From assembly GCA_000316135.1 (NCBI GenBank), contig JH993952.1, positions 31,444 to 95,443 of the forward strand: 64,000 bases of DNA, given 5' to 3'. This DNA comes from Trachipleistophora hominis. Its lineage: Eukaryota > Microsporidia > Pleistophoridae. The notes below the pieces were generated by a model. That model was given only the letters and a program-made list of their open reading frames with translations. It searched no databases and was not told the origin of the DNA. This document shows positions 1 through 64,000 of the stretch, one piece after another. The position numbers and the translations under genes were made by a program. Position 1 is the stretch's first letter. Each line of letters begins with the position of its first letter.

Positions 1-1052
1 AAGCTTATTGCTGGCTTTAATACGATCTTATGGTACATTAAGTCGATAACAAGATGAACAAAGTAAATTATTAACTGGCGTTTCATAACTAATATAGGCA
101 TACCAACACGTATTTTCATGTTATAACTCGTAGGATATTATTAATTACCACAGTAAAAACATTAGTTCCTATCAATCATCTATTTATCAGAAAAAATTTT
201 TCATGAATTTTATTTTTTTGAGTGTTTAAAGATGCTTTTTGTTACAAAAAGTTATATTTTTCCAAAAAGCAATCTAAAATAACCAAATGAAACTTTCTGA
301 AATACAGACCTTACACAAATAATGGATCAAAGTTTGCGCTATTTCAGATATTAGCACATTTACCAATTTTACTAATGTTATAAATTGATATTTAAAACTA
401 TCTTTATATGATCGCGGACAAGTTTGCAGTTTCTTATAGCAGAAAGAGGATCAACTAGTCTCAATAACTGAAAATTCACCACTAAAAAAGCGATACTAGC
501 AAATAACGCACAACAGGCAGTGATGTTTTTTCCAGCAAAGGATGGACTACAGAGTAAAATACATCAAAATATAGAAACTCAAATTTTTTGAAATGTGCCT
601 GATGAGATTATTAATTATTGAAAAAAGAGCTGAATATGTGTACGTAGCAGAAACGTATTGAATAGTATTAATACACACTCAAGTAAACAACGCATTGTTT
701 TTTATTCATATTGTATTATTGTCCAAAAGGATATCAACTTTGTTCATATAATGCATTCAGCATAAATCTTCAGCTCTTTCCTAAAAACATAAAATTTATT
801 ATGTAGTGCTGAGGACTAATACGTAAATGCCATTTTCTATGCGCTATGTGTTTGAACTTGCAAGTAGAGTTGAAAACTAACAGAAAGTGTGCCAAGTTTA
901 AGGCCTTAATATTAAAAACATTTGATGTCATCAATTGGTTTCAATAAATTAACTGTTTTACGAAAAACAAACAAAAATTATTCTCGAAAAAAGATATTGT
1001 TCATATCATTTTGAACGTTTAAAGCTATAAAAGGAAAGAAAATTTTAGCTAC
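1..1052. other. AT-rich non-coding stretch
   Basis: No open frame of meaningful length, RNA gene or clear repeat copy was seen. It leads into the broken LRR gene that begins at about 1053. Confidence 0.5.
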
Positions 1053-3058
1053 ATGGTATATTTTAGAAATTTATTAATAGTAAGTCAGTTAGTTTGCATG
1101 GTTTCCAGGATCCAAGCAAACAGTAACGATTCAAAAGAGATTTACACAAGCGAGAGATTTACAAAAGACTTGGCAAATTTGAAATTACCGTCAAAACAGG
1201 AAGTTGGTGACCAATATGTCAAAATTGTAATAACATTTTAGTATCGAACGTCGAAGTTATCTTTGAAGAACTAGGACCGAATGACGATGCGAATAATTTT
1301 CTTTCCAAATGCCTGAAGGAGATACAGCTGATCTATGAGACAGATGATTATGGTTTGTATTTTTCTAGTCAACAGGAAGACAGTACCGAGCCAGAAGAAG
1401 GATTTGTAGTTTTTATACAGAACGAAAACATGAAAATAGCAAAGCATCTTTTAAAACTAGTCAAAGACGTATATTTGACGGTTCATATTCGCAGTCCTCA
1501 TAAATATTTATCCAGTTTTCTCCATGTTGAGCAACTTGGTTCTTTTATTACAGGCTTGTGTGCCGAATATTGTATCAATGAGAGAAATCAGGCATCATTG
1601 GCGCGCCCAAAAGTTATTAATAAGAGGGAGGTGATAAACTGCACAAGTTGAAAACATTGAAACTAGTCAACATAGAAGTTCCAAATGAACTATTGAAAAT
1701 ATTGAGCGATAATACGCTGTTAGAAAATTTGATTTTCATAAACTGCGTTTTTACCGATACACTGTGCATCAATAAGAAAAATCGCTTGATAGATATTGAA
1801 TTTTCAAATTCATATAAGACTATTTGCTTAGAAATGTGTGATGTGGTTACAAACTATGATAAACTTTTGGCAAAATATTCTCCAGACTATAGACGACGAG
1901 TCTATATAAACGTGCAAAAATGTAAAAATTTAGGTAGGTTAGACGTGAGCTCTTCGAATAATACTTGTATTGTATATAAGGGCGACGGTTTAAGCCGCTT
2001 ACAAGAATTTTCATTGTGTTTGAAGGACAATGAATGGTTGCTTCCATCCGTTTTATGTCACAATATACAGCTGGAATATCTGTTGATCTTTGTTGAAAAC
2101 AATAATGATGCAGTAGATCGATTTTTAATGCAAATAGATACAACCAAACTTAAACATTTAGTTTTAAGGTACTTGGAATGTAGGAATTGCATAGATGTAT
2201 CTGACATTATGAAACAGAAACTTAACGCCTTGAGATTTTACAAATTGGTGCCACGAAATATGTGTTGACTTCGGACACGGACTGGTCCAGTGGTGAAATA
2301 AATATGAAAAAACTAAGGTCATTAAAAATCGAGTGTAAACGAATAGAAAGCGAATTTGTTCGAGCAACGACTCAACTAAAATCACTAACTGACTTATATA
2401 TAACGCTGCCATCCGACAGTACTAAAATTTATAAGGACTTTCTTACCAACTAGGTCGGAAGTAATCGCTAAAAGTGTTATTCGTTGATTCATCTATGCCT
2501 CTAAATAGTCTAAAAAAATCAAGAAGAAATTTTAAGAATTTAAAAGTGCTCAGCACGGGAAATATATTTGAATATCAACCAACAGAAAATGACGCGTACA
2601 ATATTGAAAAAGGATACGATGAACGATCTGGAAAAACATCGCCCGATTCATTCACTAGCGAAGATGTAATGTGTCCTTTCATTAAAGTTTTCTACTTTCA
2701 AGTAATTTTTCAAGTTGGTTTAGAGGCTTTTATACCACTTAATGTGTCGGAAGTTTTTGCCAATGTAGAAAAATTGGTGATAAAAAACAGTAAACCAACA
2801 GGAACCGTGTTATGTTTACAAAAAGCCACGAGTGATCAAAATCTAAATATGAAAAAAAGCATTACTGCGTTTATCGATACGTTTGTGAGAAAATATGGAC
2901 GAGTTAACGTGTTAGTTATCGACTGTGAAAATGAAAAGTCAGCGAAGCTATTTTTTTCAGATCTACTTAAGACTCATCTAACGGAATGGAAGTTAACTTC
3001 TCTGCGCTACGAGTGGTCTGAAAAGAACAATGAGAGGAAGGTAATTCAGGAATTTTAA
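1053..3058 (+). pseudogene. Broken leucine-rich-repeat (LRR) family gene
   Basis: Five consecutive same-strand open pieces (about 1053-1241, 1230-1651, 1648-2268, 2262-2453, 2474-3058) lie in frames 3, 2, 1, 3, 2 and together read like one protein. The first piece begins with a hydrophobic signal-like stretch. The later pieces carry irregular LRR-like units, such as LKTLKLVNIEVPNELLKIL and LRSLKIECKRIESEF. The segment between 1241 and 1355 is also open in the second frame (reading KEIQLIYETDDYG), so the first junction is a frameshift, not a gap. The later breaks are not at obvious homopolymers, so I read this as a decayed member of the family that also contains the loci at 38.3-41.2 kb and 43.3-46.1 kb. 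Function is unknown; LRR families in microsporidia are lineage-specific and some are secreted. The AT-rich codon use resembles the other LRR loci and differs from the conserved genes. Confidence 0.65.
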
Positions 3059-3081
3059 AGGTAAAAAGTTTCTATTTTGTA

Positions 3082-3193
3082 ATTTTTTTTGAAAAACATA
3101 TTTAATTAATTATTCAACATTCCATCCAACACCTATTTAACATGCTCTTCCTAGTGTGCTAGCACCTACCATACCCAACTGCCCTTGTTTCAG
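3082..3193 (-). repeat. SINE-like element, family A, near full length
   Basis: On the minus strand it reads from a CTGAAACAAGGG head through GGTGCTAGCACACTAGGAAG to the family tail with AATTAATTAAA and a terminal A-run (seen as T-run at 3082-3090). It begins 24 bp after the stop of the broken LRR gene. I saw no convincing target-site duplication here because both flanks are T-rich. Confidence 0.7.
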
Positions 3194-5255
3194 GATTTTT
3201 TAAGTCTTTATCAACTTTTTCAAATTTTCAAGTAAATCATCAACTATGCCAGGTATTGGCCATGTTGTATTTTTAATTAAGTTAATTATTCTAAACTCGT
3301 TCCAAGCATCGTATTACACTCGTAACAGGTCTGAATGGCCGAAAAGAATGTTTTTACTTTGTTAAAATGATTATTTTTTTCTATTATCACAACATGAAAC
3401 AATCACAAAATACAACAAAAAATGAAAAGATATAATACGACTATGGAAAAACGAGAAGTTATGTGCATTTAATAATAACAAGACAAACCAGAAACATAAA
3501 ATACAGCGGCAAATAAATACATTAATATCAAGAAAGGTAAGAAAACGTTTGATATAAACTAATTGATAACAAGGAAAAATAACGAAGAAAATCTATCATC
3601 AAAGATAGTTTACTTCATATATAAACATAAAATAGAATATATTATTGGAGAAACAATATTTAAACATGGCGAATGACTAGGGATTCCCGCATATAGCACT
3701 TTTTCAACTACAAGTTAGTTTAATTATTTTTTTACTTACAACACTTGACTAAAAACACTCTTCTGGTCTTCTGAGACCGGCCATGGCCACGATTTTTAGT
3801 TTGTAGAAATAAATTACAACCTCCAGTGAAAAAATTGCGCACGTAATATACTATTTGACTCGATCGTGTTATGGTTAAACAGAACAAGACCTAAAATTAC
3901 ATCATCGTTGCTGTAATTATGTTGAACTATTTATGTTACTCTGAAACCTTTAACCATTTGTAAATAAAAATTTAATAATTTCAAATGGCAACTAATGTAG
4001 AAGCGAATTAGAAATTTATCGTCATATATTTTGTCGAACAAAAATAATCAAAATTTTCACCTACTTGATAGATATAAATGGCAATAAAACAATATTTAAA
4101 TACAAGTAGTACACTTTTGTATACTACAATGTTATATTAATGTATATTTGATAACATTTTTCTTTTTTATTATTAACTTCGTTCCATATCTGTTATTTTC
4201 CATTATTTTATTACTCAGTAGGAACTAGAAATTAATTATCGGCTGGCGTCGGCTCTATCTAAATAACATTGATCAAGACAGTCCTTATGCTTCGAAACAT
4301 GAAAAGTAAACGATGATTTCTAGCTTTTATGTCCTTTAAAAATGTATAATAAATGCTTTTTATTTAATTGCGAACTAATCAACTAGCTTGTAAGTTCATT
4401 TTTCTCATAACATTGATGATACTTTCCCCAAAAATATGTGTTATTTACAAAATAATGTAAATTAGCTACAATTATTTCATCCAAAAATATTTTTTCATAT
4501 ATTTACGATGAATAACATGTTTACAAATTCCATGGTAGCAAAATTTTTTCATTTATAATCGGATCATAAATTCGTAAAACACCGCCACGATTTTTAAAAG
4601 GTAACGTTATATTATAAATTTAGTAACTATCATAGGATAAACAATCAGGTTTGCATCTCACAATTTGAATATTTGTTTTGAATTCTTAAAAACGTAATTA
4701 TTCATTGCTTTACATTGCGATGAACAAATTAAAATGTCTTTGTTTGGTATCACTACCGATAACCACTAGGTATAAACATAAAATAAGAGGATCTGTCATT
4801 AATTTTTAATTCCTGCCATTCGCTTCATTACCAAACGTTTTTATATCCTACATCCATAAATGGAAAGTAAAATAACGCTGGCCGGTACCTGACGGGCGTT
4901 TTAGCAACGAGATTACCGTAAATAAATACGATAACATAATCGTATCGGTACAGTTCTTCTCATGAAATTTAAACATTTACAATTAAATACGTTACATGTT
5001 TAATGGGCTGGTGCGAAAAGCAGCATGGATCGTATTAATAGGTATTAAGAAAAATTAATTATGTGAAGTGTTAATTAAACGAACTTACAATAAAAAAAGA
5101 AAGATTAATGCGCATAAACAAAAAACCAAAAAGTATTTAAAGAAAAAAAATGCATTAAACAGCCAACGTTTGTCCACGAGCAAAATTTGTATTTCGTTGT
5201 GTAAAGAATATAATTAAGAATTAAATATCGAACGCAAAAAGAAATAAAAGGCGTA
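3194..5255. other. AT-rich intergenic region with retroposon copies
   Basis: No gene recognised. Apart from the SINE-like copy at 3700-3803 and the target duplication at 5246-5255, I see only AT-rich sequence. Confidence 0.5.
3700..3803 (-). repeat. SINE-like element, family A, full length
   Basis: Minus-strand copy with the head CGTGGCCATGGCCGG, the hairpin GGTC-tcagaa-GACC, then CAGAAGAGTG and the tail ATAATTAAACTAACTTGTAG followed by a short A-run at 3704-3700. No clear target-site duplication was found. Confidence 0.7.
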
Positions 5256-5296
5256 GCAATATGAAGGAGATAATTTAACTGACTTTTAGTAAAATA
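5256..5296 (+). repeat. SINE-like element, family A, 5'-truncated
   Basis: Only the tail is present: ATGAAGGAGATAATTTAACT then GACTTTTAGTAAAA. It is flanked by AAAAGGCGTA at 5246-5255 and 5297-5306, a 10 bp direct repeat that looks like a target-site duplication. 5' truncation with a target duplication is the hallmark of LINE-type retroposition. Confidence 0.75.
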
Positions 5297-5497
5297 AAAA
5301 GGCGTAATGACCATTCAAACCAAGACTTACAAACTGAGCATTAAACGTATCTCCGATACAAAACCACAATGTTCTGGCCAGAAAATCAAAGTAGTCCTTA
5401 AAACATGCATAAAATGCGTCTACAGAAAAAACAACGCGCCGAACACGGCCCATCAACAGACCAAGAACATCAAATCAACGTGTCTAATACAAACGCT

Positions 5498-7480
5498 TTA
5501 TTTTACGGAGTACCCGTCAAGACAAAACAGGTCCAAGATGAACAGCGGCCATCTATCATTCAAATCCATGCCGTACCGCACATCACGTAATTTCATCCTC
5601 AACTCTGCACCAACACGCTCGTCCATCTTTTGTACCACGTGCACTGCCCGTTTCAGCTCTCTTTCGTATCCAAGGCGCACGTTTCTGCCCTCAAGGGCGC
5701 TCAGCAGCCCACGAGCTGCATGAACGAGATTATCAACGCTGTGCACTGAACAAAAGACTACGATCTGCTCCTTGTGAACGACCGTGCAGCCGAAGGGGGC
5801 ACTTATGACCAGTTGGTCATCCGCAAGCACGTACTCACATTTAGTACCAGGCACTGCCAGGAATCGTTCGTAATACGCGCATTTATTGCCGGTCACGAGC
5901 AGCACCAAATTCTTTGTCTCGTCCGGCACGTGCTCAGCGTACCGCTCGAGAGCGCTGAGCAGGAACGTTCTAACGTGCTCGTTCTTCTCCTTGCAGTAGC
6001 GCTTTACACTCACGAACAGCGCAATTTCTACAAGTTCTGTGATACCACCCGTGAGAATGCGTTCTACCAGATCATGCAGCTCTGCACCGCACAGCTCGAG
6101 AATGTCAACAAAATACCAAAACACCTTGACATCGCTAACCTCAGCACAGCTCGCCATAACGTGCGCCTTTACATTCTCAACCACGGCGCTGTCTACGGCC
6201 TGTCCCCTCCTGGTCTTGTGCCAAACACTCGCCCTCATTAAATACGCGTTGTACTCGTCCACCCGCATAACGCTGCGTTCATCAAGCGTTAGCATTTCGT
6301 GCTCCGCCTTCATGCACGAGTACGCCCGGCCGGCCACGCTTTCCAAGTTAAACGGCTGGGCGGTTATCCTGCAGCTCAGCAGCATGCGATAAAACGTGCA
6401 CGTACTGAAACGGTCTGTAGGCAGAACATCAACGGGCGTTTTCGTAACTGCTGCAACGAACAGAGCACTCTCCGTGTCCGGGCACGTAAGAATGACCGCC
6501 TTATTTTCAGGCGTAATGAGCATGCGCAGCAGGGTATGCATGCGTCCTCTATACGTGTCTGTGCTCGTTACGTCTTTGAAATACGCGAGCTCATCCTGCA
6601 ACACTGCGCTCTTCTCCTTCTCCGTCATTACGAGGTCGTTCTTTATTTCGTTGAAGACCGCCGTTCTTACCTGTTCTGCTTGACCAAGGGCCGCACTGGT
6701 CGTGTTAATCTGATGATCAGGGCCGTTGCCATTCGCACGTACCCCTCGCATGCCCTCCCTGTCAAGCGTTCCCCTGTCTAAGGTCTTCTCCAGCACGAGC
6801 GCTACCAACTCGTAATTCTTGGCCCGCAATGCATTGCCGAGCAACACCTCCAAATCAACGAGCTCAGTGTACTTCTTGAGGCACAGCCCCAGTATGCGGT
6901 TATCGCCGCATTTCATGAGCTCATTCACCAGGCCAGCATCCTCAAACGCATGATGCATCTCCTGATAGATAAGCGCATGTAACACATTCATAACCAGCGG
7001 TGCACACTCTCCACTACGCAGCATCTCCATCAGGAAGGTACTCGTCATTTCCACGTAATAATCGATCTCTTCAAAAAGTTCGTCGTTGCTCGTCGCACTC
7101 TCGTACCGCACAAATATAAAATACAGCATATAAAGAAAACGTTCACGTTGTACGCGGTTGACCGGGGCATGCACGTTCTCCAGTCGTACACGTATCGTGC
7201 CCGCCACAATTTCTATGAATTGGCACACCACGCGGAAATTAAAGTCGTTGCACGTGTATAGCATGTCCATCATCGTTGTATAAATCTTGTTGAGGTATTC
7301 TACGTCCATGTTAAGCTGCTTTTTGAGAGCAAGGCCTACGGCGTTCTTTAAGAATACGAATGTAAGGGTGTGGTCCTGTTTAAGGAGCTCTAAGCTTTCC
7401 TGTTGGATTGCAGGGTCAGCAAGCAGAGGGGTGAGTGCTGTTGGCAATTTGTTGGTCTCTAATGCTTGTTTTAAGGACAT
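5498..7480 (-). CDS. Large helical protein, possibly HEAT/karyopherin-like
   Basis: This 660-residue protein has no motif I can name with certainty. It is rich in amphipathic helices throughout, with no signal peptide or membrane segment. The N-terminus (a DPAIQQESLELLKQ helix followed by FLKNAVGLALKK) faintly recalls the first HEAT repeats of importin-beta type karyopherins, which would make it a nuclear transport factor, but the length is short for that family and I regard this as a guess. The frame could start 13 codons further up at 7519; I chose the ATG at 7480 because a CCC motif (ACCCTCACA) lies about 17 bases upstream. Codon use is GC-rich, like the conserved genes of the window. Several long open frames on the opposite strand are shadows of this biased codon use. 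Confidence 0.8.
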   Translation of the reverse strand: MSLKQALETNKLPTALTPLLADPAIQQESLELLKQDHTLTFVFLKNAVGLALKKQLNMDVEYLNKIYTTMMDMLYTCNDFNFRVVCQFIEIVAGTIRVRLENVHAPVNRVQRERFLYMLYFIFVRYESATSNDELFEEIDYYVEMTSTFLMEMLRSGECAPLVMNVLHALIYQEMHHAFEDAGLVNELMKCGDNRILGLCLKKYTELVDLEVLLGNALRAKNYELVALVLEKTLDRGTLDREGMRGVRANGNGPDHQINTTSAALGQAEQVRTAVFNEIKNDLVMTEKEKSAVLQDELAYFKDVTSTDTYRGRMHTLLRMLITPENKAVILTCPDTESALFVAAVTKTPVDVLPTDRFSTCTFYRMLLSCRITAQPFNLESVAGRAYSCMKAEHEMLTLDERSVMRVDEYNAYLMRASVWHKTRRGQAVDSAVVENVKAHVMASCAEVSDVKVFWYFVDILELCGAELHDLVERILTGGITELVEIALFVSVKRYCKEKNEHVRTFLLSALERYAEHVPDETKNLVLLVTGNKCAYYERFLAVPGTKCEYVLADDQLVISAPFGCTVVHKEQIVVFCSVHSVDNLVHAARGLLSALEGRNVRLGYERELKRAVHVVQKMDERVGAELRMKLRDVRYGMDLNDRWPLFILDLFCLDGYSVK

Positions 7481-7519
7481 TGATAGTTTTTTGTGAGGGT
7501 AAAAAAATGAGGAATACAA

Positions 7520-8551
7520 ATGTAGGGATACGTAATAGAAAAGGCAATTATTAGGGAAGATGTGCGTACTAATAATATGATAAGATAAAATGCATAATAA
7601 ATGATTAGAGAAAAGGTTATGGTAATTATTAAGAATGGTGCACGCATTATAAATATAATACTATAAATGGTATAGGAATAGGTAATTATAAGGACGTACT
7701 ATCCTTAACGATATTGTAGAGTAAATTAGATTAGAATGATTAAGATAAGGATTGAACAATAATAACGTATGTATAACGCAAGTAATGCGTATATTATGGA
7801 AGTGCAGTCTTATAAAACAACAAATTAACCAATCAGCTTGCGAGTTGTCTTTTTATTAACAGAAAAACTAAACGATTGAGTATCAACCATGAACTAAAGA
7901 ATGATGGCTATGGTTGTTCGTAAAGGACCAGAAAAATGCTCATAATGAAACTATGGGTATAAATAAAAGAACTTTTGTAAAAAAATAAACGAAAGTAATG
8001 CGATCATTGTAATGTATAATTACTAACGTACAATGCAGAATAACGAAGTATTATTGTCGTGGTGTTCATGCAACATTACCATCGTGCTAAATATGATAAT
8101 TATTTTCTTTCCTCATGTTAGACATGATAAATAAAGACTTAGTTTATGGCAATTATCCTTACTAAAAGAGATTGTTTGCCACAGCGCTACGAGTAACGAT
8201 TTAAATAACAGAGATTTATTAATCTTGGTATAAAACAATTATTAACTAACAATTGTTATTGTATAACGTATTTATTTGGTAGAATTAACAATGCAATAAA
8301 ACAAAATAGAGTGTTGTTATACATGGCAGGTATAACGATACATAGGAATGAAAATGTCCTGGTACCTATAAACGAGCTGATATAAGTGGTAACTGACATA
8401 AGGTGTACATTATTATTGTTACAACCTATAAACACGTATTATAATAGAAAATATTGCAATTGAATGTTAGTTCTAATCACCATTTCATCGACCATTCTCT
8501 AATTCTTGCTCATCCCCAATTATAACACCTACCAATATTTTTAACCCCAGA
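7520..8551. other. AT-rich intergenic region with degraded repeats
   Basis: No gene seen. It contains a minus-strand copy of a dispersed motif (7830-7856, reading AAAAAGACAACTCGCAAGCT on the minus strand) and a degraded SINE-like head at 7888-7940. Confidence 0.5.
7888..7940 (+). repeat. SINE-like element, family A head fragment
   Basis: The sequence CCATGAACTAAAG then GGCTATGGTTGTTC and GGACCAGAAAAATG matches the 5' head of family A as seen at 30522. The tail is degraded or absent. Confidence 0.5.
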
Positions 8552-8833
8552 ATGTTCTTTCTCATAAAAAAGCCCGCATGGCTCGACATAGCAAAAACGC
8601 GCGAAATGGAAAGAGCAAGACGGTACGAGATAGGCATGAAAGGCAGTCGTACAAACACTAAATTTATAAAAAAGGATGATAAATATTACTTGAAGGTGGG
8701 TGATAAATGGTTGGAGATGAAGGGGGTTGGGATGAAAGAATTGATGGTTGTTAAGGATGGTGTTTGTGTGGGGGTGGTGGATGAGAAGTGGTTGTTGGGG
8801 ATGGTTAAGATGGATGAACAACAAAGAGAGTAA
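8552..8833 (+). CDS. Small unknown protein
   Basis: A 93-residue, lysine-rich protein with no recognised domain, no clear signal peptide and no membrane segment; the second half is unusually rich in valine, glycine and lysine (KWLEMKGVGMKELMVVKDGV). The ATG is preceded by AACCCCAGA, the C-run start context seen at many genes of this window, which is the main reason I accept it. An overlapping minus-strand frame of similar length lacks that context and reads as proline/histidine-rich low complexity, so I take it as a shadow. Function unknown. Confidence 0.55.
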   Translation: MFFLIKKPAWLDIAKTREMERARRYEIGMKGSRTNTKFIKKDDKYYLKVGDKWLEMKGVGMKELMVVKDGVCVGVVDEKWLLGMVKMDEQQRE

Positions 8834-8942
8834 TGAGAGAATGGATAGTATGTGTTTTTAAGATTCAAATGAGCAATGTTGATGGTTAATGAGAGAATGG
8901 ATAGTACATGTTTTTAAGATTTAGATAAACAATGTTGATTAC
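8832..8942 (+). repeat. Tandem duplication of about 55 bp
   Basis: TAATGAGAGAATGGATAGTA followed by TTTTTAAGATT and AATGTTGATG occurs twice back to back (8832-8886 and 8887-8942). It starts at the stop codon of the small ORF, so it duplicates its 3' region. Confidence 0.8.
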
Positions 8943-9687
8943 TAATGAAGGACGAGAAATGGTTATTTAATAGAAAATATAAAGAGTCTGATTGAAATTT
9001 ATGGTATGACCAAGTTAATGAAAGAAAACGAGCTATGACTGAACATGATGCACTGTTACGATTAATAATATGCGTGTGAGTAAGATTCGGGTGATGTGAA
9101 AGTTAAAAAATTTGATCGTAATATCCTTTTCAGCAAAATATTATAATTTTGGAAATAAAATGGTGCGTTGTAACGGTATTGCGTATCGAATTATGTACAG
9201 CTCGTGTTAATATGATTGATGGATACAATATTAATTCAACAATAAATAATAATTAGGTTTTAATAGTACGAATGTCTAATTAATAGAATTAATAAATAAT
9301 CCATTATCCTTACTTGCAAAAGATAATTTAATCACAGTTTTATTATTATGCTGATTACCCGTCTCATTCTATTTATAAACTGCGGGTTAAGTTGATGTAG
9401 TTATAATACAATGTACTCTTGATCGGTTGCCATTTTTTAACGTTTTAGGTTTTTTACCCCGATTTTGTTTACCAGTATAGCTCAAAAAATAGATCTTTAG
9501 CTTGCAACTATTACATCCTTGTATAACATTGGTAAAAGATTTTAGAATGAGTATCTTGAAATAAAAATTACGTAATAATACTCTCATTTTTTGTTAACCA
9601 GTGAAAGTAAATTTCATGTTTTTCGTAAACTGACCAATTCGGTTTATGGATTATATTTTTATTAATATGGATGGTTCATGATGATAT

Positions 9688-9767
9688 TTGTTGGCCCGGA
9701 GCCAACCTCCTCTATTTAATCACTTAAATAAATACCCCTTATGTTGCAACATGTATCGGCCCAACAA
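9688..9767 (+). mobile_element. MITE-like element, copy 1
   Basis: An 80 bp repeat with terminal inverted repeats TTGTTGGCC / GGCCCAACAA and a core of CTCTATTTAATCACTTAAAT. Two further copies lie at 11568-11647 and 14272-14350 (inverted). TGATAT occurs on both sides and may be a target duplication. Confidence 0.6.
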
Positions 9768-10184
9768 GCTTGATATAATGGAAGAAGACATAACTAATTG
9801 TGAAATAGAAATTCGAATGTTAGAAAAACTAATGATTTTGTGTAGTTCAGCATTTTTTTGTAAAATAAATTAATTATACTTTGTTATGTTTGTTTTAACA
9901 TAACAATATCACGGAACAAATTTGCAGCGAACAATCAAAAATGCTGAAGTGTTGTAATGACATCATAGTTATGGTTTAATTACAGAATACTGCTATTTCA
10001 TCTCTTTCTTGCGTTATTTATTTCTCCATAGATAAGAAATGATTGGTGAATCACAGTTTACGGTAACTTATATTTATCGATTAGTTCCATCATGGAACAG
10101 CCAATAAAAAATTACCACCAGAAATAAAGGATTGAGATAAGTATAGCTCTGCTAAAACACAATTTTAATGTTTGTCGTTGTCCA

Positions 10185-10240
10185 TGATATCATGTATGGC
10201 TTAGTTGGTAAAAGTGGCCTGATTTCCAATCTTTTAAACA
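10185..10240 (+). pseudogene. tRNA-Gly(TCC)-like 5' half, relic
   Basis: TATGGCTTAGTTGGTAAAAG is a near-perfect tRNA D-arm with A-box, and it is followed by CCTGATTTCCAATC, an anticodon arm whose loop would carry TCC (glycine). The 3' strand of the anticodon stem is broken (TCTTT instead of TCAGG) and no normal T-arm follows, so this is not a functional tRNA. It may be a decayed tRNA gene or the head of another tRNA-derived retroposon. Confidence 0.5.
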
Positions 10241-10849
10241 TATTTTCGTTCATATGTTTGTATACCTGTAGATGAAATTTTACTTTGTTTCGTTTTGTGG
10301 CTATAGGCTATTTTTTCATGTTTTCAAGCATATTTATTCTTATTTCATACTCAATCTATTTACTTCCTTTTTCATGTAATTTATATGTAAAACGGTAAGT
10401 TCTTAATTTTAACCGTCACAATGCAATAAAATATACTTATTTTCCAAAATCAATAATACAATGTATAATAAGTCTCAAATATCATTATAGTTGTTGTTTA
10501 AAGAAGAGATCCTAGTTAATTTGACATTTTGTCGTAATAATATTGACAATAACAATATGTTATAATTATTAAAGATGTTTCACTCTTTTTATTCACATAT
10601 ATTTGCAAATAGAAAAATCATCCAGTTCTGTTAATTAATACTTATCGGATATTAATGCTATAATTAAAAAAAAAGTGGTTTTATTCCAAAATGGCGGTGT
10701 GTTACATTAATATATGTAGTTGATGAACTGGCACATGTCAGGTATATACACCAAGTTAAATACTATTTTTAGATCAAAATAAAATGAAAATAGCATATAC
10801 TGTTGTTAAAATGATCACCATTATGATATATCATCAGTATTAATGAAAC

Positions 10850-11170
10850 TGCAACTTACAAGTTGATCAATCAATTTGTAAAAAACATCGACTATTTTTA
10901 TTTCACATTTTTGTAGGAAATTAAAAGTTATATATTGTTATGCAATTCTCATGTTTATGAACTCACTTAGCAGTTAATTGCGAATAGGTTCTGTGAAAAT
11001 GTCACCTACCTGTTAAAGATTAATTTCCTAATCAATCTCTAGAGAAAGGGCGCAAATTGTTGGAAATATTTTAGATAAGGTGGAATGAAACTAAGTAAGA
11101 ACAAAAACTGTGTCAAAAGATGCTTATTTGTTTTTCCGTTTCATAAGTGGAATAGCACAGCATGCATAAT
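10850..11170 (+). repeat. Degenerate dispersed repeat of about 320 bp, copy 1
   Basis: Stretches such as TTCTCATGTTTATGAACTCA, GTGAAAATGTCACC and TTCATAAGTGGAATAG align in the same order with 13735-14110. The second copy carries a nested SINE-like insertion at 13870 that this copy lacks. No coding potential was seen. Confidence 0.55.
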
Positions 11171-11180
11171 AATAAAGAGA

Positions 11181-11220
11181 CAACCTGCAAGCTGGTTGAT
11201 CGGTTCTCAAAAAATTAATA
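11181..11220 (+). repeat. Short dispersed motif (ACAACTCGCAAG type)
   Basis: AAGAGACAACCTGCAAGCTG followed by GTTGATCGGTTCTC resembles 54592-54632 and, on the minus strand, 7830-7856 and 13286-13312. It is probably the edge of a larger mobile repeat. Confidence 0.5.
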
Positions 11221-11567
11221 CATTTTTTGTGAAAAAACAAAAATTATATGTTGTTATATAATTACAGTGCACTGAAGCTCACCCTGTAATTTTTTATTGA
11301 GGTGGTTAGCAAAAACATCAAACTGGCTAGGAACGTATCCTTGATTCCGTGGAAAAATGCAAAGTTAGATAAAATGAATAAAAAAAGATAAAGATAGGAG
11401 ACTTATAGGCTATGGTCGATGATCAATGCGCCAGGAGAGTTCGTTTAATAGTGTTGGTGTAGATACAAATTTAATTTAATAATTTTTCAAAAAAAAGACT
11501 GGCTGTAATTAATGAATATATTAAAATTCTCATAAAACAAAGCTTCCGTTTCATAAATGGAATGGTA

Positions 11568-11647
11568 TTGTTTGCCTGGAACCAACCTCATCTATTAAAT
11601 CACTTAAATAAATATCTCGTATGTTGTAACGTGTATCAGCCCAGCAA
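11568..11647 (+). mobile_element. MITE-like element, copy 2
   Basis: Diverged second copy of the 80 bp element at 9688, sharing AATCACTTAAATAAATA and the TATCAGCCCAGCAAG terminus. Confidence 0.6.
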
Positions 11648-12361
11648 GTACAATAGTACAAGCATAAAACTAATGGTTATTTTCAATGAATACGTATTTT
11701 TCTGTCAGAACTAAAATAACACAGTTCCTTCTCAAAAATTGCAATTAAATATGTTTTTTAATCTAATAGAGTAAAACTGATGGATTATTTATTAGTTGTA
11801 TTTGTTAGTTGCGATATGCTGTCTCAAAAAATATTTTGTGGAGAAAAATCTTTTTAATGGTTTATTAATTTTTTAGCCCATGAGGTCCGTTTAATATTAC
11901 TCAACGAGTACGGCTTTGGCATAATAACCACGCATACTATTCCTCATCAATCACATGTTCTCAATTATAATCAGTGATTTATGTCGTATAATACGAACCG
12001 TGTTGAATTCTAATCAACCAAACTGCCGAACAATATTTTTTAATTAGATCGTTTTATAAAAACAGCAAGAGAACAAAAAGATACGTGCACTCTAAATACT
12101 AACGTCACTATCGCCAAGTGCTGGCAGACCGCTTACTATCATAGCTATCAGTAGTCATAAACTATCAAAAATAACTATTTATGTACATCAATACTTTTTT
12201 AAATCGAGAAAGGTTTATTTATAAAGGCCAACCATTCATCTTCTACGCCCGCACCACTAACCTAACTAAAGCAACACTCTGTTTTTCAACCGTTTGCCAG
12301 CTCATCCAAAATTTCGTTTTTGTTGCTTTCAATTTTATGAGCCCACCCATTTTTCGTACCC

Positions 12362-12739
12362 ATGGAAAGCGATGATGCCCTCCAATACCCCTTCATTCTC
12401 CAATGCGCACACTGCAAAACAATCATAGCCGACAGTTTCTCTCTCATAGACTATGTTCAAAACACATTAACACTTACAAAAGTGTCCTCATTCGTAAAAT
12501 TTAAAGAGAAGGAATGTCCAAACGAACGGCCATACGCATTTATACTGTGTGAATGCGATACTGTGGTAGGAAAGAAGTACCGGGATGAGAGTGTGTATCT
12601 TTTGGATGACACACAGCTCATATCGTATGTGTTGGGAAATGGTAATAGCAAGCGATACAGTATCAACGAGGTTGTGGAAGAGTTGGGAAAGTTACAGAAG
12701 TTTTGTTTGTATCTTTATAACCGGTTAGATCATAAATGA
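12362..12739 (+). CDS. mis18: Mis18-family (Yippee-like) zinc-binding protein
   Basis: A 125-residue protein with the Mis18/Yippee layout: a first zinc knuckle (FILQCAHCKTIIADS, C15 and C18), a second cysteine pair (ILCECDTVVGKKY, C63 and C65) followed by the G-x-x-Y signature, then ISYVLGNG, which matches the SYxLGS stretch of Mis18 proteins. Mis18 primes centromeres for loading of CENP-A in animals and fission yeast, acting in the nucleus. The C-terminal 30 residues look like a short coiled coil, as in Mis18 where it drives oligomerisation. The second pair is C-x-C rather than the usual C-x-x-C. The ATG directly follows TACCC, the C-run start context. Alternative: another Yippee-fold protein, but the LG motif favours Mis18. 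Confidence 0.7.
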   Translation: MESDDALQYPFILQCAHCKTIIADSFSLIDYVQNTLTLTKVSSFVKFKEKECPNERPYAFILCECDTVVGKKYRDESVYLLDDTQLISYVLGNGNSKRYSINEVVEELGKLQKFCLYLYNRLDHK

Positions 12740-13024
12740 TGCGTGTACATTTAATAAATTACATTATTTCCGTTTTCGAGTGGTTATTCTCTATTTGAGC
12801 ACAGTGTCTTAGTAATCGTACGTTTTAGGGAGTACTAACCATACTGTCTGTTTTTAATATGTAAGCCATGCTCTGTTAGACATACCAACCACAAATAAAT
12901 TTCCCTCGTTTTTCCTTTAATTACATTCTAGAACTTGGATGCTTGTTTCCCACGTTAATCTTGCACGATAAGCAATCTAAAATTAATTTTAGAGAACGAT
13001 AAGAAAGGGGTAGAGCAAACAAAC

Positions 13025-13090
13025 AGTGCTCCTTTAATCAAAGCGATGGTCATGGTCAGTTCCAGTCAATCAGAAAAATGTACGCGTTAA
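13025..13090 (+). repeat. SINE-like element, family A head fragment
   Basis: AATCAAAGCGATGGTCATGG followed by TCAGTTCCAGTCAATCAGAA aligns with the family A head (CCAAAGGCCGGTGGCCATGG...). The tail is not recognisable. Confidence 0.5.
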
Positions 13091-13387
13091 GATGTACGGA
13101 ACAAAATATTTTTAAAAAGTGTGTACCCCACGTGTACAATTGCTATACAAATAGGCATCACCATAAAATACGTAAATAGTCGTATCCGAGTTTACGGTTA
13201 GATATCGATATGATGTATCCATTGATAAATGTTGCTTGTGCAACGTATAATATAAAGCATATTGACAATTTAAACTGCTCTCATCATCAGCTTGCGAATT
13301 GTTTTTTTATTAATATGACACTACGTTACATCGTTTATACAATGGAGAGGAGATTAATACGCGTTCAATATCTTTAATCTCGATTTT

Positions 13388-13432
13388 TTTGACTATAAGA
13401 GTTTTATTTAAAAATCTGATGACTCACACTTT
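13388..13432 (-). repeat. SINE-like element, family B, 5'-truncated
   Basis: On the minus strand: GAGTCATCAGATTTTTAAAT then AAAACTCTTATAGTCAAAAA. This is the tail half of the element seen complete at 15853-15952. Confidence 0.65.
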
Positions 13433-13734
13433 GATTTTGATTAATTTCCTTTTTGTATTCTACCTCAACAATTTCTGAACAATTTGTATTCTTCAGCAGG
13501 GTTAGAAAATTGGTTTTGTGACGCTGTCAACGATTTGTATGAGATGTTTATATCTCTGATCACATAAAATAGGAACAAAGAACAAAAAGCTACGCTTTAT
13601 TCAAGAAGTATAGTAAAAATTAATGAACAAACAATCGTTTACATTCACGATCAGGATTCGAAGTTCCTAATGATTATCTGTACATTTCGTAGGTATGATT
13701 ACCTTAAATAAACAACTTAATATTAATAAAAAGG

Positions 13735-14110
13735 TAACTAGCGAAATGGTTGGTCAGTTCGACAAAAAAATCACAAAATACTACCTTATATTTTGATTTT
13801 ATAGAAAGTTGTATATCATTATAAAGTTCTCATCTTCCGAGACTCACTCAGCATTCATGTACAATCGATTTTTAGCTTAAAAGTCTGTTTAATTAGCACC
13901 CCACACACCAAACAGACTTTCCTGACACGCATGTACAATCGATGTTTAGTGAAAATGCTATCACCAACTAAAAATTAATTTTCTAAACTCCTGATGAGAA
14001 ATTCCAACGACACGAAAATGGAGACTCAAAATGAAATAAAAAACCAAGAAAGACAAGTTCTATCAAATACGTGCTAATTTACATTTTGTTTTATAAATGG
14101 AATAGTGCAT
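13735..14110 (+). repeat. Degenerate dispersed repeat, copy 2, with nested SINE
   Basis: Collinear with 10850-11170 (shared GACTCACTCAGCA, GTGAAAATGCTATCACC, TTTTATAAATGGAATAGTG). It is interrupted at 13870-13929 by a SINE-like element and one 14 bp target duplication, so the first copy acts as an empty-site reference. Confidence 0.55.
13870..13929 (-). repeat. SINE-like element, family A, 5'-truncated, nested
   Basis: The minus strand reads CGTGTCAGGAAAGTCTGTTT then GGGGTGCTAATTAAACAGAC and a short A-rich end. It is flanked by perfect 14 bp direct repeats CATGTACAATCGAT at 13856-13869 and 13930-13943. Confidence 0.8.
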
Positions 14111-14271
14111 CTAGCATGTTAAGGAATCAGTTTAACTTTTTTCAACTGAAAGAGGTTTCTTTAAAGAATATAGTAATTAATATTTTACTTTTAATGCACG
14201 TACTCTACAAAATCTCTATAATAATCACGTATAACACTATTTTATTAAATCAACCTACTATCAAATATTAA

Positions 14272-14350
14272 AGTTGGACCGATACATGTTGCGACACAAG
14301 GGTTATTTATTTAAGTGATTAAATAGAGGAGGTTGGCTCCAGGCCAACAA
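14272..14350 (-). mobile_element. MITE-like element, copy 3 (inverted)
   Basis: Reverse-oriented copy of the 80 bp element at 9688, carrying TTATTTAAGTGATTAAATAG and the AGGCCAACAA terminus. ATTAA lies next to both ends. Confidence 0.6.
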
Positions 14351-15101
14351 TTAATATAAACAACTGTTAATTTAATGATTGTTCTATTCTCATTATTGGG
14401 AACATTATTTTTTATTATGATCTATGATTCTGCATGTGATCATCTAACCAATGATCTTATTCTCAATAGATACGCTGTGTGTATTTACGATAAACTAATT
14501 CATTTAATACTGATTTTAGCAGTGTATTTCCTTTGATTGTTTAGTTTTTGTGGTTAGAATGTTCCAATTTAATTCCTTAAATAGTATTTTGTTGTTTAAT
14601 TCTGATAAAATTAGATCGATTTATAAAAAAGTGACCATACAATCATAAAAAGGATGTACTTCTGCACTTAATTTTATAAAAAAGAAAATTTGATTAAAAA
14701 TAAATAATCCAAAGAGATATTAAAGATCGTGTGATCTGCTAGCAATCATAATATTTAATTGTATATAACAGATATTAAAATTATAAAGTTACCATCTAGT
14801 GTGGTATTCAATGGAGTATTCCTTCCAATAACAAAAATCTAATATTCTGATATGTAATAACTTTGAGAGAAGATTCATCCTTATTTATGTATGTGTAAGG
14901 CATAAAAAATTAATTATTAATTCTGTTGACCAATTTATCACATTGTTGTTCATTATATACCATTTATTTACCCGTCATAAGAATAATCTAACACTTTACG
15001 CTCTATAAGGCACTTTTTAAATCATTATTTACTCATATAATTCATTTTGTATGACCAAGTGAATCTTTTTAAGTGTGTATGAAGTATAAGTGTTGGTTGA
15101 T

Positions 15102-15213
15102 TATTTTTTTTGAACAAACATATTTAATTAATTGAACGTTCTATCCAACATCTATTAACACGCTCTTCCTGGTGTGTTAGCACCTACCATGGCCTATTCA
15201 GCTTTTGGTTCAT
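15102..15213 (-). repeat. SINE-like element, family A, full length
   Basis: The minus strand reads ATGAACCAAAAGC, GGCCATGGTAGGTGCTAACA, CACCAGGAAGAGCG, then the AATTAATTAAA tail and an A-run (T-run at 15102-15111). The hairpin stem is GGTG/CACC here instead of GGTC/GACC. Confidence 0.7.
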
Positions 15214-15251
15214 AAGGTGAATATTCTTCATAAAAAAGGTTCTGTCTGTGA

Positions 15252-15300
15252 TGGTTTTTTTGACTAAAAGAGTTTTATTTAAAAAATCCTGTGGCTAGCC
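15252..15300 (-). repeat. SINE-like element, family B, 5'-truncated
   Basis: The minus strand reads GGCTAGCCACAGGATTTTTT then AAATAAAACTCTTTTAGTCA and an A-run. It matches the tail of the element at 15853. Confidence 0.65.
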
Positions 15301-15852
15301 TTGCCTGTAAAGGTAAGGATCAGAAAGTGTTAATGAATATTACGATTGTACTATAAAAGGTGTATAGAAATAAATAAACGCTTTTATAAATTAGATTAAG
15401 CATGTACAAATACGTATTCGTGTTTGAATTGATCGCACAGCAAATACAAAATAATATCAATCACATGTTATGAATCGTTATTCAATATTTACCTTTTCCT
15501 TAATTATAGTGACCTATAACAATACATCACAGGTCTTTTTTAACACATGTTAATAATCTCTTATCATAAGGATCATAAAACAATACAAAGATAAATTTAG
15601 CAATTACATTTAGAACGATTGATGAGCGAAATGTTGCTAATTAAAACCATCGAAATAATTGTTGTATAAACGGCTTTTTATTGTTAACATGGAAACATTC
15701 CATGAACCATAGGTTGATAACTATGATCTATCGTAATATATCATAAAAGTGCATGTGCGATATTTAGAAACTAATAAAACACTTTTTTAGAGGATGACAT
15801 AGAAATATTAATATTTCTAACTTTTATAATTAAATGATAGCAATTCTCAATT

Positions 15853-15952
15853 TTTTCTTGACTAAAAGAGTTTTATTTAAAAATCTGATGACTAATTGTC
15901 CATCTTATTACGACTTTTAGATTATGAGACTAAGCGCTATCGATTGCGCCCT
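15853..15952 (-). repeat. SINE-like element, family B, full length with tRNA-Met head
   Basis: The minus strand starts GGGCGCAATCGATAGCGC, a D-arm with a GCGC/GCGC stem, then TTAGTCTCATAATCTAA, an anticodon arm with CAT in the loop, then AAGTCG. This is the 5' half of an elongator tRNA-Met. A unique middle and the family tail (AATAAAACTCTTTTAGTCAA, then A-rich) follow. Perfect 13 bp direct repeats GCAATTCTCAATT flank it at 15840-15852 and 15953-15965. Confidence 0.8.
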
Positions 15953-16498
15953 GCAATTCTCAATTAATTAATTAATCTTCTAATAATTTACTAAATATAC
16001 TCTTATTATGATGGTATTATAAGAGTATTGTATCAGTAAAAACTGTAATATCACGAAATAAGTATTAATTATAAACATAGCAGTGTTATAACAATAAATA
16101 TTTGTAGTAGAGGGTAAAAAGGTAAGCATACAAATTTATCTTACAACATAAGAATGTATCGTCTCACTGATGGTGTTTCTTCTAACAAAAAGACCGCAGT
16201 ATACTAAAAACGTGTTTACAAGTAAATAAATGGTGTTATACCATGCACCACCGCTCTATAATTACATGTAACGTACGTATTGTTAAAAAATCAATAGCAT
16301 AATATCAACGTTACGTACAACAGTACAGATATAAAGCACTATTTAACAAGTTTAAGTAACAAAGAAATATAATAAACCTTAAAATATCTCATGATGAGAT
16401 GTTTTATCATATAAATTAATTTAATAAATAAAAAAAATCCAAAACAAACACGCAAGCAAAATTTTTACGATTTTTAAAATAATTTCCTTTTTTGCAGC

Positions 16499-16624
16499 AC
16501 TTTCTCGTAGAACAAGCAATTCAAAAATACAACACAATCAAAGAAGACACATTACAGGAAAACGACACAAACCGTCTCATAGAAATGCCAGTGACCATTG
16601 TCGGTCTCATCAGACCAGAAGAGT
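16499..16624 (+). other. Exon-like open stretch of unknown origin
   Basis: After TTTCCTTTTTTGCAG, which looks like a splice acceptor, an open frame of about 42 codons runs to a TAA at 16624 (ends PVTIVGLIRPEE). It is clearly richer in GC than the flanks and reads like real protein, but has no upstream start or partner exon that I could find. Its last 13 codons coincide with the head of a family A SINE-like element. It may be a gene fragment carried by the repeat, or chance. Confidence 0.3.
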
Positions 16625-16722
16625 AAATTAAAATAAGTGAAATATGAAGGAGATAAATAAAGAAGGTTTTATAAAATAAGTGAAATATGAAGGAGATAAA
16701 TAAAGAAGGTTTTATAAAAAAC
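16585..16722 (+). repeat. SINE-like element, family A, with duplicated tail
   Basis: The head reads CCAGTGACCATTGTCGGTCT with the hairpin GGTC-tcatca-GACC and CAGAAGAG. The tail, with GAAATATGAAGGAGATAAAT, occurs twice in tandem with a period of about 43 bp. Confidence 0.65.
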
Positions 16723-17552
16723 TAAAAACTGTCAAAAATACCAAAAATAATTCGTAACAAGCGTTTAAATATCGTATACAGCCATTTAGACCAAATGATA
16801 CAACCATACATATCATTAGTACTAACCGTATCAAAACAAAAAATGACAGCACTCCAATCTAACACGTGTGATTAGAACGATGAGCATGACCCATTCGTAC
16901 TTTTGCCCGTATTGTCCATCGAAAAAATTTGCATTCCATTATTTACCACACATTTTACCTATTCAAGACAACACGATTACATTCTCCCGCCACACTATCT
17001 TGTTCCAATACAGAACGTACCATCCAAGTACATCCCATCCATTAAAAGCATTTACCACACTTTCTATTTTATCCTAACATTCACGTAAGAAAATATTTTC
17101 CTATTTTATTTTGCAGAAAACGGGTGTATATGGCGTATTTCGTCTTTTTTACCGTTCTAATCAACCTGTTGTTACGTTCTAAGATGGTTCTTTAATCTTT
17201 TATTAAAGTTTGTTTAATTTGTTGTATGATTAGCAATAGCACAGTAATATTAGTATTGTAGGTGGTAGTTAAGTATTAATGATTAGTATTAATGATTAAT
17301 ACTATCTATTTAACAGTATTATTTGTTATTACTATTTGTTATTACTGTTTGTTATTTCTCTTCCCTTTTCTATCTTTTACTACCATTTACATTATTTTAC
17401 CATTGTACGAATTATACGATCAATTTATTTATTCTTATTCTACCGTTTAATTACAATACCAATCATTTAAGCATAGCCTTCGACTCATCAATCTATTATG
17501 ATTATAAGTAAATCATAATAGTAATAGATTATTATTTAAATAGATTCATTAA

Positions 17553-17765
17553 AATCATTCACATCGTTAATCATTCACATCTTTAACCATTCACATCTTT
17601 AATCATTCACATCTTTAATCACAAACTACATCTTTAATTACAAACTACATCGTTAATCATTCACATCGTTAATCATTCACATCTTTAACCATTCACATAT
17701 TGAATCATTCACATCGTTAATCATTCACATTTTTAATCATTCACATCAACAATCACCAACTACAT
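17553..17765 (+). repeat. 16-17 bp tandem repeat upstream of the WD40 gene
   Basis: About a dozen copies of CATTCACATCTTTAAT and close variants end about 80 bp before the start of the Tup1-like gene. It could be neutral or could lie in the promoter. Confidence 0.85.
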
Positions 17766-17844
17766 CATTAATTACATCTCCATCCTCTACCACAAATTTT
17801 TTACAATTCACCCCTTACCATCCCCACAAAATAACGCACCCCCC

Positions 17845-19044
17845 ATGTACCGCCGATTCTTCGAACTGCACGATCTCATGAAGAAAGAATACGAAAGCAT
17901 CCTCACAGAAAACACGCAGCTAAAAAAGCGTCTCAGAGAAATTGAAGACAAGCAGGAACACATCCTGATGGACCTTGACAAGAGCAGGCACTGCATACGC
18001 GACATGCAGAATTACATAGCATCCCTGCGTAGGATGCCTGAGAAGCACGGAGCAGAACGGCCAGCTGAGCGTGACAGGGGCGTCGAGCGCAAAGACATGC
18101 CGTGCCTGAAGATGGGCCATGACTGGGTGGTTGAGGGCGTGCCGCTCATCAACGTGTCCCTGCTGCACTCTTTTAATCTGGGGTGTGTGCCGGCAATGGT
18201 CGTTCTCTCAGATAACCAGCGTTTCTTAGGATTTACGACTGATCTGTGCTCGTACGTGATCAGATTGGAGGACAGGAGCATGCACCAGCTGAGCAACGCA
18301 TCGCAGAGCATTGAGCGTGTTCCTTTTGACGCGCCGAACGGCGCGTCAAGAGAGCTTGGCACGCTCGTTGCCATCTGTGAGAATGCGATGTACACGTACG
18401 AGAGTGACAGTGTGCTTAGAAAGTGGAGCTTAGACACCTTCAAGCTTGAGAGTGCGAGTGGGCCGGAGAAGCTGTGCGCAATGCAGCAGCGCGACAATGA
18501 GTTGTACGTGATGGGCAGCACGTTCGTAAAGCGCGTGCAAGATGGACACGCCGTGCACGGCGTGTCCAATGCAGAGGACCGCCAGCTGTGCATGGCAACA
18601 TGCAAGCACAAGGGCGGCATGCTCATCTTTACGGGCACGCACCTTGGAAAGGTGCTGTGCTACGATATGAGCACGGGCAGCGTGCGCGAGCACGCCATCC
18701 ACACGAAAGACGTGCTCTCAGTTGCCGTGTCCGCGTGCAGCAGTTACCTCGTGACAGGCAGTGCCGATGAGACGATCTTTCTGCTGAAGGTGCAGAGCGA
18801 TACGCTCAGCGTTGTGTTTGGGCCCGTCAGTTTTGGTGACACGGTGGTCAACGTGTGCTTTCTTGATGCGTTTGTGATTGCGAGTGGGACGGACAATGTG
18901 GTGCGTTTTTTTGATAAGGAGATGAAGAGCGTGGAGAGACTGGTTGGGCATGGTGAGCCTGTGCATAGTGTGGGGGTGGTTGGTGGTATGATGGTGAGTG
19001 CCAGTGGTGATGGCCGTGTTAGGATATGGTCTGTGTGCCAGTGA
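17845..19044 (+). CDS. TUP1: Tup1-like WD40 transcriptional corepressor
   Basis: A 399-residue protein with an N-terminal coiled coil (about residues 5-62, heptad-rich EYESILTENTQLKKRLREIE) followed after a short charged linker by a WD40 propeller (about 103-399). This is the architecture of Tup1/Groucho corepressors, where the coiled coil makes tetramers and the propeller binds DNA-bound repressors. The entry to the propeller, NVSLLHSFNLGCVPAMVVLS, resembles the conserved Tup1 stretch before its first blade, and late blades keep GSADETI and SGDGRVRIW. It is much shorter than yeast Tup1 because the glutamine-rich linker is missing. The ATG sits directly behind CACCCCCC, the strongest C-run start context in the window. 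Another coiled-coil WD40 protein cannot be excluded. Confidence 0.65.
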   Translation: MYRRFFELHDLMKKEYESILTENTQLKKRLREIEDKQEHILMDLDKSRHCIRDMQNYIASLRRMPEKHGAERPAERDRGVERKDMPCLKMGHDWVVEGVPLINVSLLHSFNLGCVPAMVVLSDNQRFLGFTTDLCSYVIRLEDRSMHQLSNASQSIERVPFDAPNGASRELGTLVAICENAMYTYESDSVLRKWSLDTFKLESASGPEKLCAMQQRDNELYVMGSTFVKRVQDGHAVHGVSNAEDRQLCMATCKHKGGMLIFTGTHLGKVLCYDMSTGSVREHAIHTKDVLSVAVSACSSYLVTGSADETIFLLKVQSDTLSVVFGPVSFGDTVVNVCFLDAFVIASGTDNVVRFFDKEMKSVERLVGHGEPVHSVGVVGGMMVSASGDGRVRIWSVCQ

Positions 19045-19645
19045 GCGTATTTATATAAATTAAAGAGGCGTGCCCCTTCTCTATCCAGCGTTGTTCATAA
19101 TTTGTGTGTTACTTGTGTAGGAGAGTTTGATATTGATTGTATGGTTTGAGTGTTATTAGTGTAAGGGGTTAGGGATAAGTATGGTTAGGATAGTATTAGA
19201 TTAGTATTAGAGTAAGGGGTTAGATTAGTATTAGGGTTTTATTAAGGGTTAGAGGTTAGGTTAGTATCAGATAAGTAATAATAAGTGTATCAGATAATTA
19301 GCATTATATAATTAGTATCAAATAATTAGTATTAGATAAGTATAGTAATAATACTTTTATTAATATTAATACTTTTATTAATACTTATCTAACACTGTTA
19401 TTATTATTACTACTTATCTGATACTAATTATCTAATACTGCAATTAATTCTTTACATGATTAGTAAGAATCTAAGAATTGATCGTAAAACGTTGCCCCTA
19501 TAAAACACTAAACAGTAATACCCCCTCTAACAGCTCTCCTCAGTAAAACATTCATCTACAGCCTATCCTACGCAGTTCTTCTCTTCATACGTTTAATTAA
19601 ACTTTGATGGGCTGTTCATCCTGCGGCTGTAACATGGTGTTAGTG
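19045..19645. repeat. Intergenic region with a large inverted repeat
   Basis: Between two convergent genes. Copies of AGGGGTTAGATTAGTATT are followed at about 19261-19440 by an inverted repeat in which TTAGTATCAGATAAGTAATA and TTAGATAAGTAT pair with their complements downstream. It could fold into a long cruciform or, if transcribed, a hairpin. Confidence 0.7.
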
Positions 19646-21700
19646 TTACGTATGCTGCCATTCATTTAGCACTCTCCACAGTTCATCATTATGGTTATTA
19701 CAATTAACATCATTGGTATTGTTAATAGTGTTAGTCTTAGTCTTATCATTGTTAGTGTTAATATTCTTATTATTGGTACTGGTACTGTTAATATTCTTAA
19801 TATTGTTAATCTTAGTCTTAGTATTGGTATTACTACCTCCTATTCTACCCCTACCCTCATACGTATCATTCTCTATTCTATTACTACCCTTACCCTTTAT
19901 TCTATTACCCTCCTCATCATCATCCTCCTCATCATCACTCTCCTTATCATTGCCCTCAACTTCTTTACCCCACTCATCCTCATTAACCTCATCAATCTCA
20001 TACATAAGCTCATTCACCATCTCTTCATGTCCATTCATCAACATAAACAGCACCATTTCATACCTGCACCTCTTCTGATTGCACACTATCCTTTCAAGCA
20101 TCATCCCAACGCTTCTCTTAACACACGTGCACGTATTGGCATGCAGCATCATCCTGAGCACGGCTGTCTGCTCTGTCTTGATAAGATGTGGTACGAGCTG
20201 TGCACGTTCTTTTACTGCGTAGATCATCTGCAGGATGTGTATTGCCTGCATGAACTGGCCATTGCTGAGCTGATCGGTGTATTTTTGTATGAAGTGCTCA
20301 CGGTCTGTCTCTGGGACGGGTTGGCGGGTGTTTATGTGGTGGGTGCATGTTGAGAGCACTGCTTGTCTGTGCAGTGTTTTTATTGTTGTTTTGCTTGGTT
20401 GGTTAATTTCTTTTGTTGGGTCGTATTGCACGTCCTTTTCATTCGTATCTTCTCTCTCATTCTTACCTTCTCTCTCATTTTTATNNNNNNNNNNNNNNNN
20501 NNNNNNNNNNNNNNNNNNNNNNNNNNNNNNNNNNNNNCCTTCTATCTCATTCCCTTCATTCATACCTTCTCTCTCATTCCCTTCATTCATATCTTCTCTC
20601 TCATTCCCTTCATCTGGTAGTTCATCAACAACCTCCGCCCTAAAAATATCATTTCTATGGTTACTGCCCCTTTCCCTTCTACAGCACTTCATCCACAGTC
20701 TCTCATTATTTAAATTATTATTTTCTTTATGGATGTTATGAATGTTATCTTTACCATCTTTACTACGCCCATCAATGTTTTCTTTACTACGCCCATCAAT
20801 GTTATCCTTACCATCCCCATCAATGTTATCCTTACCACCACTTCCTACAGCATCCCCATCATCCTCACCATACCTATCCTTACCATATCCATCCCCATCC
20901 TTACCACCCCTTCCTACAACAATACAAAGAGCAGCATATCGGCACCTACTCTCATAATCATCCATCATAACACTATACCGCTTACTATACAGCAACGCAC
21001 GCCTATAATCTCCTACATTGATGTATGCCGATGCAAGCGTTGATAGGGCAAGTGGTTGCTCAGTTAGATTGATTGAGTGGATGGAGTGGATGATTGCACG
21101 GTTGTTATCTTTTTTTTTGAGGTGGATTGCGCCCAGTAGAGCATGGATTGATGAACGTTCTGTTTTGTTATTTGTATTAGTATCTTTGTTGGTATTAGTA
21201 TCTTTGTTAGTATTAGTATCTTTGTTAGTATTAGTATCATTATTATTCTTTCTATCATTGTTATTCTTTCTATCATTGTTATTCTTTCTATCATTGTTAT
21301 TCTTTCTATCATTGTTATTCTTTCTATCATTGTTATTCTTTCTATCATTGTTATTCTTTCTATCGTTGTTATTCTTTCTATCGTTCTCTTTCTTCTTGTC
21401 ATTCTCTTTCTCCTTTAAAGTTTTCTCTCTATCCTTCCAATCTTTATCCTTCCAATCTTTATCCAAGTCTCTTTCCCTCCAATCTTTATCCTTCCGATCT
21501 CTATCCTTCCGATCTCTATCCTTCCAATCTTTTTCCAAGTCTCTTTCCTTCAACTCTTTATCTTTTAACTCTCTGTCCTTTATATCAATTCTATAATCTA
21601 CTCTCTCATCCTCATAATCCTTAAGTACACCATAAAGATACTCTAAAGCTTCATCATACCTCCCTAAGCTTAACAACTCCTTAACGTACCATTGATTCAT
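19646..21700 (-). CDS. TPR-like protein with large low-complexity inserts
   Basis: About 684 residues. It opens with a TPR-like helix pair (VKELLSLGRYDEALEYLYGVL) and, after a long insert, has two more (IHALLGAIHLKKKDNNRAII and LALSTLASAYINVGDYRRAL), so it is probably a scaffold protein; I cannot name the family. Between them lie arginine/lysine/aspartate repeats and runs of DRKNNN from tandem 15 bp units (21240-21385), then NTNKDT repeats. A second low-complexity block (GNERE-type) is interrupted by 53 undetermined bases. Near the C-terminus there is an acidic stretch and an asparagine/threonine-rich tail. I chose the start at 21700 because CCCC lies 4 bases upstream; the ATG 6 codons further up lacks this. 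Confidence 0.7.
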   Translation of the reverse strand: MNQWYVKELLSLGRYDEALEYLYGVLKDYEDERVDYRIDIKDRELKDKELKERDLEKDWKDRDRKDRDRKDKDWRERDLDKDWKDKDWKDREKTLKEKENDKKKENDRKNNNDRKNNNDRKNNNDRKNNNDRKNNNDRKNNNDRKNNNDRKNNNDTNTNKDTNTNKDTNTNKDTNTNNKTERSSIHALLGAIHLKKKDNNRAIIHSIHSINLTEQPLALSTLASAYINVGDYRRALLYSKRYSVMMDDYESRCRYAALCIVVGRGGKDGDGYGKDRYGEDDGDAVGSGGKDNIDGDGKDNIDGRSKENIDGRSKDGKDNIHNIHKENNNLNNERLWMKCCRRERGSNHRNDIFRAEVVDELPDEGNEREDMNEGNEREGMNEGNEIEXXXXXXXXXXXXXXXXXXXKNEREGKNEREDTNEKDVQYDPTKEINQPSKTTIKTLHRQAVLSTCTHHINTRQPVPETDREHFIQKYTDQLSNGQFMQAIHILQMIYAVKERAQLVPHLIKTEQTAVLRMMLHANTCTCVKRSVGMMLERIVCNQKRCRYEMVLFMLMNGHEEMVNELMYEIDEVNEDEWGKEVEGNDKESDDEEDDDEEGNRIKGKGSNRIENDTYEGRGRIGGSNTNTKTKINNIKNINSTSTNNKNINTNNDKTKTNTINNTNDVNCNNHNDELWRVLNEWQHT
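20485..20537. other. Assembly gap (53 N)
   Basis: A run of undetermined bases inside a coding tandem repeat. The true number of repeat units, and whether the frame is kept across the gap, cannot be known from this sequence. Confidence 1.
21178..21390 (-). repeat. Coding microsatellites
   Basis: Four units of an 18 bp repeat (TTAGTATTAGTATCTTTG on the plus strand) are followed by about ten units of a 15 bp repeat (TCATTGTTATTCTTTC...). They code for NTNKD and DRKNN repeats in the TPR-like protein. Unit lengths divisible by three are consistent with selection to keep the frame. Confidence 0.9.
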
Positions 21701-21879
21701 AGAAGGGGTGTAAACCATCCATCCTACATACCATGGTTGAGTGATAATGTGTTTGTGATTGTACGAATTAGAAATTAGAATGGGTATAAATACGTGGATG
21801 ATTGTATTATAAATTATGATTTAGTAGTAATTAAGTATCAGTGAAGTATTAGTTATAAATTATGATTTAGTATTAATTT

Positions 21880-22012
21880 AGTATTAGTTATAAACTATGG
21901 TTTAGTATTAATTTAGTATTAGTTTAGTATTAGTACAGTATTAGTTATAAATTATGACTTAATACTAAATTACTACTAAACTAATACTAAACCATAGTTT
22001 ATAACTAATACT
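21880..22012. repeat. Inverted repeat with perfect 31 bp arms
   Basis: The arm at 21880-21910 is exactly complementary to 21982-22012, with a 71 bp loop. It lies about 180 bp upstream of the TPR-like gene. Confidence 0.9.
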
Positions 22013-22561
22013 TTACTGATACTAAATTAATATTATACTAATACTAAATTAATACTATACTGATACTAAATTAATACTTTACCAATACTAAACTACTTTT
22101 AATTAATACTATACTAATACTTAATTAATGCTATACCAGTACTAAATTAATACTATACCAATACTAAATTAATACTATACCAATGCTAAATTAATAATTT
22201 ATAAATTATTTACCAATACTAAGCCATAATTTATAACTAATATTAATTTTTAATTAATTACTAAGGAATGTAGGATGTTAAATTTAATTAAAACGTTTTT
22301 TATGTTTTAAGAAGAATCTTCTAATACTTACCATGCATCTTAAGGTTATTGCTTGATTTGATTGGTGTTAAGTGCTTAATAGAAGAATTAGCACTTTTGT
22401 GTTGTTAAGAGGAATTTATTTCATTGTTCGTATAATAAATAGAATGATAGGTGATATAAAGAAATACTTGTAAAGAATTGAGAAGAGTTATTGAGGAGTG
22501 CTGTGATTAACACTTGTATTAATAATAATTAAGAATATTTGGAAGAAAGAATAAATGATGG

Positions 22562-22635
22562 TTAATAACACATTATACGACATTATACGACATTATACGA
22601 CATTATACAACATTATACAACATTATACAACATTA
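22562..22635 (+). repeat. Decamer tandem repeat
   Basis: About seven units of CATTATACGA (drifting to CATTATACAA). Confidence 0.95.
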
Positions 22636-23315
22636 TATGATATAAAGACAGTTAATTATTTTAAATAGACCAATCAACGTAAGAATTATTTTTATATTAG
22701 CATTGTTGATATTAATTTGTTAGATAATTATGGTACATATTCTATATTATGTAATACTTTCTCTTATAATAGAATATATTTATAGCATTCATTAGGTACA
22801 TAAGAATTACGTAATAATTAACTTAATATAATAAATTAATATAAAATTAAATAAAATTAGTATAATATTATCCATATAAGTTAGTATAGTATGTAGGTAA
22901 GTTGTTATAATAATATAGTATATAAGTTAGTATAGTATGTATGTAAGTTAGTATAACATACCATTCAATCATTATAATTATTTAACCATTATAATTAGAT
23001 CCTTTTAGTATAATGAAGACAAAACTAACCTTTAAACTATAAAATAACGTATACTATACCATAATAATAAATACTTACATTCATTCTCACACATCAATAA
23101 AATAACAATCTAATACAACAATAACTCTTTAACAATTACTAATCAAGACAACCTTTAACCATAGAGCAATAGAATTACAAGGTTCCATTAATTTATCATA
23201 AATTAACAATTTAATTAAATCAATGAACTACTAACAGTACGATAACAAAGGCGTTAAATACGAGCTAATGAGTTCAAAAGTGCCAATCATAATAATTATT
23301 AACATATTACAAACG

Positions 23316-23420
23316 TTTATTACAAATACAAATCTATAGACTGTAGAATAATTTATTATAAATACAAATCTATAGACTGTAGAATAATTTATTACAAATA
23401 CAAATCTATAGACTATAATA
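23316..23420 (+). repeat. 36 bp tandem repeat, 3 units
   Basis: Each unit contains TTACAAATACAAATCTATAG followed by ACTGTAGAATAA. Confidence 0.9.
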
Positions 23421-24409
23421 GAATTCATTATTTTTGAAAGTAGTACCTCCTCATATCAACATTAAATAAAGTATCCTCTTTAAGCAACAATTATAAATAC
23501 AAACAGGCGTATTAAAACGTATACCACCAGTATAATAGTAATACACGTTAACTATCAATAAGATTAATCAGGTAATACACCACAAGAAACCTCTCTCTTA
23601 ACCTATTTGTCTATGATAAACTTAAACAACCATAAAATAATAATTTCCTTCTTTTTTATTTACGTGTCTATTAATACGTTATGACGTGATAAATACTTTG
23701 ATTAATTGCAATAAACCATTAAAAATGAGTATAGTTTATAATATTGATGGTGGTGTAGTACAGCATCACATGTGATGTGCCGTAGTAGAATGGAAGGATG
23801 AGAAATAAATTAATTTTAAAAGAATAAACAAATGTAGTGCAACTGCAATGTAGTAGAACGTATTTGTGTGTTTAGAAGGATTGATATGTTGTATTATTGT
23901 TTATTATAAAGGATAAGATCATTAAAGTAGTTAAAATAATAAAGAGTAGTTAAAGTAGTTGAAATAGTAAAAGTACTGTAATTTTGTTAAAGTAGTTAAA
24001 GTAACTGATCTAGTTAAAGTAGTCAAGTAGTTAAAGTAGTTGAAATAATAAAGAGTAGTTAAAATAATAAAGAGCAGAAGAGTATTTCAATTGTTATCAT
24101 TTTAAAATAATAAATATCAATCGTACATAATAATTACCATAATCATACATTTCTTATAAGCCCTGTTAATCCTACAATCATACATTCCTTATAAACAATG
24201 TAAATCTAATAAATAAAACATTCTTAGTATGACTGTACATTTTCTTTATAATATTTTTGTTTTATTTCCGTTATTTACGTATTAATCAGTTCTTGCAGTG
24301 TACGCCATGTACGTGTTAGAAATACATCAATTTGTAATTAATAGGTAAATGTAGGATAATTGAAAGAATATAATTATTGTAAGAGTAGGTAAGTGTAGTA
24401 TAGGTATAG

Positions 24410-24701
24410 TATAGTGTAGATAAGTGTAGTAAGACTATAATTATCTATCACTATCATTATCTATTAACACTATCTATTATTATTAACATTATCTATTATT
24501 TATTATTAATGAACATTCTCTTCCTTTCATGACCAACTATCATTACCAATCAATTAATCAACAGTACAATCAAACAATTCATTAATTAAGTGATTGGTAA
24601 TAAATAATATTAAAAGATAATGTTAATAGATAATAGAAAATGTTAATAGATTAGTAATAGTAATAGATAATTATAGTCTTACTACACTTATCTACACTAT
24701 A
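24410..24701. repeat. Inverted repeat with perfect 39 bp arms
   Basis: 24410-24448 is exactly complementary to 24663-24701, with partial pairing continuing inward and outward. It lies about 200 bp before the GH19-like gene. Confidence 0.9.
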
Positions 24702-24913
24702 CCTACACTATACTATACCTACACTACACTATACCTTACCTATACTAATCCCCTATACTATACTAATCCCCTACATCCAATATACTATCACTACAAATAC
24801 TGTTTAATACCCGTCATTCATCACTCTCCCATAATTTATCACAATCTTTAATTACCACTCAATCATCGCATTAATCACTCCAAAACTATAAAATAACCAT
24901 CAAACGCATAAAC

Positions 24914-25978
24914 ATGCAACATACACTTCTCTTAGCTCTTCTTATGCCACTGTACTACACAAGTGACCTGCCAACACTCGACGATGCACACGACGATTGC
25001 TGTGAGGCCGACTGCTTTGAACCACGCGGCTGCAACCTCAAGCTGGGCGATGCGCTGCTCTCCGGCGAAAACTCACGGCGCTACCGCGCAGAGACGGCCA
25101 AGTGCATATGGGACAAGACACGCTGCGAAGATACAAAGGAACAGGTATTGCCGTGTATTGTGCGGTACAGCAGCACTGCACAGAAGTGCAAGCAGACAGA
25201 GATCGACATATACATAAAGGGCGTCTGCTGCTTCCTGCGCGCCAACGGCTGTACACCCACGCAGGAGGTGTGCGAATTGATACGCCTGATGTTCGCGTTC
25301 TTTAAGGGAGACGTGCGCCGCACTACCATCCTGCTGGCGCACTGCATCCACAACACGAGCGGCTTCAAATACCTCACCGGTGCGGACGAGAGCGCGCAGG
25401 TCGGCGCGTACATCTCCAGGGGCATCCTGCAGATCAGGGGCAAGGAAAATTACAGACTGGCCGACCAGAACGGCTTCTTCCTGCGCTGTCCGTCGCGCAT
25501 GGCCGCACTGGACAGCATGGCAAACGAAGGCGCTCTTAACGTTTATGCTGCCGTGGTGAAGGTGGACGACCAGCTAACGTTCATAGACTCGTGGGTGGCC
25601 CTCAACCCGCTGGAAGTGCAGGGCACGAACTACCAGCTGCCATACTTCCAGAAAATTATCATCGGCAGGCTCAACGTTTACTTAGCACTGTGCCAGACCC
25701 TTGGCCTGCCGGTGTATCTCGGCTCAACCGCTCGGCTGTTCTTGTCCTTCTGCGAGGCGTACCTGCGCGATGCATGCAATCGTGCAAATTCAGTTATAGC
25801 ATTCAAAACGGGTGCATCAAGACATGCGCACCCGTATAGGAACGATTGTGCACCGCGGTACACGCCTAACGCGTACTCTGGCACAATCATTGGATGTGGT
25901 ACTTTTGAGTGTGGCACGGGATATCCGCGCGGTAGATCTGCGAGTGGTTGTGGAAGAACGCCGGTCAGTGTTTACTAG
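24914..25978 (+). CDS. Secreted GH19 chitinase-like protein, probably inactive
   Basis: A 354-residue protein with a signal peptide (about residues 1-17, MQHTLLLALLMPLYYTS), a cysteine-rich region (29-121) and a GH19/lysozyme-like core. The core match is LLAHCIHNTSGFKYLT (140-155) followed by YISRGILQIRGKENYRLA (166-183), which correspond to the GH19 signatures A-x-x-x-HET-x-G-(F/W) and Y-GRGPIQL-x-x-NY. Class I/GH19 chitinases are known from microsporidia and act on the chitin layer of the spore wall. In this protein the catalytic glutamate after the histidine is asparagine (H146-N147), so hydrolysis is doubtful and a chitin-binding or structural role is likely. The C-terminal tail is rich in glycine, cysteine and arginine. 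The start lacks the C-run motif but fits the signal peptide. Confidence 0.65.
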   Translation: MQHTLLLALLMPLYYTSDLPTLDDAHDDCCEADCFEPRGCNLKLGDALLSGENSRRYRAETAKCIWDKTRCEDTKEQVLPCIVRYSSTAQKCKQTEIDIYIKGVCCFLRANGCTPTQEVCELIRLMFAFFKGDVRRTTILLAHCIHNTSGFKYLTGADESAQVGAYISRGILQIRGKENYRLADQNGFFLRCPSRMAALDSMANEGALNVYAAVVKVDDQLTFIDSWVALNPLEVQGTNYQLPYFQKIIIGRLNVYLALCQTLGLPVYLGSTARLFLSFCEAYLRDACNRANSVIAFKTGASRHAHPYRNDCAPRYTPNAYSGTIIGCGTFECGTGYPRGRSASGCGRTPVSVY

Positions 25979-26347
25979 GAGGTGTGAATAAGCGAAGATA
26001 AATAAAAACGTTTTTGTAGAGGTTAAGAAATTAAGGTTTGTTATTTTAAGACCTTACAGCGTTAAAGTTTGTTGTGTTAAGAAATTAAGGCTTATTATGC
26101 GCATGGGGTACTTTTTATAATTTTAGAACTTTATAGTGCCAAAGACTTTTATAACGCCTTAATGTTAAGACCTCTCTAACGTTAAAACGCCTTAATGTTA
26201 AGCCTTCTAATGTATAACGTTTTATGCGCATAAAGTGATGCATTAAATAATTAATAACATCATAAGTAATAATAATTAATAACATCATAAGTAATAACAA
26301 CACCCTAACACCACTATAAAATAACAATCCTATCAAACCTCAACAAA
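25979..26347. other. Short AT-rich spacer with internal repeats
   Basis: Degenerate units such as AACGCCTTAATGTTAAG and TAATAACATCATAAGTAATA repeat two or three times. No gene was seen. Confidence 0.6.
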
Positions 26348-26671
26348 CTACCCCGTCTTAACAACGCCCTTCAAATACTCCAATCGTTTACCCACCGTAC
26401 CCCCATCCACACACCGCCAATACTCCACCCAAACCATTGCCTCATCCCCATCCCCAGCAAACACAAAATCACTCACAGTCATACGCATCGTAAAAAGAAA
26501 CGAAACGATGCATTCCTTGCGTACAATGCATACGTGATGTACTGCGTTGCCGTATATGCATGTGTGGTTGGTGTACAGGTGAATGGAGAATTGTGGGGAG
26601 AGTGAGCATGTGAGGGGGGGCTTAGTACGTGTTTTGAAGGTTATTGTGGGATTTGCACCGATGTATAGCAT
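26348..26671 (-). CDS. Small unknown protein
   Basis: A 107-residue protein with alternating beta-type segments (FSIHLYTNHTCIYGNAVHHV, CIVSFLFTMRMTVSDFVFAG) and no motif I recognise; a small beta-barrel or OB-like fold is possible but not shown. No signal peptide or clear membrane segment. I start it at 26671 because CCCCC lies 4 bases upstream of this ATG, as at the conserved genes; an ATG six codons further up would place that motif inside the coding region. It faces the GH19-like gene in a tail-to-tail arrangement. Confidence 0.55.
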   Translation of the reverse strand: MLYIGANPTITFKTRTKPPLTCSLSPQFSIHLYTNHTCIYGNAVHHVCIVRKECIVSFLFTMRMTVSDFVFAGDGDEAMVWVEYWRCVDGGTVGKRLEYLKGVVKTG

Positions 26672-26704
26672 TTTAGGGGGTATGAACAATAAGAATTTTT
26701 AATT

Positions 26705-26795
26705 TCAAGGTTGGTCCACTGGACTATAAGAGTGTGTTTAATAGGTGTTGTTGTGTAAGGAGATAATTAAACCATCTTTTAATAAAAAAGAGTAT
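26705..26795 (+). repeat. SINE-like element, family A
   Basis: AAGGTTGGTCCACTGGACTA then TAAGAGTGTG, TTGTGTAAGGAGATAATTAA, ACCATCTTTTAATAAAAAA. The head is shortened at the 5' side. No target duplication was seen. Confidence 0.65.
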
Positions 26796-26887
26796 TTGTT
26801 CCTTTTTTACAACGTCTTACGAATCTGTTGTTGCCATAAAAAATATAAAAAAGTTAGTAATTAAATTATAACTCAATTTAAGATAAT

Positions 26888-26985
26888 AAAATTTATTTTC
26901 ACCAACATCCTATAATTACGTATTTTCACCAACATCCTATAATTACGTATTTTCAAGAACATCCTATAACTACGTATTTTAATGA
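26888..26985 (+). repeat. 33 bp tandem repeat, 3 units
   Basis: Units contain TTTTCACCAACATCCTATAA followed by TTACGTA; the third unit has diverged. Confidence 0.9.
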
Positions 26986-27034
26986 AATACGATGTTTCAT
27001 GAAAATAAACCTGTTCTATTATCAACTTCATGTA

Positions 27035-27094
27035 ATGTTTAGTTAGATGATATGTTATAAGGTGATAATCAAACTAACTTTTAATAAAAAAATA
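27035..27094 (+). repeat. SINE-like element, family A, 5'-truncated
   Basis: Contains ATATGTTATAAGGTGATAAT then CAAACTAACTTTTAATAAAA. Perfect 14 bp direct repeats ATCAACTTCATGTA flank it at 27021-27034 and 27095-27108. Confidence 0.8.
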
Positions 27095-27283
27095 ATCAAC
27101 TTCATGTACCAATTCATCCTTTATGTCATTTTTATAGTGATTTACATTCTAATCAACACTGCAGAAATGACCGTTATTCTTTAACGTACGTATTATGATC
27201 TACTATCCTTTTAATTACGTATTTAAATCCTTTTAAATTATTTATAATATACTACAGCAGAATAATGCAGTGATAACGACTAA

Positions 27284-27330
27284 AAATATGTTATAAGGTG
27301 ATAATTAAACTAACTTTTAATAAAAGAAAA
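27284..27330 (+). repeat. SINE-like element, family A, 5'-truncated
   Basis: ATGTTATAAGGTGATAATTA then AACTAACTTTTAATAAAAG, almost identical to the tails at 27035 and 30522. A possible target duplication (TAAAAATAT / TAAAAAATAT) is low complexity. Confidence 0.65.
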
Positions 27331-27859
27331 AATTAAAAAATATTTTTATGAAAATACATCTTTTTTAAAGGACATATTTAAATATAAACATTCCATCTAA
27401 CTAACAATACGTTATTTGTCAAGGAATACACTAAGATATAAATCATTAGATGAGGTTGTATGCTGGACTAATTCATTCCTTATAGTTCCCTTAATTGTAG
27501 TAATATAAGCGTATTTATAAGAATTTTATGTAATTTACTTGTAAATTAATATATTTTATAGCTAACGATACGTTTAATACTATTCATAATAGTAGAGTAA
27601 ATACTGTGCCTATACTACTACATTCTTTTCTCTATTCAATTTTACGGCCTTTAGTAGAACTTAATAAATCATAATAACAAATCTATTTCATATTTATACG
27701 CAGTTATTAAGTAATAGATTATTATTTTTAAGTATTTAGCAGAGTATTCCATCAGGATAACCTATTCATTATAGTTTTGTTGTGTTTACGCTAACAGAAA
27801 GATAAAAGATGCCATTAATCATAATAAAAGAAAGACGTTCATTTGCCAAGGCTGCTGGT

Positions 27860-27900
27860 GTATGAAGAGGTGTTAATTAAACGAACGTTCAAGTAAAAAA
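27860..27900 (+). repeat. SINE-like element, family A tail
   Basis: TATGAAGAGGTGTTAATTAA then ACGAACGTTCAAGTAAAAAA. No target duplication was seen. Confidence 0.6.
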
Positions 27901-28054
27901 GGAATAGAATATAAAAGTTGTAGAGGAGCAGTAAATTGAATAGAATTAGACAATGCGATAAGTTAGAAGGATTAGGACTAACATAAGAGAAAATGTACGT
28001 GTTAAGCAACGATGCATACGTTGAAAGATACGTGCCTATGAGGATCAACCTAAG

Positions 28055-28510
28055 ATGATCAGCCCATCATTTACGCCCTTCAATCCAAAAATGAAGAAAT
28101 TCAACGCAGTCGCACATTACACCGCCAAACTGCCCAAGGCACCCTCTAAACCACCAATACTCCACCTACACTCCAAAAAGCCGGTATGCACCAAACTATC
28201 ATCCCTACCAAGACGTACCATAACAAGCCACTCAGTAGAGGCCCTGCAACACTCCTTCATACGTACCGTAGAGCAATCGTACAGCGTGCCTGGTGTTTTA
28301 CGTACCGCTGATCTTGCTGGTGCATGTTTGCGTGTTGGAATGCTTAGCGGCACAGTGATCGGTGAGAGTAGAACTGCGCTGCTTATGGAGTGTGGAGGGC
28401 GGTGCAGAATAGTGGGCAAGAAGGGACGGCTCTTCCATTTTGAGTGGAAGGGTATGAAATACTTCCTTGTAGGTGATCTGATGGACAGCAATAGAATTGT
28501 TAGGAAGTAA
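28055..28510 (+). CDS. POP4: RNase P/MRP subunit Pop4 (Rpp29)
   Basis: A 151-residue protein whose C-terminal half (about residues 80-148) matches the Rpp29/Pop4 Sm-like barrel: ADLAGACLRVGMLSGTVIG, then the TALLMECGGRC strand and GKKGRLFHFEWKG, as in the conserved DLxGxxxxVxxS...G...ET...K...FxF pattern. Pop4 binds the RNA of RNase P and RNase MRP in the nucleus and helps in 5' processing of tRNAs. The N-terminal 60 residues are basic and proline-rich. The start is uncertain: the ATG at 28055 gives the longest form, while an ATG at 28091 (codon 13) has a CCC about 13-15 bases upstream. Low similarity is normal for microsporidian versions. Confidence 0.75.
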   Translation: MISPSFTPFNPKMKKFNAVAHYTAKLPKAPSKPPILHLHSKKPVCTKLSSLPRRTITSHSVEALQHSFIRTVEQSYSVPGVLRTADLAGACLRVGMLSGTVIGESRTALLMECGGRCRIVGKKGRLFHFEWKGMKYFLVGDLMDSNRIVRK

Positions 28511-29550
28511 GCGATGCATTCTTAGTTAGTGTTATTAAACGGTTGTTCTTATTATAATCAGGTGTTGTTCATAAATTGTAAATTGTTGTTCGTGAGTTGT
28601 TGCTCGTAAACTATTCTTTCTTCTTATTATTGTTCTTTATTATTCGTAGACTATTCTATTTTTTCCTTCGTAAACTACTCTATTTTTTCTTTCGTAGACT
28701 ATTCTATTCTCCTACCCTCCTCTTCTACCCTCCTACTCTCCTCTCCTACTATCCTCTTCTACCCTCCTATTCTATTCACCTACCCTCTTCTAACCCTTTC
28801 ATCCTCTTATCAACAATTTATCTCTTTATCATGCTTATCATCATTTAATGCCACCACTCCTCTTTATTCTTTTATGCATCTTTACACTGCGTTACTGTTG
28901 CTTTGTTCAATTCTTAGTAGATAAAGCATTTACTGTGAAATTGTACGATGTTTAACGTTAACATTCTCTTTTCTATACCACGTCCTTAATGCGTTGCTAT
29001 TCTTTATATTTTTATGTTCTTATCCTTACCTCTTATCCCTCTCCTTTCCTTTTCTCATTTGTTGTCCTTATCTCATTCGTTGTCCTTCTCCTTACCTCTT
29101 ATCCCTCCCCTTTCCTTTTCTCATTCGTTGTCCTTATCTCATTCGTTGTCCTTCTCCTTACCTCTTATCCCTCTCCTTTCCTCTTCTCACTCGTTGTCCT
29201 TACCTACTAACCCTCTGCTCCTCCTCTTTAACTCATTGCCCCTCTCCTTACCTCTTATCCCTCTGCTCCTCCTCTCCCAACCACTAACCCTCTAACCCTA
29301 CATTCTAACCACTCTCCTTACCTAATTAACACTCGTTGTTTTCCCCCCCCCCCTTTTTTCCCTCCCCCCTTTCTTCCTGTCCCTTCAAACATTCCTTGAA
29401 TTAACAAACACCGTGTTTATGCACAATCCCCGTCATAATATTTCATCTTCCTTGCCAACCACCATTACGCCCAGCCGTGCTCATCAACCGCGTTTTTTCC
29501 CTCCAATCCCGTCTCCAAAACTATAAAAAAACACAAAAAATTGGTACCCC
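28511..29550. repeat. Pyrimidine-rich spacer with tandem repeats
   Basis: The plus strand is strongly C/T-rich from about 28610 to 29440. Three units of about 66 bp containing CTCCTTACCTCTTATCCCTC lie at 29026-29215, and an 11-base C-run sits near 29345. The open frames here (for example 28597-28848 and 28989-29295) are low complexity and not accepted as genes. It immediately precedes histone H2A. Confidence 0.8.
29546..29550 (+). promoter_or_regulatory. C-run start context of H2A
   Basis: ACCCC directly abuts the ATG. The same arrangement is seen at the Mis18-like, Tup1-like, photolyase, ubiquitin and first large LRR genes, and supports the chosen starts. Such C-rich signals just upstream of the ATG are known from microsporidia with very short 5' leaders. 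Confidence 0.7.
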
Positions 29551-29925
29551 ATGGCAACAGCAAAACGAGGAAAGAGCGATCCAATCCACGCAGATGACCT
29601 AGTGGACGGCCGCAAGCTTTTCGGCGGCTCGCGTCCGCGCCGTTCCCTCAAACAGACCACCGGCCTAAGAATAGCACGGGACGGCATAAATGCGATTGCG
29701 CTTGCATGCGGCTTCTTCATTGCCGAGATTTTAGACCTTGCGCGCCATGAATGCGAGGCGGAGGGCAAAAAGAAAATTACGCCGCGGCATATCAATCTGG
29801 GGATGAGCAAGGATGATGAGATGAGTGTTATTAGTAGCAGCTGGTTGATTAAAGGGGGTGGTGTTAAGCACCCTGCTACTGCGGAGATGTTGAGGGGGAA
29901 GGCTAAGCCGAGCCAGGATCTTTAA
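29551..29925 (+). CDS. H2A: Histone H2A with an H2A.X-type tail
   Basis: A 124-residue divergent H2A. The histone fold spans about residues 36-108: TGLRIARDGINAIALACGFF, AEILDLARHECEAEGKKKIT and PRHINLGMSKDDE correspond to alpha-1/alpha-2, the L1-alpha2 AEILELA and the RH(L/I)-x-L-x-x-x-D-E region, and IKGGGVKHP to the GGV docking stretch. It packages DNA together with H2B, H3 and H4 in the nucleus. The last four residues are SQDL, the SQ(E/D)-hydrophobic motif phosphorylated by ATM/ATR-type kinases in H2A.X and yeast H2A. The N-terminal tail is short with few lysines. The ATG follows ACCCC, and the stop overlaps TAAATAAA, a likely poly(A) signal. Confidence 0.9.
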   Translation: MATAKRGKSDPIHADDLVDGRKLFGGSRPRRSLKQTTGLRIARDGINAIALACGFFIAEILDLARHECEAEGKKKITPRHINLGMSKDDEMSVISSSWLIKGGGVKHPATAEMLRGKAKPSQDL

Positions 29926-30432
29926 ATAAAACTGTTAGTTTAGGTGCGTGCGTTTGAGATGATGAATGGACAACGATGGGCGAGCTGACCGGTGATGATG
30001 TTGTTCTTGCTGATCGAATGTTTACGTGTTAGTTGTTGTGGTCTAAAGCGTTACTTCTTCTGTAATTCTCGTCTTATTCGGCCTGTGATGTTAAATTGTT
30101 TTTATGGTCTGTTAAAATGTTACTTATTCTATTTTCTGATCGACAGTTTAGGTGTTTAATTGTTTTCATGGTCTAAAGCGTTAGTTCTTTTGCAATTCTT
30201 GTCTTATTCAGCCTGTGATGTTAAATTATAGTCATTAGTGTTATATCCTACGATTTTTTAAATTTTTGCTAATTTAATAAACATTTTAGTTTTTGATATT
30301 AAACTGCCTTTTGAACTGTGATCTATTCCTGAAGAGTCTTTTGTAGTGTCGTGTTATTTGTGGTTCATTCTCATTTTTTGCACGTGATCCTTTTTTTCTC
30401 TCGTGAGGCGTAGTGAACAATAATTAAACGTT

Positions 30433-30486
30433 CTTTTCAGCAGAATTGACATGTTGTAAGGAGATAATAAAATGTATTTTTAAAAA
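30433..30486 (+). repeat. SINE-like element, family A, 5'-truncated
   Basis: ACATGTTGTAAGGAGATAAT then AAAATGTATTTTTAAAAA. TAAACGTT flanks both sides (30425-30432 and 30487-30494), a possible 8 bp target duplication. Confidence 0.55.
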
Positions 30487-30521
30487 TAAACGTTAGATAC
30501 GTGATTAGGTAAAGAATGTGA

Positions 30522-30629
30522 CCATGAACCAAAGGCCGGTGGCCATGGTTGGTCCCAGCAGACCAGAAGAGTGTGTTTACAGATGATATGTTATAAGATG
30601 ATAATTAAACTAACTTTTAATAAAAGAAA
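30522..30629 (+). repeat. SINE-like element, family A, full-length reference copy
   Basis: 108 bp: head CCATGAACCAAAGGCCGGTG, GCCATGGTTGGTCCCAGCAG, ACCAGAAGAGTGTG, spacer, then ATGTTATAAGATGATAATTA and AACTAACTTTTAATAAAAGA. Flanking direct repeats are AGGTAAAGAATGTGA (30507-30521) and AGGTAAAGAATATGA (30630-30644), 14 of 15 identical. The hairpin GGTC-ccagca-GACC sits at 30551-30564. Confidence 0.85.
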
Positions 30630-31471
30630 AGGTAAAGAATATGAAGAATTTAACTAATCATAAATACGATAAACATACTTTTGAAATGGGTAAAACGTAT
30701 TTTTACAAAAATACCGCGCATTTTTGCACTTTCTCCATTTTCCCTCCAAAAGAATGCAAACAAACTTTTGTGGACCGGTGCAGGTGCTTTGGACAGAATA
30801 ATATGAAAATGAATTGAAAAGTTAATTATCATTAAATTTAATAGAAATGGTTAAAATACGAGTAAATCTTGTTTTATTTGGTAATACGTGCAAAATGATA
30901 AATAAAAACATTTTTGGAAAATGATAATACGCGCTTACTTACGTGTTAATCTTAAAGGTTGTTATAGAGTGGTAGAAATAAATTACGTTTTATTAGATTT
31001 TACGTTCTTACTGCGATCTAATATTAATGTTCCCTTACAATTTAGATGCACATTCTATTATATGTTCTATATATGTTCTATTATATTTTCTATCATTTAA
31101 CATTATACATTCTTACATCTTCTTCTACACGTACTACGATACCTTCTCAATTGCTATTACGATATCTTCTCAATAATTGTTACAATATCTTCTCAATTGC
31201 TATTACGATAACTACTAAAGCTACTTCTACAAATATTTCTACAAAATCTTTTATAACATCTCTTAAAATATTCTCTAGAAATATTCTCTAGGAATACTTT
31301 TAGAAAATCTCTTACAATGTTCTCTACGCCTACCTCTACAATTCAACATCTGCTTTTAGAAAATCTCTTACAACAATTCAACACCTTATTCTACAATTCA
31401 ACATCTAATTCTACAGTTCAACACAAACAAACTGTTACTACCAACAAAAAAACATCCGCTCACATCCTCCC

Positions 31472-31882
31472 ATGCCAAAAAACATACGCGTACACAAAGA
31501 CTTTACATACTACACCATCATCAAAGAGGCAATCCTTTCCTCTCCACACAAGAAATTAACCAGCAACCAAATATTTCAATACATCCAGAACAAGCATCCC
31601 AACCTATTCCTCGTAAGCAATTCAATGACCTGGAAGGGAAATATCAGACAGTTGCTGTCCAAGAATCCGGAATTTGTAAAGATTAGAAAGGAGAAGAGCG
31701 CTAAGCTGCACTACTGGATGTTTGTGCCCAGAAGGGAGATTGAGATGATGGAGAAGGTGGAGGATAGAGTGTGGGAAAGGTATGCTGGTGATATGAAGGA
31801 TAGGGTGCTGTGTTTAGCACCTGAATGTATTATTGATCTTGAGTATGAGAACGAGAATAAGAAGGGGAGTAATACAAAATGA
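31472..31882 (+). CDS. Forkhead-domain transcription factor
   Basis: A 136-residue protein that is almost only a forkhead (winged-helix) DNA-binding domain, about residues 11-88: YYTIIKEAILSSPHKKLTSN (helix 1-2), IFQYIQNKHPNLF, recognition helix TWKGNIRQLLSKNPEFVKI, and wing with KLHYWMF. These follow the pattern Y-x-x-I-x-x-AI-x-x-SP-x-KKLTL-x-x-I and N-S-I-R-H-N-L-S-x-N-x-x-F-x-K. In the recognition helix the usual base-contacting histidine (SIRHNLS) is glutamine (NIRQLLS), which may change specificity. The C-terminus is acidic and ends in NENKKGSNTK. The start is chosen because CCTCCC directly precedes the ATG. Likely a nuclear regulator; the target genes are unknown. Confidence 0.85.
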   Translation: MPKNIRVHKDFTYYTIIKEAILSSPHKKLTSNQIFQYIQNKHPNLFLVSNSMTWKGNIRQLLSKNPEFVKIRKEKSAKLHYWMFVPRREIEMMEKVEDRVWERYAGDMKDRVLCLAPECIIDLEYENENKKGSNTK

Positions 31883-32354
31883 ATGGTTGGATGATTACAT
31901 GGTGGTTATTGTGGTAGAATGCTACGTGGTTAATGATGGCTGTGGTGATATGTCGTGTAGATACCAATAAACTGCTAATAATAATTGCAACTACTATAAT
32001 TAGCTTTATTTAAGTCTTCACGCCTTGCACGTGGTAAAATATTTCTTCATTTATATTGCTGTCTGTAGGAAGTGTGAGGTGTTGATTAGACAGACTTTCA
32101 AACAAAAGAAATATTGCGGTTTGTGAAGAAACGATAGTACCATTTAACAAATATTGTCATTCAATACATATAAAGCACTCAAAGCAAGAAATATCTCTTT
32201 CTATCATCAAACGTAAAATACGGGCAAAAAACCTTTATAGCACTTTCTGTTCAGTTATAAAATACTTATTTTATCGTTTTATATCTTTAGAACTGCTACG
32301 CGTCCAAAACATATCGTTTCAGCCTTTAAAACCATTCCTAAACCGTTGCAGGGA
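31883..32354. other. AT-rich spacer with one SINE-like copy
   Basis: No gene seen. A 5'-truncated SINE-like element lies at 32063-32110. Confidence 0.6.
32063..32110 (+). repeat. SINE-like element, family A, 5'-truncated
   Basis: GGAAGTGTGAGGTGTTGATT then AGACAGACTTTCAAACAAAA. Flanked by ATATTGCTGT (32053-32062) and ATATTGCGGT (32111-32120), 9 of 10 identical. Confidence 0.7.
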
Positions 32355-32549
32355 ATGCTCGTACGCAAGGTAAAAAGATACTGCTCAAGGCTCTATCTCC
32401 GCTACTGCGCTGAATTTGGTCTATCGTTGATGGAGGAATGGGAGATAACAATTGTTAATTTTTGTGTGCTCATTCTGGGCTACTCTTTTGTTGAGCACGT
32501 GTGTAAAATGGTTCTTAAAATTTACTGGGCGGGAATTAAAAATGTGTAA
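32355..32549 (+). CDS. Putative small subunit of serine palmitoyltransferase
   Basis: A 64-residue protein. After a basic start (MLVRKVKRYCSRLYLRY) comes LSLMEEWEITIVNF and one long hydrophobic segment (about 31-56). The order LY-x-x-Y, eight-residue spacer, (L/M)E-x-WE-x-T-(I/V)-x-N, then a membrane helix is the signature of the ssSPTA/ssSPTB family, which stimulates the LCB1/LCB2 enzyme in the ER membrane at the first step of sphingolipid synthesis. The length fits (about 70 in animals). The assignment rests on this short match only. I start at the first ATG; there is no C-run directly before it. Yeast Tsc3 does the same job but is unrelated in detail. Confidence 0.55.
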   Translation: MLVRKVKRYCSRLYLRYCAEFGLSLMEEWEITIVNFCVLILGYSFVEHVCKMVLKIYWAGIKNV

Positions 32550-32619
32550 ACGTATTGTATTTTGTGTTGCCAGGGCTTCTCAATTCGTAAGGTAGAATGC
32601 GCTTGTATTGTAAGTTATA

Positions 32620-32841
32620 TGATCATTTATACATTTTATATTGTTAATAACATGCTAGTTAGGTTTAATATCTACGATACTTGAAAGATTACTTTTTTCT
32701 AGAATGGAAGAGCTTTATTTAAAGAATCCCGTGATTAACCTTCCATCTCATGAAAAGATCACTACGATCATTTTTACATTATATATTGCTAATAATATGC
32801 TAGGTAGGTTTAATATCTACGATACTTGAAAGATTACTACG
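32620..32841 (+). repeat. Long direct repeat around a family B SINE-like copy
   Basis: About 74 bp containing GGTTTAATATCTACGATACT and TGAAAGATTACT occurs twice (32620-32693 and 32768-32841). Between them, on the minus strand, GATGGAAGGTTAATCACGGG then TAAATAAAGCTCTTCCATTC and an A-run match the family B tail. The repeat is far longer than a normal target duplication, so a segmental duplication or unequal exchange is likely. Confidence 0.7.
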
Positions 32842-33419
32842 ATAGTAATGCACAACCTCTCATTTTAAAACACGTTGCTAATAGATAACCTCACAGGTTC
32901 TAAACAATAAAACAATTTATAACAATCAATAAAGAATAAAATACTAAGGCGAAACGTCTTACGTTATTTAGCTATTATTTAAGGAAACTACTTTATTTAA
33001 TGTCAACACGAAAGATAGCAATCATAATATTAATGAATATGTTATTTAATAGAAAAGTAATAGTATAGCACGTGTAAACATGCTGTGCATTTTAACCATT
33101 CGGCTGTAAATAATGATTTAATCTATGGTATATCTTACTTTTACGTTCATTGATCACATTGATGAACATTTTATAAACGCGTTATTTATTAGAATTATTC
33201 CGGATGATCTGATAAAATGTGCTATTTCTTGAATAATATGAATATTTTATTTAAGTGTATACGGCAGAATACACTTTGTTTTGGTTATGGTAGTTATAAT
33301 CGATTCAATTACAATAATATTTACAACAAGGATTAGTTATTACATCATAGCAGTAGTACATACGATTAAGCAAGTAGACTAAAAAAGAAAACTACGGTTG
33401 ATGATCTGAAATCATAATT

Positions 33420-33485
33420 AATTTTTTTGAAAAAACATATTTAATTAATAATTCAACATTCACCCAATACCTATTCAACATGTTT
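33420..33485 (-). repeat. SINE-like element, family A, 5'-truncated
   Basis: The minus strand reads CATGTTGAATAGGTATTGGG then TTGAATTATTAATTAAATAT and an A-run. Perfect 11 bp direct repeats AAATCATAATT flank it at 33409-33419 and 33486-33496. Confidence 0.75.
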
Positions 33486-34146
33486 AAATCATAATTGATC
33501 GCACACAGAAAATGTACTTTGTTCCTACCACACTAATATTGGTGTTGATACACTAACATAAATTGGCAACCAGCGATATTAAGTATAACCTGTTCTACGA
33601 CAATGTCTTTTCCTGAAAGTATGTTTATTTATTAAATTATTAATAGCATCATCCTACCACTATACACTCTGTCACTACGAAAATATTTCAATTGTATAAA
33701 ACGAATGTAAAAAAGATTAGAAATCAGAATAAAATCGTTTCTTAAGAATGCTCTCCTTTGTAGCACCGGTAAAAGAACGTTTCAAAAATAAATATGTAAA
33801 ATGGTATTAGTTACATTAAAAATGTTATAAGCACGTTAATCGCTATGATGGAGTAGATATAACATACTAAGATCAACGCTTTGTCACAAAAATATTCTTT
33901 ATAATATCAATATAGAATAAGTACTTGCGTTTTATTATGTAAAAGCAGGCAAAATAATTTGATTTTACCTTGTAAGATAGAACTATGGTAAATAAACCGA
34001 TTCAGTAAATAAAATCATTTCTGAGGAGAAATTTATTAAAACACGAACGTATCACATCGCTAAATCAAGAGAGAATTGACCACAATCATAAAAAGCACAA
34101 ATCACCACATCACATCACATTTATTCAAATATCACCAGCACAGGCT

Positions 34147-34560
34147 TCAAAGCTTCTTCTTTTCGTTTCTATTCCTCTTCAGTTCCAAAAACTTGCCGCT
34201 CATCAAACATACACAATCAATCATCTCTCCAAGCACATCTCTACTACCAATGCTCTCATTGTATATCTTACACATATCTTCAAGCTCCTTTCGTCCGTCC
34301 GTGGCATCCATCTTGCTGTTCTTTTCTCTGCATTCCTTGTAATACTCTCCTGCTCCGACCAGCAGCCCGTAGTTCTTCGTCAGCTCGTAGCTGTGTACGT
34401 TCGTTAACTTTGTGCTCAGCGCTGTAAACATGGAGGTGTCTAATTCTTCAGACTTGATCTCTTTGCGCTGCTTTGTCTTGTTATACAAAGTTATTAACCG
34501 CTTTTTTATGTTCTCGGGCAGCTGTTTGAAGCGCGTATCCTTGCTGAAATTGTATTGCAT
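34147..34560 (-). CDS. Small helical protein of unknown function
   Basis: A 137-residue, lysine-rich, mostly helical protein (for example ENIKKRLITLYNKTKQRKEI and GRKELEDMCKIYNESIGSRD) with a very basic C-terminus (LELKRNRNEKKKL) that could be a nuclear signal. I recognise no family. The ATG is preceded by GGCCCTTAG, the C-run start context, and codon use is like the conserved genes, so it is probably real. Confidence 0.6.
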   Translation of the reverse strand: MQYNFSKDTRFKQLPENIKKRLITLYNKTKQRKEIKSEELDTSMFTALSTKLTNVHSYELTKNYGLLVGAGEYYKECREKNSKMDATDGRKELEDMCKIYNESIGSRDVLGEMIDCVCLMSGKFLELKRNRNEKKKL

Positions 34561-35201
34561 CTAAGGGCCAAAGGATAAAAATGAAAAGATGGCGGCTAAG
34601 AACCAGTTTATGGTGAGATCAGAGGGCTATTAATACGCAATTTGTGTGATATGCTATGAAAAACTCAGTAAATAGTTGTTATATGTGTAAATTGTGTTAG
34701 AAGGTACTGTTCAACTAGAAGATGTGTACTTTTATAGGTAATTGTACAATCAAATCTTACAATTACACGTTAAATTGGTCTATTCCTACTGTTTTTATGA
34801 ATCACTTTCAATTATTTAACCGAAATACGAATAAAAAATGATACATCGTAAACCACGATAAAACGATTAAAAATGATTCAGAATAAAAACACATACAATA
34901 TTAATAACTTGTTCGCTTTGTATATTATTTAAAATTTGTGTATATTGATTATTTTGGCGGATTAAAGCCCCGTGTTTTGCTCTCTAATACACGTAGAATC
35001 AGAGTTGCTTACATCCTGCCTCCTTTTTTTCTCTGAATGCGTGTTCAATTACTGTTTTTTGTACTTTTACGTGCTTTCTGGTTCATTGAGGGAACTCTGG
35101 AAGTTTTATTGAATCAAATTGAGCTGTTAACTAAATAATACTCCGTTTCATGAATAGAAATATTGCAATAACTATCATAAAGATATTCAAAAAATTTTAC
35201 A
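34561..35201. other. AT-rich spacer
   Basis: Nothing assignable was seen between the two flanking loci. Confidence 0.5.
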
Positions 35202-36196
35202 ATGGAAAATAATAATCGCGCTTATCAGAAAGAAAAATATAAAAAGGACGAAATCACAATATCCATGCTTGTTTTAACATACTTTTGGGCAGCAAATGCT
35301 ATGCACTTAGCTTCTATTTCACGACAGTCGGTGCTACAAGAGTCTAACGAACAGAGTGTGAGTAATGCAGAAGAAATGGATAGCGAGTCTGTTGAGTTGT
35401 CATCTTGTTCTAACAAATCGTTAAGCATAGAAGGCCTTGTAACACGGTTTGAAGAAAGATCTATGAAATTATAAATTTATTCGAGTTTACGATGCGCTCA
35501 GTAGAGAGTGATATGATAAATGAAAGTGAAATGCTTGCTAGTGTAAAATCAAGCCTGAATTTGTTCGTAACAGAAAAATACTCTAAGCGTATTCTATCTG
35601 AGTCTAAAAAGTGTATGAATAGACTGTATGAAATACTAGGAATACGGGAGGAAGTAGTCAGAAGCCTTACAAATAAAGGCTTATATCATTTTAGTCGGGC
35701 GGTGATTGTGTATATTTGAAGTGAATAAAAGTATCAAATGATATTCACGCAAATGCGGAAAAACTTATCGCTTCATTGATGGATCTCTTTCTTATACGAG
35801 CAAATATAATTAAAGCACGGGAAAAAATCTTTGAATTGGCAAAGGATGTAAGGAACTTAAAATTTGAAATTCTGGACCGTATCATGTAGCATGCCGTGAG
35901 TTGAAAATATGTCCTATTAATGAAACATTGAAGCATAAACTCAAAATAATAGGTGAAAACTTGAAAAAACAGAGCAATAGTTATAAAAAATTTAATTTGA
36001 GGCATTTAAATTGATTGATGAAATTCTTACATCACGCAAAAATTTGTTCGCGAAACAATATGACCTATGTGGTTCACAACACAGTGAATATTATAACTAC
36101 AATCAAACTATGAAAAATTCTTTACATGTTAATGGATGTTATAACGTATTAAGGACATTTGAGAGTGGTTTAGATGATAGGCCGTTGGAATACTAA
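35202..36196 (+). pseudogene. Decayed gene of unknown family
   Basis: Several same-strand open pieces follow one another with frameshifts and stops: 35202-35474 (MLVLTYFWAANAMHLASIS looks like a signal or membrane segment, then a serine/glutamate-rich stretch), 35492-35719 (helical), about 35730-35889 (helical, ending DRIM-stop), about 35890-36008, and 36011-36196. Read together they would give a mainly helical protein of about 300 residues with an N-terminal hydrophobic segment. AT-rich codon use is like the LRR loci. I see no clear LRR pattern, so it may be a different lineage-specific family. It is followed within about 20 bp by a SINE-like copy. Confidence 0.5.
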
Positions 36197-36214
36197 CAAG
36201 TTGTCTTACATTTA

Positions 36215-36263
36215 GGTAGAGTGTACGAGGGAAATCATTAAACTAACTTTTATTTCAAAAAAA
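36215..36263 (+). repeat. SINE-like element, family A, 5'-truncated
   Basis: GTGTACGAGGGAAATCATTA then AACTAACTTTTATTTCAAAA and further A. It lies directly after the last open piece of the decayed gene. No clear target duplication. Confidence 0.6.
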
Positions 36264-38334
36264 CTTTCCTATATTAACGAGTATAAGTTTCTAACTGGTG
36301 TTGGACCGGGTGTCTCGTGTCGTAATATTCAAGTTAAAGTTATGATTGCTTTAATCTACATCTTCTTTCTAATTTATGTTTTCGTTTTCATCGTTAACAA
36401 TGGTAAATTCACTTATTAATTCAGTTAGAACTCTCATCAACCTTTTTTGTCCTTTCTTACTGCTAAAGTTACTACCAATCATTCCAACACTGAATTAAAT
36501 ATTTCCTTCGTGCGGTGATTGAGCACAACACGTGAGCAAAAATATTACCTTATAAGCTGCCATCACCATTTGTTACCAAATTGCAATGAGTGAAGCCGCT
36601 ATGAAGGAAATAATCGCTGGATAGAAGGGAAGTTTTATAAATTCATAGAAATATCATTCGAGCAATGCAACATTCAGTTTATATTCTAATGAATGAATAT
36701 ACAGGTCCTTAATCGCATATTCACACGATGAAGTTGTACCCTATGAACGGGAAAGAAGGTAATATATGATGCCTGCGAGTTGTACTTGGGAAAATTAACG
36801 CTATCAAAACTTTATTAAATTATTAGCCGGTGATCATGGCTGATCCTAATAGATCAGAAAATTTGGAAGGTTGTACGACGTATGAGATATGTTAATAAAA
36901 GTGCTTTTAATAAAAAATTAAAGCCACCAAAGTTATCTTAAATAAGACCATGTACATAAAATATAGAAAGCTGCAAAATGTTGGGTTAAATACTCTAAAC
37001 AGACAGCAAATTGAATTAATTTCAAATTTTTAAGTTCTTTAATGAGTTAGCGACAAAAGATGATCAGTCACACGTAATATATGAAAAAAGATACAGAAAA
37101 ATGCAAATTTTTTTCAATAGTCCATTCAAACGGAACATTTATATATCAGTTTGGAGTTACACTTCGATCAAAAGATTTGAAGAAGAGGTAATACTGAAAT
37201 AAATTGTCGATAAGCTAATAAATTTAGCTTATACCGTAAAAAGGCGATATTGAGTGTAAAAATGAGTCAAACACATATTTAGGCCTAATTTCTCAGACTA
37301 AAGAGCAAGATGTCATGATGTGACTATAAAAATACTACTATTGTGTTGAAAGTGGTTATTATCTTAATTTCTATGTTGAGATTAGCAAAATGTACTTTAA
37401 AAACTTATTATTTGCTATAATACACGCTTGTTACCTCTTTGTACTACACTGATAAACTAGTATTGAATAGTCTTGTAGGTTTTGATTGTTCAAAAATACG
37501 TTTCTTTCAACTAATGTCGTTAATTTGCATTACTGGGACGTTAACAAGAATTATGTATTAATTAACTGTTTTAAATTCATCTTAATTTATATTATGTGTT
37601 AAATAATTTATATTAACATATATATTGATTAATATATCTTAATATATGAATGGTCGCAAATCTTAAACATGGATTGGTAGATTAAACTTTTACGGATAAA
37701 ATTATTATCAAATTTGTAAAAGTTTCATATATTTCAAGTTATTTGTTGCTTTTTCATACCATAAAGTATGTTCGATATATTTCAAGATATTATAAAGTCA
37801 TAACCATGACAAAAACTACAATGGTGACATTTCTATGCAAACAATTCGATAAATGTTTGCTAATATGGTGTTTCATGTGCTTAATACTCCTGTTAAAATA
37901 TAAAATGAGTAATTATAAGTAAAAAAGTATTTTTTAATTAAGGCTAATTAATAATCCAAACTACAGCACGAACACACCAATGGCTACTAGCACCTCTATT
38001 TTACACATTTCCAGAGATTCTCAACCATCTCCTTCCAATTAACGTTAATAACTATATCTAACATTTAAACGCTCGTAATTAATATCTTATAATAGCGCAA
38101 TTTAACTTTTTCATTAATTTTTTTGGCAAAATTATCTTCCAGATCGCGAAAATGTGTCGTAACTATCATAAATAAACATTTTTCACTGTTAACAATCTCA
38201 TCGTATTTTCTTACATTTTTATTCTGCCAACAGAAGAAAACATATAATTATTTGATTTACAAATAATGTAAAACGCTAATTACTTAATTGAAACGTTTCT
38301 AAATAAAGAAGATAGTAAGATTGATCGGCACCCC
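36264..38334. other. AT-rich intergenic region
   Basis: No gene seen in 2 kb. A degraded family A copy lies at about 36825-36925. The end of the region leads into a conserved CACCCC start context at 38330-38334. Confidence 0.5.
36825..36925 (+). repeat. SINE-like element, family A, degraded
   Basis: GCCGGTGATCATGGCTGATC with a hairpin GATC-ctaata-GATC, then AGAAAATTTGG and a shortened tail GTGCTTTTAATAAAAAATTA. Confidence 0.55.
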
Positions 38335-39831
38335 ATGCTTCACAACTTATACGATTACGTTGAAAAAACACTGAAAGTAATTCTTATCTTTGAAACTTAT
38401 ACATATACAGGATGCAAAGAATTTTTAATTTACGGCAATTTGGGAAAATCTGAGCTGGATAACTTTCTGAGAACATGTTCAACAGAATCCATCTCTTGTT
38501 CAAGTCTATGCGAAATTAAAAAAGAATTAAGGTCCAAGAGTTATCCTACGATCGAACCACAAAGACGAATAATTGCAAATAAAGCATGGCGTAGTACATT
38601 TTTGCAACCGGTTTTCGCCTTAAAAAAGGCAGAGTATAAATGTTTCTATGAGGTGATCGAACAAAACAACGACATATCCTTCGTAACTCTAAATGTTCCG
38701 TTGTCAAAATCGTTATTTATGAAAATCGTTAATTTAAAAGATATATACGCCGAATATTACACCAATTGTGAGATGTATATGATTTTAAAGTATGTGTTTC
38801 CATTCAAATACCGAATTAAATGGATGACGTCTGTGGCGTGCACACATTTCAATAAGAATTTCGCTTTGGTCAACAAACTGAGACAATACAGTGAAGATCC
38901 CGAAAAATACGAGTTTAATCATCAGACAACGTTCCTATCAAATATTTTATTTGGTACAGATGATATCGCGCTGAATTTTAGGAATGCTGTTAATTCTTAC
39001 ATCTCGTTTAGTTTAGTTGGTATAAATGATCAACAAGTATCTACAACAAGAAAAGCTGATACGAACAAAATTATCAAAGTTATCAATTTACATGAACTGT
39101 CGATCGAGTTTTTATTTGATAACATTTACTTGAATTATAGTTGTTTGGAACAAAATGACGATGTATTGAATGATAAATTCAATAAACACGTGCACAAGAG
39201 GTTGTTAGTCGTGGAAATATATGATGAAGAGACGAATATAAATAACGTTGGAGCAAATAGAAATCTTTATAACAATATGAGTATTGTTCAAAAGAGTAAA
39301 TTTCTTATAGGTAAGAATGTCGGAGAAATAATTTTGAATATTAATGAAATGCCCAGAGAAATTAACACGTCTATTTTTAATTACATGAATGTAGTAACAA
39401 TTGTAAGATGTCGACTTCATCCTAATGACTTTATAAGCACGTTTCCTGGCCACGTTCAAGTAATCTTGGAACTATGTAATGTTAGGATAAATGATGGAAT
39501 ACTCTCGAGTCATCCTAATATTATAGAACTGGTCTTTATAGAGTGTGAATTTGAATCAGACATTTTATTTCTAAATAATCTAAAAAGTGTTAAACTATTA
39601 AGATCTACAACCATCGATGGTGTAATTCTGACCTTTAATAGAAACATTCAAAGAATTATGATAGAAAGTTCAAAAGGGCAATTTAACTTATCTGGTATTG
39701 GCGGATTTAACAGAATTGATATAAAGAAAAAGAATAAGACTTTCTTTAAATACGAAAAAAAGGAGAAATACTATTGTTGGATGTGTTGGACGTGCATATC
39801 TATGGAACAATATACGTTGATCAGGACATAG
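38335..39831 (+). CDS. Large LRR-family protein, N-terminal part (frameshifted)
   Basis: 498 codons that form the first half of a protein continued in another frame by the next feature. The N-terminus (MLHNLYDYVEKTLKVILIFE) is closely similar to that of the locus at 43283, and SIEFLFDNIYLNYSC matches NIGFLFANLYLEYNY there, so the two loci are paralogues. From about residue 330 it has irregular LRR-like units (VQVILELCNVRINDGILSSH, NIIELVFIECEFESDI). No clear signal peptide. The ATG sits behind CACCCC. The break falls at a run of seven A (39755-39761); one more A would join the frames, so either a sequencing error in a homopolymer or a young frameshift is likely. Function unknown; such LRR families are lineage-specific expansions in microsporidia. 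Confidence 0.7.
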   Translation: MLHNLYDYVEKTLKVILIFETYTYTGCKEFLIYGNLGKSELDNFLRTCSTESISCSSLCEIKKELRSKSYPTIEPQRRIIANKAWRSTFLQPVFALKKAEYKCFYEVIEQNNDISFVTLNVPLSKSLFMKIVNLKDIYAEYYTNCEMYMILKYVFPFKYRIKWMTSVACTHFNKNFALVNKLRQYSEDPEKYEFNHQTTFLSNILFGTDDIALNFRNAVNSYISFSLVGINDQQVSTTRKADTNKIIKVINLHELSIEFLFDNIYLNYSCLEQNDDVLNDKFNKHVHKRLLVVEIYDEETNINNVGANRNLYNNMSIVQKSKFLIGKNVGEIILNINEMPREINTSIFNYMNVVTIVRCRLHPNDFISTFPGHVQVILELCNVRINDGILSSHPNIIELVFIECEFESDILFLNNLKSVKLLRSTTIDGVILTFNRNIQRIMIESSKGQFNLSGIGGFNRIDIKKKNKTFFKYEKKEKYYCWMCWTCISMEQYTLIRT

Positions 39832-41162
39832 ACGACGTTATATTTGAAAAACTAACCGTACAAGCTGGTTCAAAGATCGTATTAAACGAGAAAATCAAAG
39901 GTATAATAATAAAGGAGTGTACTGGTATGTTTGATTTGCGAACATACTTAGGCTTTGAATGTTGTCTGAAAAAGTCAGCGTACATAAAAATCGCGCTTGA
40001 CGCATATTTAATGCCTAACATCTATCATATCATATTACGTCATATACATTTAGAACAAAGCCTAGTTCTTCCGGGAAATTGTCAAGCTGTTGTTCTAAGA
40101 GAAATTTCCACGGCAGAAAGAGCGTTAATAATTTTAAACGAGTCATGTAAAGCAATCCTCATTTCGATGTCTGATGTTAAGATCGATGCAAAGAATGTTG
40201 AAATTATTAAAAGTCTGCATTTGAGGTTTTCGGTATCTAAACCGGCAAATATTCAATTATTTAATCCGAGAGATGTTAACTACTTGCTCCTTGAAAATAT
40301 TTGTCGAAATTCAGAAGTGATAGAACCTTTGTTGACTAGTTTCAGAGAAATACATCATTTGGCATTTCAGAGTTGCTATACAGGAAAAGAGATAAATACA
40401 TTTAAGAAATACATCGGTAATACATACTCGTTGTTGTTACTTGGCGAATGTTCAAACGACTTTCTTAACTTCCTAAAAAAATACTTTGCGTCTCAACAGC
40501 AAGAATCATTGCCATATCTTTACAAACGATCAGATGCCGTGGTTAATTACATTCTCAGAACATGCTTGAAGGAACCGATAGCAAATACCATAAAAAAATT
40601 GGTATTTAATGACATTCGTGTTTCAATGGACAACTGTAAGCTGTTTCAAGCGTTATGCCATTTGGAAATTCTTAAGATTTGCGCGATAGAATACACTAGT
40701 AGGCTTTTTCATAATCTACCGCCTAAGCTCAAGTTGTTGAATCTTATTAATACACCCAGTGAAGAGTTGCACAATGCAATTCGATACAGAATTCATCCTT
40801 CAATTATTGTACGACCACATAATAACATAAGAATATTGATGGTCAACTTTACTTTTATACCTAACCTCTTCTATATTTACCATTTGATGCCAAATCTTAA
40901 AGTGTTAATGATACATTTTGTTTTCTTAGAGGACATTTCACCCAAAAATCAGAAAAATAAAATAAAACTGCGTGAGCTAGTGATAGAATACCCTGAGAAT
41001 CTAATGGAACCCTTACATGTGTTTTTAGCAGATGAAAAATTAATCATTTTGATACGTGTGCTTTCCATGTATATTGATTTACATAATCTTGAAAACTTTA
41101 CATTTACGTCACCAACCCAAAGGTTTCAAATCGATTTCACGTCGTTGGCTCATCTTGTTTAA
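39774..41162 (+). CDS. Large LRR-family protein, C-terminal part (frameshifted)
   Basis: About 462 codons that continue the preceding LRR protein; the ATG-less start shows it is not an independent gene. The sequence GIIIKECTGMFDLRTYLG aligns with QVILRDCIGLIDLRSYLG in the paralogue at 43654-46107, which confirms the reading frame. Further LRR-like units follow (LEILKICAIEYTSRLFHNLP, LKVLMIHFVFLEDI). Both halves together give roughly 940 residues, close to the joined length of the paralogue. A 5'-truncated SINE-like element starts 30 bp after the stop. Confidence 0.65.
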   Translation: MLDVLDVHIYGTIYVDQDIDDVIFEKLTVQAGSKIVLNEKIKGIIIKECTGMFDLRTYLGFECCLKKSAYIKIALDAYLMPNIYHIILRHIHLEQSLVLPGNCQAVVLREISTAERALIILNESCKAILISMSDVKIDAKNVEIIKSLHLRFSVSKPANIQLFNPRDVNYLLLENICRNSEVIEPLLTSFREIHHLAFQSCYTGKEINTFKKYIGNTYSLLLLGECSNDFLNFLKKYFASQQQESLPYLYKRSDAVVNYILRTCLKEPIANTIKKLVFNDIRVSMDNCKLFQALCHLEILKICAIEYTSRLFHNLPPKLKLLNLINTPSEELHNAIRYRIHPSIIVRPHNNIRILMVNFTFIPNLFYIYHLMPNLKVLMIHFVFLEDISPKNQKNKIKLRELVIEYPENLMEPLHVFLADEKLIILIRVLSMYIDLHNLENFTFTSPTQRFQIDFTSLAHLV

Positions 41163-41191
41163 TTGTGAAATGATGAATAATACACTTGGTC

Positions 41192-41236
41192 ACAGGTGTG
41201 TGATGTTAGGAATTAATTAAACAATCTTTCCAAAAA
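41192..41236 (+). repeat. SINE-like element, family A, 5'-truncated
   Basis: GTGTGTGATGTTAGGAATTA then ATTAAACAATCTTTCCAAAA. Flanked by AATACACTTGGTC (41179-41191) and AATAGACTTGGTC (41237-41249), 12 of 13 identical. It begins 30 bp after the LRR stop codon. Confidence 0.75.
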
Positions 41237-41667
41237 AATAGACTTGGTCGTTTGATGCCGAACGTAACTAACAACATAACATTATTATTTTTCATTACAA
41301 TGGAAAACCTTAATTGTCTGCTTAATACATTTGCTTTTGGTACCTCATATACACCTTTCTGTGATAAAAATCATCAAGAACCTACTTAAACAATGACCAT
41401 CCTTTATCCCACGGTCTAAAACAAAGAAACAAGAATACTACCTGATTTCTGAGAAATGAATATGCATGTTATCACAAAGACTAGCGCTAAATTAAAAATA
41501 ACTCTACAATAAAAACTGAGGTAAGAGCATCTTGCTTAATGTATGAATTACAAAATGACGAAATGCTTAGACGAATGGAATGGAGAAAGGTAAATTTAAT
41601 TGATTGGTCATTATGTTTTCAAGTATTTCGCCATACTTTGTCCGATATTGATGTGTGACAGTTTATT

Positions 41668-41778
41668 TTCACGAATCAAGGCCCGGTGGCCATGGTCGGT
41701 TCCAGCGGGCTAGAAGATTGTGCTTGATTGGATGGTATGTATGAAGGAGATAATTAAACTGACTTTTAGTTAAAAAAA
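41668..41778 (+). repeat. SINE-like element, family A, full length, best-preserved insertion
   Basis: 111 bp: head AATCAAGGCCCGGTGGCCAT, GGTCGGTTCCAGCGGGCTAG, AAGATTGTG, spacer, ATGAAGGAGATAATTAAACT, GACTTTTAGT and a TTAAAAAAA end. Perfect 14 bp direct repeats TGTGACAGTTTATT flank it at 41654-41667 and 41779-41792. Confidence 0.85.
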
Positions 41779-43033
41779 TGTGACAGTTTATTCCGATAAC
41801 TCCAAGCAAAAATATTAGCATATAAATCCGTAGCAACCTACAGTGATGGCAAAAACATCACGTTTTTTTATCAAAATGTCTTATTCCCGATTCTATACCA
41901 ACTTACAGTATTTACTATAATGAAAACATAAGTTTGTTTTCTATTAACCTCATTAGCTATTATTTTCCTTACACAACTTTTATTTTATCAATATGACTAG
42001 CTACACTATTCCATCTATAAAACAGAAGTTTAAATAGCATGTATTCAATAGGAATTGTTCCTTTTTTATTTGATTTCATTCCGTATCAGTTATTCCTATG
42101 TTGTTCTCATTTTCCAATACGGGTTCAAAAAATCATTTTACAGCTAGCGTTTATGTTCTGGCAAATATCTTCGGTAAAAGAGTGCTAAGCAAGTTTCAGA
42201 AAATGGGAATTTAATTACAGAAGGTTCTCTTTTATCTGTTGCTAAAAAACAAACAACTTTTTTATTTTTACTGAAAAAAATGAGCATTTTCCGAATTATT
42301 TTTTCTTTAGCATTAACTTTGCCCAATGCTTGTCGGTTATTTCTGTATATCTAAGGACCTACATAGTAAGGTGCAAACTTTTATTTATATCATTATTTCT
42401 ACACATATCATACAACTGCGAACGTAAATTATGTACTTTAATCGTTCAGAGCATCCGTTTAATGAATATTAGATTAAAAGTAAAAATGGCAACATTTTTA
42501 AAAGCATTTACTCCTTTAATAATAAATTAATGGTCTAAAGAGAAAAGAATTTTAAACAAAAAGCAGTTAATCATTTATACTCGCTTAGACAAGGTCAAAG
42601 AAATACGATCCGTTATGCATCGGTTTCACCCGAACTCGAATTTAATTAAAATAAGTAAATTTGTTGTTCTTGTTTGATAATACAAACTATACCGCCGCGA
42701 AACATGCTCTGTAACATTGTTCAGATGCACTGTAGAATAAAATCTTCTTTCCCAAAATTTGTTTGCACCGGGAAACGTATCTTTACATGTCTCAACACAC
42801 ATTATATGCTATACCGCAATCTTACGAGTGCAAAACCATTTATTAACAGCACTCATACACTACATATATCTTTAACTTTTACAACTATTACGTGATTTAG
42901 ATTTACTAAATTACAATTACATGATTTTAAGAGTCATTTACTTAAATAATGAGTCAATTTAAAAAACTCCTTTTTCGATCATATTGTAATATATACGAAA
43001 CAATATCGCGAAATGTGTTACATTTTGCATATT

Positions 43034-43125
43034 TTTTAAAAAATTGAAAGTTCGTTTAATCAACATCTCACACTTCCTCACACACCAAACAAATTTTCCT
43101 GACGCGCTGAGCGCCAACCATGGTC
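43034..43125 (-). repeat. SINE-like element, family A
   Basis: The minus strand reads GACCATGGTTGGCGCTCAGC, GCGTCAGGAAAATTTG, GTGTGAGATGTTGATTAAAC, GAACTTTCAA and an A/T-rich end. Flanked by ACATTTTGCATATT (43020-43033) and ACATTCTGCACATT (43126-43139), 12 of 14 identical, both differences being transitions. It lies about 160 bp upstream of the second large LRR gene. Confidence 0.75.
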
Positions 43126-43282
43126 ACATTCTGCACATTATATCATTAAAATTGATTACTTGAAAATAAATCCTACGTCATGATTAAATGCCGCTTATAC
43201 TTGACCGAATGCGTTAATGTAATTTATTATTACCTGATATGGTTAATTACAAAATGATTTAAAGTGAATCATCATTCATTTT

Positions 43283-43657
43283 ATGTTATTTAACCTTTAT
43301 AATTACATTGAGACGACGCTAAAATTCGTGTTAATATTCGAATCTCGACTTTGTAAATTTCACAATGAGTACATAGTTGTAGATAATTTGACCGCAACTG
43401 GTGTAGAGCACTTTTTGCGGTGTTGCATACTCGAAGAAACAGAGTACTCGTCGCTGAACGACCTTCTACGCGTTGAAAATCTATGTGGAAAAAAAACAAA
43501 TAAAAGGTGTGCCTCAATCTGTGGAAAGACGCACTATTTCGATCAAAATTTGGGCATTAGAGAAATTCAGAATGTTGCACGAAGCGTTCCAGCATATACC
43601 CAAGGAAAAATTTCGTACAAAGCTATTAGACTTGCAATGACTAAAAATTTTTTATGA
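43283..43657 (+). CDS. Second large LRR-family protein, N-terminal part (frameshifted)
   Basis: 124 codons, beginning MLFNLYNYIETTLKFVLIFE, very similar to the start of the paralogue at 38335 (MLHNLYDYVEKTLKVILIFE). It ends in a run of A5T6 (about 43641-43651). One additional T would carry the frame into the next feature and give FFMKVIRIVK, which aligns with LFMKIVNLKD of the paralogue. It is therefore the 5' end of one gene with the following feature, broken by a single-base loss in a homopolymer, either real or a sequencing error. Confidence 0.65.
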   Translation: MLFNLYNYIETTLKFVLIFESRLCKFHNEYIVVDNLTATGVEHFLRCCILEETEYSSLNDLLRVENLCGKKTNKRCASICGKTHYFDQNLGIREIQNVARSVPAYTQGKISYKAIRLAMTKNFL

Positions 43658-46107
43658 AGGTCATTCGCATCGTTAAGAACTGCTCGGTGGAACTGTCTAT
43701 CAGTGATATGTGCATTATTTTAGAACACTGGTTATCTTTTAAAGAGAATGCAGGCGCATTTGCACATGTGATTTGCTTTAACCTACAGTGTAACCAGGAA
43801 TCGGTTGATATACTTGATGAGTTAAAGGCGTGCATCGCTTATCCAAAACATGAAGCACATGACAAACAAATTAAGAAGTTTTCAAATTTAATTTTTCGTA
43901 CTTATGTGGATTGCAGTAGCTTCATAGAAGTTGTGCGTTCACAGGGCACGTTTTTTTTGAAAGATGGTAAAGACGAAATAGCCACGTGCTGTGAAGATTC
44001 ACATTATAAGGGAGGATTTAGCATGTGTATGAGGCTCACTGATCTGAATATAGGCTTTCTATTCGCTAATTTGTATCTTGAATACAATTATTTTATTCGT
44101 AACAAAGAAGTTTTATTTGAAAAATTTGGGGATGAGACCGGTAAATTTGCGCTAACAGTGCGAATATTGGATATACATAACAAGCCTGAAAGAGATTACC
44201 GGCTCTCACAGATGTGTTTGGATGAAAAACTTCGAGTTATCATGCATAGCAGACTTATAAACAGCCAAGGCATCAAAAATATAATGCTATCGTTTCGCGA
44301 TGTAAAAACTCCGCCGACATCAAGTACTTTATTACAAATAAAGAAACTAAGCACGATAAGATTAGATTCGTGTTCGACCCGATTTTTACATTCCTTGCCG
44401 ATAATATCGAATACAAACGTTGAGATAGTACACAATAAGAAGTCGGTCAGTTCGTGCCAAATGATTCCTCGAAAACTCACGAAGATATTCTACATAGGGT
44501 GTATATTTACAGATGATATACGATTCCCAAGCCATTTAAAATATATTAATATTAAAAATTCAAAAATAAGCGATGGTAACACGCTATTTTTCCACGAAAA
44601 ACATGAAGAAATGATAATATTCAACACATACGGTATGCTTGTGATGCTAGGCACTGTTGGTTTTGGCGAAATATTCCTATCATCGCCTGCACAATCAAGT
44701 CTCAAACTTATCAGAAATCCAATATCACGCAAATTATCACTTAGTATAGAATACGCAACGATTTTTGACGATGTAAACATCACGGAAGAGATAGAAAAGC
44801 TGGAACTTGCGAATGTTAAAATACAAAAGTGCACGGTGATGAGCTTTTCCAGCGAAATCAAGCAGGTTATTTTGCGGGATTGTATCGGGTTAATTGATTT
44901 AAGATCATATCTTGGAGGATATTTTGTTTTTATCAGAAGTACAACGATGAGTGTTTTTTCGTTAGATGATACGGGCTACAGCAGTCTCGTCCTTCGTACT
45001 GTGTTTTCTTGCGTCACACTAGAACTAACGGGTGATTACCACAGTGTTACACTGGATAATATCATTATGGAAAATAACTCACGGTTTATAATAAACGCGT
45101 CGTGTAAGAAACTCACGATCAATACATGCGATGCCATAATCGATGTATCCAAAGTTGTGCGCTTTGATATGATACACATGATTTTCACACCTGGCTTGTG
45201 TAGTCACGTTCAGTTTGTTGGTATCAGCATGGTTACAAGCTTAAAAATCACCAATTTCTTTGAGAACATATGTTCTGTTATAACCGTGCTATCAAGTTTA
45301 ACAGAATTAGAAAACCTACGATTTACGAACAGTAGCGCAAAAGAGATTCAGAAATCACAAACTAATTTTCCGACGAGCATCTTCCCGTTGGAATACGAAG
45401 ATGATGGTAATGAACGCCTGTTGACGAACAGAAGTGATATAAAGAATTCAGTTGATCCAAAGACTGAAGTTTCAATATACGGCGTCTTAAAGGCAATTAG
45501 TTGCAGTAGATGTTCTAACAAGTTAAAGAAATTAGAGTTTAATTCGTTTGCAATTAACTTATCGTACCTCTATTTGCTAGAAAGTTTGCCTAATTTGCAA
45601 ATTTTAAATATTTGCGTGCAAAATATGACGAAGCATTTTTTCCAATACCTGCCGCAAAGCCTTTTATTGCTTGATATACGCGGTATATATAATCATGCTG
45701 AAGCACCTGAACCTGAAAACATGGAAGATGATCAAGTTAGCAATTCACCAATTCACATTTTGAAAATTCTAGTAATAGATACCAATTTATTGAGTTGTTT
45801 GTGTCGTATTGCTCCGATATTTCCACATTTAAAGGTAGTCAAGATACACTACGTCGCCCTACCAGCTTTCAATCTGCCGGCAGGATATGAAAAGATCAAA
45901 GTAAGCGAGCTAATCGTAGAAGGAGAGAACGGTCTATTTGATTCGAAATGGGAGCGTTTGGAAGAATCAGAACTCATGCCGCTCATCGAACTGCTATCAC
46001 AGTGCTTTGATATGCAACACGTAGAATACTTTTTGGTCATTTTAGGCCATGAGTTGGTAAATATAAATCCTCGTACTTTTTATGTGATTGATGATGTATT
46101 AGAATGA
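43654..46107 (+). CDS. Second large LRR-family protein, main part
   Basis: 817 codons that continue the preceding fragment (total about 940 residues). It shows the same order of regions as its paralogue: the FLFANLYLEYNY segment, a central series of LRR-like units (LTKIFYIGCIFTDDIRFPSH, IEKLELANVKIQKCTVMSFS, QVILRDCIGLIDLRSYLG), and C-terminal LRR units (LKKLEFNSFAINLSYLYLLE, LPNLQILNICVQNM). There is no membrane segment or enzyme motif. Codon use is AT-rich and unlike the conserved genes. The ATG at 43654 overlaps the stop of the first part, but I doubt that it is a real start. LRR proteins usually bind other proteins; the role here is unknown. Confidence 0.7.
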   Translation: MKVIRIVKNCSVELSISDMCIILEHWLSFKENAGAFAHVICFNLQCNQESVDILDELKACIAYPKHEAHDKQIKKFSNLIFRTYVDCSSFIEVVRSQGTFFLKDGKDEIATCCEDSHYKGGFSMCMRLTDLNIGFLFANLYLEYNYFIRNKEVLFEKFGDETGKFALTVRILDIHNKPERDYRLSQMCLDEKLRVIMHSRLINSQGIKNIMLSFRDVKTPPTSSTLLQIKKLSTIRLDSCSTRFLHSLPIISNTNVEIVHNKKSVSSCQMIPRKLTKIFYIGCIFTDDIRFPSHLKYINIKNSKISDGNTLFFHEKHEEMIIFNTYGMLVMLGTVGFGEIFLSSPAQSSLKLIRNPISRKLSLSIEYATIFDDVNITEEIEKLELANVKIQKCTVMSFSSEIKQVILRDCIGLIDLRSYLGGYFVFIRSTTMSVFSLDDTGYSSLVLRTVFSCVTLELTGDYHSVTLDNIIMENNSRFIINASCKKLTINTCDAIIDVSKVVRFDMIHMIFTPGLCSHVQFVGISMVTSLKITNFFENICSVITVLSSLTELENLRFTNSSAKEIQKSQTNFPTSIFPLEYEDDGNERLLTNRSDIKNSVDPKTEVSIYGVLKAISCSRCSNKLKKLEFNSFAINLSYLYLLESLPNLQILNICVQNMTKHFFQYLPQSLLLLDIRGIYNHAEAPEPENMEDDQVSNSPIHILKILVIDTNLLSCLCRIAPIFPHLKVVKIHYVALPAFNLPAGYEKIKVSELIVEGENGLFDSKWERLEESELMPLIELLSQCFDMQHVEYFLVILGHELVNINPRTFYVIDDVLE

Positions 46108-46198
46108 GATTCGAGATGCACAATAAATGCGGAGCAAAAGATTTTGAACATTTCCAAGTATTAAATTTATTTTTTCCATTCTTAACATTCATTAGAGA

Positions 46199-46388
46199 GA
46201 GAAAGCTTTTTTTATCTGAGAGTCCGTTTAATTAACGCCTTACACTTCCTCAGGCATAGGTAAAGCTTTTTTCATCTGAGAGTCCGTTTAATTAACGCCT
46301 TACACTTCCTCAGGCATAGGTAAAGCTTTGTTTTATCTGAGAGTCCGTTTAATTAACGCCTTACACTTCCTCAGGCACAGGTAAAACT
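46199..46388 (-). repeat. Three tandem SINE-like tails of about 60 bp
   Basis: The minus strand reads, three times, CCTGAGGAAGTGTAAGGCGT, TAATTAAACGGACTCTCAGA, then an A-rich end joined to CTTTACC. All units are truncated at about the same point. The array starts about 90 bp after the LRR stop codon. Confidence 0.8.
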
Positions 46389-46619
46389 TTCTATACGAAA
46401 ACACGCACATTTCATGTACTCGTTTATTCTAAAATACGTAACAACATATAATTCTCATATGAATTATATTTCCTGATCATAATTAGCACCACACAAAAGA
46501 ATAAGAATAAGACTGTGCTAATAAGCAATCACCTAAATACGGTATAATATTCGATTCAGAGATATTACCAGAATTTCTTTCATTACTAAACGATAAAATT
46601 ATTTAAATTATCAGCCTTT

Positions 46620-46692
46620 CATGTTTCTATTGTTGATAATGAGGTGGAAGACGAGTCACCAGATTTTTAATAAAACTCTTTTGGTCAAAAAA
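46620..46692 (+). repeat. SINE-like element, family B, 5'-truncated
   Basis: GAAGACGAGTCACCAGATTT then TTAATAAAACTCTTTTGGTC and an A-run. Flanked by AAATTATCAGCCTTT at 46605-46619 and 46693-46707 (15 bp; the leading A residues are ambiguous because of the A-run). Confidence 0.8.
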
Positions 46693-47011
46693 AAATTATC
46701 AGCCTTTAACATCAATAATAAATGATCGTTGATAGAAAAATCAACATGTTGTAGATTAAGAGTAGGTAGTTATGCGTTAGGAATGTTAATTTGTGATAAT
46801 AAATCGTAAGGTATAACCATGACAGCCGTTTGATAACAATATTTTATTTATCAATAACACAAAGAATAACAATTTTAACAAAGGTATTAGAACTAACGCA
46901 CAAGATTGATGATATATTGCAGTGTATTATCAAGTCAATTACCTACGATACGAATTATATGAACAACAAAGTATGAATAGTTCTATAATCACTTCTTATT
47001 TCGAGCACAGT

Positions 47012-47058
47012 TTTTTTGCTTGAAAGTCAGTTTAATTAACGCCTCACACTCCTTGAAG
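47012..47058 (-). repeat. SINE-like element, family A tail
   Basis: The minus strand reads GGAGTGTGAGGCGTTAATTA then AACTGACTTTCAAGCAAAAA. No target duplication was seen. Confidence 0.6.
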
Positions 47059-47300
47059 GAGAATACGTTTCACATCTTTGCTGATATTTTACATTCTTTT
47101 CGTTTGCCATGAACATCCTATCAATATTAGTATTTAACGTCTTTTTTACTGAAAATAATATTTTTACGATCCAAATAAACCAAACAGGATACTTTTGAAA
47201 TCGTTATCTTTGTTTTACAGAAGAACTTTCATTATAACACCCTAAACACCACAAACATTCAATAAACCGTTTGTAACACCGCCTATAACAAACAAGTAAC

Positions 47301-49256
47301 TTATTTCTCATTAGGCCTGCCCAGCTGATAACATTCCCATCTACGTACATAATCCTTTGCCTTTATCCCCTTCATACTTCTAATCTTACCCACCACACTC
47401 TTCTCAGCAAATCCCTGATCCATAGATCCAACCATACACCACATGATCCCCAAGTACCCGTTCCCATCATTTCCATCCAAACTAAACGTATCATTAAGCA
47501 AACATCCTACAGTGACAGCATCCTCTGGCCGGTCAAACCAGTACAGCATTGTCTTTGCCCAGTACATTCGCACGTATCCGTGCATCTTTCCGGTAATTAC
47601 CATTTGTTTCTGGCCAGCGTTCCACTCAGGATCAGAAGTACGTGCAAGAATGAGCTGGTCTAGAGTGTAGTGCTGGCGCTGATCGGAAAGATGTGCTGTG
47701 AGAGTGTCCTGCGCCCATTTTAAGGCCCCATAGAAATTGTCGTAGTTGGGATTGCGTAGAATGAAGTACTCGGCGGTCTCCCGCCACACAAATATTTCGT
47801 TGAGATACGTTGTTACGTTTACACTTTTAGCATCGTTTTGGCCCGTGCCACCGGCCATTTCTTGAACGACCCCTGTGTTGCGCTTTCTCGTATTTTTTGT
47901 GTTTTTTGTATTTTTTGTATTTTTTGTATTTTTTGTGTTTTTTGTATTCTTCACACTTTTCCTCGTATCCTCGTGCTTGTCATCGCCCCACTGTATGACA
48001 GCACGTACCACATCACCTGCACTGATCTGCCCGTCATTAACGTATGCAGATACGCTACTCTGCACATCCCGATCGGCAGAGTTCCGGTATTTATCGTAAA
48101 TCGGCAGATTATTTTGTATGAACGTGCTGAGTGTGCAACATGCATTTGAGTATCCGCCAGTTAAACGAGGCGTGTACTGCGAGTACAAATCGTGTTTTTG
48201 TATGATCTGTTTTATCTGCGCCCTGTACATTTTAGCACGCGTTTTCATCGTTTTCATCTTTTTGTCCATTTTTACGCGTTTTCCTTCTTCTCGTCCTTTT
48301 TTGTTTGCACCGCCATGTTCAGCCGTACTCTTCGTTGTTTCACCCTTTCTCTTCTTCGTTTGTCCTCCACCAATCCTTTCCGTGTTATCACCGTTATTAT
48401 CAGATTTAACATTATTTTCATCTTCTTCATCATCATGTTCATCATCATGTTCATCATCATGTTCATCCTCATGTTCATCCTCATGTTCATTCTTATCATG
48501 TTCATCTTCGCCTTCAATCTCTTCCTCCCCACCATCCTCATTAGCCTCATAACCTTCCCCTCCATCCTCATCGTTCTCTACATCTTCTTTTTCCTTCCCA
48601 CCATCCTCTTCTCCTTCGATCTCTCCATCCCCACCATCCTCATTAGCCTCATAATCCTCATCCTCTAAATTATCTCTTATCCTTACCTCTACACCCTCTA
48701 AATCATTCATTCCATCATCACTCATCCACATACACTCCCTCCTCTCAACCAAATACCTCTCATCCACAAACTCACCAAACCTCTCCAACAATCTTTTCTT
48801 AACCGCCGAGCTACTCTTTACATCATCCTTTACCACAGCATACGGCACAATATTATGAGCATCCACCCTAACAAGAGCAATGCAATTGCTCTTGCAGTAC
48901 CTGTACAGCTGATCATCAACTGCACGTGAGTATCTCAGCGGTGAATGGTCCACAACTATGCAATCGATGCAGTGTGTGCGTACCAGTTCGTCAATACGTT
49001 GTATCAGTACGAATGGTATGTTGTGCTGCCTGCATGCCCCTTTTAGTTCTGCAAGACCCTCTGCAATGAACCTGCGCTGCATGTAATTGCCCACGATGTA
49101 TTCCGGTTTTATACCGAATATTACGCGATCTGTAAGGGTGTAGCAGTAGAACAGGGCAGCGTTGTCATGTATTCTCTTGTCACGGCGTGATAGGTATAGA
49201 ACTATCTTAGGTTTGTGTTGTATGCGGTGCAACTCTTCAATACGATGGTTAAGCAT
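47301..49256 (-). CDS. PHR: Class II CPD photolyase with long inserts
   Basis: A 651-residue class II cyclobutane pyrimidine dimer photolyase, a flavoprotein that uses light to split UV dimers. The N-terminal antenna domain (about 15-175; VLYLSRRDKRIHDNAALFYC) and the C-terminal FAD/DNA domain are both present. The latter has the class II signatures DPEWNAGQKQMVITGKMHG, RMYWAKTMLYW, LNDTFSLDGNDGNGYLGIMW and DQGFAEKSVVGKIRSM. Two inserts make it longer than usual (about 450): an acidic E/D/G/H-rich one (about 195-300, then a lysine-rich part to 345) and KNT repeats (about 436-456). The ATG follows ACCCCT. Retaining photolyase suggests that spores meet sunlight; photolyases are known from several microsporidia. 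Confidence 0.9.
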   Translation of the reverse strand: MLNHRIEELHRIQHKPKIVLYLSRRDKRIHDNAALFYCYTLTDRVIFGIKPEYIVGNYMQRRFIAEGLAELKGACRQHNIPFVLIQRIDELVRTHCIDCIVVDHSPLRYSRAVDDQLYRYCKSNCIALVRVDAHNIVPYAVVKDDVKSSSAVKKRLLERFGEFVDERYLVERRECMWMSDDGMNDLEGVEVRIRDNLEDEDYEANEDGGDGEIEGEEDGGKEKEDVENDEDGGEGYEANEDGGEEEIEGEDEHDKNEHEDEHEDEHDDEHDDEHDDEEDENNVKSDNNGDNTERIGGGQTKKRKGETTKSTAEHGGANKKGREEGKRVKMDKKMKTMKTRAKMYRAQIKQIIQKHDLYSQYTPRLTGGYSNACCTLSTFIQNNLPIYDKYRNSADRDVQSSVSAYVNDGQISAGDVVRAVIQWGDDKHEDTRKSVKNTKNTKNTKNTKNTKNTKNTRKRNTGVVQEMAGGTGQNDAKSVNVTTYLNEIFVWRETAEYFILRNPNYDNFYGALKWAQDTLTAHLSDQRQHYTLDQLILARTSDPEWNAGQKQMVITGKMHGYVRMYWAKTMLYWFDRPEDAVTVGCLLNDTFSLDGNDGNGYLGIMWCMVGSMDQGFAEKSVVGKIRSMKGIKAKDYVRRWECYQLGRPNEK

Positions 49257-50440
49257 AGGGGTGTACGTAATTTATTCGTATGATTAGTAGAAATACGGTA
49301 ATAAATAAATAGGTAGGTAGGTAATGAATGGGTAATGAATGAATAGGTAGGTAATGGTAGATAGATAGATAAATAAATAAATAGGTAATGGTAGATAGAT
49401 AGGTAGATAGGTAATGATAAATAAATAGGTAATGAATGAATAGGTAATTAGTTAATGGTAGATAGATAGGTAGGTAATGGTAGATAGATAGGTAAGTAAT
49501 TAGATAATGAATAATTAGGTAGGTAATGAATAAATAAATGATAAATAAATGATAAATAAATGATAAATGAATGATGAATAAAAGATACATAACAGATACA
49601 TAAGTTAATTAGATCTAAAAGTTAATTAAATCTAACCCCTAAATCTAAGTACCTACCTATTCATTCATTACCTAACCCTTTATTAATTAACCCTACTAAT
49701 GATCCTTAATCTATTATTTAATCGATCCTTAAAACTAAATGATTATTCTATCCCTGTACGTTTAACATAAATACTCTAATCATAACATTTCTCTTATTAA
49801 CAGTGATATACGTTCATCCTTTACAGCATTACTAACCGTAACAGTATCTTTAATTTAATTACTATAGGATGAAGGATATGTTACAATAATTATTAATAAT
49901 TTATTTTATTAAATCATTAATAGTTTAGTCTTGTAATGTAGAATGGTGTTGTACGTAGGACTTGTCTGTCATAAGAGGGCAATTCTTAGTTAATGCGTAT
50001 TCCCTTAAGTAATGCATACTCCTTAAGTAATGCATAATTCTTAAGTAATGCATACTCCTTAAGTAATGCGTAAACCTTAGTTACTGCATAATTCTTAAGT
50101 AATGCATACACCTTAAATAATGCATACTCCTTAAGTAATGCATAACACACTCTTATCTGTCCCTAACCCTATCCTTATCTACTTCTAATATCCATCCATA
50201 CCCCTATCATCATCCATAACCCCCCATCCTTATCTACACTCTTTTCTAACCCTAACCCCATCCTTATCTATTTCTAATATCCATCCATACCCATCCTTAT
50301 CTACCCCCTACCCTACCCTATCCATACCCCTATCATCATCCATTCAATACTAAACACATCCTTTATCCCCTCCTTACAGCAGTACAAAATAACCAATAAA
50401 CAACAATTACTTAATTCATATCACAGTTTATTCCTACCGT
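49257..50440. repeat. Intergenic region with tandem and inverted repeats
   Basis: No gene seen. GATAGGTAGGTAATG-type repeats (49290-49570) include an arm at 49333-49353 exactly complementary to 49650-49670. About nine units of TTAAGTAATGCATA (variable spacing) lie at 49990-50145. Degenerate CCATCCTTATCTA repeats follow to 50350. A short dispersed motif at 49957-49993 is shared with 62968-63007. Confidence 0.75.
49957..49993 (+). repeat. Dispersed motif shared with 62968-63007
   Basis: GACTTGTCTGTCATAAGAGG then GCAATTCTTAGTTAAT. It is probably a remnant of a mobile repeat. Confidence 0.6.
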
Positions 50441-53125
50441 TTAACCACCAGCAAAATCATCCCATCCCTCCTCACTGTCACCGCTCTTCTCATCCGCAAA
50501 TTTCATCATTTCAAACCGCGACTGCAGGTCCACGTTCTCAACCGTTCGCTCACCCTTAAGAAAGCCGGGCACTTCACACCCACAGCTCTCCAAATACGTT
50601 GCTAAGTGCGTGCCCAGCAGATCACCGTTCCAAAAGCTTATGCTCGTGCCCTTCTTGCCACGGCCGGTACGGCCTATCCTGTGCACGTATTCATCGATGT
50701 TGTCTGGCAGGTCGTAGTTTATGACCAGGTTAACGTTTTGGATGTGCAGGCCACGGGCAGCTATGCTCGTTGCCACCAGGATGTTTACGCCGGCGTGAAA
50801 CTGCGCAAGGTTAGCAGCACGCTGGTGCTGCGGCATGTTGCCGTGCAGAGAGGTGAGAACGAACGGCAAGGAGTTGGCCAGGGCATCAACCGTACGCTTT
50901 CTCTTCACGAACACAAGTATTTTGTTTGCTTGTTCTTTTCTACAGGCACCCTGTTCTGTAGAGCCCTTTCCATCCGTAGTAGTGCCATCGTTATTACCTG
51001 CCTGTTCCTTCTTTAGTACCTCACCCGTATTTCTACCATCCAATCTAATCCTATCCCTACGATCAACACCCTCCTCAATCCTACCCCTATCTCTACAATC
51101 ATCCCTTGCACAATATTCTCTAATAACCCGTACTAACTCCTTAAACTTATCTCCTACCATCAGCACCCTCTGCTCAACCATCCCATCCATCTCAAAGCAC
51201 AAATACACCCAATCACACCGCCACTCCCTTATACACTCCATTATACCCCTGTTATACGTTGCACTCGCAATCACAAGCTGTACATCACGATGTGCCTGTG
51301 ATAGTACGGCTGCAATGTCCTGCTTAAACCCTAAATCAAACATCGTATCACCCTCATCAAGAACGATCGCACTGAGCTGTGCAAGCAGGGGATGTACGCC
51401 GTGTGCATCGCCGTGGTTGTACCGGTAGTACCTGTTCAACGTGTCTATGAGTCTGCCGGGTGTTGCCACCACAACGTTACCGTCCATGCCGTACTCTCCG
51501 CCACCAATCACCATTCGCACGCTCAGCGTGCTTATTTTATTTACCTCACTCACGATCTGTGCTGCCAGCTCTCTCGTTGGCACTATCACCAGCATTTTTA
51601 TCACGCGCTGCGATACGAACACCTTCTCAATGTTTGATACGATCGGTAGGAGATACGTGAGGGTCTTTCCCGTGCCGGTAGGTGCACGCAGTATCATGTG
51701 CTTGCCCTCTTCTATGTAATGCATCGCGTACCGTTGCAGAGTGTTGTATTTTATTTTGCCGTTGCCGTTTATGCGCATAAACGGATGAGAGGATGTTATT
51801 ACGTACTGCTCCGTTGTTTTGTACGTGGAAGGGAACACGAACTGTTTAGAGCGGCCCTTTGCGGCGGTGCTCGTGTACGTCCTGTACGAGTGTGTGCCCT
51901 TCCTGTTGTACCCGTCACTCTCATCGTGCCCGTAACGCCCTCCTCTAAATGCCCCTGTCTTAGGCACGTAAGCATTGCCTGTTGTTGCACCGTTTTGTTT
52001 GTTTAAGGGGGCTGTTCTGCTGTAATCGTATGATTTGCTGTCATTCCCCTCTCTATCATCAATTTTATTGTTTTTGATTCTATCGTTGTTTATTCTATCG
52101 TTATTATTAGATCTTGTGGTATTACTAGACCTTTGGTCATCATTAGACCATCTAGTATTATTAGACCTTTGATCATCATCAACTCTTTGATCATCACCCT
52201 TGCCATCACTCCTGCTCTCCTCAACTCTTCCACTCTCCTCAACTCGTCGTCCCTCATCAACTCTTTGATCATCACCCTTGCTCTCATCAATTCTTCGACC
52301 ATCACTCCTACTCTCCTCAACTCGTCGTCCCTCATCAACTCGTCGACCATCACCCTTGCTCTCATAAACTCGTCGTCCCTCATCAACTCTTCTATTCTCA
52401 CCCCTCCACGTGCCAGACCGTGAATATGCACCACCTTTCATATACGGCCCATAATTATGATCTACCCCTCCTTTACCACTAAAACTGCACTTGCCGTTCA
52501 ATCCTTCATTACTAACACGCCAACCACCCCTTTCCATTCTACGCTCTGATCCTTGCTGTGCAGTGTAACTCTTCCCTTGCTTGTAATCGTTATACTCCCC
52601 CCTACCATCAGTACTACGAGCATTTCTGGTACCACTCAGAGCATTCGTACCGTACCATCCCCTTCCATCTCTCGCCACTCTCTCAGTACGCCAAAAAAAC
52701 GTTTTTCTCTCCGCTGTACCAGCCGTGCCATCCCTGCTCATTTCAGGCGCAGTTTCTCTTTTATTTATCGTTTGTTTATGCGCATTGATTTCGTTGCTAT
52801 ACTTTTTTTGGCCTGTCAAGGACTGTCTAGCGGTTGTACTAGAGCCGTACGCATTGCTGTGGTCACTGGCAGTGCGGTACGTGCCGGTGCTACGGTACGT
52901 AGTATTGAGAGCACCATTACAACGATCATCTCTAGCCGTACTATCGTTATCATCCCTACTGCTAAAACAATCATCCCTACTACACCTATCTCTACCACCA
53001 TACTCCTTCTTCACTCTACATCCATTCACAACACCGCCATTCGTCTCTTCCTTTCTCGTGTTTTTAAACACGTACACGTCGTTCTTATCATTATTTTTCT
53101 TCTTGTCTGAAAATGCGTCCGTCAT
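50441..53125 (-). CDS. DEAD-box RNA helicase with DEGD motif II
   Basis: An 894-residue ATP-dependent RNA helicase. The core (about 450-880) has a Q-motif-like stretch (YNTLQRYAMHY), motif I APTGTGKT (481-488), Ia PTRELA, Ib TPGRLID, motif II DEGD (590-593), motif III SAT (621-623), TSIAARGLHIQNVNLVINYD (motif V region) and motif VI HRIGRTGR. Motif II has glycine in place of the alanine of DEAD, which is rare. The N-terminal 440 residues are hydrophilic low complexity: arginine/glycine/serine-rich, with repeats such as RRVDEGRRVEES and then NNDRINNDR. A C-terminal acidic tail (EEGWDDFAGG) follows. The layout with a long disordered N-terminus resembles Ded1/DDX3 translation-initiation helicases, but the exact orthology is not settled. 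The start lies 2 bases behind CCC. Confidence 0.88.
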   Translation of the reverse strand: MTDAFSDKKKNNDKNDVYVFKNTRKEETNGGVVNGCRVKKEYGGRDRCSRDDCFSSRDDNDSTARDDRCNGALNTTYRSTGTYRTASDHSNAYGSSTTARQSLTGQKKYSNEINAHKQTINKRETAPEMSRDGTAGTAERKTFFWRTERVARDGRGWYGTNALSGTRNARSTDGRGEYNDYKQGKSYTAQQGSERRMERGGWRVSNEGLNGKCSFSGKGGVDHNYGPYMKGGAYSRSGTWRGENRRVDEGRRVYESKGDGRRVDEGRRVEESRSDGRRIDESKGDDQRVDEGRRVEESGRVEESRSDGKGDDQRVDDDQRSNNTRWSNDDQRSSNTTRSNNNDRINNDRIKNNKIDDREGNDSKSYDYSRTAPLNKQNGATTGNAYVPKTGAFRGGRYGHDESDGYNRKGTHSYRTYTSTAAKGRSKQFVFPSTYKTTEQYVITSSHPFMRINGNGKIKYNTLQRYAMHYIEEGKHMILRAPTGTGKTLTYLLPIVSNIEKVFVSQRVIKMLVIVPTRELAAQIVSEVNKISTLSVRMVIGGGEYGMDGNVVVATPGRLIDTLNRYYRYNHGDAHGVHPLLAQLSAIVLDEGDTMFDLGFKQDIAAVLSQAHRDVQLVIASATYNRGIMECIREWRCDWVYLCFEMDGMVEQRVLMVGDKFKELVRVIREYCARDDCRDRGRIEEGVDRRDRIRLDGRNTGEVLKKEQAGNNDGTTTDGKGSTEQGACRKEQANKILVFVKRKRTVDALANSLPFVLTSLHGNMPQHQRAANLAQFHAGVNILVATSIAARGLHIQNVNLVINYDLPDNIDEYVHRIGRTGRGKKGTSISFWNGDLLGTHLATYLESCGCEVPGFLKGERTVENVDLQSRFEMMKFADEKSGDSEEGWDDFAGG

Positions 53126-53795
53126 TATGGGCAGGGATTAATGAAATTAAAATAAATGGAACGTTTTGATCGGTGATACGTGCACAATACGTTTTGATGG
53201 GCACTTTACGTTTTAAAAAATGGGTTTAAAAGTTTAGTACGCATAAATGGACCATAAAATATCAAAAAAATGAAAGGCGTATTTAATGAGAATTACGTAT
53301 TGAGCATATTGACTGGGGTGGAAATACAAGGGATGGTAAAATTTATGGAGAACGTGCATTAATGCATTTACGTGCTTTTATGCGTGAATCATAAATTTAT
53401 GCAGAACGTGCGTTAATGCGTTTACGTGCTTTTATGCGTGACTCACAAATTTATGGAGAACGTGCATTAATTACACGTACGTTCTAAGACGTGTAACGCA
53501 TTAATGTGCACAAATAAAGCATTGATCGCATAAATGATTAAGAGCGCTAACACCGTGTTCTTGGTACTAGCGCTGTAACGATAAGAAAAAGAAGTGTTAA
53601 ACGATAAAAGAACGCTAATATTGATAAGAGGGGTGTTTAAAAGGATTACTGCCAATCAACAGTAAAATGAACGTAATATCAAGGAAGAGTAAACATCACA
53701 TAGTAAATTGTTGCTCAGCAACGATTTACTACGTGTTAAGAGGACTGTAAACCATGAACACGTGCCGTGCTCATCATCCCAACCAACCGTTTTAT
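53126..53795. repeat. Spacer with a 61 bp tandem repeat
   Basis: About two and a half units containing GAACGTGCATTAATGCATTT and ACGTGCTTTTATGCGTGA lie at 53341-53485. No gene was seen between the helicase and ubiquitin. Confidence 0.8.
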
Positions 53796-54995
<1,200 letters not shown>

Positions 54996-55742
54996 TTAAT
55001 CAACCATCCTCTTCACTAACGTGCCAATCTCACTGTACCAGTTGCCTGCGCAGCCTCCCTCGACGTAGTCTCTGTTCTTCTTACCCCTGAAACCGCCTTT
55101 TGGGCAGTTTAGCCCGAACGGCATCAAAAAATTATTAACCACCTTGAAATACTCTGTGCCATAGTGCAAGTGGTAAATCAGCTCTTCAATGCATCTTAGC
55201 TCGCCATCAAAAGCATCCTCAATGTTCTCGTTCGTAAGATTAACCGCTTTGTTATCGATTCTTCCCAGTCCTCTCTTATAAACCAACGTTCTCAGCAAAT
55301 TTATGTCAATAAAACCGTATGCCACGAAATTGCGCAGTTTTTGCAACATCCTACGGTTTGATTCGTTGTTCCTCACCATCACGAGCGTGTTTATCTTTTT
55401 TAGCCTGAACAGCTCGCATATCTTCTTTAGCTTTGCTGGCATTCGTATCATAGAACGGATGAGAATTACAACGAAGAACTGCGGATCACCGCTCACGTAG
55501 AGCTGGTTGGTCATCGCTGCCTGCTTTTCTTTCATTTGTGTATCCAATTCAGTTTTCTTGTACTCAGCTGTTAATTCCATCACTCTCTTGAGCGCATACT
55601 CCTTGTTCTTCTGCACTCTCTCTTGGTACAAACGTTCCTGCGTCTCTTTAAGAGTCTGCAGCTTGTGCGAATACTCCTCTTTGCTCGTGTACGAATACGG
55701 GGGAAGGTCCTTCAAACACGTGCTCATTTCTAAGGGCTCCAT
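54996..55742 (-). CDS. RPL7: Ribosomal protein L7 (uL30)
   Basis: A 248-residue large-subunit ribosomal protein. The N-terminal 80 residues are a basic helical extension (YQERVQKNKEYALKRVMELT). The core from about residue 90 follows uL30: IRSMIRMPAKLKKICELFRL, YGFIDINLLRTLVYKRGLGR, then the ENIEDAFDGELRCIEELIYH segment, and a C-terminus with FLMPFGLNCPKGGFRGKK and VEGGCAGNW, matching the eukaryotic F-x-x-PF-x-L-x-x-P-x-GG...(V)EGGDAGNR pattern. It sits at the ribosome surface near 5S rRNA. The ATG has no C-run before it but there is no better start. Confidence 0.92.
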   Translation of the reverse strand: MEPLEMSTCLKDLPPYSYTSKEEYSHKLQTLKETQERLYQERVQKNKEYALKRVMELTAEYKKTELDTQMKEKQAAMTNQLYVSGDPQFFVVILIRSMIRMPAKLKKICELFRLKKINTLVMVRNNESNRRMLQKLRNFVAYGFIDINLLRTLVYKRGLGRIDNKAVNLTNENIEDAFDGELRCIEELIYHLHYGTEYFKVVNNFLMPFGLNCPKGGFRGKKNRDYVEGGCAGNWYSEIGTLVKRMVD

Positions 55743-56848
55743 TTTTTAAAAAATAAAAGTTTTTAATTCGTACATCACGGTAAGGGTGATAGAAGGTGTT
55801 AACTCTATCTATAGATATAAAACGAAATATTACGTTGTATTCGTTTATTTTTGTATTTGTGCCTAATAGTATTCGTACCGCTGTTAAAATTACGCTCATA
55901 CTTTTGTTTCTCATAAGGGCCGTAGAATTGGTCCTTTTACGATTATATTCTCCAAACTATATTAATATCGTGCTATGAAACATTAATCTAACATAAAATA
56001 TATTTTTAAATCAGAAACCGAGGGTAATTATTGTATTGGTATGATTTGATTAATTCAATTGATCAATTTACGGATTATCTTTTTATAAGTGAAGTAAAAA
56101 GTGTTACTATGACTAGGAATGACAACAAAACTATTTTAAGAGTAAATAAAGATATTTTTAGTTAAGAAATGGTTGTAAGACGGTAGTTAAACAGACCTTT
56201 GTAGCAAAAGAAAAACAGCGAGATGATCGTAAAGGATGTTGCTAAAGGAATAATTACGTTTGGTATAGTATAAATTGTTATGTTTAGTATAGTATTTGTC
56301 GTATATTACCTTATTTATTTCCTTTGCGCTTTGCATGGAGCAAAACATTTTTTGTTTATATGGTAGCTTGCAGTGCTATGTATTAATTTTTGTATCTACA
56401 ACATTGATGTTCGTACACAATCACATGTTCATGAAACAGTAGGTGGTGCATTTATTACTACGTGAGGTTTATTATACGTGCCTATAAGAAAAGCAACGAT
56501 TTGTAATATAATTATTGGCAAATACGTAGAATGATAATAACCGTTTTTAATAATTAAAAATACAATAGTACACTCCTTTGATTTACATTTAAAACAACAT
56601 CAATGATTGGTCGGCAGTAGTATCAAAAGAGATAACAGACCCTAAACATACAACAGGTGAAAAGAATGTTGTTTATTTGTGAAAATCAGTTTAATTATCA
56701 CCTTACAATATATAATCTAATCAACTCACTCTTCTTGTCCGCCGGGATCGATCATGGCCCTTGGTTCTTGGAAGAGAAAAGAATGTACATTTTATTACTG
56801 CTCACATCACTAAGCTGGCAAAGTTGATTTTAATTCAATTAGAAAGCA
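55743..56848. other. AT-rich spacer with one SINE-like copy
   Basis: No gene seen between the divergent flanking genes apart from the SINE-like element at 56670-56775. A weak family A-like tail (GGTAGTTAAACAGACCTTTG) occurs near 56180. Confidence 0.55.
56670..56775 (-). repeat. SINE-like element, family A, full length
   Basis: The minus strand reads CCAAGAACCAAGGGCCATGA, TCGATCCCGGCGGACAAGAA, GAGTGAG, spacer, ATTGTAAGGTGATAATTAAA, CTGATTTTCACAAATAAACA. Perfect 11 bp direct repeats GAAAAGAATGT flank it at 56659-56669 and 56776-56786. It ends about 75 bp before the start of the next gene. Confidence 0.8.
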
Positions 56849-57232
56849 ATGCCCCTTAACATGTACGATGTACCTCCTACCATAAAAGAGATTAGGCGAG
56901 CAAAAAGACAAAAAAACTTGCAAAAACAGCGGTTGATACGCCGACACGTTCTGTTAGACATACCATTACCACCAAAGAAAAAAACTTTGCTGCCAAAAAA
57001 GAACTTTTTGATAATTATAAGGAATCCTAAGTTTAGAAAGTGCAAGTCGGGCAGAAGATATAGAAATTACATCTTTATGGATGGTGATAAACGAACATTA
57101 AAGGATATGAAAAAGAACTACGGGGTAAATGTGGTTCATTACGAAGAACGGAGAAGGATGTTTAACGGGTTTAAAGAAATTGAAGAGTTAGAAGACGAAC
57201 TGGAAGGATATGAGCATTATATATGTAACTGA
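56849..57232 (+). CDS. Basic unknown protein
   Basis: A 127-residue protein with a strongly basic N-terminal half (IKEIRRAKRQKNLQKQRLIR and PPKKKTLLPKKN), a middle KFRKCKSGRRYRNYIF and an acidic end (EIEELEDELEGYEHY). The charge pattern suggests an RNA-binding or ribosome-assembly factor, and it lies between two ribosomal protein genes, but I recognise no family. The frame is clean and codon use is moderate. The start ATG has no C-run upstream. Confidence 0.6.
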   Translation: MPLNMYDVPPTIKEIRRAKRQKNLQKQRLIRRHVLLDIPLPPKKKTLLPKKNFLIIIRNPKFRKCKSGRRYRNYIFMDGDKRTLKDMKKNYGVNVVHYEERRRMFNGFKEIEELEDELEGYEHYICN

Positions 57233-57481
57233 TATCATTATAATGTAAATACCATCATTATAATGTGGGTAACACCATTATAATGTAAAGATATGCACCA
57301 TAAATATGTTTAAACGTTTCGATTGTGTTATTGCTTTAGACACGGCTTGAAGGGTGAGAGAAAGTGCCGTATTTCATAGATTACCACGTAGAACTCGTTA
57401 TGTATATTTGCAGGAATTGTTTCATTCCTTACAGCGGCCGTAAAATTTTTGTTTATTTTGCAAAAAAATTTGCCCTTGGAA

Positions 57482-58156
57482 ATGAAGAAAGCCCTGCTGA
57501 AAGTGCCCGATAAGCATGCGCTTACCCCAGCGCTTTACAAGAAGCGGTTACTCCGCACCAATCCAAAGAATCTGCATCACAAATCACAGAAGGCGTTCCG
57601 TGAAGAAGTGATACAGGCACGCAAGGTTGCACTGGTAGACGCGTTGAAGATGCCGCCTGCCCTCAATCAGTTTAAAACATTTTTAAGCGACGATGATTTC
57701 AAGGAGGTGCAGAATCTGTTCATGTGTTACAAGCCGGAAAGTAAAAAGGAGAGAAGAGAGAGGCTGAGGAAGGAGGAGGAGCACGGGAGAGTGGGTGACA
57801 AACCGGTCATAGTTAAGAGCGGTATACGGCACGTAACTGATCTGATAGAGCAAGGGAAGGCCAAGCTGGTGCTTATAGCATGTGATGTCGATCCTGTCGA
57901 GATTGTGCTGTTTCTGCCCACGTTGTGCAGGAAGATGGGTGTGAGCTACGCGTTTGTTAAGTCAAAGTACGATTTAGGACGTATTGTTGGTCGCAAGAGC
58001 GCCACCACCCTTTGTCTATGCGGCGTTGGTGCAGATAAAAGGACAAAGTTTGATAGCCTCGTGAAGCGGTGCAATTCGTTGTTTGTTGAAAAGTATGAAA
58101 TTATGATGAGCACGTGGGGAATGCCCGTGAATAAGGAAGCAGAGGTTGCTGAGTAA
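57482..58156 (+). CDS. RPL8: Ribosomal protein L7a/L8 (eL8)
   Basis: A 224-residue large-subunit ribosomal protein of the L7Ae family. The RNA-binding core is clear: KPVIVKSGIRHVTDLIEQGK, AKLVLIACDVDPVEIVLFLP and LCRKMGVSYAFVKSKYDLGR match eL8 almost throughout. The N-terminal LHHKSQKAFREEV region is also typical. I start it at 57482, where the ATG is preceded by TTGCCCTTGGAA (C-run context); the frame is open a little further upstream but without another ATG. Confidence 0.95.
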   Translation: MKKALLKVPDKHALTPALYKKRLLRTNPKNLHHKSQKAFREEVIQARKVALVDALKMPPALNQFKTFLSDDDFKEVQNLFMCYKPESKKERRERLRKEEEHGRVGDKPVIVKSGIRHVTDLIEQGKAKLVLIACDVDPVEIVLFLPTLCRKMGVSYAFVKSKYDLGRIVGRKSATTLCLCGVGADKRTKFDSLVKRCNSLFVEKYEIMMSTWGMPVNKEAEVAE

Positions 58157-59864
58157 ACAAACTTATTTAGTGAAAGTGCTGTTTTAGGTGGTGGACATCA
58201 TCTCAATCGTTTTCAGGTTATTTTGTTTTCTCCTTAATGTTAAAACTTCGTTGTTCTCCTCAATTTCAAGTGAACCGTTCGTTTATAATTGTGAATGTTT
58301 GATTGTTATTTCCTATTTGACAATATTTCGCATTCAGTCCCTTTTTCTACGCGTAGTTGATGAAACTTAAGATCTGCTGAACGCTCATCTATTTGTTAGT
58401 CATCATGGTTACGTTCTATTCGTAGCCTGAATAACGTTTCTTAACACTTCCTACCTCAGCCTTCTTTCCTGTAGCAACAATTCATTTCCATTTTTTTGTA
58501 CAAATAAGGTCATATATTGACAGTATGGCGGTATTTTGTACGACCGGTCATAAATATCTCGTTATACTCCTCAGTAAAACACTTAAACGAATGGTATATG
58601 GTTGGCTCAGAGAGAATTTACCATTTCTTCCGCTGCTAGACAACCTATTAATGTATTTAGCCGTACAGAAACGCATGCTCTCATTCCATGATTTCCTCAT
58701 TATCATTTTGAGCAAATTTTATCATTTTATACCAATTTTAAACCTTTCTGTTAAAGAACAAATGCTTTATTACCAAAATTTATAGTTTACTAACGTTCTT
58801 TAAAAAAGGATATTTAATTCAATATTGATATGAAAAGATAATAACTTTAATAATTAGGGATATTATACCATATTTACGCACCATCCTCCAATACTTTAGA
58901 AATATTAGGTTAATGTGTATTTTATGTTTTAGATGATTTGTGGATTAGGTATTCCTTTTTTGAAAATCCATTTTCCACAATAGCATATCGTTATATGTAA
59001 TATTGTTAATAATCTAATAATGATGTAGTAATCTAATAATAACATTGTAAATAATAGCACTTTCTAATAATAATAGGTATCATATAATAATAGTAATTAT
59101 CATCTAATAGTAGTACTTATCATCTAATAATAGTAATGATCATCTAATAGTCGTAGGTATTACTTAACAATAATAAGTATCGTCTAACACAAGTACGTGT
59201 TACTTAATAACAGTAAATCGTCTAACACAAGTAAGTATTGCTTAATAATAGTAATTGTTACTTAATAACAGTAAATATTACTTAACAAAATAAGTATTGT
59301 TTAACAATACCATCCACTAACATTAACCAATAATAAGTATTACTTAAAAATATTAATTATTAATTATTAACTTCTAATACAAATTACTAAGTAACATAAT
59401 TAATAATAACATACCAAATATTAATAATAATTAATAATGTACTTCGTAACAGGGAATTATAATGAATAGATTTAATCTGTGAAATTTTACAAATTTTCTG
59501 TTCACAAGTTTTTGTTTCTTCCGTTACTGCTTTTCTGTTATATTTCTTATCGTATTTCTCCTTTTCTACGTACATCCTTTGTTATACGTTTCCATATCTT
59601 ACTCTCCTGCTCTTTTGATTCTTGTATTTCTTACAAATTATCAATTTACTCTCCGTTTTCCTTTCTTTTCATTGTCATTCGCATGCCATCATGAATGTCA
59701 GCAAACACATCTCTTCTGGCACGCCTTAAGAGCGCCAATCAACATGATCATTCCTAAACACTCATCTGTGCACGGTGCACCAATCATACAAAACGCGTTT
59801 CTCAATCATTCATTCTCTCCTACACAATCAAACCAATCACTCAAATATAAAAAAGAAAAAAAAG
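58157..59864. repeat. AT-rich spacer with degenerate tandem repeats
   Basis: Degenerate repeats built on CATCTAATAATAGTA and ACTTAATAATAGTAA run from about 58990 to 59350. An 86-codon open frame at 58525 is treated separately. Open frames around 59479-60142 are C/T-rich or shadows of the next gene and not accepted. Confidence 0.7.
58525..58785 (+). CDS. Possible small hydrophobic protein
   Basis: An ATG-started frame of 86 codons with hydrophobic stretches (LPFLPLLDNLLMYLAV, FHDFLIIILSKFYHFIPILN). It lacks the C-run start context and resembles no family I know. It may be a real small membrane protein or chance in AT-rich DNA. Confidence 0.25.
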   Translation: MAVFCTTGHKYLVILLSKTLKRMVYGWLRENLPFLPLLDNLLMYLAVQKRMLSFHDFLIIILSKFYHFIPILNLSVKEQMLYYQNL

Positions 59865-61568
59865 ATGCGGCTCATGAACATTACGGACGTATTTCTGGTC
59901 GGACTGCGTCTGACACTCGAACTATTCGCGTATTACAACGCAAAGTTAATGTACTCGTCATCCACAAGCAGCATGATATCTCCTCTTCTCATTACGTACA
60001 TAACGCACTCGGTGGTGTCTTTCCTAGTAATACAGGACGTGTTTACGATGAGAAAAAACTATTTGAGGAGTATTTACAGAGATACGGGCCTGCCGCCCGG
60101 CACGTTTCTGCTGTTTACGTTCATTCTCTCCTTCATTTTTAACCTATCACATATACCAAAGTACTTCTCGCTTAACAAATTCTCTGACCTGTTCATCGTG
60201 TCGTTCTCCTGTCTTAGTGTTATTGCCACGCACTGGCTGTGTGTGGTCACAAAACGGAAAAAGATGAGTGTTATGAGCATTGTACTTACTCTTATTGCTG
60301 GTTTTGGTGTACTCTTGCTTGTGAAGGAGGAGTGCGGTACAGCGGATAGATGGCTGCTTGCTCTGCTTTTGTTCGTAGGATCGATATTCAGCGGATTTTA
60401 CACGGTGTTCATGAAAATTTTCATGGAAATACGGCCATACCGCAACGATCGAGCGAGAAGAGAAGAAAGGCATGCGAGCAGGTCTGATAGAGGATGTTGC
60501 ATTGAACATGCACTTAAAACGGGGAACTTTGTGAAGAATAAACGCACTGCGGCAGGATGTACGAATGAGCACGTGCACGTCTTTAGAGAAATGGAGAAAT
60601 CCCCGGCAGCAGCCTGTGACAAGAACGCTATTGAAATACAGCGAAGACTAAAAGCTACAAGCAGCGGTAACATTTTAATAGTAGATCAGAGATCGTCTAA
60701 GGACATTATTTTGGAACAGCGGATCGGTAAAGCAGAAAACGCAGGTACATCAGTGACAGGACCAGATACGGCCAAATGTATGGAAGGGACAGGTGATGGA
60801 AAAGGCGCAAAAAATGGTGAAGAGTGTGTATGCTGTGTTAATAAGCCGACCATCACCCGTTTTGAGGATGAACACGTACAAGCGAAACGTGTGAGCCCAG
60901 CTGCTTGTGCACCGTTTATGAATGGCGATAGCACCGCTAACTTCCAATTTTGTTTGAACGACGGAAACAGCGCCAATAATACAAGCGATTACGAAAAATT
61001 GGCTGCACAGGAAAACGCGTGGAATGGTGATGGTGATAATGAAAGGCAAGAATTCGACTTCGTTGAGGTTCATCGTGGCAGTAAGAACGAAATTTCAGAT
61101 AAACAGCCCTTTAAACGCTCAGATACTCCTAACCGTTCCAGTGCAACGTCTAATTACATGCAAACGTTCATTCAGTCGTTTGTATACAAAATTAACAAAA
61201 AGGACGTGACTGAGCAACAGCTTAGCGATCTTTCCTTCATGCGCCACTATCTTGGCACCACAGGAATACTTACACTCCTTTTCTACTGGCCCATGGTAAT
61301 AATACCACTAGATGCCCTTCAGCCCACGTTCGGGGTGCACGGCACACGTTTGCTGATACACGTTGTTATTTCCAACATTCTATCGATCTCTCAGAACATT
61401 CTGTATTTTGTGCTCGTTACGTGCCGTTCGCCGCATTTCGTGCAGCTAAGCGGAATGATCCTGCAGCCCACCATTATATGCGTGGAGATGCTTATGGTGA
61501 TGACGTGCTTCACGAAACGGCTCGTTGGCTTTGGCTGTATCTTCGGCTCGTTGTTTTTCATACGCTGA
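59865..61568 (+). CDS. SLC35/DMT-type multispanning transporter with a large loop
   Basis: A 567-residue membrane protein. Residues 1-190 hold about five membrane segments (DVFLVGLRLTLELFAYYNAK, LLITYITHSVVSFLVIQDVF, TFLLFTFILSFIFNL, a segment around IVSFSCLSVIATHWLCVV, VMSIVLTLIAGFGVLLLVKE, LLALLLFVGSIFSGFYTVFM), then a hydrophilic loop of about 260 residues (191-455), then four or five more segments to the end (GILTLLFYWPMVIIPL, LIHVVISNILSISQNILYFV and the last two). The first motif (AYYNAKLMY...), the SGFYTVFMK segment that starts the second half in this superfamily, and the big central loop resemble SLC35F5-type members of the drug/metabolite transporter superfamily. The substrate cannot be read from sequence. 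I use the ATG at 59865 because the 30 codons before it are not membrane-like. Confidence 0.7.
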   Translation: MRLMNITDVFLVGLRLTLELFAYYNAKLMYSSSTSSMISPLLITYITHSVVSFLVIQDVFTMRKNYLRSIYRDTGLPPGTFLLFTFILSFIFNLSHIPKYFSLNKFSDLFIVSFSCLSVIATHWLCVVTKRKKMSVMSIVLTLIAGFGVLLLVKEECGTADRWLLALLLFVGSIFSGFYTVFMKIFMEIRPYRNDRARREERHASRSDRGCCIEHALKTGNFVKNKRTAAGCTNEHVHVFREMEKSPAAACDKNAIEIQRRLKATSSGNILIVDQRSSKDIILEQRIGKAENAGTSVTGPDTAKCMEGTGDGKGAKNGEECVCCVNKPTITRFEDEHVQAKRVSPAACAPFMNGDSTANFQFCLNDGNSANNTSDYEKLAAQENAWNGDGDNERQEFDFVEVHRGSKNEISDKQPFKRSDTPNRSSATSNYMQTFIQSFVYKINKKDVTEQQLSDLSFMRHYLGTTGILTLLFYWPMVIIPLDALQPTFGVHGTRLLIHVVISNILSISQNILYFVLVTCRSPHFVQLSGMILQPTIICVEMLMVMTCFTKRLVGFGCIFGSLFFIR

Positions 61569-64000
61569 CATTAGACAAAGCAATCCACAGCGATACTCAG
61601 AGAATGTGCTAATAAAGACGAGTACAGTCAAAATGTAAATAGAACGATATTTAAGATATAGAAGACGATTGAGATATGAAGAAACAAAAATACTTGGAAG
61701 CATTGCAGTCTGTTACGTCATAGAATGCTGCTGCATTTACCAATTAAAAAGACTCAAACTTTGACATGAACACTGATGAAGAACAGAAATACTCCTGGTG
61801 TACAAATTTTGAATGCATGGCGATAAATTAAAACAATTTTTACGCTAAAAACAATTTTAAACTACCATAAACATGATCAGGAGAACGAGTGTTTATTTTC
61901 ATCTAGATGAATGCATCGATGGTAATCAGTGCTACGGCTGTACATGCCGAAACATGATGTTTTTCAAAATTTAATGATTGTTATTTTATTTTAGTGATGC
62001 AGAACGAGTATAATTGGTCAACTAACATTTTTTACCACAACTATGGATTACTAATGATAGTATAGTGCCCGTTTGGGCAGTATAATGTTACTCTGAATGT
62101 TTTGTCTGTCAAAATACGATTGTTAAACGAAATTGTTGCATTTCATCTTCTTTCTAGATCAACGGGTTGGTTTATTTTGTTATATCAACGTTTTAAAATT
62201 CAAAACGCTCTGCGCAACACGATAAATGATCTGACATTTTGGTCGTGATCGATGTTATTCTCTTTTCAGCGCGGAAGGTCCAACTAGAATGCACCCGATA
62301 AGATCTATTTTTTCGTTTTCTTACTTCTTATCATTCTTTAACGATTTCTTCTGGACCTGCACTTTTCAACTCACGACAGACCTCTGCGATCCAGACAAGT
62401 GTCTGTGCTTGATGTAATACAGCAAACGTAAATAATGATGCGGCTTTTAAAAATGCCTTCTTCGATAGGGGATGAAAAATTTAATTCTTGACTAGAGATG
62501 ATATTTTCTCTATGCATCATTAGTAAATGATGGCTGAAGGCGTTAAAGAGCATTGATATAAGTAAAATATAATTTACATACTACTTTACTTACTACCCAC
62601 CTCACTACGTCACATAAAGAGCATTCGGATTGCGTAAAAAATATATAAAATATTATTTATTAGAAATGTCTATGATACTTTTTTGACTTTGGCTGTACTG
62701 ATCCTCGTCTTTGGAGTTGTTTTTTAATAATTTTTTGTCATATGATAATCTGTTTAACCATCACCCTCATTTTTTTTATCGATTTTGATAATGAGGTATA
62801 TCTAATGGGGAAATTATAAGGTTAATTATCACACGGTTTTCTAACATTGTTTAATGTATACTATACATCTTTCATGATATGTAAACGGTGATTGCGAGAC
62901 ATCTCTTCAGTTATGTTTTATTGTATTGACTGGTTTGATATTAGGAAAATGGTATATGCTATCTAATGTAAGACTTGTCTGTCATAGGGGGTCAATTTTC
63001 AATTAATATATAACACCTAATGAAATATTCATGATGTTCTATACGTATATTTTTAACTCTTGGTATGACGAGAAACACTGATGTAATCAATAAAATCTAA
63101 ATCAGGTTATTATTAAATTTAATTGATTTTTTAACCCTTATTTTCTACCCAGTTCTGCAATAAGACATTTTAACGATATGGAGTCAGTAATCTCATGAGT
63201 TAGTGCGATTAAAAATAAAAGATCGGTATGTTTTGTATAGCAAGAAGATGTTTATAATGGAACTATGCACAATATCGATCATCGATGTAGTGTGTAAAAT
63301 TTTCTTGGCGAATTGCTCTAAATGAGAGCTTCTTTTTTAAAAACAAAGCTATATCAAAGTAAGTATATATTTTTTGTAATTATCTAAGATACTTGCCACC
63401 TCGCTCTTTGTAAACCATGTTTTTTCGTCATTTTTCTCATTTCCATTTGTTCTGTTTAGTAATTGATATTAATCCGTTACGTTTATGTTAATTAAAAGGC
63501 AGTAGAAGTTGATTGGTGAGCTTTTTAAAAAGCAAATACTAAATTTACTCACCATACTTTCACGGTATGGAGTACGTCATGCATGAATCAAAAAACTTCT
63601 GGTGGGTTGTCCAAAGAAATTATAGTTTCTTATTTTGTTAATAAATAAAAAGTAATCTGCTGTTCTGCATTTTTCACATTATGAAATGTATTCAATAATC
63701 TTTTACTGGCGAGCTTTAGCAAAAATATTGTTTTCTGGTAAGAATTAATTTTCTGTTAATCCCTAAGGAGAAATGAAAACTGAGCGGAAATGCAGTGACA
63801 TTAAATGAAAACAAGAACAAAAAAGAACTAAATTTTAGTAGATGGATATAGATTTAACATTTTTTGTAATTTTAATGGTATATTGGTACCACAGTTATTA
63901 TTTCGTAAAGTGCGATCATAAACCGACTGAATGTCGGATAAAGCGAAATGAATTACACATCACTTATTATTATGCTGTAGTTTTAAGCGAAAAATACCTC
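61569..64000. other. AT-rich non-coding end of the window
   Basis: No gene accepted. It holds the dispersed motif at 62968-63007 (shared with 49957) and a possible degenerate relative of the 10850/13735 repeat at about 63640-63830 (shared AGCAAAAATATTG and AATTAATTTTCTG type stretches). Confidence 0.5.
62968..63007 (+). repeat. Dispersed motif shared with 49957-49993
   Basis: GTAAGACTTGTCTGTCATAG then GGGGTCAATTTTCAATTAAT. The match to 49957 is about 80 percent over the shared part. Confidence 0.6.

Follow-up and report, generated by a model that had tools for sequence, protein, structure and literature searches.

Short retroposons related to LINE 3′ UTRs in the microsporidian Trachipleistophora hominis

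Introduction

SINEs are usually explained as the head of a small RNA transcribed by RNA polymerase III (Pol III), joined to the tail of a LINE. The units described here resemble tRNA-headed SINEs with partner LINEs in being short and non-autonomous, in being flanked by duplications and in having a 3′ end in common with a LINE of the same genome. They differ in that tRNA-headed SINEs carry a small-RNA head with Pol III boxes, whereas the whole of the A or B unit described below is LINE sequence. Elements of the RIME/SIDER type keep the 5′ signature (77–79 nt) of their LINE, whereas the unit here is a contiguous 3′ UTR without a visible link to a LINE 5′ end; the LINE 5′ ends were not located, and a copy of the head might lie there.

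RIME/ingi, NARTc/L1Tc and SIDER of trypanosomatids are described as short, partly extinct LINE relatives, with each short family paired with a LINE lineage (PMC2689281). On that description they share with our units that both are short LINE relatives in a unicellular parasite, with a pairing of family and LINE (PMC2689281). The R2 and R2/R1 SIDEs of Drosophila have a 5′ ribozyme joined to a 3′ end; like the units here, they are short, non-autonomous and reliant on a LINE's recognition of its own 3′ UTR (PMC3414825). They differ from our units in this ribozyme: here we found no ribozyme and no site specificity, and the duplications are mostly 9–15 bp long.

Non-LTR retrotransposons have been described in the microsporidians T. 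hominis, Nosema ceranae, Anncaliia algerae and Spraguea lophii, and the T. hominis copies carry frameshifts, as described in three papers (PMC3486916, PMC4202319, PMC3749934). They have the same kind of reverse transcriptase as that found here. The terms SINE, SINEs, short interspersed and non-autonomous are absent from the main text of these papers, and among the matches listed from the open-access literature, as judged by titles and the abstracts displayed, there is no report of a microsporidian SINE. RIME/SIDER and the R2 SIDEs are the nearest relatives in kind, and as far as can be seen the unit here differs from them in consisting of the 3′ UTR alone. A better name for it is LINE-3′-UTR-only retroposon, as it has a SINE-like function without the defining head.

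Units in the window

The window, i.e. the whole stretch of 64,000 nt that was analysed, spans positions 31444–95443 of contig C51 in a genome of 5.5 Mb and 119 contigs. A microsporidian origin of the window is supported. Where relatives of its eL8 protein carry a name, they come from Pseudoloma neurophilia, Dictyocoela and Spraguea lophii, and the list of solved structures is headed by chain 7qca, from Spraguea.

A sequence-only reading of the window had proposed at least twelve short elements with a shared tail, each flanked by direct repeats. The repeats are present at the given coordinates in all twelve listed cases (Table 1). They are exact over 10–15 bp in nine (those starting at 5246, 13856, 15840, 27021, 30507, 33409, 41654, 46605 and 56659) and inexact, over 13–14 bp with one or two mismatches, in the three starting at 32053, 41179 and 43020. 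The repeat score is at least 8 in all twelve, and a score of at least 7 was reached by 0.64% of 20,000 random window pairs with the same spacing. Because these elements had been picked by eye, the genome-wide test described in the next section is the fair one.

The shared tail is real, but it does not define a single family. Five of the twelve belong to family A, four are B or B-like, and two belong to a third family, D, which has a different tail; the insert between the repeats at 33409 and 33486 matched neither the A model nor the B model. In total, 24 matches to the A and B models at E ≤ 1e-3 fall within the window, mostly degenerate or truncated. The reading had also placed the truncation at the 5′ end, and this is mainly where it lies: of 183 matches to the A and B models, 9 stop short of model position 100. 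The element on which the reading centred (41668–41778) is flanked by TGTGACAGTTTATT at 41654 and again at 41779, with an insert that reads TTCACGAATCAAGGCCCGG...GACTTTTAGTTAAAAAAA.

Table 1. Units and flanking duplications in the window (window positions; numbers after 'model' are positions in the family model)
Feature	Position	Strand	Details
Family A, full length, 111 nt, first TTCACGAATC (= CCATGAACC)	41668..41778	+	model 2-109; 14-bp exact duplication
Upstream copy of target-site duplication TGTGACAGTTTATT	41654..41667	+	
Downstream copy of target-site duplication TGTGACAGTTTATT	41779..41792	+	
Family A, full length, start exactly at CCATGAACC	30522..30629	+	duplications 30507-30521 and 30630-30644 (15 bp, 1 mismatch)
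Family A, full length	56670..56775	-	11-bp exact duplications from 56659 and 56776
Family A, 5′ truncated at about position 52	27035..27094	+	14-bp exact duplications from 27021 and 27095
Family A, 5′ truncated at about position 68	5256..5296	+	10-bp exact duplications from 5246 and 5297
Family B, 5′ truncated at about position 41	13870..13929	-	14-bp exact duplications from 13856 and 13930
Family B, almost full	43034..43125	-	model 22-109; 14-bp duplications, 2 mismatches, from 43020 and 43126
Family B, truncated	32067..32110	+	14-bp duplications, 2 mismatches, from 32053 and 32111
B-like, truncated	41192..41236	+	13-bp duplications, 1 mismatch, from 41179 and 41237
Family D, truncated, 100 nt	15853..15952	-	13-bp exact duplications from 15840 and 15953
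Family D, truncated, 73 nt	46620..46692	+	15-bp exact duplications from 46605 and 46693
Insert recognised by neither A nor B model	33420..33485	.	11-bp exact duplications at 33409 and 33486
Family A	3700..3799	-	model 9-109; duplication not found
Family A	26706..26789	+	model 23-108; duplication of at least 7 bp not found
Family A, degenerate	16583..16674	+	model 10-103
Three family B tails, head-to-tail, 60-61 bp each, 95-98% alike	46207..46391	-	

Target-site duplications across the genome

Copies were pooled from several searches, with short flanks, to give at least 183 A/B matches. Three of the searches scored 40 of 111, 40 of 54 and 40 of 56 candidates, so that copy counts are lower bounds. 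Three others scored every candidate (34, 38 and, for family D, 18), and the one with 34 was deliberately enriched for LINE-joined A copies.

The duplications exceed chance across the genome as well. Among 147 copies not joined to a LINE, 42 have an exact flanking repeat of at least 9 bp, against a control mean of 1.99 (maximum 5.0); repeats of at least 10 bp flank 33 of the 147 against 0.96, and those of at least 12 bp flank 17 against 0.25. For the control, the upstream and downstream flanks were re-paired among copies in 40 re-pairings. The 147 have both flanks and an intact 3′ end, were kept out of 155 not called LINE-joined, and include two LINE-B copies. At least two of the 42 come from the tandem array of the window (46207–46315); their repeat is the unit of the array itself rather than a duplicated target. 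In a separate count that includes LINE-joined copies (135 kept of 145 with both flanks and the 3′ end), repeats of at least 10 bp flank 28 of 135, against 0.73 in the control. An exact 9-bp repeat is absent in 105 of the 147 unjoined copies. Genome matches to a window copy are 75–88% identical, and the copies without a repeat probably owe this to decay.

The length of the duplications is variable, mostly 9–15 bp, and their start is A-rich, the first base being A in 28 of the 42, which is due in part to the uncertain border with the A tail. For that reason we dropped the idea of an insertion-site preference. A MITE or other DNA transposon was also rejected, given that the CCATGAACC... and ...AAAAAAA ends are not complementary (by eye) and the duplication length is not fixed. 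Target-primed reverse transcription, the mode of insertion named in the sequence-only reading, is supported by the flanking duplications, the A-rich 3′ end and the 5′ truncation.

The tandem B tails of the window are probably a local duplication. Tail-tail dimers are also present at the LINE 3′ ends of loci L004, L021 and L035, and such dimers could reflect template jumps.

The units and LINE 3′ UTRs

Full units measure about 109–112 nt in family A, 113 nt in family B and 168 nt in family D (one copy). The sequence-only reading had looked to a LINE with a 3′ end matching the tail, and such a LINE is present in the same genome. On the sequence comparisons, it is the whole A or B unit, rather than the tail alone, that corresponds to the 3′ UTR of these LINEs. 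Flank comparison showed that the upstream flanks of many copies continue unbroken into long shared LINE sequence. Of the A copies that reach the head, 28 of 66 are LINE-joined, in a set enriched for such copies; a copy counted as joined if its DNA resembled one 290-bp LINE-A stretch or if it matched one LINE-A peptide, and more diverged LINE flanks could escape these criteria. Of 27 LINE-joined A copies, 23 have a stop codon whose first base lies 9 nt ahead of the unit (TAA in 19, TGA in 4), and one A copy is in frame upstream of the unit, reading ...CPFCGKEEREPAWYLLWRCERW...KALRKTAH-stop.

For family B, sequence coding for the LINE C-terminus lies upstream in 2 of 34 full-length copies, with the stop codon beginning 11 nt before the unit. 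Earlier hints of a family B free of LINEs were that 26 copies had no shared flank and that B forms one clade; the reading of B as a pure SINE without a LINE was dropped once a larger set with longer flanks gave the two LINE-B copies.

By eye, the conserved start CCATGAACC contains an ATG, which opens a frame of about 18 codons in A and a frame running toward the tail in B. At locus L050 a run of N in the assembly comes right after the LINE sequence, from about position 1752.

Family D, with its other tail, occurs at 18 places in the genome. An upstream word is common to 8 of 14 fetched D loci, and the D locus in C100 (L068) has the same word. The unit lies directly after LINE coding sequence in C7, and about 680 nt (C93) and about 600 nt (C100) beyond the coding match. 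Family D thus belongs with the LINEs, by a link weaker than that for A and B, and its unit may be only a part of the LINE 3′ UTR, set off from the stop codon. In the copy L188 the insert is 168 nt long and its exact 11-bp duplication directly adjoins CCATGAACC; in L192, which has a 12-bp duplication, the start is shifted by about 10 nt to the upstream side of CCATGAACC.

Reverse transcriptases of the LINEs

A search with RVT_1 gave nine matches at seven places, two of which (C108 and C16) are of LTR type. A unit on the same strand lies within about 1.3 kb downstream of the reverse transcriptase in C111, C107 and C21, and units also follow the reverse transcriptase places in C12 and at C45:33218. 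The pieces match R2 and LINE-1 ORF2 chains, and one piece shares 76% identity, over 42% of its length, with a non-LTR protein of T. hominis. All six LINE reverse transcriptase places are broken or partial. No match to the endonuclease families PF14529 and PF03372 was found anywhere in the genome.

The 5′ boundary

The boundary was examined with a query made of the last 62 nt only, so that copies were not chosen by their head; the sets contain the query copies themselves. Among the 80 tail-selected places listed, 34 start at model positions 1–4 and 4 run into LINE sequence. The remaining starts lie at positions 5–20 (8 places), 21–37 (4), 38–62 (25) and later (5). Thus 38 of the 80 reach the head, and 34 of these 38 stop there, a pile-up that random fall-off from a LINE mRNA does not give. 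The units are not random 5′ truncations. Two copies call for caution: one of the 34, C69:2557, matches the head poorly, and C2:35983, counted as a truncated B, has a head and an internal gap.

Among the 42 copies with a repeat of at least 9 bp, the insert begins between −5 and +3 relative to CCATGAACC in 19, beyond this on the upstream side in 2, and within the unit in 21. Exact duplications lie directly at C1 or C2 in the copies C45:120285, C56:16638, C12:145098, C53:34419 and others. The second cluster of starts, at 38–62, lies at and just 3′ of hairpin 2 (see below), which is suggestive of a reverse transcriptase coming from the 3′ end and meeting this hairpin, with the reservation that the query itself begins near position 48.

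Structure, promoter and history

RNAalifold proposed two hairpins from an alignment of 48 A and B copies, chosen from 76 full-length ones. Paired cells make up 91.8%, and covariation is 0.386 against 0.283 ± 0.017 in shuffled alignments (0 of 500 as high), and far lower when the structure is slid. The numbers of pairs with a double change and of further pair types are not unusual (equalled in 135 and 164 of 500 shuffles), so that much of the covariation signal comes from the split between A and B. Hairpin 1 has an A-U replacement in four copies, and stem 2, with one gap moved by hand, has five pairs with C-G/G-C and U-A/C-G exchanges. Compensatory changes thus preserve both hairpins in families A and B. 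Another candidate pairing, between the 5′ strand and columns 60–69, was dropped, as it was formed in at best 66% of cells.

A tRNA-type pair of A and B boxes is absent from both consensuses. The best scores were −0.8 for family A and 0.3 for family B, and 389 and 387 of 500 shuffles, respectively, did as well; the tRNA genes of this genome (20 genes fetched of 23 matches) score 23 or more. An origin from tRNA was rejected on this comparison with the genome's own tRNA genes. In the window, no Rfam match rose above the gathering threshold, and a search of nine small loci at E ≤ 5 gave two matches far below their thresholds; with no useful Rfam match in the window and these loci, the idea of a known small-RNA head was provisionally dropped. 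The 5S model had no match anywhere in the genome, not even to the genome's own 5S, so that a 5S-type head could escape it. The 7-bp first helix of an HDV-like ribozyme was sought at the 5′ end, and none is common to A, B and D; imperfect, wobbled helices occur at differing places. With no shared first helix and no Rfam ribozyme match, an HDV-like ribozyme was rejected on sequence and pairing.

In a tree of 81 units (model start at 12 or before, end at 100 or after, score of at least 55), B forms one clade, and 29 short and 25 LINE-joined A copies interleave. The short group changes 12 times, fewer than the shuffled mean of 24.0, and at least 4 of the changes are forced by starred branches. Both LINE-B copies fall within the group of 34 short B copies. 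The trees rest on 108–109 columns and have many open forks. On the simplest reading, different LINE copies would have given rise to short units on several occasions, with an identical 5′ end in every case; as an alternative, an exchange of tails between short units and LINEs would also account for the interleaving.

Origin of the units

Any account has to cover the identity of the A and B units with a LINE 3′ UTR, the target-site duplications, the sharp 5′ boundary and the conserved hairpins, all of which are established. We consider it probable that the units are LINE-3′-UTR-only, non-autonomous retroposons, inserted by target-primed reverse transcription that either copies a discrete short RNA or runs to a hard stop. 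The unit extends from CCATGAACC, just after the LINE stop codon, through the two hairpins to the conserved TAATTAAAC.GACTTT stretch and the A-rich end. Presumably this 3′ UTR is what the LINE reverse transcriptase recognises; the enzyme would then nick the target and start copying the RNA from the nick. A full unit would result when copying reaches the 5′ end of such a short RNA, and copying that halts earlier, often slightly 3′ of hairpin 2, would give a truncated one. We infer that the template may be a free RNA of about 110 nt on which the LINE protein acts. The 5′ end might come from transcription initiation, from cleavage or from a roadblock at the stop codon. A broader proposal, which we offer tentatively, is that several LINE lineages of this one microsporidian each keep spawning a free 3′-UTR RNA, produced by a built-in event immediately downstream of the stop codon, and that such RNA is inserted by the LINE protein far more often than the LINE itself. 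If this were true, there would be a class of SINEs with no promoter head, renewed from LINE mRNA instead of evolving once.

Should the units be ordinary 5′-truncated LINE copies, formed where the reverse transcriptase falls off randomly near the 3′ end and with no special short RNA, one would expect the observed contiguity with LINE 3′ ends, the 21 of 42 duplicated copies truncated inside the unit and the interleaving of short and LINE-joined copies. We find this distinctly improbable, as the head-reaching places so often stop within the first four model positions, 5′ ends are not evenly scattered and exact duplications sit directly at C1/C2. A block to the reverse transcriptase, by a ribosome or another protein bound at the LINE stop codon, would let each LINE mRNA yield a 3′-UTR-only insert with no free short RNA. 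It agrees with a boundary 9–11 nt from the first stop base in both LINE-A and LINE-B, and with short copies that seem to arise repeatedly from LINE lineages. To judge by toeprint work, a terminating ribosome should cover somewhat more 3′ sequence than this; moreover, a roadblock needs no motif, yet A, B and D all show strong conservation of CCATGAACC at the boundary, and two D units lie about 600–680 nt beyond the LINE coding match. On these grounds we regard such a block as unlikely.

The sequence-only reading compared the elements with SINEs. What holds of it is that they are short and non-autonomous, have duplications and share a tail with a LINE; what speaks against it is the lack of tRNA-like boxes and the fact that A and B are wholly LINE 3′ UTR. 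A classical SINE driven by a Pol III promoter of its own, which had supplied the LINEs with their 3′ ends, would suit the sharp 5′ end, short length, duplications and LINE-shared tail, as well as the TTTT run near the 3′ end of family A. It is highly improbable in view of the missing box pair, the lack of an Rfam match above threshold and a family B that has no TTTT run at that place. The precise 5′ ends at one motif with two hairpins directly downstream might recall an HDV-like self-cleaving ribozyme at the unit start that frees the RNA, as happens in R2 and the short elements derived from it; this seems to us scarcely credible when A, B and D have no common 7-bp first helix and no Rfam ribozyme was matched.

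The LINE-3′-UTR-only retroposons suggest that a LINE 3′ UTR alone appears to be enough for SINE-like spread in a compact parasite genome. They delimit the RNA element that the LINE protein needs, and the origin of the RNA 5′ end becomes testable. Their duplications are clean insertion markers for the comparison of microsporidian strains.

Additional observations

The strongest reverse transcriptase match, in C108, was considered together with that in C16 as a partner of the units and was rejected, as both share one LTR-type sequence, presumably Ty3-like. The pieces at L031 (C108:48307–51780) and L034 (at the contig end of C16) resemble each other, and by eye the frames neighbouring L031 resemble parts of RNase H and integrase.

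In the window, the element at 41654 is flanked by long open frames of several hundred codons each, at 38335–41162 and 43654–46107 (+), and no Pfam family matched either of them. The stretch 19646–22255 is rich in repeats: 18-bp tandem repeats that are coding come first, and then an AT-rich 11-bp array containing inverted repeats.
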